This document shows, one piece after another, positions 1-36,379 of a stretch of 36,379 bases of DNA. The DNA lies in the IMG/VR virus record IMGVR_UViG_3300047496_000071, positions 1-36,379 of that record. One strand, 5' to 3'. Positions within the stretch are counted from its first letter, which is position 1; the number at the start of each line of letters is the position of its first letter. The translations under genes were made by a program, and so were the position numbers. The notes below the pieces were generated by a model. That model searched no databases, was not told the origin of the DNA, and saw only the letters and a list, made by a program, of their open reading frames with translations. This DNA is from a virus.

Positions 1-1242
1 CTCGGGGTACGCCAGAACGACGCCCACGATGCTATCCAGACGCGCCGGAAGCACGTCGTTGGACGGGTCCCACTGCTGGGCGAACCGGATGTTGTACCCT
101 TCGAACGACTCGGCCGCCGTCATCTTGACCAACGGGCTCAAATCGAGCATCGGGGGGTTCGCAAACACCACCGCATCGCGGTACCAGCCGAGCGACTGCT
201 TGATGAGCTGCCCGGAAGTAGCCGCAATGTTGGCCGTGCCGGTCTGACCGAACACGTAGATGGCCGCGCCCGTTGCCGGTACGCTGTCCACGTTCTGGTA
301 CGCACCGCCGGTGATGATGCCCGGAGCGATCGGAATCGCAATTGCGCCCGCAGTGTCGCTGATGGTCGTGGTCACGACGAACTGCTTCAAGCGGCCCAAA
401 GACGCCTTCGTCTCCGGGTCCACGTCGTTCACGCCGGCGATCGAAATGACGTCGCCTGCGTTCAGAGTGGTGGTGCCCGAGCCCCAGCCGTTGGTGTTCA
501 ACGTGTAGGTGGCGACGAACGCATTACCCACGCCGCTGTTGCTTTGGCCGGCGCCATTCACAACCGGCGTGGAGCCCGTCACCGCGCCAATGGTGTGGGT
601 CGGCAGCTTCGTGTTACGGAAGCAGACATAGCCCGCAGCCTTGTCGCTGATGACGCCTTCCAACCACTGGTCGCTGATGGTCGATTCGGGGTTGAACAGA
701 CCCTTGTTGTCGTTGACGAAGTACATGGACGCCTGCGGGGTCGCAGTGAACGTCCGACGATCGTCTTCCGGCGCCAAGGTCTCGGTCAGATACCGTTCGT
801 TGAGCAGCAATTGCTGGAAAGTGGCGGTCGTGTTGTACGCGCCCACGAACTTGGGCACGCTGTTCAGCACCGCGGTCGCAATGTTCTCGATACCGGCCGC
901 CATGCGCGCCATTGCGGGCTCGAGCACCTGCTCCTCGAAGTTGTTCAGCAACATCGCGCGCTCGATCGAGGTGAAGTTGATGTCCACACCGACTTGCTGG
1001 TTGACGTTCAGCGTTGCAAAACGCTGCACGCTGTTCTGCGCGTTCATCGCGGCGCCCGTGCGCAGCTGGTACTGGAACGGCAGACGGATGCTGAGCTGTT
1101 GACCCAAGATCACGCCGTTGATCGGCCCGGGGAGCAAGCTCTGGTAGTCGCGGTTGGTGCGACCCGTGAAGTTCGACTTGGCGTGCAGCAAGACCAACGC
1201 TTTGCGCGCGACCCACTGTGCCGTAATGAGACTATTAGCCAT
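1..1242 (-). CDS. Major capsid (coat) protein, P22 gp5-like, 3' end cut by window edge
   Basis: The visible 414 codons begin MANSLITAQWVARKALVLL and continue with a TGRTNRDYQ segment. This is the typical start of the P22 coat family (P22 coat is about 430 residues), so probably only a few residues are missing. The protein would form the icosahedral shell around the scaffold. The middle part is rich in beta-type sequence with many Gly, Thr and Asn, as expected for the inserted domain of this family. The start at 1242 is set by a GAAAGG ribosome site. It is the last complete gene position of the scaffold-coat pair, directly downstream of the scaffold gene with a 15-nt gap. Family assignment is by recalled similarity, not by alignment. 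Confidence 0.88.
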   Translation of the reverse strand, partial: MANSLITAQWVARKALVLLHAKSNFTGRTNRDYQSLLPGPINGVILGQQLSIRLPFQYQLRTGAAMNAQNSVQRFATLNVNQQVGVDINFTSIERAMLLNNFEEQVLEPAMARMAAGIENIATAVLNSVPKFVGAYNTTATFQQLLLNERYLTETLAPEDDRRTFTATPQASMYFVNDNKGLFNPESTISDQWLEGVISDKAAGYVCFRNTKLPTHTIGAVTGSTPVVNGAGQSNSGVGNAFVATYTLNTNGWGSGTTTLNAGDVISIAGVNDVDPETKASLGRLKQFVVTTTISDTAGAIAIPIAPGIITGGAYQNVDSVPATGAAIYVFGQTGTANIAATSGQLIKQSLGWYRDAVVFANPPMLDLSPLVKMTAAESFEGYNIRFAQQWDPSNDVLPARLDSIVGVVLAYPE

Positions 1243-1257
1243 TGAAATGCCTTTCGG

Positions 1258-2418
1258 TTAGTTCAAACCACGCATCTTGCGAGCCGCAAGTCTTGCGTTA
1301 TTTTTCGACTCCCGATGACGCCGCGCGAACTCGTCCATGTCCATACCTGGATCGGTGATTTCGCGGCCCTGCGCTCGCTTGCCGGCGGGCACGGGTGTCG
1401 GGGGAGGCGGTGCTTGAGAGACGGACTTCTTGACGACGGGTTTCGCACTCGTCACAGGAGTCTTGGCTGTCGATGTCGGCGCGGGCTTTGCGGCCGCCGC
1501 CAATGTGGCTTTGAGAACGCCAATTTCCATCACTTGATCCTCCGGCGCGAGCGCAGCGATGCGCTTTGCTTCCGCGATGTTGGATGCCAAGTGGTAGACC
1601 ATTTGCGGGCCAAGTTCGGACTTCACGAGGACGGATTGCGCCGCCGGGTCCAGCTTAGGCAGTTCAGGGTTTCGCACTTTCGCATCCCAGTCGGTCGCGG
1701 TCTTTTTGAAGTCCTCGATCCGAGATTGGAAAGTTTGAACCGTCTTTGCTGCTTCCGTCTGTTTGCCGGCCGTTTGCAACGCCGCCTTGACGCTCAGTTC
1801 GACCTTTTTTTCCGTCCACTCCTCGACTTTTTGGGCGAGGGTGTCCGGATCAAAGTTCACATCGGGGTCGGTCAGCTTGGGCATGGGCCCAAGCTTGGCT
1901 ACTGGCGCAGCCGGCGGCGTTTCAGCCGCTGGCGCCGGCTTGTCGCCGGCTAGTTGCGCCCGGAGCGCGGCCAGTTCCTCGCGTGCAGCTTTGAGCTGTT
2001 CCGCGGTGAGCTTGCCGAACTCCTTGTAGCCTTCCGCTAAGTCACTCGCTTCCAATGCCTTGGCGTTGAGTTCCTGTATGCGTTTGAACGCTCTGCTCTG
2101 CTTCGGCTGCTGGCCGGTGCTCTCAGTTTCACCTTCGGTCAACTCACCTTCCGGTTCGCCTTCCGTTTCGCCTTCTGCCGTTTCGCCAGATTCATCAGCG
2201 CCCTCAGTCGACGATTCTGAGGAGTTATCGTCGGAAGTCACGTCTCCAGCTTCGGGCTGGTCCGAGGCATCCGCGGCGGACGAATCCGCGTCTGCTGCCG
2301 ACTCGGTCGGCAAAGGCTCCGGCTCTGTCGCGGCCGGTGCAGTTACGATAGGTTTTTCCGCGACTTGGGTCTGCGGTTGCGACTCATAAGCCGCAAGATC
2401 ATCTCGAGTAAAAGCCAT
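1258..2418 (-). CDS. Capsid scaffolding protein
   Basis: 386 residues. The first ~110 residues are very acidic, rich in Glu, Ser, Ala and Asp, with low complexity. The middle (about 120-300) is charged and helical with coiled-coil character. The last ~60 residues are Pro-rich and then strongly basic (an RRHRESK and RKMRG tail). A disordered acidic N-terminus plus a basic C-terminal coat-binding helix is the normal build of podovirus scaffolds, and its place immediately before the coat gene fits. It would guide procapsid assembly and then leave or be degraded. Start supported by an AGGGGA ribosome site. No sequence-level family match can be claimed beyond this architecture. Confidence 0.78.
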   Translation of the reverse strand: MAFTRDDLAAYESQPQTQVAEKPIVTAPAATEPEPLPTESAADADSSAADASDQPEAGDVTSDDNSSESSTEGADESGETAEGETEGEPEGELTEGETESTGQQPKQSRAFKRIQELNAKALEASDLAEGYKEFGKLTAEQLKAAREELAALRAQLAGDKPAPAAETPPAAPVAKLGPMPKLTDPDVNFDPDTLAQKVEEWTEKKVELSVKAALQTAGKQTEAAKTVQTFQSRIEDFKKTATDWDAKVRNPELPKLDPAAQSVLVKSELGPQMVYHLASNIAEAKRIAALAPEDQVMEIGVLKATLAAAAKPAPTSTAKTPVTSAKPVVKKSVSQAPPPPTPVPAGKRAQGREITDPGMDMDEFARRHRESKNNARLAARKMRGLN

Positions 2419-2482
2419 TTCAATCCCCTAACGCAGCTCTACGCGGCTGCGACGCGATTCTCACCGGGATTGGTGTTCGAAT

Positions 2483-2995
2483 TCAGTTGCCGCCGTAAGT
2501 CGCGTACCCGACCTCGACGACGGCATTTGACGTCGCAACAAACGCGGGCATCGCCGACGTATTGATGTTGAAAGTCGCAGTCCACGCGCCAGATGATCCA
2601 CCCACGGCGGTGATCGTTGCATTCACGTTGTTGAGCGCGATCATGCCGGAGATATTCTCGAAGTTGAGGTTGTAGCCAACCGTGAACGGGTTCGTTGACG
2701 ACACTTGGTTGATCGTGACCACGCCCGAAGACGCCTGCGAAATTGCGGTGACGGTGTACGTAGGCGCAAATTGCAGCAAGGCCGCCGATGCGGAGGCGCT
2801 TACCGCCCCCGAACTGAGAGCTTGCGCCAAGGTCGTCGGGTTCGCGTTCGACAGAAAAATTTCCGTCTGCGCCGGCAGCACACCGATTGCCATCGCCTGC
2901 AAAACCGTGATGTTGGGCGGCAAACCGTTATACGGGGACGGGCCAACCTGACCAACAGGCGTACCAAGATCCGGGTTGGGTAAAATCTGCGTCAT
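2483..2995 (-). CDS. Putative virion protein with FCCH-like beta repeat
   Basis: 170 residues, mostly Ala, Thr, Ser, Asn and Val, predicted beta-rich. The segment around residues 100-135 (ISGMIALNNVNATITAV) resembles the short 'V-GM-LN-TV' beta unit often annotated as an E1 FCCH-like domain in phage virion proteins. It lies between portal and scaffold, where head-decoration or head-completion genes commonly sit, so a structural role is likely. Start supported by AGGAG at suitable spacing. Exact function not recognised. The 64 nt between this gene and the scaffold gene hold only a short hairpin and the scaffold ribosome site. Confidence 0.7.
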   Translation of the reverse strand: MTQILPNPDLGTPVGQVGPSPYNGLPPNITVLQAMAIGVLPAQTEIFLSNANPTTLAQALSSGAVSASASAALLQFAPTYTVTAISQASSGVVTINQVSSTNPFTVGYNLNFENISGMIALNNVNATITAVGGSSGAWTATFNINTSAMPAFVATSNAVVEVGYATYGGN

Positions 2996-3004
2996 TCTCT
3001 GCTC

Positions 3005-5209
3005 CTATGCTGCGGTCGGTGCCGCCTGCTGGTCGGCCGCAGCGGCTTCCCGCTCGGCTTGTGCTGCCAAGGCATCGTTGTGCATGTCTTGTGCCATTTT
3101 CTGATTGGCAAGGTGTTTCCCTGCGGTTTCATACATCAGCCGCAACCCTTCGAGGTGGCTAGCCGTTGCTTTGCTCGTGCCGATCGTCGCGTCAGCCGTT
3201 GCCTTTTGCAGCTTGGCTTGCATCAACTGCATTTCCAGTTGATGCGCCGGGTTCTGCGGAGCCGGCGGCGTAGTTTTCTTTTCCTCGTCCGTCGGCTGCA
3301 CCACACCCTGCTGAATGAGTGGGATGCGCAATCGTCGCGCCATCTCGATCGAATCCGGCGAGTCGATGTTCTTGACCAACAAGTCGGGACACAGCTGAGC
3401 CACTTGCGGAATAGTGGCCGAAGCGTCGATCAAAGTCTGCAACGTCTCTTGCCGCTGGGTCTGGAAGCTTGGGCCAATGGTTACAGTGCAATCGTACGTC
3501 CCCGCTTTGAGGTCGTTGATGATGTCGCCACCGTCTTCGCCACCTTGGTTCACCGTCACCAACCGTTCGATACCATCGTGCCCTATGATTCGTTCGACGC
3601 GCTCCGCATCGTATACCGTGGGTATCATATCGATCATGATTTCCCACGTCAGTTGCAGCGCGGCTGAAAAGCCGTCGACGAATTCATAGGAGCCCAGGTC
3701 GGACCTACGTGTGTGCTGCACCAACGCTTTTCCGCTAACCCGGTTCATATCCTCAGAATTACCGAGGGCGGGGTCAAAATACCCTGTAGTAGCCTGAATA
3801 TCCTGCTGCGCGAGCTGAGCGAGCGCCATAGCGCCCTGCGGCAGATCGATCGGCGGCGTGCGGTATGGCATACCGCCCTCCGGCGCTTTCGGATCTATGT
3901 TGTACGGCAGGTACGGACGCGACTGCACGTTCGCCTGGTTCCACTCGTTTTCGTACCCCTTAATCATCATTTCCGTCACGAGATACGGCGCTTTCGGCAC
4001 AAGGGCGCTGCGCTCGATCATATCCGAGCATCGGCTGTTGTAGCTGCGCTGCGCATCCTTGGCGTGACGCACGAGGCTTTGCAGTTTCTTGCGGCCCTCA
4101 ATGTTCACATAACGACCAGGGCAACGGATGATTGGAATGCGCTTCCAATCGTACAGGAACGGCCCCTCAAGCACGTTCGAGCCGTCACACTTGACCCACA
4201 GCACCTTCCACGCAATCGTTTTGCGGACGCGCGGGCTGCCATCTTTGTTCTTTGCGAGTCGCGTGACGCTCTCGTCGTCGACTTCCGACTCCTCGAAATG
4301 CGCCTCAAGCTCTTTGAGCTTGTCGTCGTAGTCGCGCACTTCGCCGTTCGTCATTTGCGCGATCCACTTTTCAGTCGGCACGCGCTCATAATACTCGGCG
4401 ACGCGCACTTCTTTGTCGGTGAACCAGCCGTAACTGTCGCGCGAGAAGTTGAAGCTCGTCCCCTTCTCGGAATTGAACATCGCGCGGTACATATCGTCCG
4501 ATATGCGCTCGGCAACGATCGCCTTGTTGGCGTCCCCCGCGCACGGATCTTCGCACTCCGGGTCCCAAACCACGGTCTGCGGGTTCGGGATGTTGACGAT
4601 GCGCAGCACTTGATCAAACGCATTCTTGCCGTCATCGGCCATGTACTTGGGCATCACGCGCCACGCGCCATATCCGCCGGCTACGGCGTACTTGTACTGT
4701 TCCTTGTAAATGTGCTCCGCCCGGGACGCCTGTTCGATCGAGCGACACAGGCCGGCGTACACGTCAGCGACGGCCTCTTGTGCCTCGTCGCTGGCCGGGC
4801 GCACCGTGCCGGCGGGCTTTGTCTGCCGCATGTCGGCGACCACAATGTTCACCGGGCCGATGACGCGGTTGAAGGTATAGCACGGCTTGCCGCGGCGATT
4901 CTGCAACACGACGGGGTCCCATTGACCCATCGCCTCGCTGTTGTAGATGAAATTCAGGTCTTCTGAGTGCATCCGGCGGTTTTCTTCAAACGCGCCGACG
5001 CCTTCGTCGTAGAACTTCCGGATGCGAGACAACAGCGACTCGTTCTCGTTGACGTCTTCGTAGGCGTCGACGTTCGAGAACTTGCCCGTGTACCCTGGGA
5101 CGTCACCGACTAGATCGGAGTTGTCCTGCGGGTTGCCCGGGCTGCGGCTCCGGCGTTTGTTGCTGCCGGAGCCGTCTTGCGCGTTGTCTTTTTGCAGGTA
5201 GCTAGCCAT
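3005..5209 (-). CDS. Portal protein, P22-like
   Basis: 734 residues, close to the ~725 of P22 gp1. It contains segments characteristic of this portal family: a FYDEGVGAFEENR helix near residue 70, CYTFNRVIGPVNIVVADMRQ near 110, VVWDPECEDPC near 215, and a long C-terminal Gln/Ala-rich helical region (about 640-734) matching the barrel or crown extension. The portal forms the dodecameric DNA entry channel and docks the terminase. It is preceded by the terminase genes and followed by scaffold and coat, the canonical packaging-head order. A 417-codon ORF lies antisense to it but has no recognisable motif and is treated as a shadow. Confidence 0.9.
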   Translation of the reverse strand: MASYLQKDNAQDGSGSNKRRSRSPGNPQDNSDLVGDVPGYTGKFSNVDAYEDVNENESLLSRIRKFYDEGVGAFEENRRMHSEDLNFIYNSEAMGQWDPVVLQNRRGKPCYTFNRVIGPVNIVVADMRQTKPAGTVRPASDEAQEAVADVYAGLCRSIEQASRAEHIYKEQYKYAVAGGYGAWRVMPKYMADDGKNAFDQVLRIVNIPNPQTVVWDPECEDPCAGDANKAIVAERISDDMYRAMFNSEKGTSFNFSRDSYGWFTDKEVRVAEYYERVPTEKWIAQMTNGEVRDYDDKLKELEAHFEESEVDDESVTRLAKNKDGSPRVRKTIAWKVLWVKCDGSNVLEGPFLYDWKRIPIIRCPGRYVNIEGRKKLQSLVRHAKDAQRSYNSRCSDMIERSALVPKAPYLVTEMMIKGYENEWNQANVQSRPYLPYNIDPKAPEGGMPYRTPPIDLPQGAMALAQLAQQDIQATTGYFDPALGNSEDMNRVSGKALVQHTRRSDLGSYEFVDGFSAALQLTWEIMIDMIPTVYDAERVERIIGHDGIERLVTVNQGGEDGGDIINDLKAGTYDCTVTIGPSFQTQRQETLQTLIDASATIPQVAQLCPDLLVKNIDSPDSIEMARRLRIPLIQQGVVQPTDEEKKTTPPAPQNPAHQLEMQLMQAKLQKATADATIGTSKATASHLEGLRLMYETAGKHLANQKMAQDMHNDALAAQAEREAAAADQQAAPTAA

Positions 5210-5211
5210 TG

Positions 5212-5679
5212 CTATGTGGGCATCTCGTCCAAGATTGCGCGCGTGCCGTCACCGGCGAATACGCCGCCCCACTCATTGGCGGGCAGGTACTCTTGCTTCG
5301 TGGTCTTCCATTCCTTGATCGGCTTGCCGGCCTTGTCCTTTTTGCCGCTGTCGACGAACTCCTGCTGGCGGATTTTCATCTGATTGCGCAAGCTGGCGTT
5401 GCGAAACTGAATCGCTTCAACCTTGCCCTTCTTCTCGACCACCAGATTCCGCAAGTTCGCCGCAATGTGGCACGTATACGTGCCGAGCGGCAGCGGCTTG
5501 CCGTGGTTGTCCAACTTGCGCGTGTCGGTGTCTTGCACGCAATCCTGGCCGTCAAACGCCCACTCGGTACCGTTCAGCGCCGCGCCGCCGTTCGCGCCTT
5601 CGGCGAACGTAACGTGCTTTGCTTGCTGCTGTCGAAGTCGGAGCCCTTCGATATGATTGATCCGCAATGAAATAGCCAT
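5212..5679 (-). CDS. Conserved-looking phage protein between terminase and portal
   Basis: 155 residues starting MAISLRINHIEG. An upstream in-frame start at 5736 exists, but the ATG at 5679 is preceded by a strong GAAGGTGAG site and leaves 22 nt after the terminase nuclease stop, so it is preferred. The protein is hydrophilic, with a basic stretch of Lys and Arg around residues 105-135. It has no signal peptide or membrane segment. It ends 2 nt before the portal start, so it is probably translated with the portal. Its position suggests a packaging or head-tail role, but the family is not recognised. Confidence 0.75.
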   Translation of the reverse strand: MAISLRINHIEGLRLRQQQAKHVTFAEGANGGAALNGTEWAFDGQDCVQDTDTRKLDNHGKPLPLGTYTCHIAANLRNLVVEKKGKVEAIQFRNASLRNQMKIRQQEFVDSGKKDKAGKPIKEWKTTKQEYLPANEWGGVFAGDGTRAILDEMPT

Positions 5680-5701
5680 ATAAGTCTCACCTTCTATGTT
5701 G

Positions 5702-6451
5702 TCAGCCGCTCCAAACCGGCGGCGGGGTCCATGCAAACCAAGGGTTGCCGTTCGGCGTATTCGCCGGGGGCGTTTTCAAATAATTGTGCTCAGCCGTAAG
5801 GAGCGTCATCACGGCATACCGGAGCGCATCCATGAGGTGATCGTTGGCTTTTACGATGTTTCCTTTTTCGTCGCGCTGATACAACCGAAACTCGGCCAGC
5901 GTATTCGAAAGATTCGAAAACAGTTTGAGCTTGCCCGTCGACAGCCAATCCCAAACCATCGTGATGCCGGCGCCTACGGCGTTGTCTGCCAGCTCAAGCT
6001 TCAGACCCATGTCTCGGTACACGTCGAGCAACTTCTCGCCGGCGAGGCCGCGCTGGCCGCGCGAGGCGGGGTCTATGACGCCGGTCATCCAGTTGGCGCC
6101 CAACACCTCGAGCCCGCGCACATGGACCGCTGGATCGACCTTGCCGCGGTAATATTCCTTGTAGGCCACCCAGCCGTCGCTGTCCGGATCGCGCGCCACG
6201 AATAGCGCCGCGGTACGGTTCCAACCGGTGTCGAAACCGTACCCTCGAGGCCAATGGTGCGGAATCTCAAACGGCGCTATCGTGATGTCGGCTTCGTCAA
6301 GCGGGTAGATCGCGCCAGATCCTATCGACGGAAGGCCGCGCGTACGCGCCTGACGCTGCCACGGCGGGATACCGGACAGGATGCTCGCCTTCTGTTCTGC
6401 GCTCAAGTGCGGTACATCCTCCCAGCCCACCATCACCGCGGCCTTAGACAT
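5702..6451 (-). CDS. Terminase large subunit, nuclease domain as a separate ORF
   Basis: 249 residues. The opening (VGWEDVPHLSAEQK, then a GSGAIYP stretch) is the usual linker that follows the ATPase motifs in TerL. It continues into an RNase H-like nuclease fold with the expected acidic residues in GFDTGW, GVIDPAS and HLMDALRY. It would cut concatemeric DNA during headful packaging. The start ATG at 6451 overlaps the stop of the ATPase ORF by 8 nt, in the +1 frame, with GAGGA upstream. The large subunit is therefore split into two polypeptides unless a frameshift joins them. A sequencing error of one base is the main alternative. Confidence 0.88.
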   Translation of the reverse strand: MSKAAVMVGWEDVPHLSAEQKASILSGIPPWQRQARTRGLPSIGSGAIYPLDEADITIAPFEIPHHWPRGYGFDTGWNRTAALFVARDPDSDGWVAYKEYYRGKVDPAVHVRGLEVLGANWMTGVIDPASRGQRGLAGEKLLDVYRDMGLKLELADNAVGAGITMVWDWLSTGKLKLFSNLSNTLAEFRLYQRDEKGNIVKANDHLMDALRYAVMTLLTAEHNYLKTPPANTPNGNPWFAWTPPPVWSG

Positions 6452-8108
6452 CCGCCGGTTCCTCGTCGTAGTTTTCGTCGAGTTCGTCCATTGTGCGCGG
6501 CGCCAAGTGGGGCATGTACTGCAACATGAGCTGCGTAACGCCGCGCAATGGTGTCGCCGTCAACATCAACCGGCCATCGCGAGTCATCAAACGAAGCAAG
6601 CACTCCGTGTAAATCTCGATCGACGGCTCCTCATCCAAATGGATGAAGTCTTGAGCGGTACCTTGAAACGCTTCGCGTCCCTGGTCGTAACTCTTGAACT
6701 GCAACGTCGAGACCCCGCCTGTCGGTACATGCCTCACGTATACGGTTTCGTATGCGTCAGGGATGCCGTGTTTGACTGTCGTACGCAGTATCAAATCGCC
6801 CGGGATCATCCCGGTACCGCGGGCCGAGTCGTCGCCGTACTTTCCGCACAGCGCGCTTTGCAGAATGTCCCGCGTGCTCTTGCCCGTGTCGCTCGCGGCC
6901 CAACCTTCCGTCGGCCGATCGAACCGGTACCCTTCCCACCAGTCAGGGTACTGCCCGGTCAGGTGCAGCGTGTCTGCGTACGTCCCTGCGACGGTTTTGC
7001 CGCTGTTATGGTGAATCGCCCCGGCCGCCACGTAGTTGTGCGGGCCTGGCACCTCAAAATCTACAATAGGCTGTACGCCTATTCCAGCCACTGCTAGAAT
7101 CCGGTTTCCGCCAACCACTGATAGAGGCTCACATGGCAACCACACGTTCTGGTGATGAGATAACAGCTGCAAAACTTCAAATTGCCAATCTGCTACGCGC
7201 TGGGCTCTACATTCAAGAGATATGCCGTCAGACAGCCCTTCCGGAAACTTCGGTAAGGCGTTGGGCGGAGCAACTGGGGCTGCCCATCTCGAAGTGCCGC
7301 TCCGGGCCAAAAGCCGGCCTAGAGCATCCTGAGTGGCGCGGAGGTCGTACGTACGATAAGCACGGCTATGCCCAAATCTGGATGCCGTTGCACCCGCAAG
7401 CGAACAATTCCGGTCGATGCTGGGAACACCGAGTTGTTGCCGAAGTAGTTCACGGACGCTACCTGCTACCAACCGAGGTAGTGAACCACGAGGACGGTCA
7501 CCCGCGCCATAACTGGCCTTCCAACCTGACCGTGTTCTCATCCAACGGAGACCACCTGCGTCACGACCTAACTGGCCGAGGTCACGGTACAAGCCCCCGG
7601 GCATCAATAGTCGGTGCTTATGGGAGCACTCAAAAACTTCGCCGTTGTCCAGATGAATCCGAAACGCTGGCTCTATGCCCTTTAGAAACACGCCAGTTGA
7701 TAGCGCATTTCGTCGAGTCACACCGTCCCACGCCTGAACACCGAACGCTCCCGCGCCGCAAACTTCGCGAACTTGGCGCTCACCGCGATCCGTGGGTATT
7801 ACCGTCCACGGCGTAAGACACCGGTTACCGCCAAACAGCGCGCACTCTTGATTGATTGCGCCGAGCTTGAACCATTCCATCTGCTTCGGATACGACTTTC
7901 GAACAGCTTCCGTCTCAAAGTAGGTCGAGATTCGATGCTGCGACAGGTGCCGAACTTTCGCCGCTATCGTCTCCAGCATCTTGAGCTTCGTCCGCCGGTC
8001 CAAGCTCTGAAAATTCTGCGTCAACTGCTCGAGGTAAGAGGTGCTTTTCTCCGCCGAGAGCGGTGAGCTGCTTGAGGACTTGTCCGAATCGGGCGTTGAG
8101 TTGGTCAT
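6444..8108 (-). CDS. Terminase large subunit, ATPase domain, interrupted by an intein
   Basis: 554-codon precursor. Residues 1-96 and 369-554 are the TerL ATPase; residues 97-368 are an intein. After splicing the product would be 282 residues with Walker A restored as GGNRSGKT, Walker B as FIHLDEEP and the coupling motif as LTATPLRG. It powers DNA translocation through the portal. The ATG at 8108 overlaps the small-subunit gene by 194 nt and has a weak ribosome site. An internal ATG at 7979 (MLETIAAKV) could be the true start. The ORF stops right after the ATPase region and the nuclease domain follows in another frame. Confidence 0.9.
   Translation of the reverse strand: MTNSTPDSDKSSSSSPLSAEKSTSYLEQLTQNFQSLDRRTKLKMLETIAAKVRHLSQHRISTYFETEAVRKSYPKQMEWFKLGAINQECALFGGNRCLTPWTVIPTDRGERQVREVCGAGAFGVQAWDGVTRRNALSTGVFLKGIEPAFRIHLDNGEVFECSHKHRLLMPGGLYRDLGQLGRDAGGLRWMRTRSGWKASYGAGDRPRGSLPRLVAGSVRELLRQQLGVPSIDRNCSLAGATASRFGHSRAYRTYDLRATQDALGRLLARSGTSRWAAPVAPPNALPKFPEGLSDGISLECRAQRVADWQFEVLQLLSHHQNVWLPCEPLSVVGGNRILAVAGIGVQPIVDFEVPGPHNYVAAGAIHHNSGKTVAGTYADTLHLTGQYPDWWEGYRFDRPTEGWAASDTGKSTRDILQSALCGKYGDDSARGTGMIPGDLILRTTVKHGIPDAYETVYVRHVPTGGVSTLQFKSYDQGREAFQGTAQDFIHLDEEPSIEIYTECLLRLMTRDGRLMLTATPLRGVTQLMLQYMPHLAPRTMDELDENYDEEPADV
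7092..7100 (+). promoter_or_regulatory. Possible extended -10 promoter for antisense HNH gene
   Basis: TGCTAGAAT matches an extended -10 (TG-N-TATAAT with one mismatch) 32 nt before the HNH start. Only a poor -35 (TGTACG) is present at 17-nt spacing. It would allow transcription against the late operon. It is a pattern match within coding sequence only. Confidence 0.3.
7133..7816 (+). CDS. HNH homing endonuclease encoded antisense within the intein
   Basis: 227 residues, wholly inside the intein but on the other strand, ending 1 nt before the intein's Cys1 codon. Residues 8-50 look like a helix-turn-helix (ETSVRRWAEQLGL). Residues 70-145 carry the HNH signature in order: GGRTYDKHGYAQIW, EHRVVAEVVHGRYL, VVNHEDG, NWPSNLTV and HLRHDL. 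The ATG has a GAGG site 5 nt upstream. The HNH core lies opposite intein residues about 85-133, where an in-frame endonuclease would normally be inserted. The last ~80 residues lie opposite splicing blocks A and B and may be little more than read-through. It probably cuts intein-less terL alleles. The antisense arrangement is seen directly; the homing role is inferred. Confidence 0.85.
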   Translation: MATTRSGDEITAAKLQIANLLRAGLYIQEICRQTALPETSVRRWAEQLGLPISKCRSGPKAGLEHPEWRGGRTYDKHGYAQIWMPLHPQANNSGRCWEHRVVAEVVHGRYLLPTEVVNHEDGHPRHNWPSNLTVFSSNGDHLRHDLTGRGHGTSPRASIVGAYGSTQKLRRCPDESETLALCPLETRQLIAHFVESHRPTPEHRTLPRRKLRELGAHRDPWVLPSTA

Positions 8109-8958
8109 CGGTCAGTTTCTCGGTGACGTTTACGTCCATCTTGAGCTTTTGCGCATATTCAGGCAGTTTTGCCGTCAAAACTCGGTCGAGAAGCCGGCTG
8201 TCGCCGTTTTTTGCCTTCCGAATCGCGTGCTCATCCAAAATTCTGTTCGCCAAGGGCTCGGCGTCGGCCAAAGTAGCCGCAAATTCGCCGTTATTCTGCA
8301 CCTCAAGCTGAAAATGGTAGTTGCTGACTTGGATCGCGTCGCGCGCAAGCCCCAAATCGCCGGTATCGATGAACACGCGGATCAAAATCGCGCGTTTTTC
8401 GTCGTCCCAGTCAAAATTTTCCTCGAGTCGCAGCGTGTGCGACATGCCCAACTGCCCTTCAAGCGCATTTACCGCCTCGCGGAACACCTGAGAATACGAC
8501 AGCCTTGCGCGAAACACCGCGCCGTCGGTCCCGACGTCATGCGCGGCTGCGTCAAAATCCTTGGTGCGCGCGTAAGCGACCAGAAAACGCTTCTCTTGGT
8601 CACTAGGCTCAAGAGGACGAGGCGGCACCACCACCGGGCTTGCACTGGAGCCCGTAGATCGTTCCGAGTACGGGCGCGGGCGATTGGTGTACTCGGCAAC
8701 GCCCTTGCCCCCTATCGCCGCTAGGTTGTCTTTCACGCGCCTACAATCAACGCAGAACCGCGGGTTTGACACATACCGCGGTGCCTTGTGCCCGTGGGAA
8801 CATACGTCGCCCACGTAGAACCATTTCCAGCCGCGCGTCTTGGCCTCGTCCATAGGGACGAACCGCGTCGGCAGATAGTTGTAGAGGTCAGGTTTGCCGT
8901 CTTTGCTGAGCGGCGCTATCAGCGCCAGCTCTTTTTCGTTTAGCTCCGGATACGTCAC
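7915..8958 (-). CDS. Putative terminase small subunit with N-terminal Cys/His motif
   Basis: 347 residues, GTG start overlapping the upstream stop as GTGA. Residues ~45-75 contain a GDVCSHGHKAPRYV...FCVDC pattern, a small zinc-binding module seen in several phage proteins. Residues ~115-290 are helical, with a segment (KRFLVAYARTKDFDAAAHDVG) that reads like the DNA-binding head of small terminases, followed by an oligomerisation-type helical region. The tail is acidic. Position directly before the large subunit supports TerS, which recognises the packaging site. The 3' end overlaps the large-subunit ORF by 194 nt. No diagnostic family motif was identified, so the call rests on context and fold pattern. 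Confidence 0.6.
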   Translation of the reverse strand: MTYPELNEKELALIAPLSKDGKPDLYNYLPTRFVPMDEAKTRGWKWFYVGDVCSHGHKAPRYVSNPRFCVDCRRVKDNLAAIGGKGVAEYTNRPRPYSERSTGSSASPVVVPPRPLEPSDQEKRFLVAYARTKDFDAAAHDVGTDGAVFRARLSYSQVFREAVNALEGQLGMSHTLRLEENFDWDDEKRAILIRVFIDTGDLGLARDAIQVSNYHFQLEVQNNGEFAATLADAEPLANRILDEHAIRKAKNGDSRLLDRVLTAKLPEYAQKLKMDVNVTEKLTDDQLNARFGQVLKQLTALGGEKHLLPRAVDAEFSELGPADEAQDAGDDSGESSAPVAASNLDLL

Positions 8959-9449
8959 GCGCGGGCCCAGCTCTCCGCTCCGCTCATGAAATGCCCGTTA
9001 CGGTCGTATCCCGCTGGCTGTTGCCACATCAACGCATCGCTCAACGATTCGTCCGGATCAATGCTCATGATGCCGTTCTGCCAAACCATCAGCAAATCGC
9101 CGACATCCGGCAACCCGATCGAAACCAAGTCTTCTTCGCGCACGATAAAGACGTTGCGCGGTGAGAACTCGACGACGTCGCCAACGGCCACCTTCATCGG
9201 CAGAATCGTGCCGGTCTCGGCGCCGTCTTCGAACTCCATAGCCCGGCCAAAGTGGCCTTCCATCTGGTTGAACCGCACCTTACGCCGCTGGCGCCGGCCG
9301 TACCCGACCGCGACCACGACGCCCTTCTGAATCTGAATCCCGGGCGTCAGCAACACGGGGTGGACGTAGGGCAACGGCTTTACCAGCACTCGATCGCGCA
9401 GCACGCGGATCTTTTGCCCGACATCTTCCAGCTCCGGTGACAGGATCAT
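8955..9449 (-). CDS. GroES-like co-chaperonin, long form
   Basis: 164 residues. IRVLRDRVLVKPLP at residues ~14-27 is the typical first strand of Cpn10 proteins. It is followed by KGVVVAVGYG and VAVGDVVEFSPRN, which match the G-x-V and VGD-V-x-F elements. The C-terminal third (FIVREEDLVSIG, then a ~45-residue extension) goes beyond a standard 97-residue GroES. It may adapt host GroEL for folding the coat protein, as gp31 does in T4. It overlaps both neighbours by 4 nt (ATGA and GTGA). The ~45 residues inserted between the two GroES-like strands include a basic RRQRRK patch, so a diverged or mobile-loop variant is likely. Confidence 0.75.
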   Translation of the reverse strand: MILSPELEDVGQKIRVLRDRVLVKPLPYVHPVLLTPGIQIQKGVVVAVGYGRRQRRKVRFNQMEGHFGRAMEFEDGAETGTILPMKVAVGDVVEFSPRNVFIVREEDLVSIGLPDVGDLLMVWQNGIMSIDPDESLSDALMWQQPAGYDRNGHFMSGAESWARA

Positions 9450-9703
9450 GATCCGATCACCGCATCGACGTCGCTGTCTCGCATGATGCGTATGCTGACG
9501 CCCTTGTACTGCGTCTCCATCCCCGTCGCCGCGCCGAACAGCACGGTGTCGCCGACCTTCGTCTCGCGCGCATCGGGGCCGGTCGCCACCACCTGGCCGC
9601 GGAGATTACGCTGCCAATCTGGCAGTAGGATCTTGCCGCGCGGCGCGACCTCCGGCTCGACGGCAATCATCTCGCCGAGGAGTCGCTGCGTAAAATTCAC
9701 CAT
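9446..9703 (-). CDS. GroES-like co-chaperonin, short form
   Basis: 85 residues spanning nearly a full Cpn10 fold: LLGEMIAVEPEVAPRGKILLPD as first strand and mobile-loop region, GQVVATGPDARETKVGDTVLFG as the core, and IRIMRDSDVDAVI as the last strand. It is shorter than host GroES by about 10 residues. Start ATG has a strong AGAGGTGAG site. It forms a tandem pair with the following 164-residue GroES-like gene (4-nt overlap), so the two may form a mixed ring or serve different substrates. Function is inferred from fold pattern only. Confidence 0.78.
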   Translation of the reverse strand: MVNFTQRLLGEMIAVEPEVAPRGKILLPDWQRNLRGQVVATGPDARETKVGDTVLFGAATGMETQYKGVSIRIMRDSDVDAVIGS

Positions 9704-9730
9704 CGAGTCTCACCTCTGGTTACTGAAAAA

Positions 9731-10123
9731 CTACAGGCCGTTCGGCGTCTGGATTGCGCAAAGCTCGATTACGACCACGCCGGTACCGGTGAACGACGCG
9801 TTGGTCACGCTGTCAATGGCCTGAAAATTGAAACTGAACTGGCAAAGCTGCGACCCTTCATAGGGGTACGTCATCACCATTTGCGAGCCTGGAATTTGCA
9901 ACGTCAGGCTCGCGGAGCTAGGCACGCTGGTCGACGACGCAATCATGCTCACGTCGTTTGTCAGGTCGTCCATTTGCCAGGTGAACGCGGTCGGCGTCAC
10001 CGGCGTTGAGGTGTGGTCGACAAACTCAAGGTCTAGGAATGCGTCACTGCCTGCGTACAGCTTGTAGTTCGCGTACGGAAGTATCGGCTGACCTTGTAGA
10101 CCTCGATTACCGATGATCCCCAT
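9731..10123 (-). CDS. Putative virion protein, beta-rich
   Basis: 130 residues, MGIIGNRGLQGQPI start, rich in Thr, Ser, Val and aromatic residues and with no charged clusters. Alternating hydrophobic stretches (SLTLQIPGSQMVMTYPYEG, GTGVVVIELC) suggest a beta-sandwich. Several phage small tail or capsid-decoration proteins have this look, but no family is recognised. Located between a basic protein gene and the GroES-like pair in the late operon. Confidence 0.7.
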   Translation of the reverse strand: MGIIGNRGLQGQPILPYANYKLYAGSDAFLDLEFVDHTSTPVTPTAFTWQMDDLTNDVSMIASSTSVPSSASLTLQIPGSQMVMTYPYEGSQLCQFSFNFQAIDSVTNASFTGTGVVVIELCAIQTPNGL

Positions 10124-10203
10124 CAGTTACGCTGCCAGGCCATGTTCGGTCGCACCTGAATGCAAATGCACTGCCCTTGTCGAACCTGGGTGCAAATTAC
10201 CAC
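10123..10203 (-). CDS. Possible 26-residue peptide
   Basis: GTG-started frame with AAGGG 5 nt upstream. It overlaps the previous gene's stop and ends as TGATG with the next start. The product has an internal repeat (ICTQVRQGQC, then ICIQVR). It fills the only gap between two late genes. No homolog recognised; tight coupling is the only support. Confidence 0.28.
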   Translation of the reverse strand: MVICTQVRQGQCICIQVRPNMAWQRN

Positions 10204-10604
10204 ATGCCCTTCATTGCCTTCTTCGGCGGCGCTTTCTCACCCGTGGTTCCCTTGAACTGTCGCGGCGATTTGCTCATGAGCACATGGTTGGCTCGAGCGT
10301 GAATGTTCTCGTGCTGCTTCGAAGTCATGCGACCTTCGACCCAGTCCTGTGTGGCGCGCACCTTGGCGTCGCGTGCATGATCGTGCGTGCGCTCGATCGG
10401 CGTCGGCACGTCGGCCGAGGCCAGTTCGCCGTGCTGCTGATTCGGCTCCGTGACCGACTTCTCCGCCTTCGTGGTCTTAGTAACCATCGTGCCGGTCTTC
10501 TTCGACACCTTGGTCTTGGGTTTCTCTGCCCGCTTCTTATCCTGTCCCGGCGGCGTCTCGGAAGCGAACAGCGGGCCGATAATTGCGCCTAGTGAAGTTG
10601 TCAT
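10197..10604 (-). CDS. Hypothetical basic protein
   Basis: 135 residues, highly Lys/Arg/Thr-rich, probably disordered. A KKRAEKPKTKVSKKTG stretch lies near the N-terminus, and a KAPPKKAMKGMW tail follows a helical segment with HARDAKVRATQDW. Such basic proteins in late operons often ride with DNA in the capsid or act in assembly, but no family is recognised. The start ATG at 10604 comes 1 nt before the upstream stop at 10606. Confidence 0.65.
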   Translation of the reverse strand: MTTSLGAIIGPLFASETPPGQDKKRAEKPKTKVSKKTGTMVTKTTKAEKSVTEPNQQHGELASADVPTPIERTHDHARDAKVRATQDWVEGRMTSKQHENIHARANHVLMSKSPRQFKGTTGEKAPPKKAMKGMW

Positions 10605-10605
10605 G

Positions 10606-11031
10606 TCATCCTACCTTTGGGGTTGTCGGCACCTGATACGCCGGAGTCGCCAAGCTGAGCGGAATGTTGCCATTCGACAGCGCAGCCATTACCGATTGAT
10701 TTGCCGCGTACACCGCATTCGCGGGTTGCACGGCGTCCGAGAGATTCTGCCCAAGGGGTGGCAGCGCGTTCACCGCGGTGATGCCGCCACCGCCCGTTCC
10801 CCATTGATCGTATCCGTTGCCGCCGAGCGGCACGGTGCCGGCCGACAGCACTACGATGACGGCCCCGCCTGCGGGCAGCGTGGCCGCCGCTACCGGGTTC
10901 TGGCTGATGACCAGACCCGACGCTACCGTACTGCTGTAGGTCTGCTGTAGCGTCGTCTGAAGGCCCGCGCTGACCATTGCCGCAAGGGCTGCGGTCAGCG
11001 TCAAGCCGACGACGCTCGGCACCGTCGCCAT
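10606..11031 (-). CDS. PASTA-domain virion-associated protein
   Basis: 141 residues. Residues 4-67 form one complete PASTA domain: VPSVVGLTLTAALAAMVSAGL, then GLVISQNPVAAATLPAGGAVIVVLSAG. PASTA domains bind peptidoglycan-like ligands in bacterial kinases and PBPs, and occur singly in some phage virion proteins. The rest is Gly- and Ala-rich with NGYDQWGTGGGG, probably a flexible linker. It starts with TAATG coupling to the stop of the upstream gene. A role in cell-wall contact by the tail is an inference. There is no signal peptide and no membrane segment. Confidence 0.75.
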   Translation of the reverse strand: MATVPSVVGLTLTAALAAMVSAGLQTTLQQTYSSTVASGLVISQNPVAAATLPAGGAVIVVLSAGTVPLGGNGYDQWGTGGGGITAVNALPPLGQNLSDAVQPANAVYAANQSVMAALSNGNIPLSLATPAYQVPTTPKVG

Positions 11032-11531
11032 TAGTTGGTGCCGGAGCCGATGCTGGTGAACGTGAACGGGCCACTACGCCCGCCTATCGTCACCGCATAA
11101 TCTCGGTACGCGCCGACCGCAATCGTGCTCGCGCCAACGATCGACTGGTTCGTGTTCGCGGTCAGCGTGATCGCGCCCAGCGACGTGTTATTGTTCGCGA
11201 TGCGCAGAATATAGGAAATGTTCACCCAAACCGCGAGCCCCGGCGGCGGGATGCGCGCGAGGCCCCCCGTGCTGCCGCCGGCAAAATACCCCTGGGCGGT
11301 AATTTCCTGCAATGTGCAGTTCTGCAATCGGGAGATCAAATTCTGCCAAGTGTCGAACGTCAGCGCTTGCGCGGTCGTCTGCCCACTGAACGACGCCACT
11401 GTCACTTGGCCGCCGGCCAAGTTGGCGGCCGGAATGGTGCCGCCATTTTGCGTTGAGGTGCTGACGTACACCTCAGTCAACAACGCAATGTTGTTGTAAA
11501 TCGTGTCCGTCAACGAACCAAGGAATGTCAT
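11031..11531 (-). CDS. Putative virion protein, paralog of the protein at 13933-14412
   Basis: 166 residues from the ATG at 11531, chosen because GAGG lies 5 nt upstream and the start overlaps the preceding stop as ATGA. A start 36 nt further upstream is possible but unsupported. The opening MTFLGSLTDTIYNNIALL and the internal TIPAANLAGGQ match the layout of the product of 13933-14412 (MTTLGVFRDDFYNSMAAL, TIPAASMAGAQ). Both share a final beta-rich segment with Thr, Ile and Gly. A duplicated tail or head-fibre component is likely. No family name recognised. Confidence 0.72.
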   Translation of the reverse strand: MTFLGSLTDTIYNNIALLTEVYVSTSTQNGGTIPAANLAGGQVTVASFSGQTTAQALTFDTWQNLISRLQNCTLQEITAQGYFAGGSTGGLARIPPPGLAVWVNISYILRIANNNTSLGAITLTANTNQSIVGASTIAVGAYRDYAVTIGGRSGPFTFTSIGSGTN

Positions 11532-11719
11532 GCGAACCTCGCGAAAAGGGCTTTGAACCGTTCCCAAAGACCCGGTACACGCGGTACCGGGATCGTGTGA
11601 GGTTCGTGCGTAGCGGCGACGTACGGCTCAAGCGTACCGTCGACCTTGAACGGCGCCTCGCCGTCCCATTCCACGAAGTTCACGACCTTGCCGTCGATGA
11701 TGTGCGCGTACTTTGCCAT
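11528..11719 (-). CDS. Small tail-associated hypothetical protein
   Basis: 63 residues, MAKYAHIIDGKVVNFVEWDG. This opening resembles small proteins encoded beside phage tail-fibre genes, and the gene lies just downstream of a glycine-rich tail protein gene. The C-terminus is amphipathic (WERFKALFARFA). Stop overlaps the next start as ATGA. Function unknown. Confidence 0.68.
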   Translation of the reverse strand: MAKYAHIIDGKVVNFVEWDGEAPFKVDGTLEPYVAATHEPHTIPVPRVPGLWERFKALFARFA

Positions 11720-11720
11720 G

Positions 11721-12818
11721 CTAGAAGTAAGTGATCACAACAACCAAACCACCACCGCCTGCGCCGCCCGCGCCGGCCGCCCCCGTGGTCAGCGCACTGC
11801 CGCCGCCACCGCCCCCGCCGCCTTGATAGCCTGCACCGCCCGCACCTCCGGTGAATGTCGAGATGGCGGAGCCGCCGCCAGAGCCGCTATTGCCCGCGCC
11901 AAAAATCCCCGCCAGCGTTGTTGCGGTAGAGCCGTTTAACCCACTGCCCCCGTTACCCGAAGAACCGGCTGCGCCGCCTGCAAGACTTGACCCAGAGCCG
12001 ATTATTTGAGCGGAGCCGCCAGCAGTGGTTGTGGCCGTTCCTGAGACGCCGCCGCCTGAGCCGCCACCTGAACCGCCAATAAAAAGCACGCCCGCAGTTC
12101 CAGATTGCCCAGCAGCTCCACTTGGGCCACCCGATCCACCCGCCCCACCGCCGCCCGTACCCGTTATACCGCCAGTAGTAGTGCCTCCAGCGCCACCCCC
12201 AGATGCGCCACCAGATCCCGCCGTGCCGCTGGTTCCAGCGTTTCCCGCAGATCGGGTTCCGCCGCCGCCGCCTCCACCAGAGTTGGCTGCACTTTGACCA
12301 GCCGCACCACCGCCCCCGCCAAAAGCGGTAAGAAATGACCCACCAAAAGAAGAATTACCACCGGCACCGCCAGCGCCGTTGGCCGCTCCTGCGGTCCCCG
12401 CAGCGCCGACGGTAACCGTCTGCGGGGACGTGACTGCAGACGCCGGAAAAATGGCGCGCCAAAAACCACCACCGCCACCACCGCCGCCGCCTGAGTTCGC
12501 GGTCAGGCTTGCCGTTGTGGTCCCGCCACCGCCGCCGCCGCCCGCGCCAATCACAATGACATCGACGGCTTTGTAGCCGCTCGCCGCTGCGGTCCAAGTG
12601 CCCGACGTCGTGAACACCTGCACATCGATCGAGGTGCTGTTGCCGATGACGCCATCGCCAAGCATGGTGCGCACCTGGGAAACGGTCAGGTCTTGCTCGT
12701 TTGCGGTTGAGCCGGTGTTATTGCCCTTGAGCGTGTTGGCGGGGGCCTGCGCCAGCATCGCGTTCGTGACGCTGTTGTTTGCCGGGGTACTGCTACCCTC
12801 AGCGAACCGCATCGACAT
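11721..12818 (-). CDS. Glycine-rich tail fibre or tip adhesin
   Basis: 365 residues. Residues ~1-55 are a linker-like region, and 65-90 form the entry strand VQVFTTSGTWTA...VIVIGAGG. From ~90 to the end are repeated runs of Gly (up to nine) separated by short Ser, Thr and Ala turns, closing with GGGLVVVITYF. This is the polyglycine-sandwich architecture of phage receptor-binding tips, such as the gp38 adhesins of T-even phages. The Gly runs form the surface lattice and the loops between them specify the receptor. The start has an AAGGGG site. The Gly codons give a dense GGC/GGN repeat, so recombination between related phages is likely here. Confidence 0.75.
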   Translation of the reverse strand: MSMRFAEGSSTPANNSVTNAMLAQAPANTLKGNNTGSTANEQDLTVSQVRTMLGDGVIGNSTSIDVQVFTTSGTWTAAASGYKAVDVIVIGAGGGGGGGTTTASLTANSGGGGGGGGGFWRAIFPASAVTSPQTVTVGAAGTAGAANGAGGAGGNSSFGGSFLTAFGGGGGAAGQSAANSGGGGGGGTRSAGNAGTSGTAGSGGASGGGAGGTTTGGITGTGGGGAGGSGGPSGAAGQSGTAGVLFIGGSGGGSGGGVSGTATTTAGGSAQIIGSGSSLAGGAAGSSGNGGSGLNGSTATTLAGIFGAGNSGSGGGSAISTFTGGAGGAGYQGGGGGGGGSALTTGAAGAGGAGGGGLVVVITYF

Positions 12819-12821
12819 GAA

Positions 12822-13136
12822 TCAAGCCCCTTGGCCGGGCGTGAACTCGAAAGCGGAAGCTGTGTTGCCGATCACCCAAGATCCGGCCGGCAGTTCAAAG
12901 GTTTCGACGCTGGTCGGCAGCATACCGATCGTGCGCGCCTGCGGCGTGCCGGCCACCGGCGCAGTGCATGTCACGGCGTTGGTCGGGCCCCAAGAAAAAT
13001 ACTGCGCGGTCGCCGCGGTGTTGCGCACGCGGTACGTGGTCGCGCCGCCCGGATCGCCCACGACGCTCAACTGCACCGCCGTCGTGGCGATGACGTACGT
13101 CGAGCCTATTGGCTTGAATACCGTGTCAATAGACAT
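12822..13136 (-). CDS. Small putative virion protein
   Basis: 104 residues, Thr-, Val- and Ala-rich, no charged clusters; predicted all-beta (YVIATTAVQLSVVGDPGG, YFSWGPTNAV). It has the appearance of small head-tail or decoration proteins near tail-fibre genes. Start coupled to the previous stop as TAATG; ends 4 nt before the glycine-rich tail gene. No family recognised. Confidence 0.68.
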   Translation of the reverse strand: MSIDTVFKPIGSTYVIATTAVQLSVVGDPGGATTYRVRNTAATAQYFSWGPTNAVTCTAPVAGTPQARTIGMLPTSVETFELPAGSWVIGNTASAFEFTPGQGA

Positions 13137-13483
13137 TACTTGTAGCTCGCTCGCTTACCCTTAACCCACTCGTCGATGGCCGAGCCCGCGTCACCGTTGT
13201 TGTTCTTCGCGCCCACGGTCTTGAACGACTGGCCCTCGCCGTTGCGCGTCCGGTACGGCTCCACGACCTTGTCGCGTGGCAAGCCGATGCCCGGCCGCAT
13301 GCCTTTGGTCGACCGCTTCGCGACGTCGCGCGTCTCGCTGTCACCACCGCCGTCCGAAGCTGACGGCGTATTGATGACCGGCGCTGTTCCCTTGCGCTTC
13401 ATCCCCTTGACCTTTTCAACCGGCTTGGCGGAAATGGTCGACTTGACCTTACCTTTTGCCCCGGCGTCGCCAATCATTCCCAT
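13136..13483 (-). CDS. Hypothetical basic, low-complexity protein
   Basis: 115 residues, Lys-, Gly-, Arg- and Ser-rich, mainly disordered (KVKSTISAKPVEKVKGMKRKG). It has a VVEPYRTRNGEGQ motif and a basic C-terminus. AGGA lies upstream of the ATG. It resembles the other basic proteins of this operon (10197-10604 and 13656-13910), which share Lys/Gly/Thr content but no clear alignable motif. Function unknown. Confidence 0.62.
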   Translation of the reverse strand: MGMIGDAGAKGKVKSTISAKPVEKVKGMKRKGTAPVINTPSASDGGGDSETRDVAKRSTKGMRPGIGLPRDKVVEPYRTRNGEGQSFKTVGAKNNNGDAGSAIDEWVKGKRASYK

Positions 13484-13484
13484 G

Positions 13485-13652
13485 TCAGAAGTCCTGCGGT
13501 GATGCGAGCTTAGACCGTGCGGCCCAAGCGTCCGTGGATAGTTTGCGGTCGGCGCGTTCCGCGCGATTACGCGACGCGCCCTTACGGCGCGACGCTGGCG
13601 TCGGGCCGCGCGGCAAAAGCATCTTGGCGGTCTGCTCTCGCCGCGCGGTCAC
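13485..13652 (-). CDS. Possible small Arg-rich protein
   Basis: 55 codons from GTG 13652 (GGAG upstream), or 45 from ATG 13622. It begins 4 nt after the stop of the gene at 13656-13910 and ends 2 nt before the next start, filling a gap in an otherwise continuous operon. The product is Arg/Ala/Ser-rich with RRKGASRNRAERADRK. The reading frame alone is weak evidence at this GC content. Confidence 0.38.
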   Translation of the reverse strand: MTARREQTAKMLLPRGPTPASRRKGASRNRAERADRKLSTDAWAARSKLASPQDF

Positions 13653-13655
13653 GGC

Positions 13656-13910
13656 CTACCGCTCCGTCAGTGCCCGATCGCCGTACTTGTCGCCGGAATT
13701 GCTCACGGCGGCTTTGTACATGCTGTGCGCGGCCGAGGTCAGGTCGGCCTGCACGCTGCCCGAATCGCTCTGATCCATCATATCGGCCGGGATCGTCTTC
13801 TCGGCGGTGCCCTTGCGCTCCTTGCCGTACGTGCCCTCAACGCCCGCCTGCCGGTATTTGCCGTAGGCTTCGCCGCTCATGTTCGCTTTTTCCGCTGTGC
13901 CTTTCGCCAT
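13656..13910 (-). CDS. Small hydrophilic hypothetical protein
   Basis: 84 residues from ATG 13910, selected by an AGGAGA site; a longer in-frame upstream extension is Arg/Ser-rich and antisense-like, so rejected. The sequence is hydrophilic, Gly-, Ala- and Lys-rich, with two similar GTAEK motifs (MAKGTAEKAN and RKGTAEKTIP) and YGKYR/YGKERK elements suggesting a short internal repeat. A helical SAAHSMYKAAVS lies near the end. Function unknown. Confidence 0.68.
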   Translation of the reverse strand: MAKGTAEKANMSGEAYGKYRQAGVEGTYGKERKGTAEKTIPADMMDQSDSGSVQADLTSAAHSMYKAAVSNSGDKYGDRALTER

Positions 13911-13932
13911 GTGATTCTCCTGTGAACTCGAA

Positions 13933-14412
13933 CTAGACGCCGCCGGCGCCGATGTTTTGGATCGTGACCGAAGTCGGACCCGTGACCGTGACCAAGAACC
14001 CGCGGCTGGTCTGCGCCGCAATCGTTGCGGTGCCCGTGATCGTGACGCCCGTACCGGCGACCAGCGTAATCGTGCCGCCCGCATTCGAATTGATGATGTC
14101 CAAGTAATAGGACACGTTGTACAGGTTTGGAACGCCGGGCGACACAGCGCCGGCCTGGCTCAAAAACCCAGCGGCTTGGAGCTGCGCGAGAACCGCATTC
14201 TGGAGGCGAGCCACAATGTTGGTCGCAGTGTCGGTGGTGTAGTTGACGGCGCCGCCGGGAGCGGTCGACGCGAAGTACACCTCTTGAGCGCCAGCCATCG
14301 ATGCGGCGGGAATCGTGTACGCACCCGCGGTGCCGTACGTGGTGAACTGGTTTTGCGCCAGCGCAGCCATGCTGTTGTAAAAGTCGTCTCGAAAGACGCC
14401 AAGGGTCGTCAT
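13933..14412 (-). CDS. Putative virion protein, paralog of the protein at 11031-11531
   Basis: 159 residues, MTTLGVFRDDFYNSMAALAQ start, then TIPAASMAGAQ, then a beta-rich C-terminal half with repeated Thr and Gly (TITLVAGTGVTITGT). It shares start pattern, length, the TIPAA motif and C-terminal organisation with the protein at 11031-11531. It is probably one of two related subunits of a tail or head structure. Start ATG overlaps the previous stop as ATGA, so both are co-translated. No family recognised. Confidence 0.72.
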   Translation of the reverse strand: MTTLGVFRDDFYNSMAALAQNQFTTYGTAGAYTIPAASMAGAQEVYFASTAPGGAVNYTTDTATNIVARLQNAVLAQLQAAGFLSQAGAVSPGVPNLYNVSYYLDIINSNAGGTITLVAGTGVTITGTATIAAQTSRGFLVTVTGPTSVTIQNIGAGGV

Positions 14413-14675
14413 GTAATTTGTTTCCTCTGCTTCGCATCGTCGCCGGCCCGAATCAGCTTCTCTGTGCTTCGGTACGGATCATCGGTGTCCCGGACTCCCG
14501 GAATCCACGCGGTATTCTTTGTCCAAAACTTCTCACCGGCAACGCGCGTGATGCGCGAGGTGTACACCCAGGTGCCGGCGGGAAAGCGCGGGTGGTCGAC
14601 GGCTTGCACCTGGATCGAGCGGCCCGCAACTGGGTGCGAGGCGGCGTCGACGTATGTGACCGTCGGCTTGCTCAC
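14409..14675 (-). CDS. Hypothetical protein
   Basis: 88 residues from GTG 14675, which overlaps the stop of the tiny membrane gene upstream as GTGA; a GTG at 14708 would overlap it by 37 nt and is less likely. Hydrophilic, with KPTVTYVDAASHPVAG and RDTDDPYRSTEK segments, no membrane or signal features. Likely a small head or tail-completion factor by position; no recognised family. Confidence 0.62.
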   Translation of the reverse strand: MSKPTVTYVDAASHPVAGRSIQVQAVDHPRFPAGTWVYTSRITRVAGEKFWTKNTAWIPGVRDTDDPYRSTEKLIRAGDDAKQRKQIT

Positions 14676-14758
14676 AGGTCGGTCGACTTCATCGTGCGGT
14701 AAATGCACAGCGCATACCCCGCCAAAAAGCCGGCCACAAACAGCAGTAAATTCAGCAT
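14672..14758 (-). CDS. 28-residue single-membrane-span peptide
   Basis: Residues 2-20 are hydrophobic (LNLLLFVAGFLAGYALCIY), followed by a short basic tail. It has one of the clearest ribosome sites in the operon (AGAGGAA, good spacing) and its TGA overlaps the next start. Possible holin-like or membrane-anchoring role; too short for family assignment. Confidence 0.6.
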   Translation of the reverse strand: MLNLLLFVAGFLAGYALCIYRTMKSTDL

Positions 14759-14952
14759 GCCGATTTCCTCTTGAACGTCCAGTTGTCGTCAGCCCGAATC
14801 ATGGAGTTTGGTACTGTCCAGCATTCGCCGGTTTCGGTAAACACGACCCATAGTAAATCATACTCGGGTGAATAATCCAGTAACACGTGCGCTAACGCCT
14901 TGCTTCCGTTCACTATCACCGGTATGGGTGGGTCCAGTTGAAGCATTGTCAT
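14752..14952 (-). CDS. Hypothetical protein
   Basis: 66 residues; ATG at 14952 overlaps the Endonuclease VII gene stop as ATGA (a second in-frame Met lies two codons on). Mixed composition with PPIPVIVNGSKALAHVLLDY and CWTVPNSMIRADDNW; small beta protein likely. Unknown function. Confidence 0.62.
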   Translation of the reverse strand: MTMLQLDPPIPVIVNGSKALAHVLLDYSPEYDLLWVVFTETGECWTVPNSMIRADDNWTFKRKSAC

Positions 14953-15374
14953 ACGAGTTCTTTAACCAGCTCTACGTGGCCGTGCGCGGATTCTAAATAC
15001 GCGGCCAAAGCCCGCGCTTGATTTGCATCATCCCGCACCATGCCTATGGCGTTGTTGCAGGAGTAGCACAAAATACCTCTCACCTTACCCGTCCCGTGAT
15101 GGTGATCGACAACGGTTCGCTTAGGCTTCCTGCGACAAATGGCGCAAGCGCGGTCTTGTAAGCTCCACAGCACTTCGAACTGCGCTAGCGTAATCCCGTA
15201 GCGCCCCTTCAAATGCGAATCGCGGCGCCGGGTTTTCGGGTCGCGTGTTTGGCGCGGCGGTCGCGTCTTTGCAATCCGGGCACGGCGCTCGCGCTGCCGC
15301 TTTGCCAAGGCTGCTTTACCTTTTACGGAAAAACGGTAGCGGTCGCTCGCCTCTTTTGGCGTTACCTTACCCAC
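14949..15374 (-). CDS. Recombination endonuclease VII-like Holliday junction resolvase
   Basis: 141 residues from GTG 15374. The Endo VII signature lies in the C-terminal half: YGITLAQFEVLWSLQ, ACAIC and CYSC zinc cysteines, and DHHHGTGKVRGIL with the catalytic D-H-H-H. This is the T4 gp49 type of HNH resolvase, which trims branched DNA before packaging. The N-terminus is basic. An ATG at 15449 would overlap the upstream gene by 68 nt in a frame that looks like a shadow, so GTG directly after that gene's stop is preferred, although its ribosome site is weak. It is placed among late genes, as expected for a packaging-associated resolvase. Confidence 0.82.
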   Translation of the reverse strand: MGKVTPKEASDRYRFSVKGKAALAKRQRERRARIAKTRPPRQTRDPKTRRRDSHLKGRYGITLAQFEVLWSLQDRACAICRRKPKRTVVDHHHGTGKVRGILCYSCNNAIGMVRDDANQARALAAYLESAHGHVELVKELV

Positions 15375-15381
15375 TGCTGTT

Positions 15382-15564
15382 TCACGTCTGCATACCGTGC
15401 AGCGCGCGGGCGATTTCGACCAGTGCCATCGTCTGCACCTGCAACGCATGGGCGCTGAACTCGAAATACTGCTCGGTGTTGTAAACCAGCACGAACAGCA
15501 TAAACAGCGCGGCCAGGGTGTACAGGTGCTCCAGGACCCGGCTAATGACGCTGAGCACCTTCAT
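15382..15564 (-). CDS. Small membrane protein, holin- or spanin-like candidate
   Basis: 60 residues starting MKVLSVISRVLEHLYT at the ATGA overlap with the preceding gene (an ATG 3 codons earlier also exists). A single hydrophobic span, about residues 14-33 (TLAALFMLFVLVYN), precedes an amphipathic helical tail. Size and topology fit a type III holin or an inner-membrane lysis factor, but no lysin is visible nearby and no family motif is present. Confidence 0.58.
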   Translation of the reverse strand: MKVLSVISRVLEHLYTLAALFMLFVLVYNTEQYFEFSAHALQVQTMALVEIARALHGMQT

Positions 15565-15803
15565 GAACGCCACCGCTCAAGCGTGCGCATTACCTGCGGT
15601 ACCGCGTTCATGACCTCGTCTTGGTACCAACAGATCAGGCCGTCGACCCGGATGGGCATGGGCGCCATGTGATTCTTGAGCAAGCGGCCCAGCTCGGTGT
15701 GGCCGCACTTGTACAGGATCGTGACGTGCTCGCGGGTGAACATCGCGGCCTTGCCGCCCATTGGCAGGAACACGGTGCGCGGGGTCGGGCTGTCGGTAAT
15801 CAT
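15561..15803 (-). CDS. Small DNA-binding-type protein, first gene of late operon
   Basis: 80 residues. The core HVTILYKCGHTELGRLLKNHMAPMPIRVDGLICWYQDEV has the spacing of an excisionase- or AlpA-type winged helix (recognition helix, then a PxPI-x-VDG-x-x-W-DEV wing). It could bind DNA near the divergent promoters just upstream and control late transcription. Start at ATG 15803 with an AGGT site; a putative late promoter lies about 40 nt upstream. Regulatory role is an inference. Confidence 0.6.
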   Translation of the reverse strand: MITDSPTPRTVFLPMGGKAAMFTREHVTILYKCGHTELGRLLKNHMAPMPIRVDGLICWYQDEVMNAVPQVMRTLERWRS

Positions 15804-15851
15804 GAGGCGGGTACCTGGGTAGTTGTGGCTCTCACCTGTCTACTGCGGTAA

Positions 15852-15881
15852 ATCTTAAGGTTAAGCGAAAGTTTATGTCAA
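15852..15881 (-). promoter_or_regulatory. Putative late promoter
   Basis: Read on the minus strand: perfect TTGACA -35, 18-nt spacer, TAAGAT -10 (4/6). The start would lie near 15845, about 40 nt before the first late gene. The -35 is directly followed upstream by a CRP-like palindrome. Confidence 0.5.
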
Positions 15882-15882
15882 A

Positions 15883-15902
15883 TTTGTGATGGGGTTCACA
15901 AA
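15883..15902. promoter_or_regulatory. CRP-type palindrome upstream of late promoter
   Basis: TTTGTGA-N6-TCACAAA: perfect 7-bp arms, core identical to the CRP consensus TGTGA-N6-TCACA. The centre lies near -47 of the proposed late start, a plausible activator position for a CRP/Clp/Vfr-type host regulator or a phage regulator of similar specificity. Confidence 0.5.
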
Positions 15903-16200
15903 AATAGTTCGAGCGCGGTGTTACGGACTTTTTGCCGCGGCGCGACGATCCAGGGACAGTCACCGTCAAGCCGTTCGCCAGGGGGTTTTGACATACTCCT
16001 GCCGAATTATGTTTACCTGGCGCCGCAACATTACATAAGCTACAGCATTATGGTAATGACGCAGCGCGCTCGGGCTACCAGACCCCAGGCCAGGCGCCGG
16101 GCAAAATCAACCGAACAGGCGCCCGGATGCCTGGACGAGTGGGCCGACAATCCAGGGGCGCGGATTGCTGGCGCATTGTTAAGCACTTGACGCCCGAGCT

Positions 16201-16230
16201 GGTGACAAGGTGACAGCAAAACGGGTGACA
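16201..16230 (+). repeat. Three direct copies of GGTGACA
   Basis: GGTGACA occurs at 16201, 16209 and 16224, next to AT-richer sequence (CAATTGCTGTATAT). Short iteron-like copies suit a replication-initiator or regulator site, but the number is small. Confidence 0.35.
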
Positions 16231-16317
16231 ATTGCTGTATATCCGTACAGTAGTCGGCATGGTGCGCCGTGGCGGCTCAATCGCTCCTAGGTCCGAGCAC
16301 CGAGTATCGCCGTTAGA

Positions 16318-16335
16318 ATGTGATCCAATTCACAT
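16318..16335. promoter_or_regulatory. CRP-type palindrome
   Basis: ATGTGA-TCCAAT-TCACAT has perfect 6-bp arms and matches the TGTGA-N6-TCACA consensus exactly. No clear promoter is aligned with it in either direction. It lies about 25 nt before the 30-bp inverted repeat. Confidence 0.45.
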
Positions 16336-16419
16336 AGCAAAATCATAGCGAGCCGGGCATGGGGGATTGAGTAGATAGAGGGGGAGATAGCCCCCACTAA
16401 TACGGGAAATGTCATTGCA

Positions 16420-16437
16420 TGTATGTAAATACATACA
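16420..16437. promoter_or_regulatory. Operator-like palindrome in the loop of the 30-bp repeat
   Basis: TGTATGTA-AA-TACATACA: perfect 8-bp arms around 2 nt, the size of a dimeric repressor site. It lies 22 nt upstream of the TTGACA of the proposed early promoter. Confidence 0.45.
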
Positions 16438-16458
16438 GTACACATATAGGTAAATATC

Positions 16459-16487
16459 TTGACAGTTTCCACATAAGGGAGGACTAT
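16459..16487 (+). promoter_or_regulatory. Putative early promoter
   Basis: Perfect TTGACA -35 at 16459; at 17 nt spacing the -10 is only GACTAT (3/6), inside the right arm of the inverted repeat. A factor binding the repeat could block or help this promoter. The first early gene starts at 16531. Confidence 0.35.
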
Positions 16488-16530
16488 CTCCCCCTCTATC
16501 TACTCAATCCCCCCACTAGGAAATAAATAA

Positions 16531-16926
16531 ATGTCATGGAAATACGCGCAGCGCGCTCGGCAATCGCGGGCTCGAGCAAAGCTTGGACTACCAATGGAGT
16601 ACGAAACGTACACCGACGCGGACGGCAATATGCGGGAGCGGCTTAAACCGATCCCACATAAGTGTTACAAGAAACGCAACCCTAACCCTGAATGGCCGAA
16701 CAAGAGAAACAACGAAGCAATTAGGCGCTGTACCCTAGCTCTCAAGCGTACGCGCGGGCTAGGTAGCATTCGGGACGTAGAGTACAAAGCGCACACCTAC
16801 AGGTTTGGTAAACGTAGCCGCACATGCACCCGGCGCAATGACTGGATGAACATGCACAAGCACGTCAAACGTTGGTGGCCGATCGTGGTAGCTGCGTATG
16901 CGCACGGAAACCACGATTTGCTATGA
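16531..16926 (+). CDS. First early gene, highly basic hypothetical protein
   Basis: 131 residues, very rich in Arg and Lys, with a small acidic YETYTDADGN insert and several Cys. Repeated basic segments (RARQSRARAK, KRTRGLG, RSRTCTRRNDW) suggest nucleic-acid binding or an early host-takeover protein. AGGA precedes the ATG. It is the first gene behind the proposed early promoter, where phages often place host-shutoff genes. No family recognised. Confidence 0.65.
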   Translation: MSWKYAQRARQSRARAKLGLPMEYETYTDADGNMRERLKPIPHKCYKKRNPNPEWPNKRNNEAIRRCTLALKRTRGLGSIRDVEYKAHTYRFGKRSRTCTRRNDWMNMHKHVKRWWPIVVAAYAHGNHDLL

Positions 16927-16934
16927 GAATGCAA

Positions 16935-16989
16935 AAGTGTGATACAGTTCGCATCATCAAATAGGTATTCGAGCCGATACTGTACCCAC
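16935..16989 (+). promoter_or_regulatory. Promoter cassette copy 1
   Basis: 55 nt with only three mismatches to copy 2 (17391-17445). Contains TGTGA-TACAGT-TCGCA (CRP-like), then GATACT (4/6 to -10) whose first base lies 30.5 nt from the palindrome centre. If GATACT is the -10, the palindrome sits at about -42, the class II activator position. The next gene's ATG is 47 nt from the -10. No good -35 is present, as expected for an activator-dependent promoter. Confidence 0.55.
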
Positions 16990-17022
16990 GTTATTTAGAA
17001 ACCGAACCGGAGCAAAGCGAAA

Positions 17023-17223
17023 ATGGAAACCCTCACACAAGTTCAGGAAGCGGCGATTTTCTACCTCAACACCCGCAAGCGCCCGAACGATCGCCGCGCC
17101 ACCCGTAAGGCCGCTCGGATGGTTCGGACCTACTGCGAGAAGCGGGGCTACAAGGCCGAAGAAATTCCGCAGTTGATCCGCGATATGTTCGATGTGGCTC
17201 GCCTTGAGAGGGACGCGGAATGA
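17023..17223 (+). CDS. Small early hypothetical protein
   Basis: 66 residues, Arg/Lys-rich helix-forming protein (RKRPNDRRATRKAARMVRTYCEKRGYKAEEI). The ATG stands 47 nt after the -10 of promoter cassette 1. Ends as ATGA with the next gene. Function unknown. Confidence 0.62.
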   Translation: METLTQVQEAAIFYLNTRKRPNDRRATRKAARMVRTYCEKRGYKAEEIPQLIRDMFDVARLERDAE

Positions 17224-17420
17224 GCCTGCGAGATCGGTTAGGGGACGAAGGCGAAAGGCTTATTGAAGGGTTGACCACAGCCTTAAAAGACACTTTGCGC
17301 ATGCTAGAAGAAGACGACCGACTAAATTTCGGAGACCGACTAGACGAAGCGCATGACGCACTTAAGGCCGGCAAGGCATGGATCATTCGAAAGTGTGATG
17401 CAGTTCGCATCATCAAATAG
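17220..17420 (+). CDS. Small early hypothetical protein, 3' end doubles as promoter cassette 2
   Basis: 66 residues, acidic and helical (LEEDDRLNFGDRLDEAHDALKAG). The last codons (KCDAVRIIK, stop) are formed by the repeated operator sequence itself: copy 1 also reads as KCDTVRIIK in frame of a 13-codon ORF. This shows that gene end and promoter were duplicated together. ATGA overlap with the upstream gene. Function unknown. Confidence 0.62.
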   Translation: MSLRDRLGDEGERLIEGLTTALKDTLRMLEEDDRLNFGDRLDEAHDALKAGKAWIIRKCDAVRIIK

Positions 17421-17445
17421 GCATTCGAGCCGATACTGTACTCAC
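17391..17445 (+). promoter_or_regulatory. Promoter cassette copy 2
   Basis: Same layout as copy 1: TGTGA-TGCAGT-TCGCA, then GATACT 30.5 nt from the palindrome centre and 47 nt before the next ATG (17479). It overlaps the 3' end of the gene at 17220-17420. Downstream sequence shares ATCAATAACTG with copy 3. Confidence 0.55.
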
Positions 17446-17478
17446 TGCATCAATAACTGTAACCCTGGAGCCGATCAC

Positions 17479-17643
17479 ATGAATACAAACTCTATCCGCA
17501 AGTTCCTAGTCACGTTAGCCCACCGTACGGGCCGCGTGGAGTCATACACTCGCTATGGCTATAGCATCGTCGATGTTGAGACCAGCGAGGCGCATGCGGC
17601 GTCTACGGCGCTTAGCTTGACTATCGAGATGGTGCAATCATGA
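17479..17643 (+). CDS. Small early hypothetical protein
   Basis: 54 residues from ATG 17479 (GGAG upstream). The upstream in-frame extension is a shadow of the previous gene and cassette and was dropped. Contains SIRKFLVTLAHRTGRVESY and a mixed hydrophobic C-terminus. Placement exactly 47 nt after the -10 of cassette 2 supports the start. Unknown function. Confidence 0.58.
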   Translation: MNTNSIRKFLVTLAHRTGRVESYTRYGYSIVDVETSEAHAASTALSLTIEMVQS

Positions 17644-17870
17644 AAACGCTGGCAGCTGTCCGAAACGGCAGCATCAAGTTCCCTAAGACAGATGCTGGAG
17701 CGTACCGGCAGTATCGAATCCTGATTAAACAGTATAAGCGCGCGTATGCCGGTGGCGGCATGTTTGGATATGACGCGCGTACGCTTGCCATCAATGAACC
17801 GGAGCTAGCCGCATACCTCGAACGTCTCTGCAATTTTTCAGAACGTGACGCAAGTCTCAGCATCAAATAG
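17640..17870 (+). CDS. Small early hypothetical protein
   Basis: 76 residues, basic, with KFPKTDAGAYRQYRILIKQYKRAY and ELAAYLERLCNFSERDASLSIK. ATGA overlap with the upstream gene. Its end (ERDASLSIK, stop) is built from a third, diverged operator copy. Unknown function. Confidence 0.6.
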   Translation: MKTLAAVRNGSIKFPKTDAGAYRQYRILIKQYKRAYAGGGMFGYDARTLAINEPELAAYLERLCNFSERDASLSIK

Positions 17871-17896
17871 CAGTTTGCGCCGATACTAGATCCATC
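17842..17896 (+). promoter_or_regulatory. Promoter cassette copy 3, diverged
   Basis: CGTGA-N6-TCTCA (degenerate CRP-like site), then GATACT at the same 30.5-nt distance and again 47 nt before an ATG (17929). AATAACTG and ATCAAATAG are shared with the other copies. The geometry is kept although the sequence has drifted. Confidence 0.45.
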
Positions 17897-17928
17897 GATC
17901 AATAACTGAGTAATTAGGAGTTAGAGAC

Positions 17929-17982
17929 ATGAGCCAAGCAACAGCCGACAAAATCCGCAGCATAAAAGCATGCTTTTACTAG
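17929..17982 (+). CDS. 17-residue ORF behind promoter cassette 3, possibly a gene remnant
   Basis: MSQATADKIRSIKACFY. AGGAG precedes it and the ATG lies exactly 47 nt after the -10, as in cassettes 1 and 2. It ends 8 nt before the next gene, whose own AGGAG overlaps the stop codon. A truncated early gene, or a leader peptide, is plausible. Confidence 0.35.
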   Translation: MSQATADKIRSIKACFY

Positions 17983-17990
17983 GAGTCAGA

Positions 17991-18191
17991 ATGAACGACC
18001 GATACCAGATTCGAATGTCGAGGTCTACGCACCTGCCGTCAGTTATGGATACCAGGCACGGGCGCACTGTCAGCTATCACAATTCACTTGCGGAGGCAGA
18101 AGCAATGGCCCAACTACTAAATCTTGACCAGGACCGCCCGGACACGTACGCTCCAATCTCAACCCAACCCAAGAGGCAGAATCATGTCTAG
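17991..18191 (+). CDS. Small early hypothetical protein
   Basis: 66 residues from ATG 17991 (AGGAG 6 nt upstream); the longer frame from 17970 lacks this site. Basic N-terminal half, then YHNSLAEAEAMAQLLN helix and a Pro/Gln tail. Overlaps the next gene by 8 nt. Function unknown. Confidence 0.58.
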   Translation: MNDRYQIRMSRSTHLPSVMDTRHGRTVSYHNSLAEAEAMAQLLNLDQDRPDTYAPISTQPKRQNHV

Positions 18192-18582
18192 CACTCCAGA
18201 TCCTACAGGGCTCATTCGCACAGCGTTAAACGACGCGTTGCTGAATTTCGACAGCTACGGCTACACAACGTATTCTCGGAACAAATTAATCGCCGCGCTG
18301 GATGCGTACATCGATGCGCGCGTGCATGCGGTCTTGGACGACCGGCTAGCACAGAGCATCAAGGCGCCGCCGGAGCAAAATCTGTACGAAGAACTGGTCA
18401 AAGCCGACGACGCAGAACGGCGGTTACATGCGACGGCCGCGATTGTGCGACACGGCCTCACCGAGCACGAGCAGCTGTGCGGCATCATTGCCGAGGACAT
18501 CAAAGACTGGACCAAGCAACCGGGTGACCGGGCTCGGTACACCTACGCTGGCTACTACATGCAGCGGCGAGAGCGCGCGTAA
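18184..18582 (+). CDS. Hypothetical phage protein, helical
   Basis: 132 residues from ATG 18184 with GAGG upstream. Two helical regions (IRTALNDALLNFDSYGY, KLIAALDAYIDARVHAVLDD) and a short YTYAGYYMQRRERA end. Located directly upstream of the methyltransferase, which begins 2 nt after its stop. It may be a partner of that modification unit, but no family is recognised. Confidence 0.6.
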   Translation: MSSTPDPTGLIRTALNDALLNFDSYGYTTYSRNKLIAALDAYIDARVHAVLDDRLAQSIKAPPEQNLYEELVKADDAERRLHATAAIVRHGLTEHEQLCGIIAEDIKDWTKQPGDRARYTYAGYYMQRRERA

Positions 18583-18583
18583 G

Positions 18584-19552
18584 TTGGCTTTTGCGTACTA
18601 CAACGAGAACGACCCAAAGGCCGCCGCGTGGCTTCGGGAACTCATCAAGTACGGCCACATAGCCAACGGAATTGTCGACGAACGGAGCATAGAGGACGTA
18701 ACACCAAATGACCTTGCAAATGACCTTATCGGATTTACTCAGTGCCATTTCTTTGCGGGCATCGGCGGCTGGTCTTATGCACTTAGACTTGCTGGATGGC
18801 CCGACGATCGACCCGTTTGGACCGGCTCCTGTCCTTGCCAACCTTTCTCCGCGGCAGGCAAAGGCGCAGGGTTTGCTGATGAGCGGCATCTCTGGCCAGC
18901 ATGGCATCACCTCATCCGAGTCTGCCGACCTACAGTCATCTTTGGAGAGCAGGTTGCGAGCAAGGATGGACTCGGTTGGTTCGACCTTGTTCACGCTGAT
19001 TTGGAAAGAGAGGACTACGCCGTCGGGGTTGCGGATCTATGCGCGGCGGGCGTCGGTGCGCCGCATCTCCGTCAGCGCTTATGGTTCGTGGCCCACGCCA
19101 ATGGCACGGGATCGCTTCCCAGCGCATACGCCGGAATACATTGCGGCGAAGAAAGCGGAGGGTCACGGGATGTCCAACCTGAACGATGTGGCGCAACTCG
19201 CGAGTTGGCTCACCCCCACGACAAACACGAACGATCAACCAGATACGTCGCGGCGCGGACTTCAGACTTTACTTGGGGTGGCAAAGCTGACCTCATGGGC
19301 AACGCCGACGGGGCGGGATCACAAGGATGGGGCGAGCGACGGCACGGTACCGATAAACGGCCTCCTTGGCAGGCAGAGTTGGTTAGCTGCCGAGACGGGA
19401 AGTGGCGGCCAGTTGAACCCGGCACATCCCCGCTGGCTCATGGGGTACCCCACCGAGTGGGACTCTTGCGGGGTTACGGCAATGCAATCGTTCCGCAAGT
19501 CGCCGCGGAGTTCATCAAAGCAACAGGGCTATTACATGCAAAAGAGGGTTGA
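18584..19552 (+). CDS. C5-cytosine DNA methyltransferase (Dcm family)
   Basis: 322 residues from a TTG start directly after the preceding stop; the nearest in-frame ATG (18428) would overlap the upstream gene by 155 nt and is less likely. Motifs: FAGIGG (residues ~57-62, SAM binding), PCQPF with catalytic Cys85, FGEQV in place of ENV (motif VI), RQRLWFVA (motif VIII) and GYGNAIVPQ (motif X, ~297-305). It methylates phage DNA at cytosine C5 and so protects it from host restriction. The target sequence cannot be read. The 3' 845 nt are also read in the +1 frame as another protein. Confidence 0.85.
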
Positions 19553-19555
19553 ATC

Positions 19556-19559
<4 letters not shown>
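18708..19559 (+). CDS. Conserved-type protein in +1 frame over the methyltransferase gene
   Basis: 283 residues overlapping the methyltransferase over 845 nt. Reasons to think it is coding: segments such as [62 protein letters not shown] and [18 protein letters not shown] recur, as I recall, in phage proteins annotated next to Dcm-type genes. The repeated SWxTP pattern is not chance-like. AGAGGA lies upstream of the ATG, at a longer than usual distance. Its role is unknown; it may modify or restrict the methyltransferase, or be a partner subunit. Not verified by alignment. Confidence 0.6.
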
Positions 19560-20226
<667 letters not shown>

Positions 20227-20230
<4 letters not shown>

Positions 20231-20514
20231 AAGGCAAACCGGGCATTTACTGCATGACGCCGGAGAAGCTTGAGCAATTCGAGGCGTGGTATCTGGCATG
20301 GCGCGGCGCGAAGCGCGGTTCCGTGAAAGGCCAGAAGGAAATCGCCGCTGAGTTAGGCATCAGCCACCAACGGGTGCAACAACTGTGCGAGGCGCGGAGG
20401 ACGAAATACGATGGCAGTTACGACAGTCGAGACTTGCGGCTGCATAATCAGCAATCTCTCGAATGGGCACGTGCACACGAAGCTGTGCGTAGAGCACCGG
20501 CGTCAAGAGTTTGA
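20227..20514 (+). CDS. Small helix-turn-helix protein
   Basis: 95 residues. QKEIAAELGISHQRVQQLCEAR at ~38-59 fits a canonical helix-turn-helix, similar to sigma region 4 or Cro-like domains. A basic arm (RGAKRGSVKG) precedes it. The start ATG overlaps the previous stop as ATGA, with GAGGTGG upstream. Possibly a transcription regulator of the early operon. The C-terminal 35 codons overlap the next gene. Confidence 0.65.
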
Positions 20515-20596
20515 TGCGCGTGATTTGCTAGCGCGCGCCGCGATCAAAGATCCACTAGCAGTGTTTCAACAATTACCCAACGGTGACCTAATATGA
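20411..20596 (+). CDS. Small Cys/His-containing protein
   Basis: 61 residues, overlapping the helix-turn-helix gene by 104 nt in another frame. CGCIISNLSNGHVHTKLCVEH could be a small zinc site. AGGA lies upstream and the stop is coupled to the next start as ATGA, which supports translation. Function unknown. Confidence 0.5.
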   Translation: MAVTTVETCGCIISNLSNGHVHTKLCVEHRRQEFDARDLLARAAIKDPLAVFQQLPNGDLI

Positions 20597-20736
20597 GCTT
20601 TTTATCTGTAGTTGAATTTGTGCTTGCGATGATCGGTGCCGGCGCGGTGCTGGTGTTCCTTGTGGCCGCAGTCTTAGGCGTGCGCGATGCCGCGTACGGC
20701 GAAGATGAGGACGACAACGACATCCACGGCGCTTAG
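20593..20736 (+). CDS. 47-residue single-span membrane protein
   Basis: Residues ~5-30 are hydrophobic (FVLAMIGAGAVLVFLVAAVLG), then an acidic tail (YGEDEDDNDIHGA). Start overlaps the previous stop as ATGA. Possible membrane-active early protein or superinfection factor; no family recognised. Confidence 0.62.
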   Translation: MSFLSVVEFVLAMIGAGAVLVFLVAAVLGVRDAAYGEDEDDNDIHGA

Positions 20737-20739
20737 CCT

Positions 20740-21003
20740 ATGAGCATGCAGAACCCCAACCAACAACCGGACGACACGGAAGTCGATCCGGTTACTAGAC
20801 GCCGCCAGGAGGATTGTCAGCGGCACCCCGCTTCCAACATCAAGACCCAGGGCTCAGCCACCCAGTGCGCATTTTGCGGCATGAGTGAGGCCGCGCAAGA
20901 GCAGTTTGCCGCTGAGCGCGCGGCGTGGCAGAACTGGCAGAATGCGTCGGCGGCTTTTGGCGGGGGCGTTAGCTGGCAAGGCGGCAAAAAGGCGTACCCG
21001 TAA
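20740..21003 (+). CDS. Small hydrophilic protein with two Cys pairs
   Basis: 87 residues with RRRQEDCQRHP and CAFCG, spaced as a possible zinc site, and a Gly-rich end (FGGGVSWQGG). Starts 3 nt after the membrane protein's stop. Function unknown. Confidence 0.6.
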   Translation: MSMQNPNQQPDDTEVDPVTRRRQEDCQRHPASNIKTQGSATQCAFCGMSEAAQEQFAAERAAWQNWQNASAAFGGGVSWQGGKKAYP

Positions 21004-21013
21004 AAATAATTGC

Positions 21014-21022
21014 TGCTATGTT
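21014..21022 (+). promoter_or_regulatory. Possible extended -10 promoter
   Basis: TGCTATGTT fits TG-N-TATNNT in an AT-rich patch after the gene at 20740-21003. The leader to the next ATG would be about 90 nt and contains a perfect hairpin. No clear -35. Confidence 0.28.
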
Positions 21023-21069
21023 CGGTAACGTACAGAACTAGCCTTGCAAACCTCATAAAGTCCTCGCCA

Positions 21070-21093
21070 CGCCCCGGCAATACCGCCGGGGCG
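21070..21093 (+). other. Perfect 9-bp GC hairpin in leader
   Basis: CGCCCCGGC, 6-nt loop, GCCGGGGCG, 25 nt before the gene at 21118. No T run follows, so it is not a standard terminator; it could act in attenuation, RNA stability or translation control. Confidence 0.5.
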
Positions 21094-21117
21094 ACACTGG
21101 AAACTGAGGACTGAACG

Positions 21118-21912
21118 ATGAAAACTGAGAATCTGTCGATCGAGAAGAAGAACTACGTGGCGACGCCGGCCGACATCGAGGCGTTGGCGGAATCGCAAAG
21201 CGGTCACCTGAACGCCTCACGGTGGCAGCTGCCAGCCACGTATTTGCGGGCACTGATCGCGACCACGCAGCACGAGTTAGGGATCAAGTCCATCAAGCGC
21301 GAGCCGGTGCGCCCGGGCGATGAGGCCATTCAGCAACAGCTGACGGCGCTCGCCAAGGTGCAGGAGCGGTTCTACGAAGCGGTGAAGCGAGGGGCGGCCA
21401 AGGCACCGGTAAGCGCCGAGGACACACGAGACCCCGCCATCGTGCAAAACTCCCGATGCGTCTTTGCGAGGACCAGTTACTCGACCCTGCGCAACTGGTT
21501 GCTCCGCGGAAGGTTCGGGCTCGAGGGGTTGAACCCGAAACAGGCCACCAAACGCGAGCTGTATGAATCCACACCCAAGCCCGAACGGATAGCGACGTTT
21601 CGTGAAAAGCTATTTGTGCAACAGGCCGACCGGATACTGACAGCGGTCAAGGCTCAAGCGGCGGTCAACCGAGACATGGCCGTAAACGCCCTACAGGGCA
21701 TCATAGACCGGCTCTCTGACGGACTGGCGGGGCTAGTCCAAAGCACGCCAATACGCCTTGGAGGGCCGGCCGTAGGCGCTACGTTTGTGGGTTCTCGCAC
21801 TATAGTAACGCCAGCGGAGCGCGCCGCGCTGGCCGCGAGGCCCCGGGGGCGCCCGCCTAAGCCGCGCGTGGCCGCGCGCCGCTCGGCGTCGGCCCGGAGG
21901 AGCGCGGCATGA
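21118..21912 (+). CDS. Hypothetical DNA-binding-type protein with AT-hook-like tail
   Basis: 264 residues. The C-terminal ~35 residues are Ala/Arg-rich and contain PRGRPPKPR, an AT-hook core. The body is helical with TSYSTLRNWLLRGRFGLEGLNPKQATKRELYE around residues 120-150, possibly DNA-binding. Located after a possible promoter and hairpin leader. A nucleoid- or genome-binding early protein is plausible; family not recognised. The next gene overlaps by 4 nt (ATGA). Confidence 0.65.
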   Translation: MKTENLSIEKKNYVATPADIEALAESQSGHLNASRWQLPATYLRALIATTQHELGIKSIKREPVRPGDEAIQQQLTALAKVQERFYEAVKRGAAKAPVSAEDTRDPAIVQNSRCVFARTSYSTLRNWLLRGRFGLEGLNPKQATKRELYESTPKPERIATFREKLFVQQADRILTAVKAQAAVNRDMAVNALQGIIDRLSDGLAGLVQSTPIRLGGPAVGATFVGSRTIVTPAERAALAARPRGRPPKPRVAARRSASARRSAA

Positions 21913-22160
21913 ACGACCGGCGCAAAAACGACGCGATCACGTTGACTGTGCGCAAGAGAAGTTGCTTGTTGCGCGCGGCCCGTGCTAGGCTCGCCCAACT
22001 TCACGAGGAGTACGACGCCCTGCGGCGTGTAGAGATGATTGACGAGCAGAGCTGGCGGTTGGGCCAAGTCGTCAAACTCAAGCGTGAGGAGCTGAGCAGC
22101 GAGATAGGTTGCATCGCTGACGCTATAAGGTGGCTATGGTCGCAACCTGCAACTGAGTGA
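21909..22160 (+). CDS. Hypothetical coiled-coil protein
   Basis: 83 residues, Arg/Leu/Glu-rich with a coiled-coil-like central helix (RARLAQLHEEYDALRRVEM, then KREELSSEIGCIADAI). ATGA overlap with the upstream gene. It is the last gene before a terminator. Function unknown. Confidence 0.6.
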   Translation: MNDRRKNDAITLTVRKRSCLLRAARARLAQLHEEYDALRRVEMIDEQSWRLGQVVKLKREELSSEIGCIADAIRWLWSQPATE

Positions 22161-22176
22161 CGTTCCTATGGGAACC

Positions 22177-22207
22177 GGCGGGCTCTAACAAAGCCCGCCG
22201 CCTTTTT
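22177..22207 (+). terminator. Rho-independent terminator
   Basis: GGCGGGCT, 7-nt loop, AGCCCGCC, then GCCTTTTT. Perfect 8-bp stem with a T run, 17 nt after the stop of the upstream gene. It divides the early operon before the replication genes, although the next gene starts only 12 nt on, so partial termination or anti-termination is likely. Confidence 0.8.
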
Positions 22208-22218
22208 GAGGTGAGCAC

Positions 22219-22407
22219 ATGCCGCAAGGCGTACCTAAGTTTGGTAGACACACTAAACACAGCTGCGAGAATTGCGGCGCCCAAAGCATCACGCCAATTT
22301 GCTGGAAATGCAAAGTGGTGGACGAGCAAAGACCGGTGTTCGACCGCGCGCATAAGCGCCGCGTCGACAGCGACAAGTTCAAGGAACTGGATTTCAACGG
22401 CGCATGA
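22219..22407 (+). CDS. Small zinc-ribbon-like protein
   Basis: 62 residues; CENCG and CWKCK at ~16-33 form a CxxC-CxxC zinc ribbon. The remainder is basic and charged. ATG preceded by GAGGTG just after the terminator. It overlaps the primase gene by 4 nt, suggesting a replication accessory role. No family claimed. Confidence 0.65.
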   Translation: MPQGVPKFGRHTKHSCENCGAQSITPICWKCKVVDEQRPVFDRAHKRRVDSDKFKELDFNGA

Positions 22408-25001
22408 CGGCCCGCGGCGCAACGCCGGCCGAGTGGTACCACTTTGACCTTGAGCTCGGGCTCGCGGGCAACCTGCTGCCTGTAGTGTGCGACCCGGACC
22501 CGCCGGTAGCGCCGGGCTCTAAAATTCGCAAGTGGGGCAAGGTGCCGAGCGCATACAATGCGCAAGGCCAGGCGCACGGCATCAAGGATTGGCAGACCCG
22601 CGAACTGCTGCCCAACGAGTTGCAGCTCTGGCGCCAAGACCCTAGGCTCGGCATTTGCGTTCGCACCGGCAGCTTGAGTCACGTCTATGCGATCGACGTT
22701 GACGTCGACGATCAAGCGCTGGCCGACCGCATCAGACACGAGATTTTCTTTTTAGGTGAAGGGTACCGGCGCACGCGAGCGAACAGCCCGAAGTTCCTTG
22801 TACCCATTGCGCTCGAAGGCATACTAAAGAAGCGCGTCATTGAAACCAAGCACGGCAAGATCGAGTTTTTAGGTGAAGGCCAGCAGTACCTCGCGTGCGG
22901 TACTCACCCCAGCGGAGTCAGGTATGAGTGGGTGCCCGGGTTGCCGGAGCGCATACCGGCATTGAGTGTCGAGCAGTTTGAAACCCTGTGGGGCACACTT
23001 GCAGGAACATTTGGAAAAGAAACCAGTGTCGTAGCTACGTTACGACACGCCCAAACAGACCAAATCAGTGCATCCGGTGACAACACGCTACTGACGTCGA
23101 TAGACGATGAAACTCGCACGCGGCTGGCGTCTGCACTGGCGCACCCTAAGATGTTGGCCGCGGGCACCGACAACGGGTTCTGGAGCGAGATTGGATACGC
23201 GCTTCTAACACTAGGCCAAATTGGCAAGGATCTATTCCATGACTACTCGCGGCAAGCGCCGAACTTCGAGCCCGCAGCATCAGACGATTGGTGGGACTCG
23301 CACCAAACCCAAGAAACGCGCACCGACTACCGACACTGCTTTACGCTCGCGCGAAAATTCGGCTGGGGCGCTGTCGCCGGGACCGAAAGTTTCCCGCTTG
23401 CTGGCGAAAGCGCGGCACTTCGACAGAATGCTGAATCCGCCGAATCGGACCCACTAGACATAGAAGACGCGCCACTACCCGCGCGCCCGGTCGTCCGATT
23501 AATCGCAGGCGAGTACCCGAGCATCGCGCGTCAGGTGACAGGTATCGTTGCATCGGAAGTCTACAAGCAATCCGGCGCCTTGGTGCGCATCGGGCGGCCC
23601 GATGACCTAGCGGACGGCATCACACGCGACGCGGACACCCGCTCCATATTGCAAGTATCTTCGTCCTATATGCGCTCGCTCGCGGGCGATAGCGCAGACT
23701 TTGTGGCGTACGACGGCCGCGCCAAAGACTGGGTGCGCAAAGACTGCCCGCCGGATCTAGCGCGCGACATCTTGACCATGGGTGATTGGCCCAACGTCCG
23801 CCCGCTTGACGCGATAGCTCGAGCCCCCTTTGTTCGCATCAACGGCACCGCATGCGACGTGCCGGGGTACGATGCACCTAGCCGAGTGTTCTATATGCCT
23901 AACGCAAACTTCCCGAGGTTGCCGCTTACGGTTTCGAGAAGCGAGGCGCTAATAGCACTGGCGACGCTACTGAATCCGTTTCAGGAGTTTCCCTATGCAA
24001 CGCCCGCCGCTCGTTCCGCGTTTGTCGCTCACATCCTCACAGAAGCGGTGCGGCCAGCGATACGCACTTCACCCATGTACTGGTTTACGGCCCCCGACGC
24101 CGGCACCGGCAAGACCCTATTGGCGGAAATGCCTAGTGCAATCGTACACGGCGTGCAACCTGCGGTGCGACCTTGGGTATCGGATTCGGACGAGCTACGC
24201 AAGACGCTGTTTGCGAGTCTTGTTGCTGGCGATCGTTCTATCATGTTCGATAACGTGCCGACCGCGCACAAGGTGCGCACGGCCGAGCTTTGTGCGTTTA
24301 TCACCTCACCCGTGTGGAAAGATCGACGCCTTGGTGCATCAGAGATGGTCGAGGTGCCGAACCGCGCCGTACTTTCGGCCACTGGGAACAACATTACTCC
24401 TGTTGCGGATATGGCGCGGCGATCGTTGGTCGTTCGTTTGGACGCCAATAGCGCAGACCGCAAGCAGCGGCGATTCAAGATAGCCGACTTGCCGACCTAC
24501 GTGAAAGAGCACCGCGTCGAGCTGCTAATCGCGGCGCTGACGGTGGTGCTGGGCTGGCAGCAAAACAAGAGCGGCGTGCTGGATGAAATGCCGATCGCGC
24601 TTCCGTCATTCGAGGATTGGTCTAGCATGGTGCGTGACCCTTTGCTATGGTTAGGCATGCCCGACCCGGTGCAATCCCAAGAGGAAGAAACTGATGACGA
24701 ATGCAACGCGGTTGAAAGAGCTTTCGCTGCGTTGGGTGCACACTTTGCTGGGCGCAACTTCACGTCTACAGCGGTGGTTGATTACTGCATGGGTTTTTCT
24801 GATACAGATGGCAGCGTGAACCAAATGCTCCTCGAAGCTGGATGCCAGGCACCGTACGATAAGACCAAAGTGGGTTACTGGCTTCGAGATTGCCGCGACA
24901 AGATCGCGGCGGGCTACAAATTGCGAAGTTTACGTTCCGGCGGCAAGCATCAGACACGATGGTTGCTTCAACCTACAAACACTAGTGAGGATCTGATATG
25001 A
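22404..25001 (+). CDS. Primase-helicase (PrimPol-like N-terminus, AAA+-like ATPase C-terminus)
   Basis: 865 residues. The N-terminal ~210 residues resemble bifunctional primase-polymerase domains: IRKWGKVPSAYN, GIKDWQ, LGICVRTG, AIDVDV and GIEFLGEG-type blocks. The middle (~225-320) contains a PriCT-like WSEIGYALLTLG helix. The C-terminal half has Walker A APDAGTGKT with Lys near residue 570 and SIMFDNVP as a Walker B-like site, followed by VVRLDAN. It would prime and unwind DNA for the polymerase at 32387. Start overlaps the zinc-ribbon gene by 4 nt. Domain borders are approximate. Confidence 0.82.
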   Translation: MTARGATPAEWYHFDLELGLAGNLLPVVCDPDPPVAPGSKIRKWGKVPSAYNAQGQAHGIKDWQTRELLPNELQLWRQDPRLGICVRTGSLSHVYAIDVDVDDQALADRIRHEIFFLGEGYRRTRANSPKFLVPIALEGILKKRVIETKHGKIEFLGEGQQYLACGTHPSGVRYEWVPGLPERIPALSVEQFETLWGTLAGTFGKETSVVATLRHAQTDQISASGDNTLLTSIDDETRTRLASALAHPKMLAAGTDNGFWSEIGYALLTLGQIGKDLFHDYSRQAPNFEPAASDDWWDSHQTQETRTDYRHCFTLARKFGWGAVAGTESFPLAGESAALRQNAESAESDPLDIEDAPLPARPVVRLIAGEYPSIARQVTGIVASEVYKQSGALVRIGRPDDLADGITRDADTRSILQVSSSYMRSLAGDSADFVAYDGRAKDWVRKDCPPDLARDILTMGDWPNVRPLDAIARAPFVRINGTACDVPGYDAPSRVFYMPNANFPRLPLTVSRSEALIALATLLNPFQEFPYATPAARSAFVAHILTEAVRPAIRTSPMYWFTAPDAGTGKTLLAEMPSAIVHGVQPAVRPWVSDSDELRKTLFASLVAGDRSIMFDNVPTAHKVRTAELCAFITSPVWKDRRLGASEMVEVPNRAVLSATGNNITPVADMARRSLVVRLDANSADRKQRRFKIADLPTYVKEHRVELLIAALTVVLGWQQNKSGVLDEMPIALPSFEDWSSMVRDPLLWLGMPDPVQSQEEETDDECNAVERAFAALGAHFAGRNFTSTAVVDYCMGFSDTDGSVNQMLLEAGCQAPYDKTKVGYWLRDCRDKIAAGYKLRSLRSGGKHQTRWLLQPTNTSEDLI

Positions 25002-25144
25002 GCGACGGCAAGCTTTTAGGCGCCGTGGTTACGGCCTATTGGTACAACATGGACACCGATACCGTAGTTCTTAGGCTTAAATTGACGACCGGCAAAATTA
25101 TCGACGTGGCGCATTTGCGCGTCCCGGCGACCCCAAATGGGTGA
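24998..25144 (+). CDS. Small hypothetical protein
   Basis: 48 residues, beta-like (AVVTAYWYNMDTDTVVLRLKLTTGKIIDV). ATGA overlap with the primase-helicase and 8-nt overlap with the next gene. Probably a tiny beta-barrel-like or SH3-type accessory protein; no family recognised. Confidence 0.58.
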   Translation: MSDGKLLGAVVTAYWYNMDTDTVVLRLKLTTGKIIDVAHLRVPATPNG

Positions 25145-25442
25145 CACGCAAAAGCCGCCGGGCAAGCTTGAGGGCGACGCTACCAGCCAGCTGGTGCAGA
25201 CGATCGTGCACCGTGTTGGGTTTGCGAATTTCAAAGCCACAGGTAAAGGCGCAACCGACATTGAGCAGTTGGCAAAGGCCGCTTACAACAGCCACGTCGT
25301 GGTGCAATCTCTGTGGAGCATGTGCAAAGATTTCGGCGACGCGCTGGACAAGGCCGGCGACACGGTGCCGGAATCGTTTCGCGCTATGATTACCTCAGCG
25401 ATCCTGAACGTACGCTCGAACATGGAGCTGGGCAAAAAATGA
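25137..25442 (+). CDS. Hypothetical protein
   Basis: 101 residues, mostly helical (DIEQLAKAAYNSHVVVQSLWSMCKDF, PESFRAMITSAILNVRSNME). Overlaps both neighbours by 4-8 nt. No motif recognised; position suggests a replication accessory factor. Confidence 0.6.
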   Translation: MGDTQKPPGKLEGDATSQLVQTIVHRVGFANFKATGKGATDIEQLAKAAYNSHVVVQSLWSMCKDFGDALDKAGDTVPESFRAMITSAILNVRSNMELGKK

Positions 25443-25564
25443 ACCCCTTTGGCGATGATGACGATGACGATGACGAGGTGGCGCGGCTGTTTCTGCATTT
25501 TGTGCAGACCGTGGTGTTCGTGCTGGTGCTGCTTCTGTTGCTCTTGGTATCAGCTCCGCAATGA
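25439..25564 (+). CDS. 41-residue membrane peptide with acidic head
   Basis: Begins MNPFGDDDDDDDEV, then one hydrophobic span of ~20 residues (TVVFVLVLLLLLLVSA). ATGA overlaps on both sides. The Asp run derives from GATGAC repeats. Possible membrane-targeting or host-inhibition peptide; function unknown. Confidence 0.6.
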   Translation: MNPFGDDDDDDDEVARLFLHFVQTVVFVLVLLLLLLVSAPQ

Positions 25565-26331
25565 CCGGAGTCGCGGAAAGCTTCGTGATTGCGCTGGCTC
25601 GCGCCAGCAAGCGCGGGTCGTATCATCTGCGCCGGCTGCGGCCGGCGGATCGCGACGACGTGATCGCGACGGCGCTTGCATGGTGCTGGGAGAATCGGTC
25701 AAAGTACGACCCTAGTTTCACGCTTGAGAAGTGGTTCGACATGGCACTCAAAGACGCACGCGCACGGTTTTTCGGTGGCGGCTCTAAACGTAAAAAGGTA
25801 GATCCTGTGGTAACAGCTGTAGAGTTTAACGAGGGTATGGCCCGCCGGTTGCCCGACGCGGCCGAGGTTGCCGCCGAGATGGAAGGCGAAGTAAAGGCCG
25901 CGCTCCGAGAGTTGACCTTGTCCGAGCGGCAACAGATATACCGCGCGGTCATGGATCAAGCCCCCCTGCCGCGCCATCTGCGCGTTCACCTGGCGATTTT
26001 TCGCAAACGGATTCCGCGCCGCTTTGACTTGATAAAAGTGTTGCGCACGGCGTCTGCGGTCGAGTCTGATTTTGCCGTGGCGGCACCGGCGCGCATAGAC
26101 GTTGAGTTAGCCCGCATCGGTGCGCCCGTGCCGCATGGCGCCGACTGCCCGCCCTGCTGGCGGTGCAAGTGGTATTACGGGTATGCGCCCATACGCTACT
26201 CGCAACGCGTGACCGTCAAGGCGGACCCCGAAGTACAGGCCGCCATATGGGCGACCGAGGCACGAAAGATCGAGATAGCCGCCGCGCTTCAAGCCGGCGC
26301 CCTGCAATTCATAGGAGTAGGAGCACAATGA
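25561..26331 (+). CDS. Sigma-70-like regulatory protein
   Basis: 256 residues. Residues ~25-70 (LRPADRDDVIATALAWCWENRSKYDPSFTLEKWF) match the layout of sigma region 2 (DD-x-x-x-x-A-x-x-W, YD, W). Residues ~110-155 (LRELTLSERQQIYRAVM...RVHLAIFRKRI) are consistent with a region 4-like domain. A CPPCWRCKW zinc-type cluster and a helical tail follow. It could direct host RNA polymerase to phage promoters; the repeated GATACT cassettes are candidate targets. ATGA overlaps the membrane peptide gene. The assignment rests on motif pattern only. Confidence 0.5.
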   Translation: MTGVAESFVIALARASKRGSYHLRRLRPADRDDVIATALAWCWENRSKYDPSFTLEKWFDMALKDARARFFGGGSKRKKVDPVVTAVEFNEGMARRLPDAAEVAAEMEGEVKAALRELTLSERQQIYRAVMDQAPLPRHLRVHLAIFRKRIPRRFDLIKVLRTASAVESDFAVAAPARIDVELARIGAPVPHGADCPPCWRCKWYYGYAPIRYSQRVTVKADPEVQAAIWATEARKIEIAAALQAGALQFIGVGAQ

Positions 26332-26627
26332 GTAATTTCATTTCAAAGGAAGTCCAGGTGATTTTTGGCGCGATCAAGCAAGCGCTGGAGTCGGAGCCCA
26401 ACCCGGGCAATAGCGTGAACGCGACGGACAACCCCTCGCAGATCGGCCTGATTGGCCGGTTCAATCTGCATAAGGCCGCGGAGAAGGTCTGGGACAACCT
26501 GAAGGCGCACTTCGACGCCGAGGAGAAGCAGGCCGCGCTTCGCGTGGCGGCCGAGGCGCGCAGGGTCGACGCGGAAGCAAAGGCCGCCGTAGAAAAAGTC
26601 GAGGCCGAGGCGAAAACGCTTTTGTGA
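26328..26627 (+). CDS. Hypothetical coiled-coil protein
   Basis: 99 residues starting MSNFISKEVQVIFGAIKQ at ATGA overlap (AGGAGTAGGAG site). C-terminal half is Ala/Glu/Arg coiled coil (EKQAALRVAAEARRVDAEAKAAVEKVEAEAK). Function unknown; may oligomerise. Confidence 0.62.
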   Translation: MSNFISKEVQVIFGAIKQALESEPNPGNSVNATDNPSQIGLIGRFNLHKAAEKVWDNLKAHFDAEEKQAALRVAAEARRVDAEAKAAVEKVEAEAKTLL

Positions 26628-26643
26628 CGTAGGTCTTGTTTTG

Positions 26644-26673
26644 GTGCTGCCGTCTGTGTTTAGATGGCAGCAC
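26644..26673 (+). other. Strong hairpin between early genes
   Basis: GTGCTGCCGTCT, 6-nt loop, AGATGGCAGCAC: 12-bp stem including one G-U pair. No T run follows, so a weak terminator, an RNase site or an mRNA stabiliser is more likely. The next ribosome site is 11 nt downstream. Confidence 0.55.
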
Positions 26674-26694
26674 TTGATAACTGGAGGTTGTAGC

Positions 26695-26781
26695 ATGAAG
26701 TTGTTCAAGTGGTTGAGTCGATTAATCGCGGCGTTGATAGTCGAACCGCGCTGCGGCTGTTCAAGGTGCTGCCACAAATGA
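26695..26781 (+). CDS. 28-residue cationic, Cys-rich peptide
   Basis: MKLFKWLSRLIAALIVEPRCGCSRCCHK: an amphipathic basic N-terminus followed by a CGCSRCC cluster. Good GGAGG site. The TGA overlaps the next start (ATGATG), which supports translation of both. Possible host-directed early peptide; no family. Confidence 0.5.
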   Translation: MKLFKWLSRLIAALIVEPRCGCSRCCHK

Positions 26782-26954
26782 TGCCACCGGAATTGCAAGC
26801 CAAGCTAGACTTTCTGGTATCGCGCCTCAAGCGCGGACGCGGCAACCAAGACGTCTTGGTGGCTGAGATAATCAAGACATTCAATTCCCGCCCCGCGCGC
26901 CGGCAGACCGATGCGCGCGTGCAAGGGTGGACTTACCTGGAGACCGGAGCATGA
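26778..26954 (+). CDS. Small hypothetical protein
   Basis: 58 residues from ATG 26778 (MMPPELQAKLDFLVSRLKRG), chosen because it is coupled to the upstream peptide; an in-frame GTG at 26709 would overlap it by 73 nt. Helical and basic. Function unknown. Confidence 0.55.
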   Translation: MMPPELQAKLDFLVSRLKRGRGNQDVLVAEIIKTFNSRPARRQTDARVQGWTYLETGA

Positions 26955-27010
26955 AGTACGAATTTACCGGCGAAACGAAAGTCAAGGCGCCAAAGAAGGT
27001 GAAAAAATGA
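26951..27010 (+). CDS. 19-residue ORF beginning MKYEFTGETK
   Basis: Coupled by ATGA to both neighbours, with GGAG upstream. The first ten residues recall the start of longer polymer-forming phage proteins, but the rest is a Lys-rich tail (VKAPKKVKK). Possibly a truncated remnant of such a gene. Confidence 0.38.
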   Translation: MKYEFTGETKVKAPKKVKK

Positions 27011-27270
27011 CCGCATCTCAGGACTGGTTTCCGGGGGCCGACTATCCGGACAGAGAAGTTTGGCTTAAGATCCGCGCCACACCGCGCAAGCGCCGCAGTG
27101 GCCGATACATTCACGCGCACCCGCTGCCTACGTTGGGCAGACCGCAGCCTTTGTGCGAGCCGCTGGTGCTCGGCATCAACGCCACGAAGCGGGCGCTCGA
27201 CAAGATCGGCAAGCGGTCGAGCTTGGTGAAGCAGCGGCATGCGTACTATCGCCAGGGTGCAAATGAGTGA
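27007..27270 (+). CDS. Hypothetical protein
   Basis: 87 residues from ATG 27007 (GAAGGTG site), basic C-terminus with many Arg, Lys and His (RATPRKRRSGRYIHAH, KRALDKIGKRSSLVKQRH). ATGA coupled to the small ORF before it. Function unknown. Confidence 0.6.
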   Translation: MTASQDWFPGADYPDREVWLKIRATPRKRRSGRYIHAHPLPTLGRPQPLCEPLVLGINATKRALDKIGKRSSLVKQRHAYYRQGANE

Positions 27271-27475
27271 ACCCATTCTGACGCAGAAGCCCGTGTCGAT
27301 CGACCTGTCGCAAGATGCAATGATGTACTTGCGCTGCGTCATATCGGCTTCGCCATTGCCTACGATCAGCTACCAAGCTGAAATCGAAATCGACAATTTC
27401 GTCAACTTACTCGACAACCTGCTTGAGCGCGGCGTCGGTAAGGCGACCGTATCTAACAACGAGGATCTGCTGTGA
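27263..27475 (+). CDS. Hypothetical protein
   Basis: 70 residues from ATG 27263 (AGGGTG upstream), overlapping the previous stop by 8 nt. Acidic with a helical SQDAMMYLRCVISASPLPTI region. No family recognised. Confidence 0.6.
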   Translation: MSEPILTQKPVSIDLSQDAMMYLRCVISASPLPTISYQAEIEIDNFVNLLDNLLERGVGKATVSNNEDLL

Positions 27476-27663
27476 CGGTTCGCCTCACGCCGCAAGGATG
27501 CCAAGTGACGACAGTGTTCAACCATTTGCCCGACGGCCGGCGGGTAGAGCACGTCACGCTCGAAAACCCGCCGTTACGCATTGCCGAATTGCCGGAACCG
27601 CTGCCGCACGCAGTGAAAATCTTTGACTGGGGTCTTGTTTTTAAGCAGCGCGATGTGCAATGA
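27472..27663 (+). CDS. Small hypothetical protein
   Basis: 63 residues from GTG 27472, coupled as GTGA. Mixed beta/helical content (HLPDGRRVEHVTLENPPLRIAELPEP). It is the last gene before the recombinase. Function unknown. Confidence 0.55.
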   Translation: MTVRLTPQGCQVTTVFNHLPDGRRVEHVTLENPPLRIAELPEPLPHAVKIFDWGLVFKQRDVQ

Positions 27664-27694
27664 TGCACCTCGTCGACCATAACTGGAGCCTGAG

Positions 27695-28573
27695 ATGAAG
27701 CGAGCGGTGATCTATGCAAGGTTCTCAACCGAGAACCAGAAGGACGCCAGCATCGATGACCAATTCCGGGTCTGCCAGCGGATCGTTGACACCAACAAGC
27801 TGGAGCTGGTCGCGCGTTTCGAGGACCGGGCTATCAGCGGCGGCACCGACCAGCGGCCTGGCTACCAAGCAATGCTGCAACTTGCCAAAGCCGGCGGGTT
27901 CGACGTGCTAGTGACCGAGGACGTCAGCCGTTTGTCGCGCAACATGGCCGAGTCAAGCACCCTAGCCGCCAAGCTCCAAGACGCCGGCATCGACCTGATT
28001 ACATGCACGGGCGATGACACCCGCAGCCAGGGCTGGGGTCTGATTATCCACATCAAGCAGGCCGTGGCCGCGCACCTGCGTACCGAGATAGGTCACAAGA
28101 CGCGCAGAGGGCTTGAGGGCCGGGCGCTAGCGGGTGCCCCTACTGGCGGGCGCTGCTACGGGTACGCCGGTCCTGCGGCCATTGACGAGGCGCAGGCGCG
28201 CATTGTGCGCAACATTTTTGAAATGGCGTTGGTGGGCTCGTCGGCCATTCGCATTGCTGAGCGCCTGAACCGGGACAATGTACCAGCACCTCGAGGCGGC
28301 GCATGGCGCGACAGCACCGTCAAGGCGATTCTGCGGAATCGGAGATATTTGGGTGAAATCGTGTATGGCGCGCACGAGGTCCGAGGATCTGCGCAAGACA
28401 GCAAGAAGCGCATCCGCACCAAGCGCGCGGAGCCCCTCTCTGTGCGCCAAGTGCCGGAGCTGGCGATTGTTCCCAGGGAACTATTCGACAAGGTGCAAAA
28501 AGTGAGAACTGCGTCACTGGCACGCCGCGATTGGCTGTGCGAACCTTTTTCTGCCGTGAATCAACCGAACTGA
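27695..28573 (+). CDS. Serine recombinase, truncated form
   Basis: 292 residues. Catalytic domain at 1-~145 with IYARFS (Ser11) and the EDVSRLSRN motif; then the recombinase domain (~150-270) with GYAGPAAIDEAQARIVRNIFEMALVG, RIAERLNRDNVPAPRGG and YLGEIVYG. Large serine integrases usually extend to ~450-550 residues with a zinc ribbon and coiled coil. Here the frame ends after the recombinase domain. It may integrate the phage genome, resolve concatemers or act on the inverted repeats near 35558/36233. An ATG with a GGAG site follows 31 nt of spacer. Confidence 0.78.
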   Translation: MKRAVIYARFSTENQKDASIDDQFRVCQRIVDTNKLELVARFEDRAISGGTDQRPGYQAMLQLAKAGGFDVLVTEDVSRLSRNMAESSTLAAKLQDAGIDLITCTGDDTRSQGWGLIIHIKQAVAAHLRTEIGHKTRRGLEGRALAGAPTGGRCYGYAGPAAIDEAQARIVRNIFEMALVGSSAIRIAERLNRDNVPAPRGGAWRDSTVKAILRNRRYLGEIVYGAHEVRGSAQDSKKRIRTKRAEPLSVRQVPELAIVPRELFDKVQKVRTASLARRDWLCEPFSAVNQPN

Positions 28574-28582
28574 GATAACTGT

Positions 28583-28684
28583 ATGATCCGTTGGGTTTTG
28601 AAACTGTTCCGTAAGCGTAGCAAAGCGCTGCCCTACGAACAAAGATGGAAGACGATTCAACCAAACCAGCCCGGGAGGCTTTGA
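28583..28684 (+). CDS. Small basic ORF
   Basis: 33 residues (MIRWVLKLFRKRSKALPYEQRW), starting just after the recombinase stop; weak GAGATA ribosome site. The basic amphipathic N-terminus resembles other tiny early peptides in this operon. Low support. Confidence 0.33.
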   Translation: MIRWVLKLFRKRSKALPYEQRWKTIQPNQPGRL

Positions 28685-28687
28685 TAC

Positions 28688-29116
28688 ATGAGCGATGCAC
28701 TACTAACACGAATTGCGGAGGCACTGGAAAAACTGGTGTGCCATCACGTCGGGGGTATGCCACCCACTACGCCAGCCCCAGCCGTGGAGGCGCCGAAGAA
28801 GGGTCGGCCCCCAAAAGCTGTGGCCGATGCGCCGGCACCGGCAGCGAGCCCGGCGCCGGCCGCCCAGACGGCACCCGCCTCTGTGGCCGTTGCGGAGGCG
28901 CCGGTTGCTGATCCCGACTTGGCGGCATCGTGCGCGAACGTCCTGATCGACCTTGCCAACAACTTCAGCCGCGACGCCGCGGTCGCAGTGCTGGCAAAGT
29001 ACAAGGCGCAGAAGGTCAGCCAGGTGAAGCCGAGCGACCTGGGTGCGTTGTTGGTGGATCTGAAGGCGGCCCTTGAGGCCGAGAAGGCGAAGAAGGCGAA
29101 CGAGTCGCTGGTTTAA
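28688..29116 (+). CDS. Ala/Pro-rich protein with AT-hook-like motif
   Basis: 142 residues. Residues ~25-80 are Pro/Ala-rich with KKGRPPKA (AT-hook core). The C-terminal ~55 residues are helical (LAASCANVLIDLANNFSRDAAVAVLAKYK, then DLGALLVDLKAALEAEKAKK). This layout is familiar from small phage proteins of unknown role, possibly nucleoprotein factors. Good ORF continuity and 3-nt gap after the previous gene. Confidence 0.68.
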   Translation: MSDALLTRIAEALEKLVCHHVGGMPPTTPAPAVEAPKKGRPPKAVADAPAPAASPAPAAQTAPASVAVAEAPVADPDLAASCANVLIDLANNFSRDAAVAVLAKYKAQKVSQVKPSDLGALLVDLKAALEAEKAKKANESLV

Positions 29117-29125
29117 CCGAGTCCC

Positions 29126-29180
29126 GCCCGCGCTGTCAACACCCTATCGCGGGCCAGCGTAAAAAGGTCGGCAGCGCGGG
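29126..29180 (+). other. Mutually exclusive hairpins (attenuator-like)
   Basis: GCCCGCG (29126) can pair with CGCGGGC (29148-29154), while the overlapping CCCGCGCTG (29127-29135) can instead pair with CAGCGCGGG (29172-29180). Only one pairing can form. It fills the 93-nt gap between two genes. Function is inferred from pairing only. Confidence 0.45.
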
Positions 29181-29209
29181 AAACGGGCAAATAAACCGAG
29201 GGGTTTGAA

Positions 29210-29308
29210 ATGATTCAGAAGGTTTTAGAAGGGGTAGCCGTAGCTGCAATCGCAGCGTGGTTATTTTTGAAGGATCTATGCAAGAGGGCTTTGAAATGGC
29301 TTCAGTGA
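29210..29308 (+). CDS. 32-residue membrane peptide
   Basis: Hydrophobic N-terminal half (VLEGVAVAAIAAWLFL), basic C-terminus (KDLCKRALKWLQ). Strong GAGGGG site. It overlaps the next gene by 13 nt. Possible holin-like or membrane-disturbing peptide. Confidence 0.55.
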   Translation: MIQKVLEGVAVAAIAAWLFLKDLCKRALKWLQ

Positions 29309-29895
29309 ACATCGTAGTACCGCTTACTGCGGCGGAGGTAGCCGGCCTTGCGGCTGGTCAACCATTGACGCTGACGTTGACGCCACCGGCACCCGCCGTC
29401 GTCACCCCGCCCGCGCCTACGGCACCGGTGCTCAAGGTAGTGTGCGCTCAAAACGGCCAGCTCAACCCGACGTGGACCCAAGACTACAGCTACAGCGCCG
29501 TTGCTACGCATCCGTGGACCGCGCAAGCCGGCAACGGCAACCTAGCCTGCATCAAGGTGGCGACGACCGGTCCCTGGGGCGGCTTCCAGCCGTCGAACGC
29601 GCCCGGCGGCAGCACCAACTTCAGTGCGTGCTCGACGCTCACCGTGGACGTATGGGGGCCGAAGGGCAACAGTTACAGCATGCAATTCCTACGTGCCGGC
29701 GACATGCCCATCAACGCGCCAGGGTTTTTGTTTACCAAGACCGTCGACGGTTGGGAGCGGTTCTCGTGCCCGAAGTCGCAGCTGATGACCGATGCAAAAT
29801 TGGGCGACGTCAGTGGCGCGATCTACAAAGGCGCCGTTCAGAGCAAATTGAGCGGCACCGAGACGTTCTACGTCGACAACTGGGGAGGGCTCTAG
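29296..29895 (+). CDS. Secreted/CBM-like beta-sandwich protein
   Basis: 199 residues from ATG 29296 (AGAGGG site); upstream alternatives overlap the membrane peptide. A Pro/Thr linker (LTLTPPAPAVVTPPAPTAP) precedes a ~150-residue domain with PWGGFQPSN, SMQFLRAGDMPI, WERFSCP and ETFYVDNWGG, typical of carbohydrate-binding beta jelly rolls. It is unusual in an early region; it may be a virion-decoration, cell-surface or moron-type factor. No family confirmed. Confidence 0.6.
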   Translation: MASVNIVVPLTAAEVAGLAAGQPLTLTLTPPAPAVVTPPAPTAPVLKVVCAQNGQLNPTWTQDYSYSAVATHPWTAQAGNGNLACIKVATTGPWGGFQPSNAPGGSTNFSACSTLTVDVWGPKGNSYSMQFLRAGDMPINAPGFLFTKTVDGWERFSCPKSQLMTDAKLGDVSGAIYKGAVQSKLSGTETFYVDNWGGL

Positions 29896-29896
29896 T

Positions 29897-30124
29897 TTGA
29901 ACGGTAAGCCAATACCGCCAGAAAAGCGGGCTGTAATCCTAGAGTGGGATGCGGCCCGTCGGCAGCTAGGCACGTTGAAAGCTTTGGCGCGCAAGCTCGA
30001 CATTCCGTACACCAGCGTTCAGACGCTCATCAATAACGCAACTAGGAAACCAAAAAGTGAAAATCGTACTCGCGGAGCCACCAATGATCGACGAAATTCG
30101 CAAAGCGTTTCCGCGTCGCCCTGA
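29897..30124 (+). CDS. Small helix-turn-helix-type protein
   Basis: 75 residues from TTG 29897 (GGAGGG upstream). LGTLKALARKLDIPYTSVQTLINNAT fits a helix-turn-helix; basic Asn/Arg-rich end. Overlaps the next gene by 68 nt. Possibly an early regulator. Confidence 0.5.
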   Translation: MNGKPIPPEKRAVILEWDAARRQLGTLKALARKLDIPYTSVQTLINNATRKPKSENRTRGATNDRRNSQSVSASP

Positions 30125-30485
30125 CGGCGTCGTCTATGCGTTTGGGGACACGATCTATTATCCAAGTGGCAAAGAATGCAGCCTCCCGACGCCGATTGTG
30201 GAGCATGAACGCGCGCACAGCCGGCGACAGTCAGGCGTCGGCGCCGAAGCCTGGTGGCGGCTTTATATTGAGCAGCCTGGGTTCCGATACACCGAGGAGC
30301 TGCACGGGCATGCCCGCGAGTACCTGCGTCAAATGACCAAAGACCGGAACCGTAATGCGTGCTTGATTACGTCCACGGTGGCGCGTATGCTCGCACCTTT
30401 CTACGAATACGGAAGCGCGCAGCCGACCATGCAAAAAGCGATCAAGGATCTACGCGCGACGATCGCGCTCGAGGCCGCAGCTTGA
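30057..30485 (+). CDS. Putative zincin-like metallopeptidase
   Basis: 142 residues from GTG 30057 (AGGA upstream). HERAH at 50-54 is a full HExxH zinc motif, followed by WWRLYIEQPGFRYTEELHGHAREYL in which a further Glu or His could act as third ligand. This pattern is familiar from small phage proteins described as zincin-like. It could cleave a host or phage protein. It overlaps the helix-turn-helix gene and is coupled to the nuclease gene by TTGA. Confidence 0.6.
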   Translation: MKIVLAEPPMIDEIRKAFPRRPDGVVYAFGDTIYYPSGKECSLPTPIVEHERAHSRRQSGVGAEAWWRLYIEQPGFRYTEELHGHAREYLRQMTKDRNRNACLITSTVARMLAPFYEYGSAQPTMQKAIKDLRATIALEAAA

Positions 30486-31687
30486 GCGGCACGCACGCCT
30501 TACTGACACCCTCCGGCGCCAGCCGTTGGGCCCGGTGCCCGGGAGCCTTGCTGCTTGGCAAAGGCAAGCCGAACAAAACGTCGGTCGACGCCGCGAGCGG
30601 CACACTGACACATGAGATTGGCGAGTGCATTCTGCTGTTCAACGGCGCTTTGCACGCGGACTACGGCATCGGCACCGAGCACGAGGTCGACGGTTTTAAG
30701 TTCACGGTCGACCAAGACCGAATCGAACGCGCGCAAGCGTACGCCAACAACGTGCTGCGCGAGCCCGGCCAGAAGTTTGTCGAGCATAGGCTCGACACGT
30801 CCCCCATACTCGGCATCCCGGGGCAGTACGGCACCGCCGACTGCATTGCGTTAGATCCGAGCGGCGCCGTGCTGATCGACGGTCAGGAACACAAAGGCGT
30901 GCTCAGCGTTCACGATTTGAAAGACGGGGCCGGGCATGTGGTATGGGCCAAGAACAACTTACAGGGGTTGATATATGGAGCCGCTGCGCTTTATGAGTTC
31001 GATATGCTGGCTCCCTTTAACGCGATCCGTTTCTGCATCCACCAACCGCGCGTCAATCACTACGACGAATGGACGTATGCGCGTGCGGAGATTGAGCATT
31101 TCATTTCGATTATTCGGCCGGCTGCAAAGCTTGCATTTGACCTCTACCACGGAAACACCGATTTCACCCCCGCCCAACACCTGAACCCAGGTCAAGAGCA
31201 GTGCATGTGGTGCCCCGCGCGGGGCGGATGCCCGGCGCGCGCCAAGCGCATTGAGGATATGTTCCAGGTGCTCACCATCAAGCACGAGATTGACGATGCC
31301 AAGCTATCCGAGATTTACGCCAAGTTGGACGAACTTGAGTCCGCCATCTCGGACTTCCGCACCGAGGCGTACAACCGCGCGCTGACCGGCCGCACCATAG
31401 CAGGGTACAAGCTGGTGCGCGGCAACCGCGGGCACCGCCGGTGGACCGACGCCAAAAAGGCCGAGAATTTGCTTGCTATGGCGGTCGACGATGATAAGCT
31501 GTACGAACCTCGCAAGCTGGTTTCACCGACCGAGATTGAGCGCATCGTGGGCAAGAAGGTCTACGCGAAAATGGACGCGCTCAAGGGTCTGGTTGAACAG
31601 CCGGCGGGCAAGCCGACGCTGGTGCCTGAGAGTGATAAACGAGAGCCGATTCCATCAACTGAATTCGCTGTTATAGCCGACGCATAG
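30482..31687 (+). CDS. DUF2800 / Cas4-like PD-(D/E)xK nuclease
   Basis: 401 residues from a TTG start overlapping the previous stop (TTGA). The N-terminal LLTPSGASRWARCPGAL is typical of DUF2800 phage nucleases. YGTADCIALD and VHDLKDGAG supply the acidic and Lys active-site residues. CMWCPARGGC (~240-250) is the Cys cluster that would bind Fe-S in Cas4/AddB-like proteins. It probably acts as the 5'-3' exonuclease of the phage recombination-replication system with the adjacent ssDNA-binding protein and polymerase. Confidence 0.8.
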   Translation: MSGTHALLTPSGASRWARCPGALLLGKGKPNKTSVDAASGTLTHEIGECILLFNGALHADYGIGTEHEVDGFKFTVDQDRIERAQAYANNVLREPGQKFVEHRLDTSPILGIPGQYGTADCIALDPSGAVLIDGQEHKGVLSVHDLKDGAGHVVWAKNNLQGLIYGAAALYEFDMLAPFNAIRFCIHQPRVNHYDEWTYARAEIEHFISIIRPAAKLAFDLYHGNTDFTPAQHLNPGQEQCMWCPARGGCPARAKRIEDMFQVLTIKHEIDDAKLSEIYAKLDELESAISDFRTEAYNRALTGRTIAGYKLVRGNRGHRRWTDAKKAENLLAMAVDDDKLYEPRKLVSPTEIERIVGKKVYAKMDALKGLVEQPAGKPTLVPESDKREPIPSTEFAVIADA

Positions 31688-31728
31688 GGCGCCGGCTGGT
31701 TTCTGTAGACTGTAAATTTGAGGTAAAT

Positions 31729-32382
31729 ATGTCCGATCAACCTTTGACTCTTTTGGTTCAGAATGTCCGCATTGCGCGCGTATCCCTCCTCCGGCCGTAC
31801 ATCGGCAAGGATGCGAAAACAGACCCGGCCACCGGGCAGAAGCTCGGCAAGTACCACGCCGATTGCATCATTGATCCAACTCACCCCCAGCTGCCCCGCA
31901 TCAAGGAACTGATGCGCGCCGCTGCGGTGCGCAAGTGGAAGGGCGACGCCGAGCAGGTGCTCACGCAGATTGCCGCCCAAGACAAGCTCGCGCTGCACCG
32001 GGGCGACATCACCCGGGCCGGCAAGAGCGAGTTCGCCGGCAAGCTCTACATCAGCGCCTCGAACGCTGTGCAGCCCAACATCGTCGTCAGCGACAACGGC
32101 GTGAACCTGTCGACCGCAGACGGTTCGCTGAACCCGGGGCATGCGTGCTATCCGTACGCCGGCTGCTGGGCCAACGTCATCGTTGACTTCTGGCCGTATG
32201 AGCACCCGACCGGCGGCAAGGGCATTTCCAGCTCGCTGCTGGGTGTGCAGTTTCTACGCCACGACGTGCGTTTGGCGGGCGTTTCGGTCGCCTCCACAAG
32301 CGAGTTCGGCCTCGTGGCCGGCGAGGCTGACGGGGCGCCTCCGGCGGCCGTAGCGGCATCGGGCGGCAGTGGTCTGATCTGA
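31729..32382 (+). CDS. DUF2815-type ssDNA-binding protein
   Basis: 217 residues. VQNVRIARVSLLRPYIGKD at the start, an IDPTHPQLP segment, and ACYPYAGCWANVIVDFW followed by GKGISSSLLGVQFLRH are hallmark blocks of the DUF2815 family, annotated as single-strand DNA-binding proteins in phages. The low-complexity C-terminal tail ends in Gly/Ala. GAGG upstream at good spacing. It lies between the DUF2800 nuclease and DNA polymerase genes, as often seen in podoviruses. Confidence 0.82.
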   Translation: MSDQPLTLLVQNVRIARVSLLRPYIGKDAKTDPATGQKLGKYHADCIIDPTHPQLPRIKELMRAAAVRKWKGDAEQVLTQIAAQDKLALHRGDITRAGKSEFAGKLYISASNAVQPNIVVSDNGVNLSTADGSLNPGHACYPYAGCWANVIVDFWPYEHPTGGKGISSSLLGVQFLRHDVRLAGVSVASTSEFGLVAGEADGAPPAAVAASGGSGLI

Positions 32383-32386
32383 GGCT

Positions 32387-34576
32387 GTGAAGCTCTGTTT
32401 CATTGATACAGAGACTCGGTCCCGCACTGACATCAGTGCGGGCACCGACCGCTACACCCGGGATGCCGAAGTGCGGATCGTCACCTATGCGTTCGACGAT
32501 GAGCCGGTGCAGATATGGGAGCCGTTCCGCAACCGCCAAGTGCCCTCGAATCTAGCTGCGGCCATCCGCGACCCCGACGTCACGTTCATAGCGCACAATG
32601 CAGTTTTCGACCGTTTGGTTTTATTAAGGTCGCTCGGTATTCAAATCCCTTTATCAAGGTGGCTTTGCACCCGGGAAATCGCGTATGCACACGGCCTCCC
32701 AGGTTCGCTCGAGCTGCTAGGCATCGTGGCCGGGCTTGAGGAGTCAGATCAAAAGCGCAGCGAGGACAAGCACCTTATTGACTTGTTTTGCAGCCCCCAG
32801 GGCAACGATGAGTTCGTGGAGCCCGAAGACGCGCCTGAGAAGTGGGCGGCGTTCTGTCGGTACGCCATTCAAGACACGCACACGCTGCGCAAGATCTACA
32901 AACTGCTGCCCACGTGCAACGTCGACCGCAAGCTGTCCGAGGTCTCGACCCTCATCAACGAAAGAGGCTTTCAATTCGACATCCCGCTGGCAACGCGCGC
33001 CGTCGAGTTTCTGAAGTCCGCCAAGGTCGATAGCGATGAAAACATGCGCCAGCTGTCCGACAACAATGTCCACGCCGCGACCCAGCGCAACCGGCTGCTG
33101 CACTACTTGCGCGAACGTTTCGGCATTGACATCGACAGCCTGCGCGCGAGCGAGGTGCGCGAGTGGTTAGAGCATGACGACTTGCATCCGATCGCGCGGC
33201 TGTTGCTGGAGCAGCGGCTCGAAGCATCGAAGTCATCGGGCGCGAAGTACGGTCGCGGGCTCAAGCTGGTAGGCCCGGGCTCTAGGATGCGCCATAGCAG
33301 CCAGCTAGGCGGCGCCGGCCGCACGGGGCGGTTCAGCCACAAAGGGTTTCAGCCTGGCAATATGTCGCGGCCAGTGCTCAACGTCAGAAGGCAAGATGGA
33401 CGAATCGAACTGTCGCCGGTTAAGGCAAAGTATATCGACAGTGTTATCATACCTGGAATCTATAGTGGAGCCGCGCTCAGTAATCCACTGGTTTACGGAG
33501 GCCCAAATGAAGCGGCTGCGCTTGCTTTACGGCACGTCATCACCGCGGCACCCGGCAACGAACTCGTCGTCGCCGACTGGAAGAACATTGAGTCCAGAAT
33601 CCTCGCCTGGCTTGCCGGCGAAGACTGGAAACTTACCGCTTACAGATTGAACGACGAAGGGAAAGGCCATGACCTCTACAAGCTCTTATTTTCGCAATTC
33701 TTCGGGACGGCTATCGATGCTGTTAACGATACCGAACGTCAGTCGGGAAAAGTTTCGGAGCTTGCATTCGGATTTGGTGGCGGCGTTGGGGCCCTTGTCA
33801 CGATGGCCGCCGGGTACCAGATGGACCTTGGCCCTTTGGCCGGAATTGTCCTCCCCCGGGCAACCGAAACGCAGCTCAAAAAAGCGTATCAAGCCTGGCG
33901 CCGTGCGTTCATCTCCGGCGATGACTTCGGCCTTGAACCCGACGTCTACAAAGCGTGCGACGTCCTCAAACAAACGTACCGAGAGTCGAACGGCAAGATC
34001 AACCAGCTCAAGCTCGACGTCGACACCGCGATCAAGAACGCCATCAAGGCCCCGGGCAAGCAAACGTACTCCGTAGGCCGGTGCCAGATTTGGAGCACGG
34101 GACGCTGGCTTATCATCCAGTTGCCGAGTGGTCGCCGTCTGATGTATGCGTCCCCGACGATCGAGGTAACGCACGAGCCCGACGAAGACATCACGGTCAA
34201 GAAGGTTCACAAGCGCGAGACGGTCACGTACATCACCGCTCGAGGCAAGAGTTGGCGGCGCGAGCGCGCGTGGTCCGGGTTATTTGTCGAGAATATGGTT
34301 CAAGCGACCGCAGCCGACGTGCTTAGGCAATCGCTGGTGCGCATTCACGAGGACGCGCTGACGGTGCCGGAGGTGAAACGATACTTGGACACGCTGCCAG
34401 AGGGTGAGCGCACGCCGATCGCGTTACACGTTCACGACGAAGTCGTTTTGGATGCCCCCATAGGATCATATCCGCTGCAACGATTGGTGCAACGGATGTC
34501 GGAAGGTTTTCATTGGTCCCAAGGTCTGCCGCTGGCGGCCGAGGGCTGGGTCCATCAACGCTACGGTAAGAGGTGA
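32387..34576 (+). CDS. DNA polymerase, family A, with 3'-5' exonuclease
   Basis: 729 residues from GTG 32387. The exonuclease domain holds DTETRS (~7), FIAHNAVFDRL (~67, Asp75) and YAIQD (~159-163). The polymerase domain has motif A with ADWKNIESR (Asp397), motif B KVSELAFGFGGG (Lys455) and motif C HVHDEVV (Asp684, Glu685). Length and order fit T7-like phage replicative polymerases. It begins 4 nt after the ssDNA-binding protein stop. The three acidic catalytic residues are intact. Confidence 0.92.
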   Translation: MKLCFIDTETRSRTDISAGTDRYTRDAEVRIVTYAFDDEPVQIWEPFRNRQVPSNLAAAIRDPDVTFIAHNAVFDRLVLLRSLGIQIPLSRWLCTREIAYAHGLPGSLELLGIVAGLEESDQKRSEDKHLIDLFCSPQGNDEFVEPEDAPEKWAAFCRYAIQDTHTLRKIYKLLPTCNVDRKLSEVSTLINERGFQFDIPLATRAVEFLKSAKVDSDENMRQLSDNNVHAATQRNRLLHYLRERFGIDIDSLRASEVREWLEHDDLHPIARLLLEQRLEASKSSGAKYGRGLKLVGPGSRMRHSSQLGGAGRTGRFSHKGFQPGNMSRPVLNVRRQDGRIELSPVKAKYIDSVIIPGIYSGAALSNPLVYGGPNEAAALALRHVITAAPGNELVVADWKNIESRILAWLAGEDWKLTAYRLNDEGKGHDLYKLLFSQFFGTAIDAVNDTERQSGKVSELAFGFGGGVGALVTMAAGYQMDLGPLAGIVLPRATETQLKKAYQAWRRAFISGDDFGLEPDVYKACDVLKQTYRESNGKINQLKLDVDTAIKNAIKAPGKQTYSVGRCQIWSTGRWLIIQLPSGRRLMYASPTIEVTHEPDEDITVKKVHKRETVTYITARGKSWRRERAWSGLFVENMVQATAADVLRQSLVRIHEDALTVPEVKRYLDTLPEGERTPIALHVHDEVVLDAPIGSYPLQRLVQRMSEGFHWSQGLPLAAEGWVHQRYGKR

Positions 34577-34579
34577 GGC

Positions 34580-34780
34580 ATGAGCTTTTCAGAACTGATT
34601 CAAAACTGCGATATTTTCAACGACAAGCACGCCGAAGGCATGCGCGATACGCGCACGCTCAAAGTGCGCAGCGGCAAAGAGCTGCACTGGCCCAAGCTGG
34701 CGCTCGGCGACGTGTACCCGGTGACGAACCGGGACGGCAAAGTAATACGGTACGAACAAGTCAACGGGGATCTAATATGA
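34580..34780 (+). CDS. Hypothetical early protein
   Basis: 66 residues starting MSFSELIQNCDIFNDKH; charged, with DVYPVTNRDGKVIRYEQ. Starts 3 nt after the polymerase stop; coupled by ATGA to the next gene. Unknown. Confidence 0.6.
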   Translation: MSFSELIQNCDIFNDKHAEGMRDTRTLKVRSGKELHWPKLALGDVYPVTNRDGKVIRYEQVNGDLI

Positions 34781-35064
34781 GCTTGTTTGTTGGCGGTCTT
34801 ATGGATGGCGAATGGCATCGCGTCGAGCGACATTTCGACGGCAATTTACCAAAAAACTGGACGCTAGCGGGCATTCACCAGCCGCGAGTGACGGCGCCGT
34901 GGGCGCTGCTGGCGGCGGGTGCACATTTGCAGGACAACTACAAGCTGATGGAGTTTGAAGTGGAGGGAAACAAGTACCATGTGTACCGGCACTACAAACT
35001 CAAACCGGCGGAAGCGTTCGAAATTATTTTGTGCAACTACACCCACAAGGAAATCGAACTATGA
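34777..35064 (+). CDS. Hypothetical protein
   Basis: 95 residues from ATG 34777, coupled by ATGA at both ends; the longer frame from 34573 is a shadow. Mixed composition with WHRVERHFDGNLPKNW and YHVYRHYKLKPAEAFEIILCNYTHKE. Small phage proteins with a GEWHRV-type opening are common but of unknown function. Confidence 0.6.
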   Translation: MSLFVGGLMDGEWHRVERHFDGNLPKNWTLAGIHQPRVTAPWALLAAGAHLQDNYKLMEFEVEGNKYHVYRHYKLKPAEAFEIILCNYTHKEIEL

Positions 35065-35330
35065 GCTACGAAAAAGTATGGCCCAAGACGCTAGTCTTGA
35101 AAGCGACGTCTGCGGCCGACTCCCTGGTATACGTCATGGGCGGCCCGGACGAAGACGTGTTCATGGCGTCGTTCGTCGACCGCGCCGAGGCGGAAGCCTG
35201 GGTGCAAGGGTGCAAGCAATTCGGCATGGAAATGATAGGAGCGAAACAGAATGGCCCAGCGCGAGAGCCGAGTGGAGACGTACCTCAAGGAGCGGGTGGA
35301 GCTGGTGGGGGGAGCGGCAGCGAAGTTTAA
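35061..35330 (+). CDS. Hypothetical protein
   Basis: 89 residues, MSYEKVWPKTLVLKATSAADS; acidic DEDVF segment and a Gly-rich end. Coupled by ATGA. Its 3' end overlaps the nuclease gene by 80 nt. Unknown function. Confidence 0.55.
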   Translation: MSYEKVWPKTLVLKATSAADSLVYVMGGPDEDVFMASFVDRAEAEAWVQGCKQFGMEMIGAKQNGPAREPSGDVPQGAGGAGGGSGSEV

Positions 35331-35547
35331 GGGTAGCATCCGCGGCGAGCCCGATCGTCTTCTCAGTTTCCCGACTGGGTACCACTGCTTAGTGGAAACC
35401 AAATGGAAAGAAGGTGTCGAGCCAAAAACGCATCAAACCCGGCGCCACGAATGGTGGCGGAAACGAGGCATGCACGTTTTTGTTTTGCGCTCTATTTGGG
35501 AGGTGGACCGCTTTATGAGCGTACTGCATAACCGGGGGTATTGTTGA
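35251..35547 (+). CDS. VRR-NUC family nuclease
   Basis: 98 residues. The core has GEPDRL (Asp35) and VETKWKEG (Glu49, Lys51), the PD-(D/E)xK signature in its short VRR-NUC form, plus RRHEWWRKRGM. This family supplies structure-specific nucleases in phages and in FAN1. It likely acts on branched or flap DNA during replication. It begins inside the preceding gene. Confidence 0.8.
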   Translation: MAQRESRVETYLKERVELVGGAAAKFKGSIRGEPDRLLSFPTGYHCLVETKWKEGVEPKTHQTRRHEWWRKRGMHVFVLRSIWEVDRFMSVLHNRGYC

Positions 35548-35557
35548 CCGAACATTT

Positions 35558-35579
35558 CATGCTTATCCGGTTATCACCC
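35558..35579. repeat. Left inverted repeat flanking the Mom-like gene
   Basis: CATGCTTATCCGGTT plus ATCACCC; reverse complement of 36233-36254 with 2 mismatches in 22 bp, the outer 15 bp being perfect. It sits after the nuclease gene, 11 nt before the gene at 35591. Confidence 0.8.
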
Positions 35580-35590
35580 ATGAGCCCTAG

Positions 35591-36238
35591 ATGTTGATCG
35601 AGGCATGTTCTTTGGAAGTGGTTCGCGACCTCTGCGCGAAGCACCACGGATATGGCGGCGCGGGCGGAGTGTCCGTCTATAATTGGGCAGTCATGGAGAG
35701 GGAGAAGGCCGTCGCGGCCTTCAGTTGGCAGCCCCCTGCGCCCGGCGCAGCTGTAAGCGTCTGTCCCGAGCATCCTGCGGGGGTGTTGGCGCTCTCCCGC
35801 ATGGTCGCGGTCGAAAAGGCGGATCGCGCGCTGAAACACATCTCCAAGCCGCTTCGCGTACAGATGCGTTCGTTGATCGATCGAGGCCGTTGGCCCGTCT
35901 TGATAACCTATTCTGACGAGAGTCAGGGCCACACCGGCTACGTCTATCAGTGTAGCGGGTGGGAAAAGACCGGGCGTAGGCGCATCCCTATTTTCGAGGA
36001 CGCCAACGGTAGGCGCACTAGCCGCTACTCCAACGGGAAGACGGGTGGACGTGACCTTGTGCGTGTCGGCTGGGCATTCATACAACGCTGGGAGCATTGG
36101 GCCTGCCCCCGAGGCGAAGCGGCTGAGTATGCGCGCCTTCACGGCTGGCAGCGCGTTCCTACGAACCGCGCGTATCGAAGCGGTGCCCCGGCCTTTCGCT
36201 GGGAAAAGGCCAACACAATAGGCGGTAGTCGTGGGTAA
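35591..36238 (+). CDS. Mom-like DNA modification (GNAT-type) protein
   Basis: 215 residues. LCAKHHGYGGAG near the start, ALSRMVAVEKADRALKH, WPVLITYSDESQGHTGYVYQCSGWEK and RRTSRYSNGKTGGRD resemble the N-acetyltransferase-like Mom/XF1762-type proteins, which modify adenine in DNA to block restriction (Mu Mom). Together with the C5 methyltransferase it would give anti-restriction. It is the last plus-strand gene and is bracketed by inverted repeats. The ribosome site is poor, suggesting regulated translation, as in Mu mom. Family by motif recall. Confidence 0.55.
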   Translation: MLIEACSLEVVRDLCAKHHGYGGAGGVSVYNWAVMEREKAVAAFSWQPPAPGAAVSVCPEHPAGVLALSRMVAVEKADRALKHISKPLRVQMRSLIDRGRWPVLITYSDESQGHTGYVYQCSGWEKTGRRRIPIFEDANGRRTSRYSNGKTGGRDLVRVGWAFIQRWEHWACPRGEAAEYARLHGWQRVPTNRAYRSGAPAFRWEKANTIGGSRG

Positions 36239-36254
36239 CAACCGGATAAGCATG
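36233..36254. repeat. Right inverted repeat flanking the Mom-like gene
   Basis: GGGTAAC plus AACCGGATAAGCATG, matching the left copy at 35558-35579 in inverse orientation. Its inner end overlaps the stop of the Mom-like gene. Directly beyond, AAGCAT-GG-ATGCTT forms a short palindrome before the end of the minus-strand gene. Confidence 0.8.
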
Positions 36255-36260
36255 GATGCT

Positions 36261-36379
36261 TCAAAGCACCAGGTTGGTCAGCGTCACGACGAGCGCCTGG
36301 ATCGGCTTGCCGCGCAGTAGCAGCATTCGCTTGTTGACCTTGTAAATGACGCCGCGCTTACACCCCTGCTTGTGCGCCT
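36261..36379 (-). CDS. 3' end of a minus-strand gene
   Basis: 38 codons enter from the right edge and end at TGA (36261-36263). The end of the product reads GVIYKVNKRMLLLRGKPIQALVV. If the genome is circularly permuted, this could be the last gene of the late operon. Identity cannot be judged from so little. Confidence 0.45.
   Translation of the reverse strand, partial: AHKQGCKRGVIYKVNKRMLLLRGKPIQALVVTLTNLVL

Follow-up and report, generated by a model that had tools for sequence, protein, structure and literature searches.

Phage terminase inteins with an HNH endonuclease gene on the opposite strand: a probable homing element divided between two strands

Bifunctional inteins carry a LAGLIDADG or HNH endonuclease domain in frame with the splicing domain, and the DNA for it lies between splicing blocks B and F. 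A second arrangement, the "fractured genes" reportedly described by Dassa in 2009, has a split intein with a free-standing endonuclease gene between the two halves. Endonuclease genes on the opposite strand are known from group I introns, where opposite-oriented HEGs occur, for example, in Didymium S956-2 (PMC13182076, citing Johansen 2006). Here we describe a locus in the virus record IMGVR_UViG_3300047496_000071, the 36,379 bases of which were analysed as a whole and are called the window below, where an HNH endonuclease frame faces a continuous intein in terL, the gene for the terminase large subunit (Table 1). We consider it very probable that this is a homing intein with an antisense-encoded endonuclease, TerL being restored by splicing.

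Table 1. Features of the terL intein and of the HNH frame opposite it (window coordinates).
Feature	Position	Strand	Basis
Intein-bearing terL ORF, encoding the ATPase part of TerL	6444..8108	-	Pfam Terminase_6N, E 1.6e-9
N-extein; C-extein	8108-7821; 7004-6447	-	within terL ORF
Intein, 272 aa, C1...HHN then S, in Walker A motif (GGNR, intein, SGKT)	7005..7820	-	sequence, predicted fold
Intein N-terminal splicing part (block A to past block B, residues 1-104)	7509..7820	-	confident HINT fold, pLDDT mostly 86-95; conserved C1, S66xxH69
Intein residues 107-161, predicted disordered, opposite HNH core	7338..7502	-	pLDDT <50; free change at own codon position 2
Intein C-terminal splicing part (residues 220-272, blocks F and G)	7005..7163	-	conserved residues, AlphaFold2 model
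Shine-Dalgarno-like GAGG, 5 nt before ATG	7124..7127	+	match enriched across 43 elements
HTH+HNH endonuclease ORF, 227 aa, wholly inside intein DNA	7133..7816	+	ATG 7133, stop 7814-7816; phrog_20891
Helix-turn-helix of HNH protein (residues 7-48)	7151..7276	+	Pfam HTH_23 in relatives, AlphaFold2 model
HNH catalytic region (residues 73-149; invariant H99, H119, N131, H141)	7349..7579	+	relatives' alignment, PHROG
HNH C-terminal tail (residues 150-227), opposite intein blocks A-B	7580..7813	+	both frames constrained

The phage structural genes of the window, among them one for a P22-like portal, are on the minus strand. TerL is encoded there by two ORFs, one for the nuclease (5702-6451) and one for the ATPase, which overlap at ATGTCTAA; the same split is seen in several relatives (e.g. 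L002, L003, L004, and L111) and could mean either two subunits or frameshifting. Upstream of terL, also on the minus strand, 8955-9703 encodes two adjacent GroES/Cpn10-like proteins, the first of them below the Pfam cut-off.

The original prediction was of a complete 272-residue intein on the minus strand without an in-frame endonuclease, and of a 227-residue plus-strand protein with a helix-turn-helix and all HNH signature blocks, the HNH core lying opposite the segment between intein blocks B and F; both proteins were recovered as described. Specifically, i) the intein frame is free of stops and reads GGNR, then the intein from C1LTPWT to AAGAIHHN, then SGKT, with the class 1 residues (C1, S66xxH69, and H271-N272 followed by Ser) conserved across relatives; ii) the AlphaFold2 model of the intein matches the HINT fold of the NpuDnaB intein 4o1r (Foldseek E 2e-7), and other inteins match it too; iii) a bifunctional intein has its endonuclease in the frame of the splicing domain, but here the HNH is on the opposite strand, and no endonuclease family was found in the intein's own frame in the window or in the ten relatives scanned; iv) the HNH protein matches phrog_20891, "HNH endonuclease", with an E value of 1.6e-17, while Pfam HNH_3 and HTH_23 are below threshold in the window member and reach E<0.01 in 21 and 30, respectively, of 32 relatives; v) H99, H119, N131, and H141 are invariant in the 32 HNH members; and vi) the HNH core faces intein residues about 81 to 158. 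The splicing residues and predicted fold suggest that the intein restores TerL by protein splicing. The AlphaFold2 model of the HNH protein has a mean pLDDT of 87.9, with values of 92-97 over residues 161-200, so that the tail is modelled confidently. Searches of solved structures with the HNH profile and with the model, the latter hardly testing the tail, returned HTH proteins only and no HNH nuclease, probably because the beta-beta-alpha motif is small.

The antisense arrangement extends well beyond the window. A scan with the window HNH found nine relatives, and in 9/9 the gene faces a terL intein in the register seen in the window. An HNH profile scan then found 41 loci from viruses and one from a gammaproteobacterial MAG. 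Taken together, two profile scans gave 42 HNH relatives, every one of which lies antisense, in one phase, to an intein in the terL Walker A motif. Approached from the intein side, a profile scan found 22 loci, each with an antisense HNH (22/22, every intein of this first subfamily, family A, that was found). A second subfamily, family B, was reached through L122 and gave at least 517 matches in a profile scan; among the best 80 of these at least 517 matches, 80/80 lie opposite a terL Walker A intein and keep the same phase, six of the 80 lacking the simple motif and having been assigned by eye. The HTH and core are clearly homologous between the HNH proteins of the two subfamilies (hhalign E 1.7e-40), but the C-terminal tails do not align, and family B matches phrog_10730 over its full length. 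Free-standing HNH relatives (Halobacterium phage phiH, Mycobacterium phage Thibault, and L162-L164) are distant and match the core only. Homologous inteins, which on the original proposal should keep the antisense HNH, do so in every family member found. We conclude that the arrangement is a conserved family and not a coincidence. A free-standing HNH beside terL was considered as a source and rejected, the matches in phages Taid and PHS3 proving to be antisense inteins and the truly free-standing relatives being the distant, core-only ones.

The limits of the HNH gene are conserved relative to those of the intein. In the window the ATG lies 128 nt from the intein C-end and the stop 4 bp from the intein N-end; across 32 distinct family A elements the start codon (29 ATG, 3 GTG) lies 122-128 nt from the C-end and the stop mostly 4-28 bp inside the N-end, with two stops a few bases outside it and one shorter HNH (L018) whose stop is 172 bp inside. 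Family B has its ATG at 125-143 nt and its stops mostly 22-40 bp inside, one being 20 bp outside. The HNH ORF thus lies within intein DNA in nearly all members, and three of those compared end just outside. The intein Pro codon facing the HNH start is CCA in 27/28 cases, although CCN codons all encode Pro. As for expression, the GAGG claimed at 5 nt from the ATG is present, and Shine-Dalgarno-like matches are enriched in the family (an average of 4.3 nt across 43 elements vs 1.95 by chance, with matches of at least 4 nt in 34/43); the possible extended -10 element claimed with it found no support, a sigma-70 scan having detected no promoter for the antisense HNH gene.

In the closest intein-free TerL relatives (L013-L017, up to 91% identical) nothing is inserted at that codon, GGNR being followed directly by S/TGK, and a single metagenome (3300049218) yields both an intein-plus contig (L003) and an intein-minus contig (L014). 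HNH proteins that are about 50% identical occur in TerLs without detectable similarity to each other (73/496 pairs), and the host TerLs include both Terminase_6 and Terminase_3 types. Two nearby insertion points are used, one before S/TGK and the other shifted three residues downstream so as to follow the Walker A Lys; the downstream point was seen in L134-L138, L144, L018, and L019. In L159, L211, and L214 the N-terminal part of the HNH has been lost while the intein frame is still open; these endonucleases are likely decaying, as expected if splicing is kept while the endonuclease is free to decay. The terL ORF of L118 has a second intein downstream of the first (after NSYDQGR, and ending HN before TKWQ) with DG-containing motifs like those of an in-frame LAGLIDADG endonuclease, whereas L119 lacks the second intein; in L118 antisense and in-frame endonuclease architectures thus share one gene.

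We infer splicing, antisense expression, site-specific cleavage, and homing. One mobile element would consist of two antisense genes: the minus strand would encode an intein in the TerL P-loop that splices out and restores the terminase, and the plus strand a separate endonuclease made of an N-terminal HTH for DNA recognition, the HNH core, and a C-terminal helical tail. An antisense transcript would supply the nuclease, whose translation would begin at its own start; in co-infected cells it would cut intein-free terL at the Walker A codons, and the element would spread when the cut gene is repaired with the intein-bearing copy as template. With the two functions divided by strand, the nuclease would need neither splicing nor folding with a late gene product, and could have its own time of expression. 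The family-wide antisense HNH and the selection described below both favor the original suggestion of a compact homing element with splicing and mobility on separate strands. Nicking is common among HNH homing enzymes, and marker exclusion can be the work of free-standing HNHs; an HNH captured in antisense might accordingly now serve in nicking, in regulation, or in the exclusion of rival phages at intein-free terL rather than in homing. We regard such a role as unlikely, given an ORF that is nearly always confined to the intein and elements that pass from one TerL to a very different one while keeping to a single motif, both of which are expected for homing.

The register of the two frames is as originally claimed, with first codon positions opposed and the second position of each frame facing the wobble position of the other; plus position 3 faces minus position 2 and plus position 2 faces the minus wobble, so that constraint on each frame is separable. 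Over HNH residues 1-149 the ratio of position 3 to position 2 is 1.7-2.6 (parsimony steps per site), the pattern of plus-strand coding and equal to that of singly coded controls (wobble vs position 2: 12.2 vs 4.3 in blocks F-G, 14.4 vs 8.6 in the exteins), which makes the intein opposite a free linker. In the stretch that faces intein blocks A-B (HNH residues 150-227), change is slow at all positions (4.6-8.8 parsimony steps per site), and hence both frames are constrained. Family B shows the same codon-position pattern as family A. Conserved four-fold intein codons opposite the tail have a wobble entropy of 0.92 vs 1.69 bits (p=7e-4) and, in family B, of 0.63 vs 1.48 (p=0.0015), the p values being approximate because sites were treated as independent and parsimony was simple. 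Codon-position steps and wobble entropy together reveal the purifying selection on the plus frame that had been anticipated; the further claim that the register allows both proteins to be kept holds for the HNH tail opposite blocks A-B, which is dual-coding, but not for the intein opposite the HNH core, an unconstrained linker. Only the HNH C-terminal tail is truly dual-coding.

When the intein protein was held fixed and its synonymous codons were reshuffled, the plus frame stayed open in 0.8% of shuffles for the window member, and over 32 related elements log10 P sums to -75, although these are not phylogenetically independent. A chance antisense ORF is ruled out by the codon-position pattern and by family-wide conservation, and a tail that is mere read-through by the nearly fixed wobble bases in conserved four-fold intein codons. 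In its middle the intein is free of constraint and predicted to be disordered, as it might be were the HNH gene real and the minus frame a mere ORF with no working intein; we find this very improbable, since the splicing residues and flanks are conserved and a HINT fold is predicted, the singly coded blocks F-G evolve as a normal gene, the essential terL reads through in every member, and the chance of an open minus frame given the HNH protein is about 0.0025 in the window. Less credible still is the converse, that the ORF on the plus strand merely resembles an HNH gene and is a by-product, kept open only through conservation of the intein: the DNA is high in G+C, the window has many other antisense ORFs of 100-240 aa, and 4% of shuffles of the window member leave the tail ORF by itself open by chance, but the HNH and HTH resemble independent free-standing genes (phiH, Thibault), the constrained pattern over HNH residues 1-149 is in the plus frame and not in the intein frame, and the start, Shine-Dalgarno match, and stop are conserved. 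Returning to the antisense-encoded endonuclease, we think it probable that these elements are a widespread class of phage homing inteins in which a folded C-terminal domain of the endonuclease was gained by overprinting the intein N-terminal splicing blocks, with tails that apparently differ in at least two subfamilies, and in which both proteins are maintained.

The element is also present in cultured phages, and is therefore no artefact of metagenome assembly. Eight close cultured phages have the antisense HNH and terL (Pectobacterium phages Taid, Pappous, Koroua, Amona, Ymer, Abuela, and Sabo, and Dickeya phage Setonix), and Pseudoalteromonas phage PHS3 is a ninth with an antisense-HNH intein. 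The arrangement is unrecognised in the cultured-phage records examined: in Taid, terL is annotated as "hypothetical protein" and the HNH is unannotated, and in PHS3 (L166, KX912252) the HNH is annotated as APC46236 and the intein is unannotated. At 1041-3167 of PHS3 the annotation gave preference to the antisense HNH over the intein-bearing frame, so that the annotated TerL starts downstream of the intein and is missing its N-terminal part; reading the locus as an antisense intein explains such faulty annotations.

The HNH sequence family is thus already catalogued, as "HNH endonuclease" in phrog_10730 and phrog_20891 and as APC46236 in PHS3, and the two PHROG entries do not mention an antisense intein; nor did we find in the open-access literature any report of an antisense endonuclease in an intein. 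We would therefore separate what is known, namely antisense endonuclease genes in group I introns and the HNH sequences themselves, from what is apparently new, an intein with an antisense endonuclease. If our reading is correct, this would be a third homing-intein architecture beside the in-frame and split ones, with splicing and mobility separated by strand and an endonuclease timed and dosed independently of a late structural gene. It would also give antisense dual coding an unusually well supported example, in which more than 100 related loci allow constraint to be measured on both frames and a folded HNH domain seems to be the product of overprinting; and since the HNH family is present in databases and cultured phages, the predictions are directly testable.

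We wish to stress how the elements resemble and depart from each of the known systems. Like the group I introns exemplified by Didymium S956-2, they pair a self-splicing element on one strand with an endonuclease gene on the other; but the host of that intron is an rRNA, so that the strand opposite its endonuclease need not encode a protein, whereas here conserved proteins are encoded on both strands. Like the "fractured genes", they combine an intein with a separately translated endonuclease; but those systems have a split intein and non-overlapping genes, whereas here the intein is continuous and is overlapped by the endonuclease gene on the other strand. Finally, like in-frame bifunctional inteins, they have their endonuclease DNA between blocks B and F and interrupt a conserved motif of an essential gene, but in their case the endonuclease is encoded on the opposite strand as a protein in its own right, between a start and a stop of its own, and partly shares codons with the N-terminal splicing blocks of the intein.

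Follow-up and report, generated by a model that had tools for sequence, protein, structure and literature searches.

Near the right end of a phage contig, a gene for a Mom-like DNA modification protein is bracketed by inverted repeats, which raises the question of what kind of unit this is, how it came to stand there, and whether it can move or turn around. The window, by which we mean the whole stretch of DNA that was analyzed, is 36,379 nt long and corresponds to positions 1 to 36,379 of IMG/VR record IMGVR_UViG_3300047496_000071. Its features are collected in Table 1.

Anatomy of the element

A first-pass annotation had described repeats of 22 bp with 2 mismatches and a perfect outer part of 15 nt. 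We found that these are the outer part of arms that are 26 nt long, contain 3 mismatches (88% complementary), and are separated by 645 nt; the outer 15 nt of both arms do match perfectly. This 15-nt core, CATGCTTATCCGGTT, has exactly two occurrences in the window, one per arm, and by simple arithmetic about 0.0006 inverted matches of this quality within 1 kb would be expected by chance per 36 kb. The repeats had been placed just outside the gene, which is accurate for the left arm but not for the right arm, where the stop codon of the gene lies within the repeat.

The Mom-like gene is the sole gene within the 697-bp element, and a transposase gene is absent from its interior. The encoded protein matched the Pfam family Mom at 35.4 bits, which is above the curated cutoff of 27.1, and also matched the PHROG annotated as "Mom-like" with an E value of 2e-12. 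A sequence search revealed no relative of this protein in the PDB, and close relatives were found neither in viral contigs (by pattern scan) nor in deposited phages (by tblastn). An AlphaFold model, built on two sequences, had a mean pLDDT of 33.6 and was set aside. Immediately upstream of the element is an endonuclease gene, which we take to be a VRR-NUC gene (the name is our own).

Table 1. Coordinates of the features discussed in the text (positions in the window)
Feature	Position	Strand	Basis or remark
VRR-NUC-like endonuclease, upstream neighbor, outside the element	35251..35547	+	phrog_93 "endonuclease," E 4e-15
Interrupted helicase-like gene, first codons TTG ACC GAA CAT TT(C) = M-T-E-H-F	35544..35557	+	Overlaps the VRR-NUC stop
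Presumed target GAACATTT	last 8 bases of 35544..35557	+	Helicase starts of relatives
Left terminal inverted repeat (LE)	35558..35583	+	Common to the whole family
Left-end stop/restart module TGAgccc TAG ATG TTGA	35581..35597	+	Three-frame stops around the cargo start; enriched family-wide
Cargo, Mom-like DNA modification protein, 215 aa	35591..36238	+	PF25680, phrog_1384
Right terminal inverted repeat (RE)	36229..36254	-	26-nt arm match
Cargo stop TAA within RE	36236..36238	+	
GGA within RE	36244..36246	+	
Terminal ATG within RE	36252..36254	+	
Place of the second target copy, GATGCTTC	36255..36262	.	4/8 bases differ from GAACATTT
Serine recombinase/integrase	27695..28573	+	Resolvase and Recombinase domains; phrog_95 integrase

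Elsewhere in the window, the gene for the terminase large subunit (6444 to 8108, minus strand) encodes a Terminase_6N domain at residues 369 to 528, and its Walker A region appears to be interrupted by an intein-like insertion that ends in ...HHN before SGKT. No intein model matched this insertion, and the intein reading is our own. An antisense open reading frame (ORF) inside the insertion (7133 to 7816, plus strand) gave weak, sub-cutoff matches to HNH_3 and HTH_23 and may encode a homing endonuclease on the strand opposite the intein.

A family of elements with the same ends

The exact 20-nt form of the end was found in 32 stretches of IMG/VR contigs, many of them as inverted pairs around different sequences. 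A degenerate end pattern matched at least 120 viral stretches, and two further scans added loci. Arms were paired into elements if they lay within 3.5 kb of each other and neither 14-nt end core had more than 2 mismatches, and collapsing identical elements reduced the set from 173 to 145 (127 viral, 17 from bacterial genomes, and the 1 in the window). The 127 distinct viral elements, collected among the matches listed, range from 184 to 2563 bp, with a median of 568 bp. Directly outside CATGC...GCATG, 88 of these carry a perfect 8-bp target duplication and 39 do not, a count in which cassettes that share ancestry cannot be taken as independent, the IMG/VR contigs are themselves assemblies, and pairing carries a mild bias because it favored the partner giving a perfect duplication. 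When flanks were permuted, identical 8-mers arose in 145 of 25,400 cases (0.6%), and when both flanks were shifted by one to four bases, they dropped to at most 29 of 127. Cassettes flanked by the same repeats, whose absence the first-pass annotation had listed among the results that would count against its reading, were found in this way at many other loci.

In the reference-genome collection (257 Gb), the end pattern occurred in 46 stretches, compared with about 17 expected by chance (simple arithmetic), and 13 of the 17 distinct paired elements there had a perfect 8-bp duplication. Isolate genomes with these ends and perfect duplications are Bacterium M00.F.Ca.ET.205.01.1.1, Rhodoplanes elegans DSM 11907, and Bradyrhizobium viridifuturi SEMIA 690 (loci L153, 3731 to 5035, in the first of these and with a transposase; L182/L183; and L146), and such genomes could serve as cultured starting material. 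Two end sequences tried against deposited phage records and one tried against plasmids gave no match, which may explain why the family went unremarked. Among 50 cassette-bearing records, 24 matched phrog_2, which we take to be the terminase large subunit; some of the other 26 could be fragments, phages with other terminase types, or misclassified contigs.

Some of these elements encode their own transposase. A phmmer search with the protein from locus L022 identified an IS1595-family transposase in 13 of the 127 viral elements, 11 of which have a perfect duplication; 6 encode TnpB, and 108 encode neither. The L022 transposase contains PF12762 (DDE_Tnp_IS1595) and PF12760 (Zn_ribbon_IS1595) and matched NF033547, the IS1595 family transposase model, at 189 bits. 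Members of the IS1595 family are described as usually making 8-bp duplications and as having a zinc finger in all but one group (PMC8101967). One element (E129 in L243, 2563 bp, duplication TTCTGCGG) contains, in addition to the transposase, an ORF of 468 aa whose product resembles a DNA methyltransferase. When 50 chosen cassette-bearing records were searched whole, PF12762 was matched in 20 and not in the other 30, records that may be fragments. PF12762 was not found in the 36-kb record of the window or in any of the 19 relatives of its phage, and in 50,697 deposited phage records there were 3 with relatives of the L022 transposase, all less than 60% identical. The TnpB-like proteins are encoded at L067, L118, L130, L207, L247, and L253. 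A perfect duplication flanks 1 of these 6 elements versus 76 of the 108 other elements without a transposase; thus, TnpB elements may spread by another route.

Most of the 108 elements that lack both transposase and TnpB hold a single small gene, while 9 have no ORF of 60 aa. Among 95 small elements (viral plus window, at most 1 kb, with an ORF of at least 60 aa but none of 300 aa), the ORF starts within 70 nt of the end in 82, and the median coding fraction is 0.84. The cargo comprises methyltransferases, two Mom-type proteins, PAPS reductase-like proteins, NADAR, and unknowns. Pfam was run on 91 cargo proteins from viral, bacterial-genome, and window cassettes; these were drawn from 103 reference proteins, with 12 omitted as presumed spurious reading frames, and the set had beforehand been stripped of transposases, near-duplicates, and ORFs under 60 aa. 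A total of 15 families were matched: Mom, Dam, NADAR, N6_N4_Mtase, and D12 methyltransferase in two proteins each, and C5 methylase, PAPS reductase, RNA ligase, MazG-like, radical SAM, TnpB-type, and others in one each. Most of the cargo has no assigned function. PHROGs identified PAPS reductase in 4 cargo proteins and matched several DNA methyltransferase models. PADLOC listed 25 models on the cargo, most of them for methyltransferases, and its matches were set aside as evidence of defense systems. The second Mom-type gene (L223, 924 to 1616) is carried by a 767-bp element that is flanked by a perfect duplication; the gene product is 24% identical to the Mom-like protein of the window. NADAR enzymes are described as reversing guanine ADP-ribosylation, and the NADAR cargo may act against host defense.

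Insertion site and proposed translational coupling

Comparison with related phages, which the first-pass annotation had proposed, located the site of insertion. We identified relatives of the window phage at 17 loci via the DNA polymerase and at 2 via the VRR-NUC gene. In these 19 related records, the end sequence was not found even with one mismatch allowed; thus, the insertion-free arrangement is the common one among the relatives. In L190, L191, L192, L196, and L142, a helicase-like gene comes immediately after the VRR-NUC gene, and its product begins M-S-E-H-F (L190), M-I-E-H-F (L191, L192, and L196), or V-S-E-H-Y (L142). In the window, the corresponding first codons run straight into the left end, which places the insertion at helicase codon 5.

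The right side of the window copy is different. A target duplication is absent (Table 1), and the helicase is found neither to the right of position 36254 nor anywhere else in the window. A minus-strand reading frame of 38 aa ends a few bases beyond the element, and the contig stops after 125 bp. This frame was unmatched in 18 related or cassette-bearing records and in deposited phages, in searches that were run without a positive control. The target duplication at L093 is the same 8-mer, GAACATTT; the genes flanking it are unrelated, and we consider this a coincidence. The nonhelicase flank and the missing duplication indicate that the window copy was rearranged or misassembled on its right. 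We give roughly equal weight to accepting and rejecting a specific form of this addition to the transposon reading, namely, that the window copy is a recombinant or an assembly chimera in which the cassette and the left junction are genuine and the sequence to the right of 36254 stems from another copy located elsewhere or from a deletion next to the element. The lack of a matching duplication, the absence of the expected helicase from the whole window, the early end of the contig, and the unmatched 38-aa frame all favor it, and repeated elements commonly break assemblies. However, the two ends together with the enclosed gene make up a unit of the type seen throughout the family, and in assembled sequence a chimera looks just like a real deletion.

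The ends of the cassettes are conserved past the repeats. Across viral, bacterial-genome, and window cassettes, each of the three reading frames meets a stop codon in the first 62 nt from the left end in 40 of 55 cassettes of the CACACA type (shuffled, 7.5; standard deviation [SD], 2.5) and in 22 of 34 of the CACCCA type, which includes the window (shuffled, 6.0; SD, 2.2). Stop codons lie a few bases from the cargo start in 47/55 CACACA-type cassettes, compared to 137/390 internal ATGs, and in 28/34 CACCCA-type cassettes, compared to 80/204 internal ATGs. In the window, the stops TGA, TAG, and TGA are at element offsets 23, 30, and 37, and the cargo ATG is at offset 33. Orientation was assessed in viral cassettes with perfect duplications: the cargo was codirectional with the upstream ORF in 33 of 49 cases (P = 0.02) and with the downstream ORF in 36 of 50 (P = 0.003), and it agreed with both flanking ORFs in 23 cases, opposed both in 4, and was mixed in 22 (P = 0.0003). 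Elements with ORFs of at least 330 aa, which are few, had no orientation bias (upstream, 2/9; downstream, 4/9). Because the left end closes three frames and the cassettes are mostly codirectional with their neighbors, the sequences suggest that cassette expression is coupled to that of the surrounding operon. At the right end, the terminal ATG shares its phase with a long downstream frame in 31 of 82 elements, versus 11 and 24 for the other frames (P = 0.009), a weak statistic given that some targets bring their own ATG; these counts are only suggestive of a right-end ATG that restarts the interrupted gene. The presumed target in the window, GAA CAT TT, would be in frame with this ATG.

Mobility, alternatives, and comparison with known systems

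Near-identical cassettes occur at different sites, with 98% identity over 363 bp between L038 and L076 and 92% identity over 677 bp between L100 and L106. An empty-site test with 99 constructs gave five hits. The one that was confirmed is E142 (1191 bp, duplication GGTCGGAC, in L257), for which an uninterrupted copy of the target is present in the same contig and is 100% identical on both sides. Hits for E129 and a second one for E142 (81% and 73%) overlap cassette cargo in L218 and L233, while those for E008 and E141 are self-hits at neighboring tandem elements. A 117-kb record classified as phage (G041, L261 to L266) contains an autonomous IS1595 copy with the duplication ATCGGGAT, about nine near-identical miniature derivatives of ~241 bp, several with duplications of their own, and also TnpB-bearing elements; it represents a natural case of element expansion in a phage-classified contig.

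The element at 35558 to 36254 is very probably a nonautonomous transposon, a mobile insertion cassette (MIC) with IS1595-family ends and one Mom-like passenger, because its ends are those of a family with 8-bp duplications, varied cargoes, and autonomous IS1595 relatives and because the helicase is uninterrupted in related phages. The mobile modification cassette that the first-pass annotation had envisaged is thereby upheld, with the same ends and 8-bp duplications around many genes and related phages that lack the insertion. We propose that an IS1595 transposase supplied by a coinfecting phage, a resident prophage, or the host would move the cassette in trans. Judging from the stop and orientation statistics, the left end would then stop ribosomes that leave the upstream gene, whatever their frame, and these could restart at the cargo ATG, so that the cassette would be expressed with the operon in which it lands. 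The terminal GGA...ATG of the right end might likewise restart the interrupted gene, as the weaker frame statistics hint. In phage Mu, modification by Mom protects phage DNA from restriction, and the Mom-type modification may bring the same benefit here.

Capture of an integron-like or homing cassette by site-specific recombination or an endonuclease, with no DDE transposase involved, would fit the presence of one gene per cassette with little noncoding DNA, and the rarity of duplications around TnpB elements could mean that a minority does spread otherwise; however, the targets vary and carry 8-bp duplications, and the same ends are found on autonomous IS1595 relatives, which makes this highly unlikely. 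An invertible modification switch, in which a serine recombinase would use the repeats to flip the gene relative to the early operon, as the first-pass annotation had also suggested, is extremely improbable: although the predicted recombinase gene does exist 7 kb away and the repeats are inverted and bracket the gene, the repeat is absent from related phages and surrounds unrelated genes in many others with 8-bp duplications, which mark DDE transposition (serine recombinases use a 2-bp crossover and make no target duplication), IS1595 transposase genes are present in elements that have these ends, and copies sharing recognizable flanks across the family were co-oriented in 37 comparisons, some between near-identical assemblies of the same phage, and inverted in 0 (a further 112 copy comparisons involved other or undetermined sites). 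We judged the serine recombinase to be unrelated to the element, as nothing in the family connects it with these ends. Its length is only 292 aa, which is short for a large serine integrase, and it is possibly truncated.

A broader proposal could, in our estimate, fall either way: uncultured phages would share a phage-adapted gene shuttle of IS1595-ended single-gene cassettes moved in trans, whose ends serve as a translational adaptor (three-frame stop, cargo restart, and interrupted-gene restart), so that insertions into the tightly packed operons of phages are tolerated and modification and counterdefense genes spread from phage to phage as ready-made operon inserts. Small phage genes come and go between relatives, usually without a visible vehicle. 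The vehicle here comes with ends, target duplications, and a transposase that can be identified, which makes phage gene gain, including that of antirestriction genes, assayable, and the conserved stop/restart module would illustrate how a transposon can live in genomes with almost no spare DNA.

Several known systems resemble these cassettes in part. The Mom of phage Mu belongs to the same protein family as the cargo; Mu mom is not known to be a transposable cassette, whereas here two distant Mom-type genes reside in separate cassettes. Integron gene cassettes are likewise compact single-gene units, and both appear to depend on outside expression; however, integron cassettes use attC/attI recombination, whereas those described here have inverted repeats and target duplications at varied sites. 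IS1595-family insertion sequences (ISs) include copies with passenger genes, known as transporter ISs, and passenger genes on IS copies have been described (PMC3129680, which cites Siguier 2009). With the IS1595 family, the same-ended elements share the DDE_Tnp_IS1595 domain, the zinc ribbon, and 8-bp duplications (PMC8101967), the last being a property of the family and not of the window copy. The ends here start with CATGCTTATCCGG, whereas those of ISApl4, an IS1595-type comparison element (PMC12561309), and of Merlin are given as starting with GG (PMC12561309, PMC8101967), and, unlike IS1595 ISs, most of the collected viral elements encode neither the transposase nor TnpB.

The closest parallel is the MIC, described as passenger DNA between transposon ends that an intact relative can move in trans (PMC3129680, PMC3913671), as the IS231A transposase moved MIC231A1 (PMC3913671). 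MIC231 of Bacillus cereus and the qnrD/qnrS2 mic have inverted repeats around a passenger gene, no internal transposase, and a target duplication, which is said to be "usually observed" and is not obligatory (PMC3913671). The window element has the first two of these features, and its family has the third as well. A literature search, with most subscription journals outside its scope, found no description of IS1595-ended phage MICs. In contrast to MIC231, the partner here is of the IS1595 type rather than the IS231 type, and the elements differ from MIC231-type MICs and from IS1595 elements with passengers in their setting, mainly viral contigs, in the predominance of single small phage-type genes, including those for DNA modification, and in the conserved stop/restart module at the left end.
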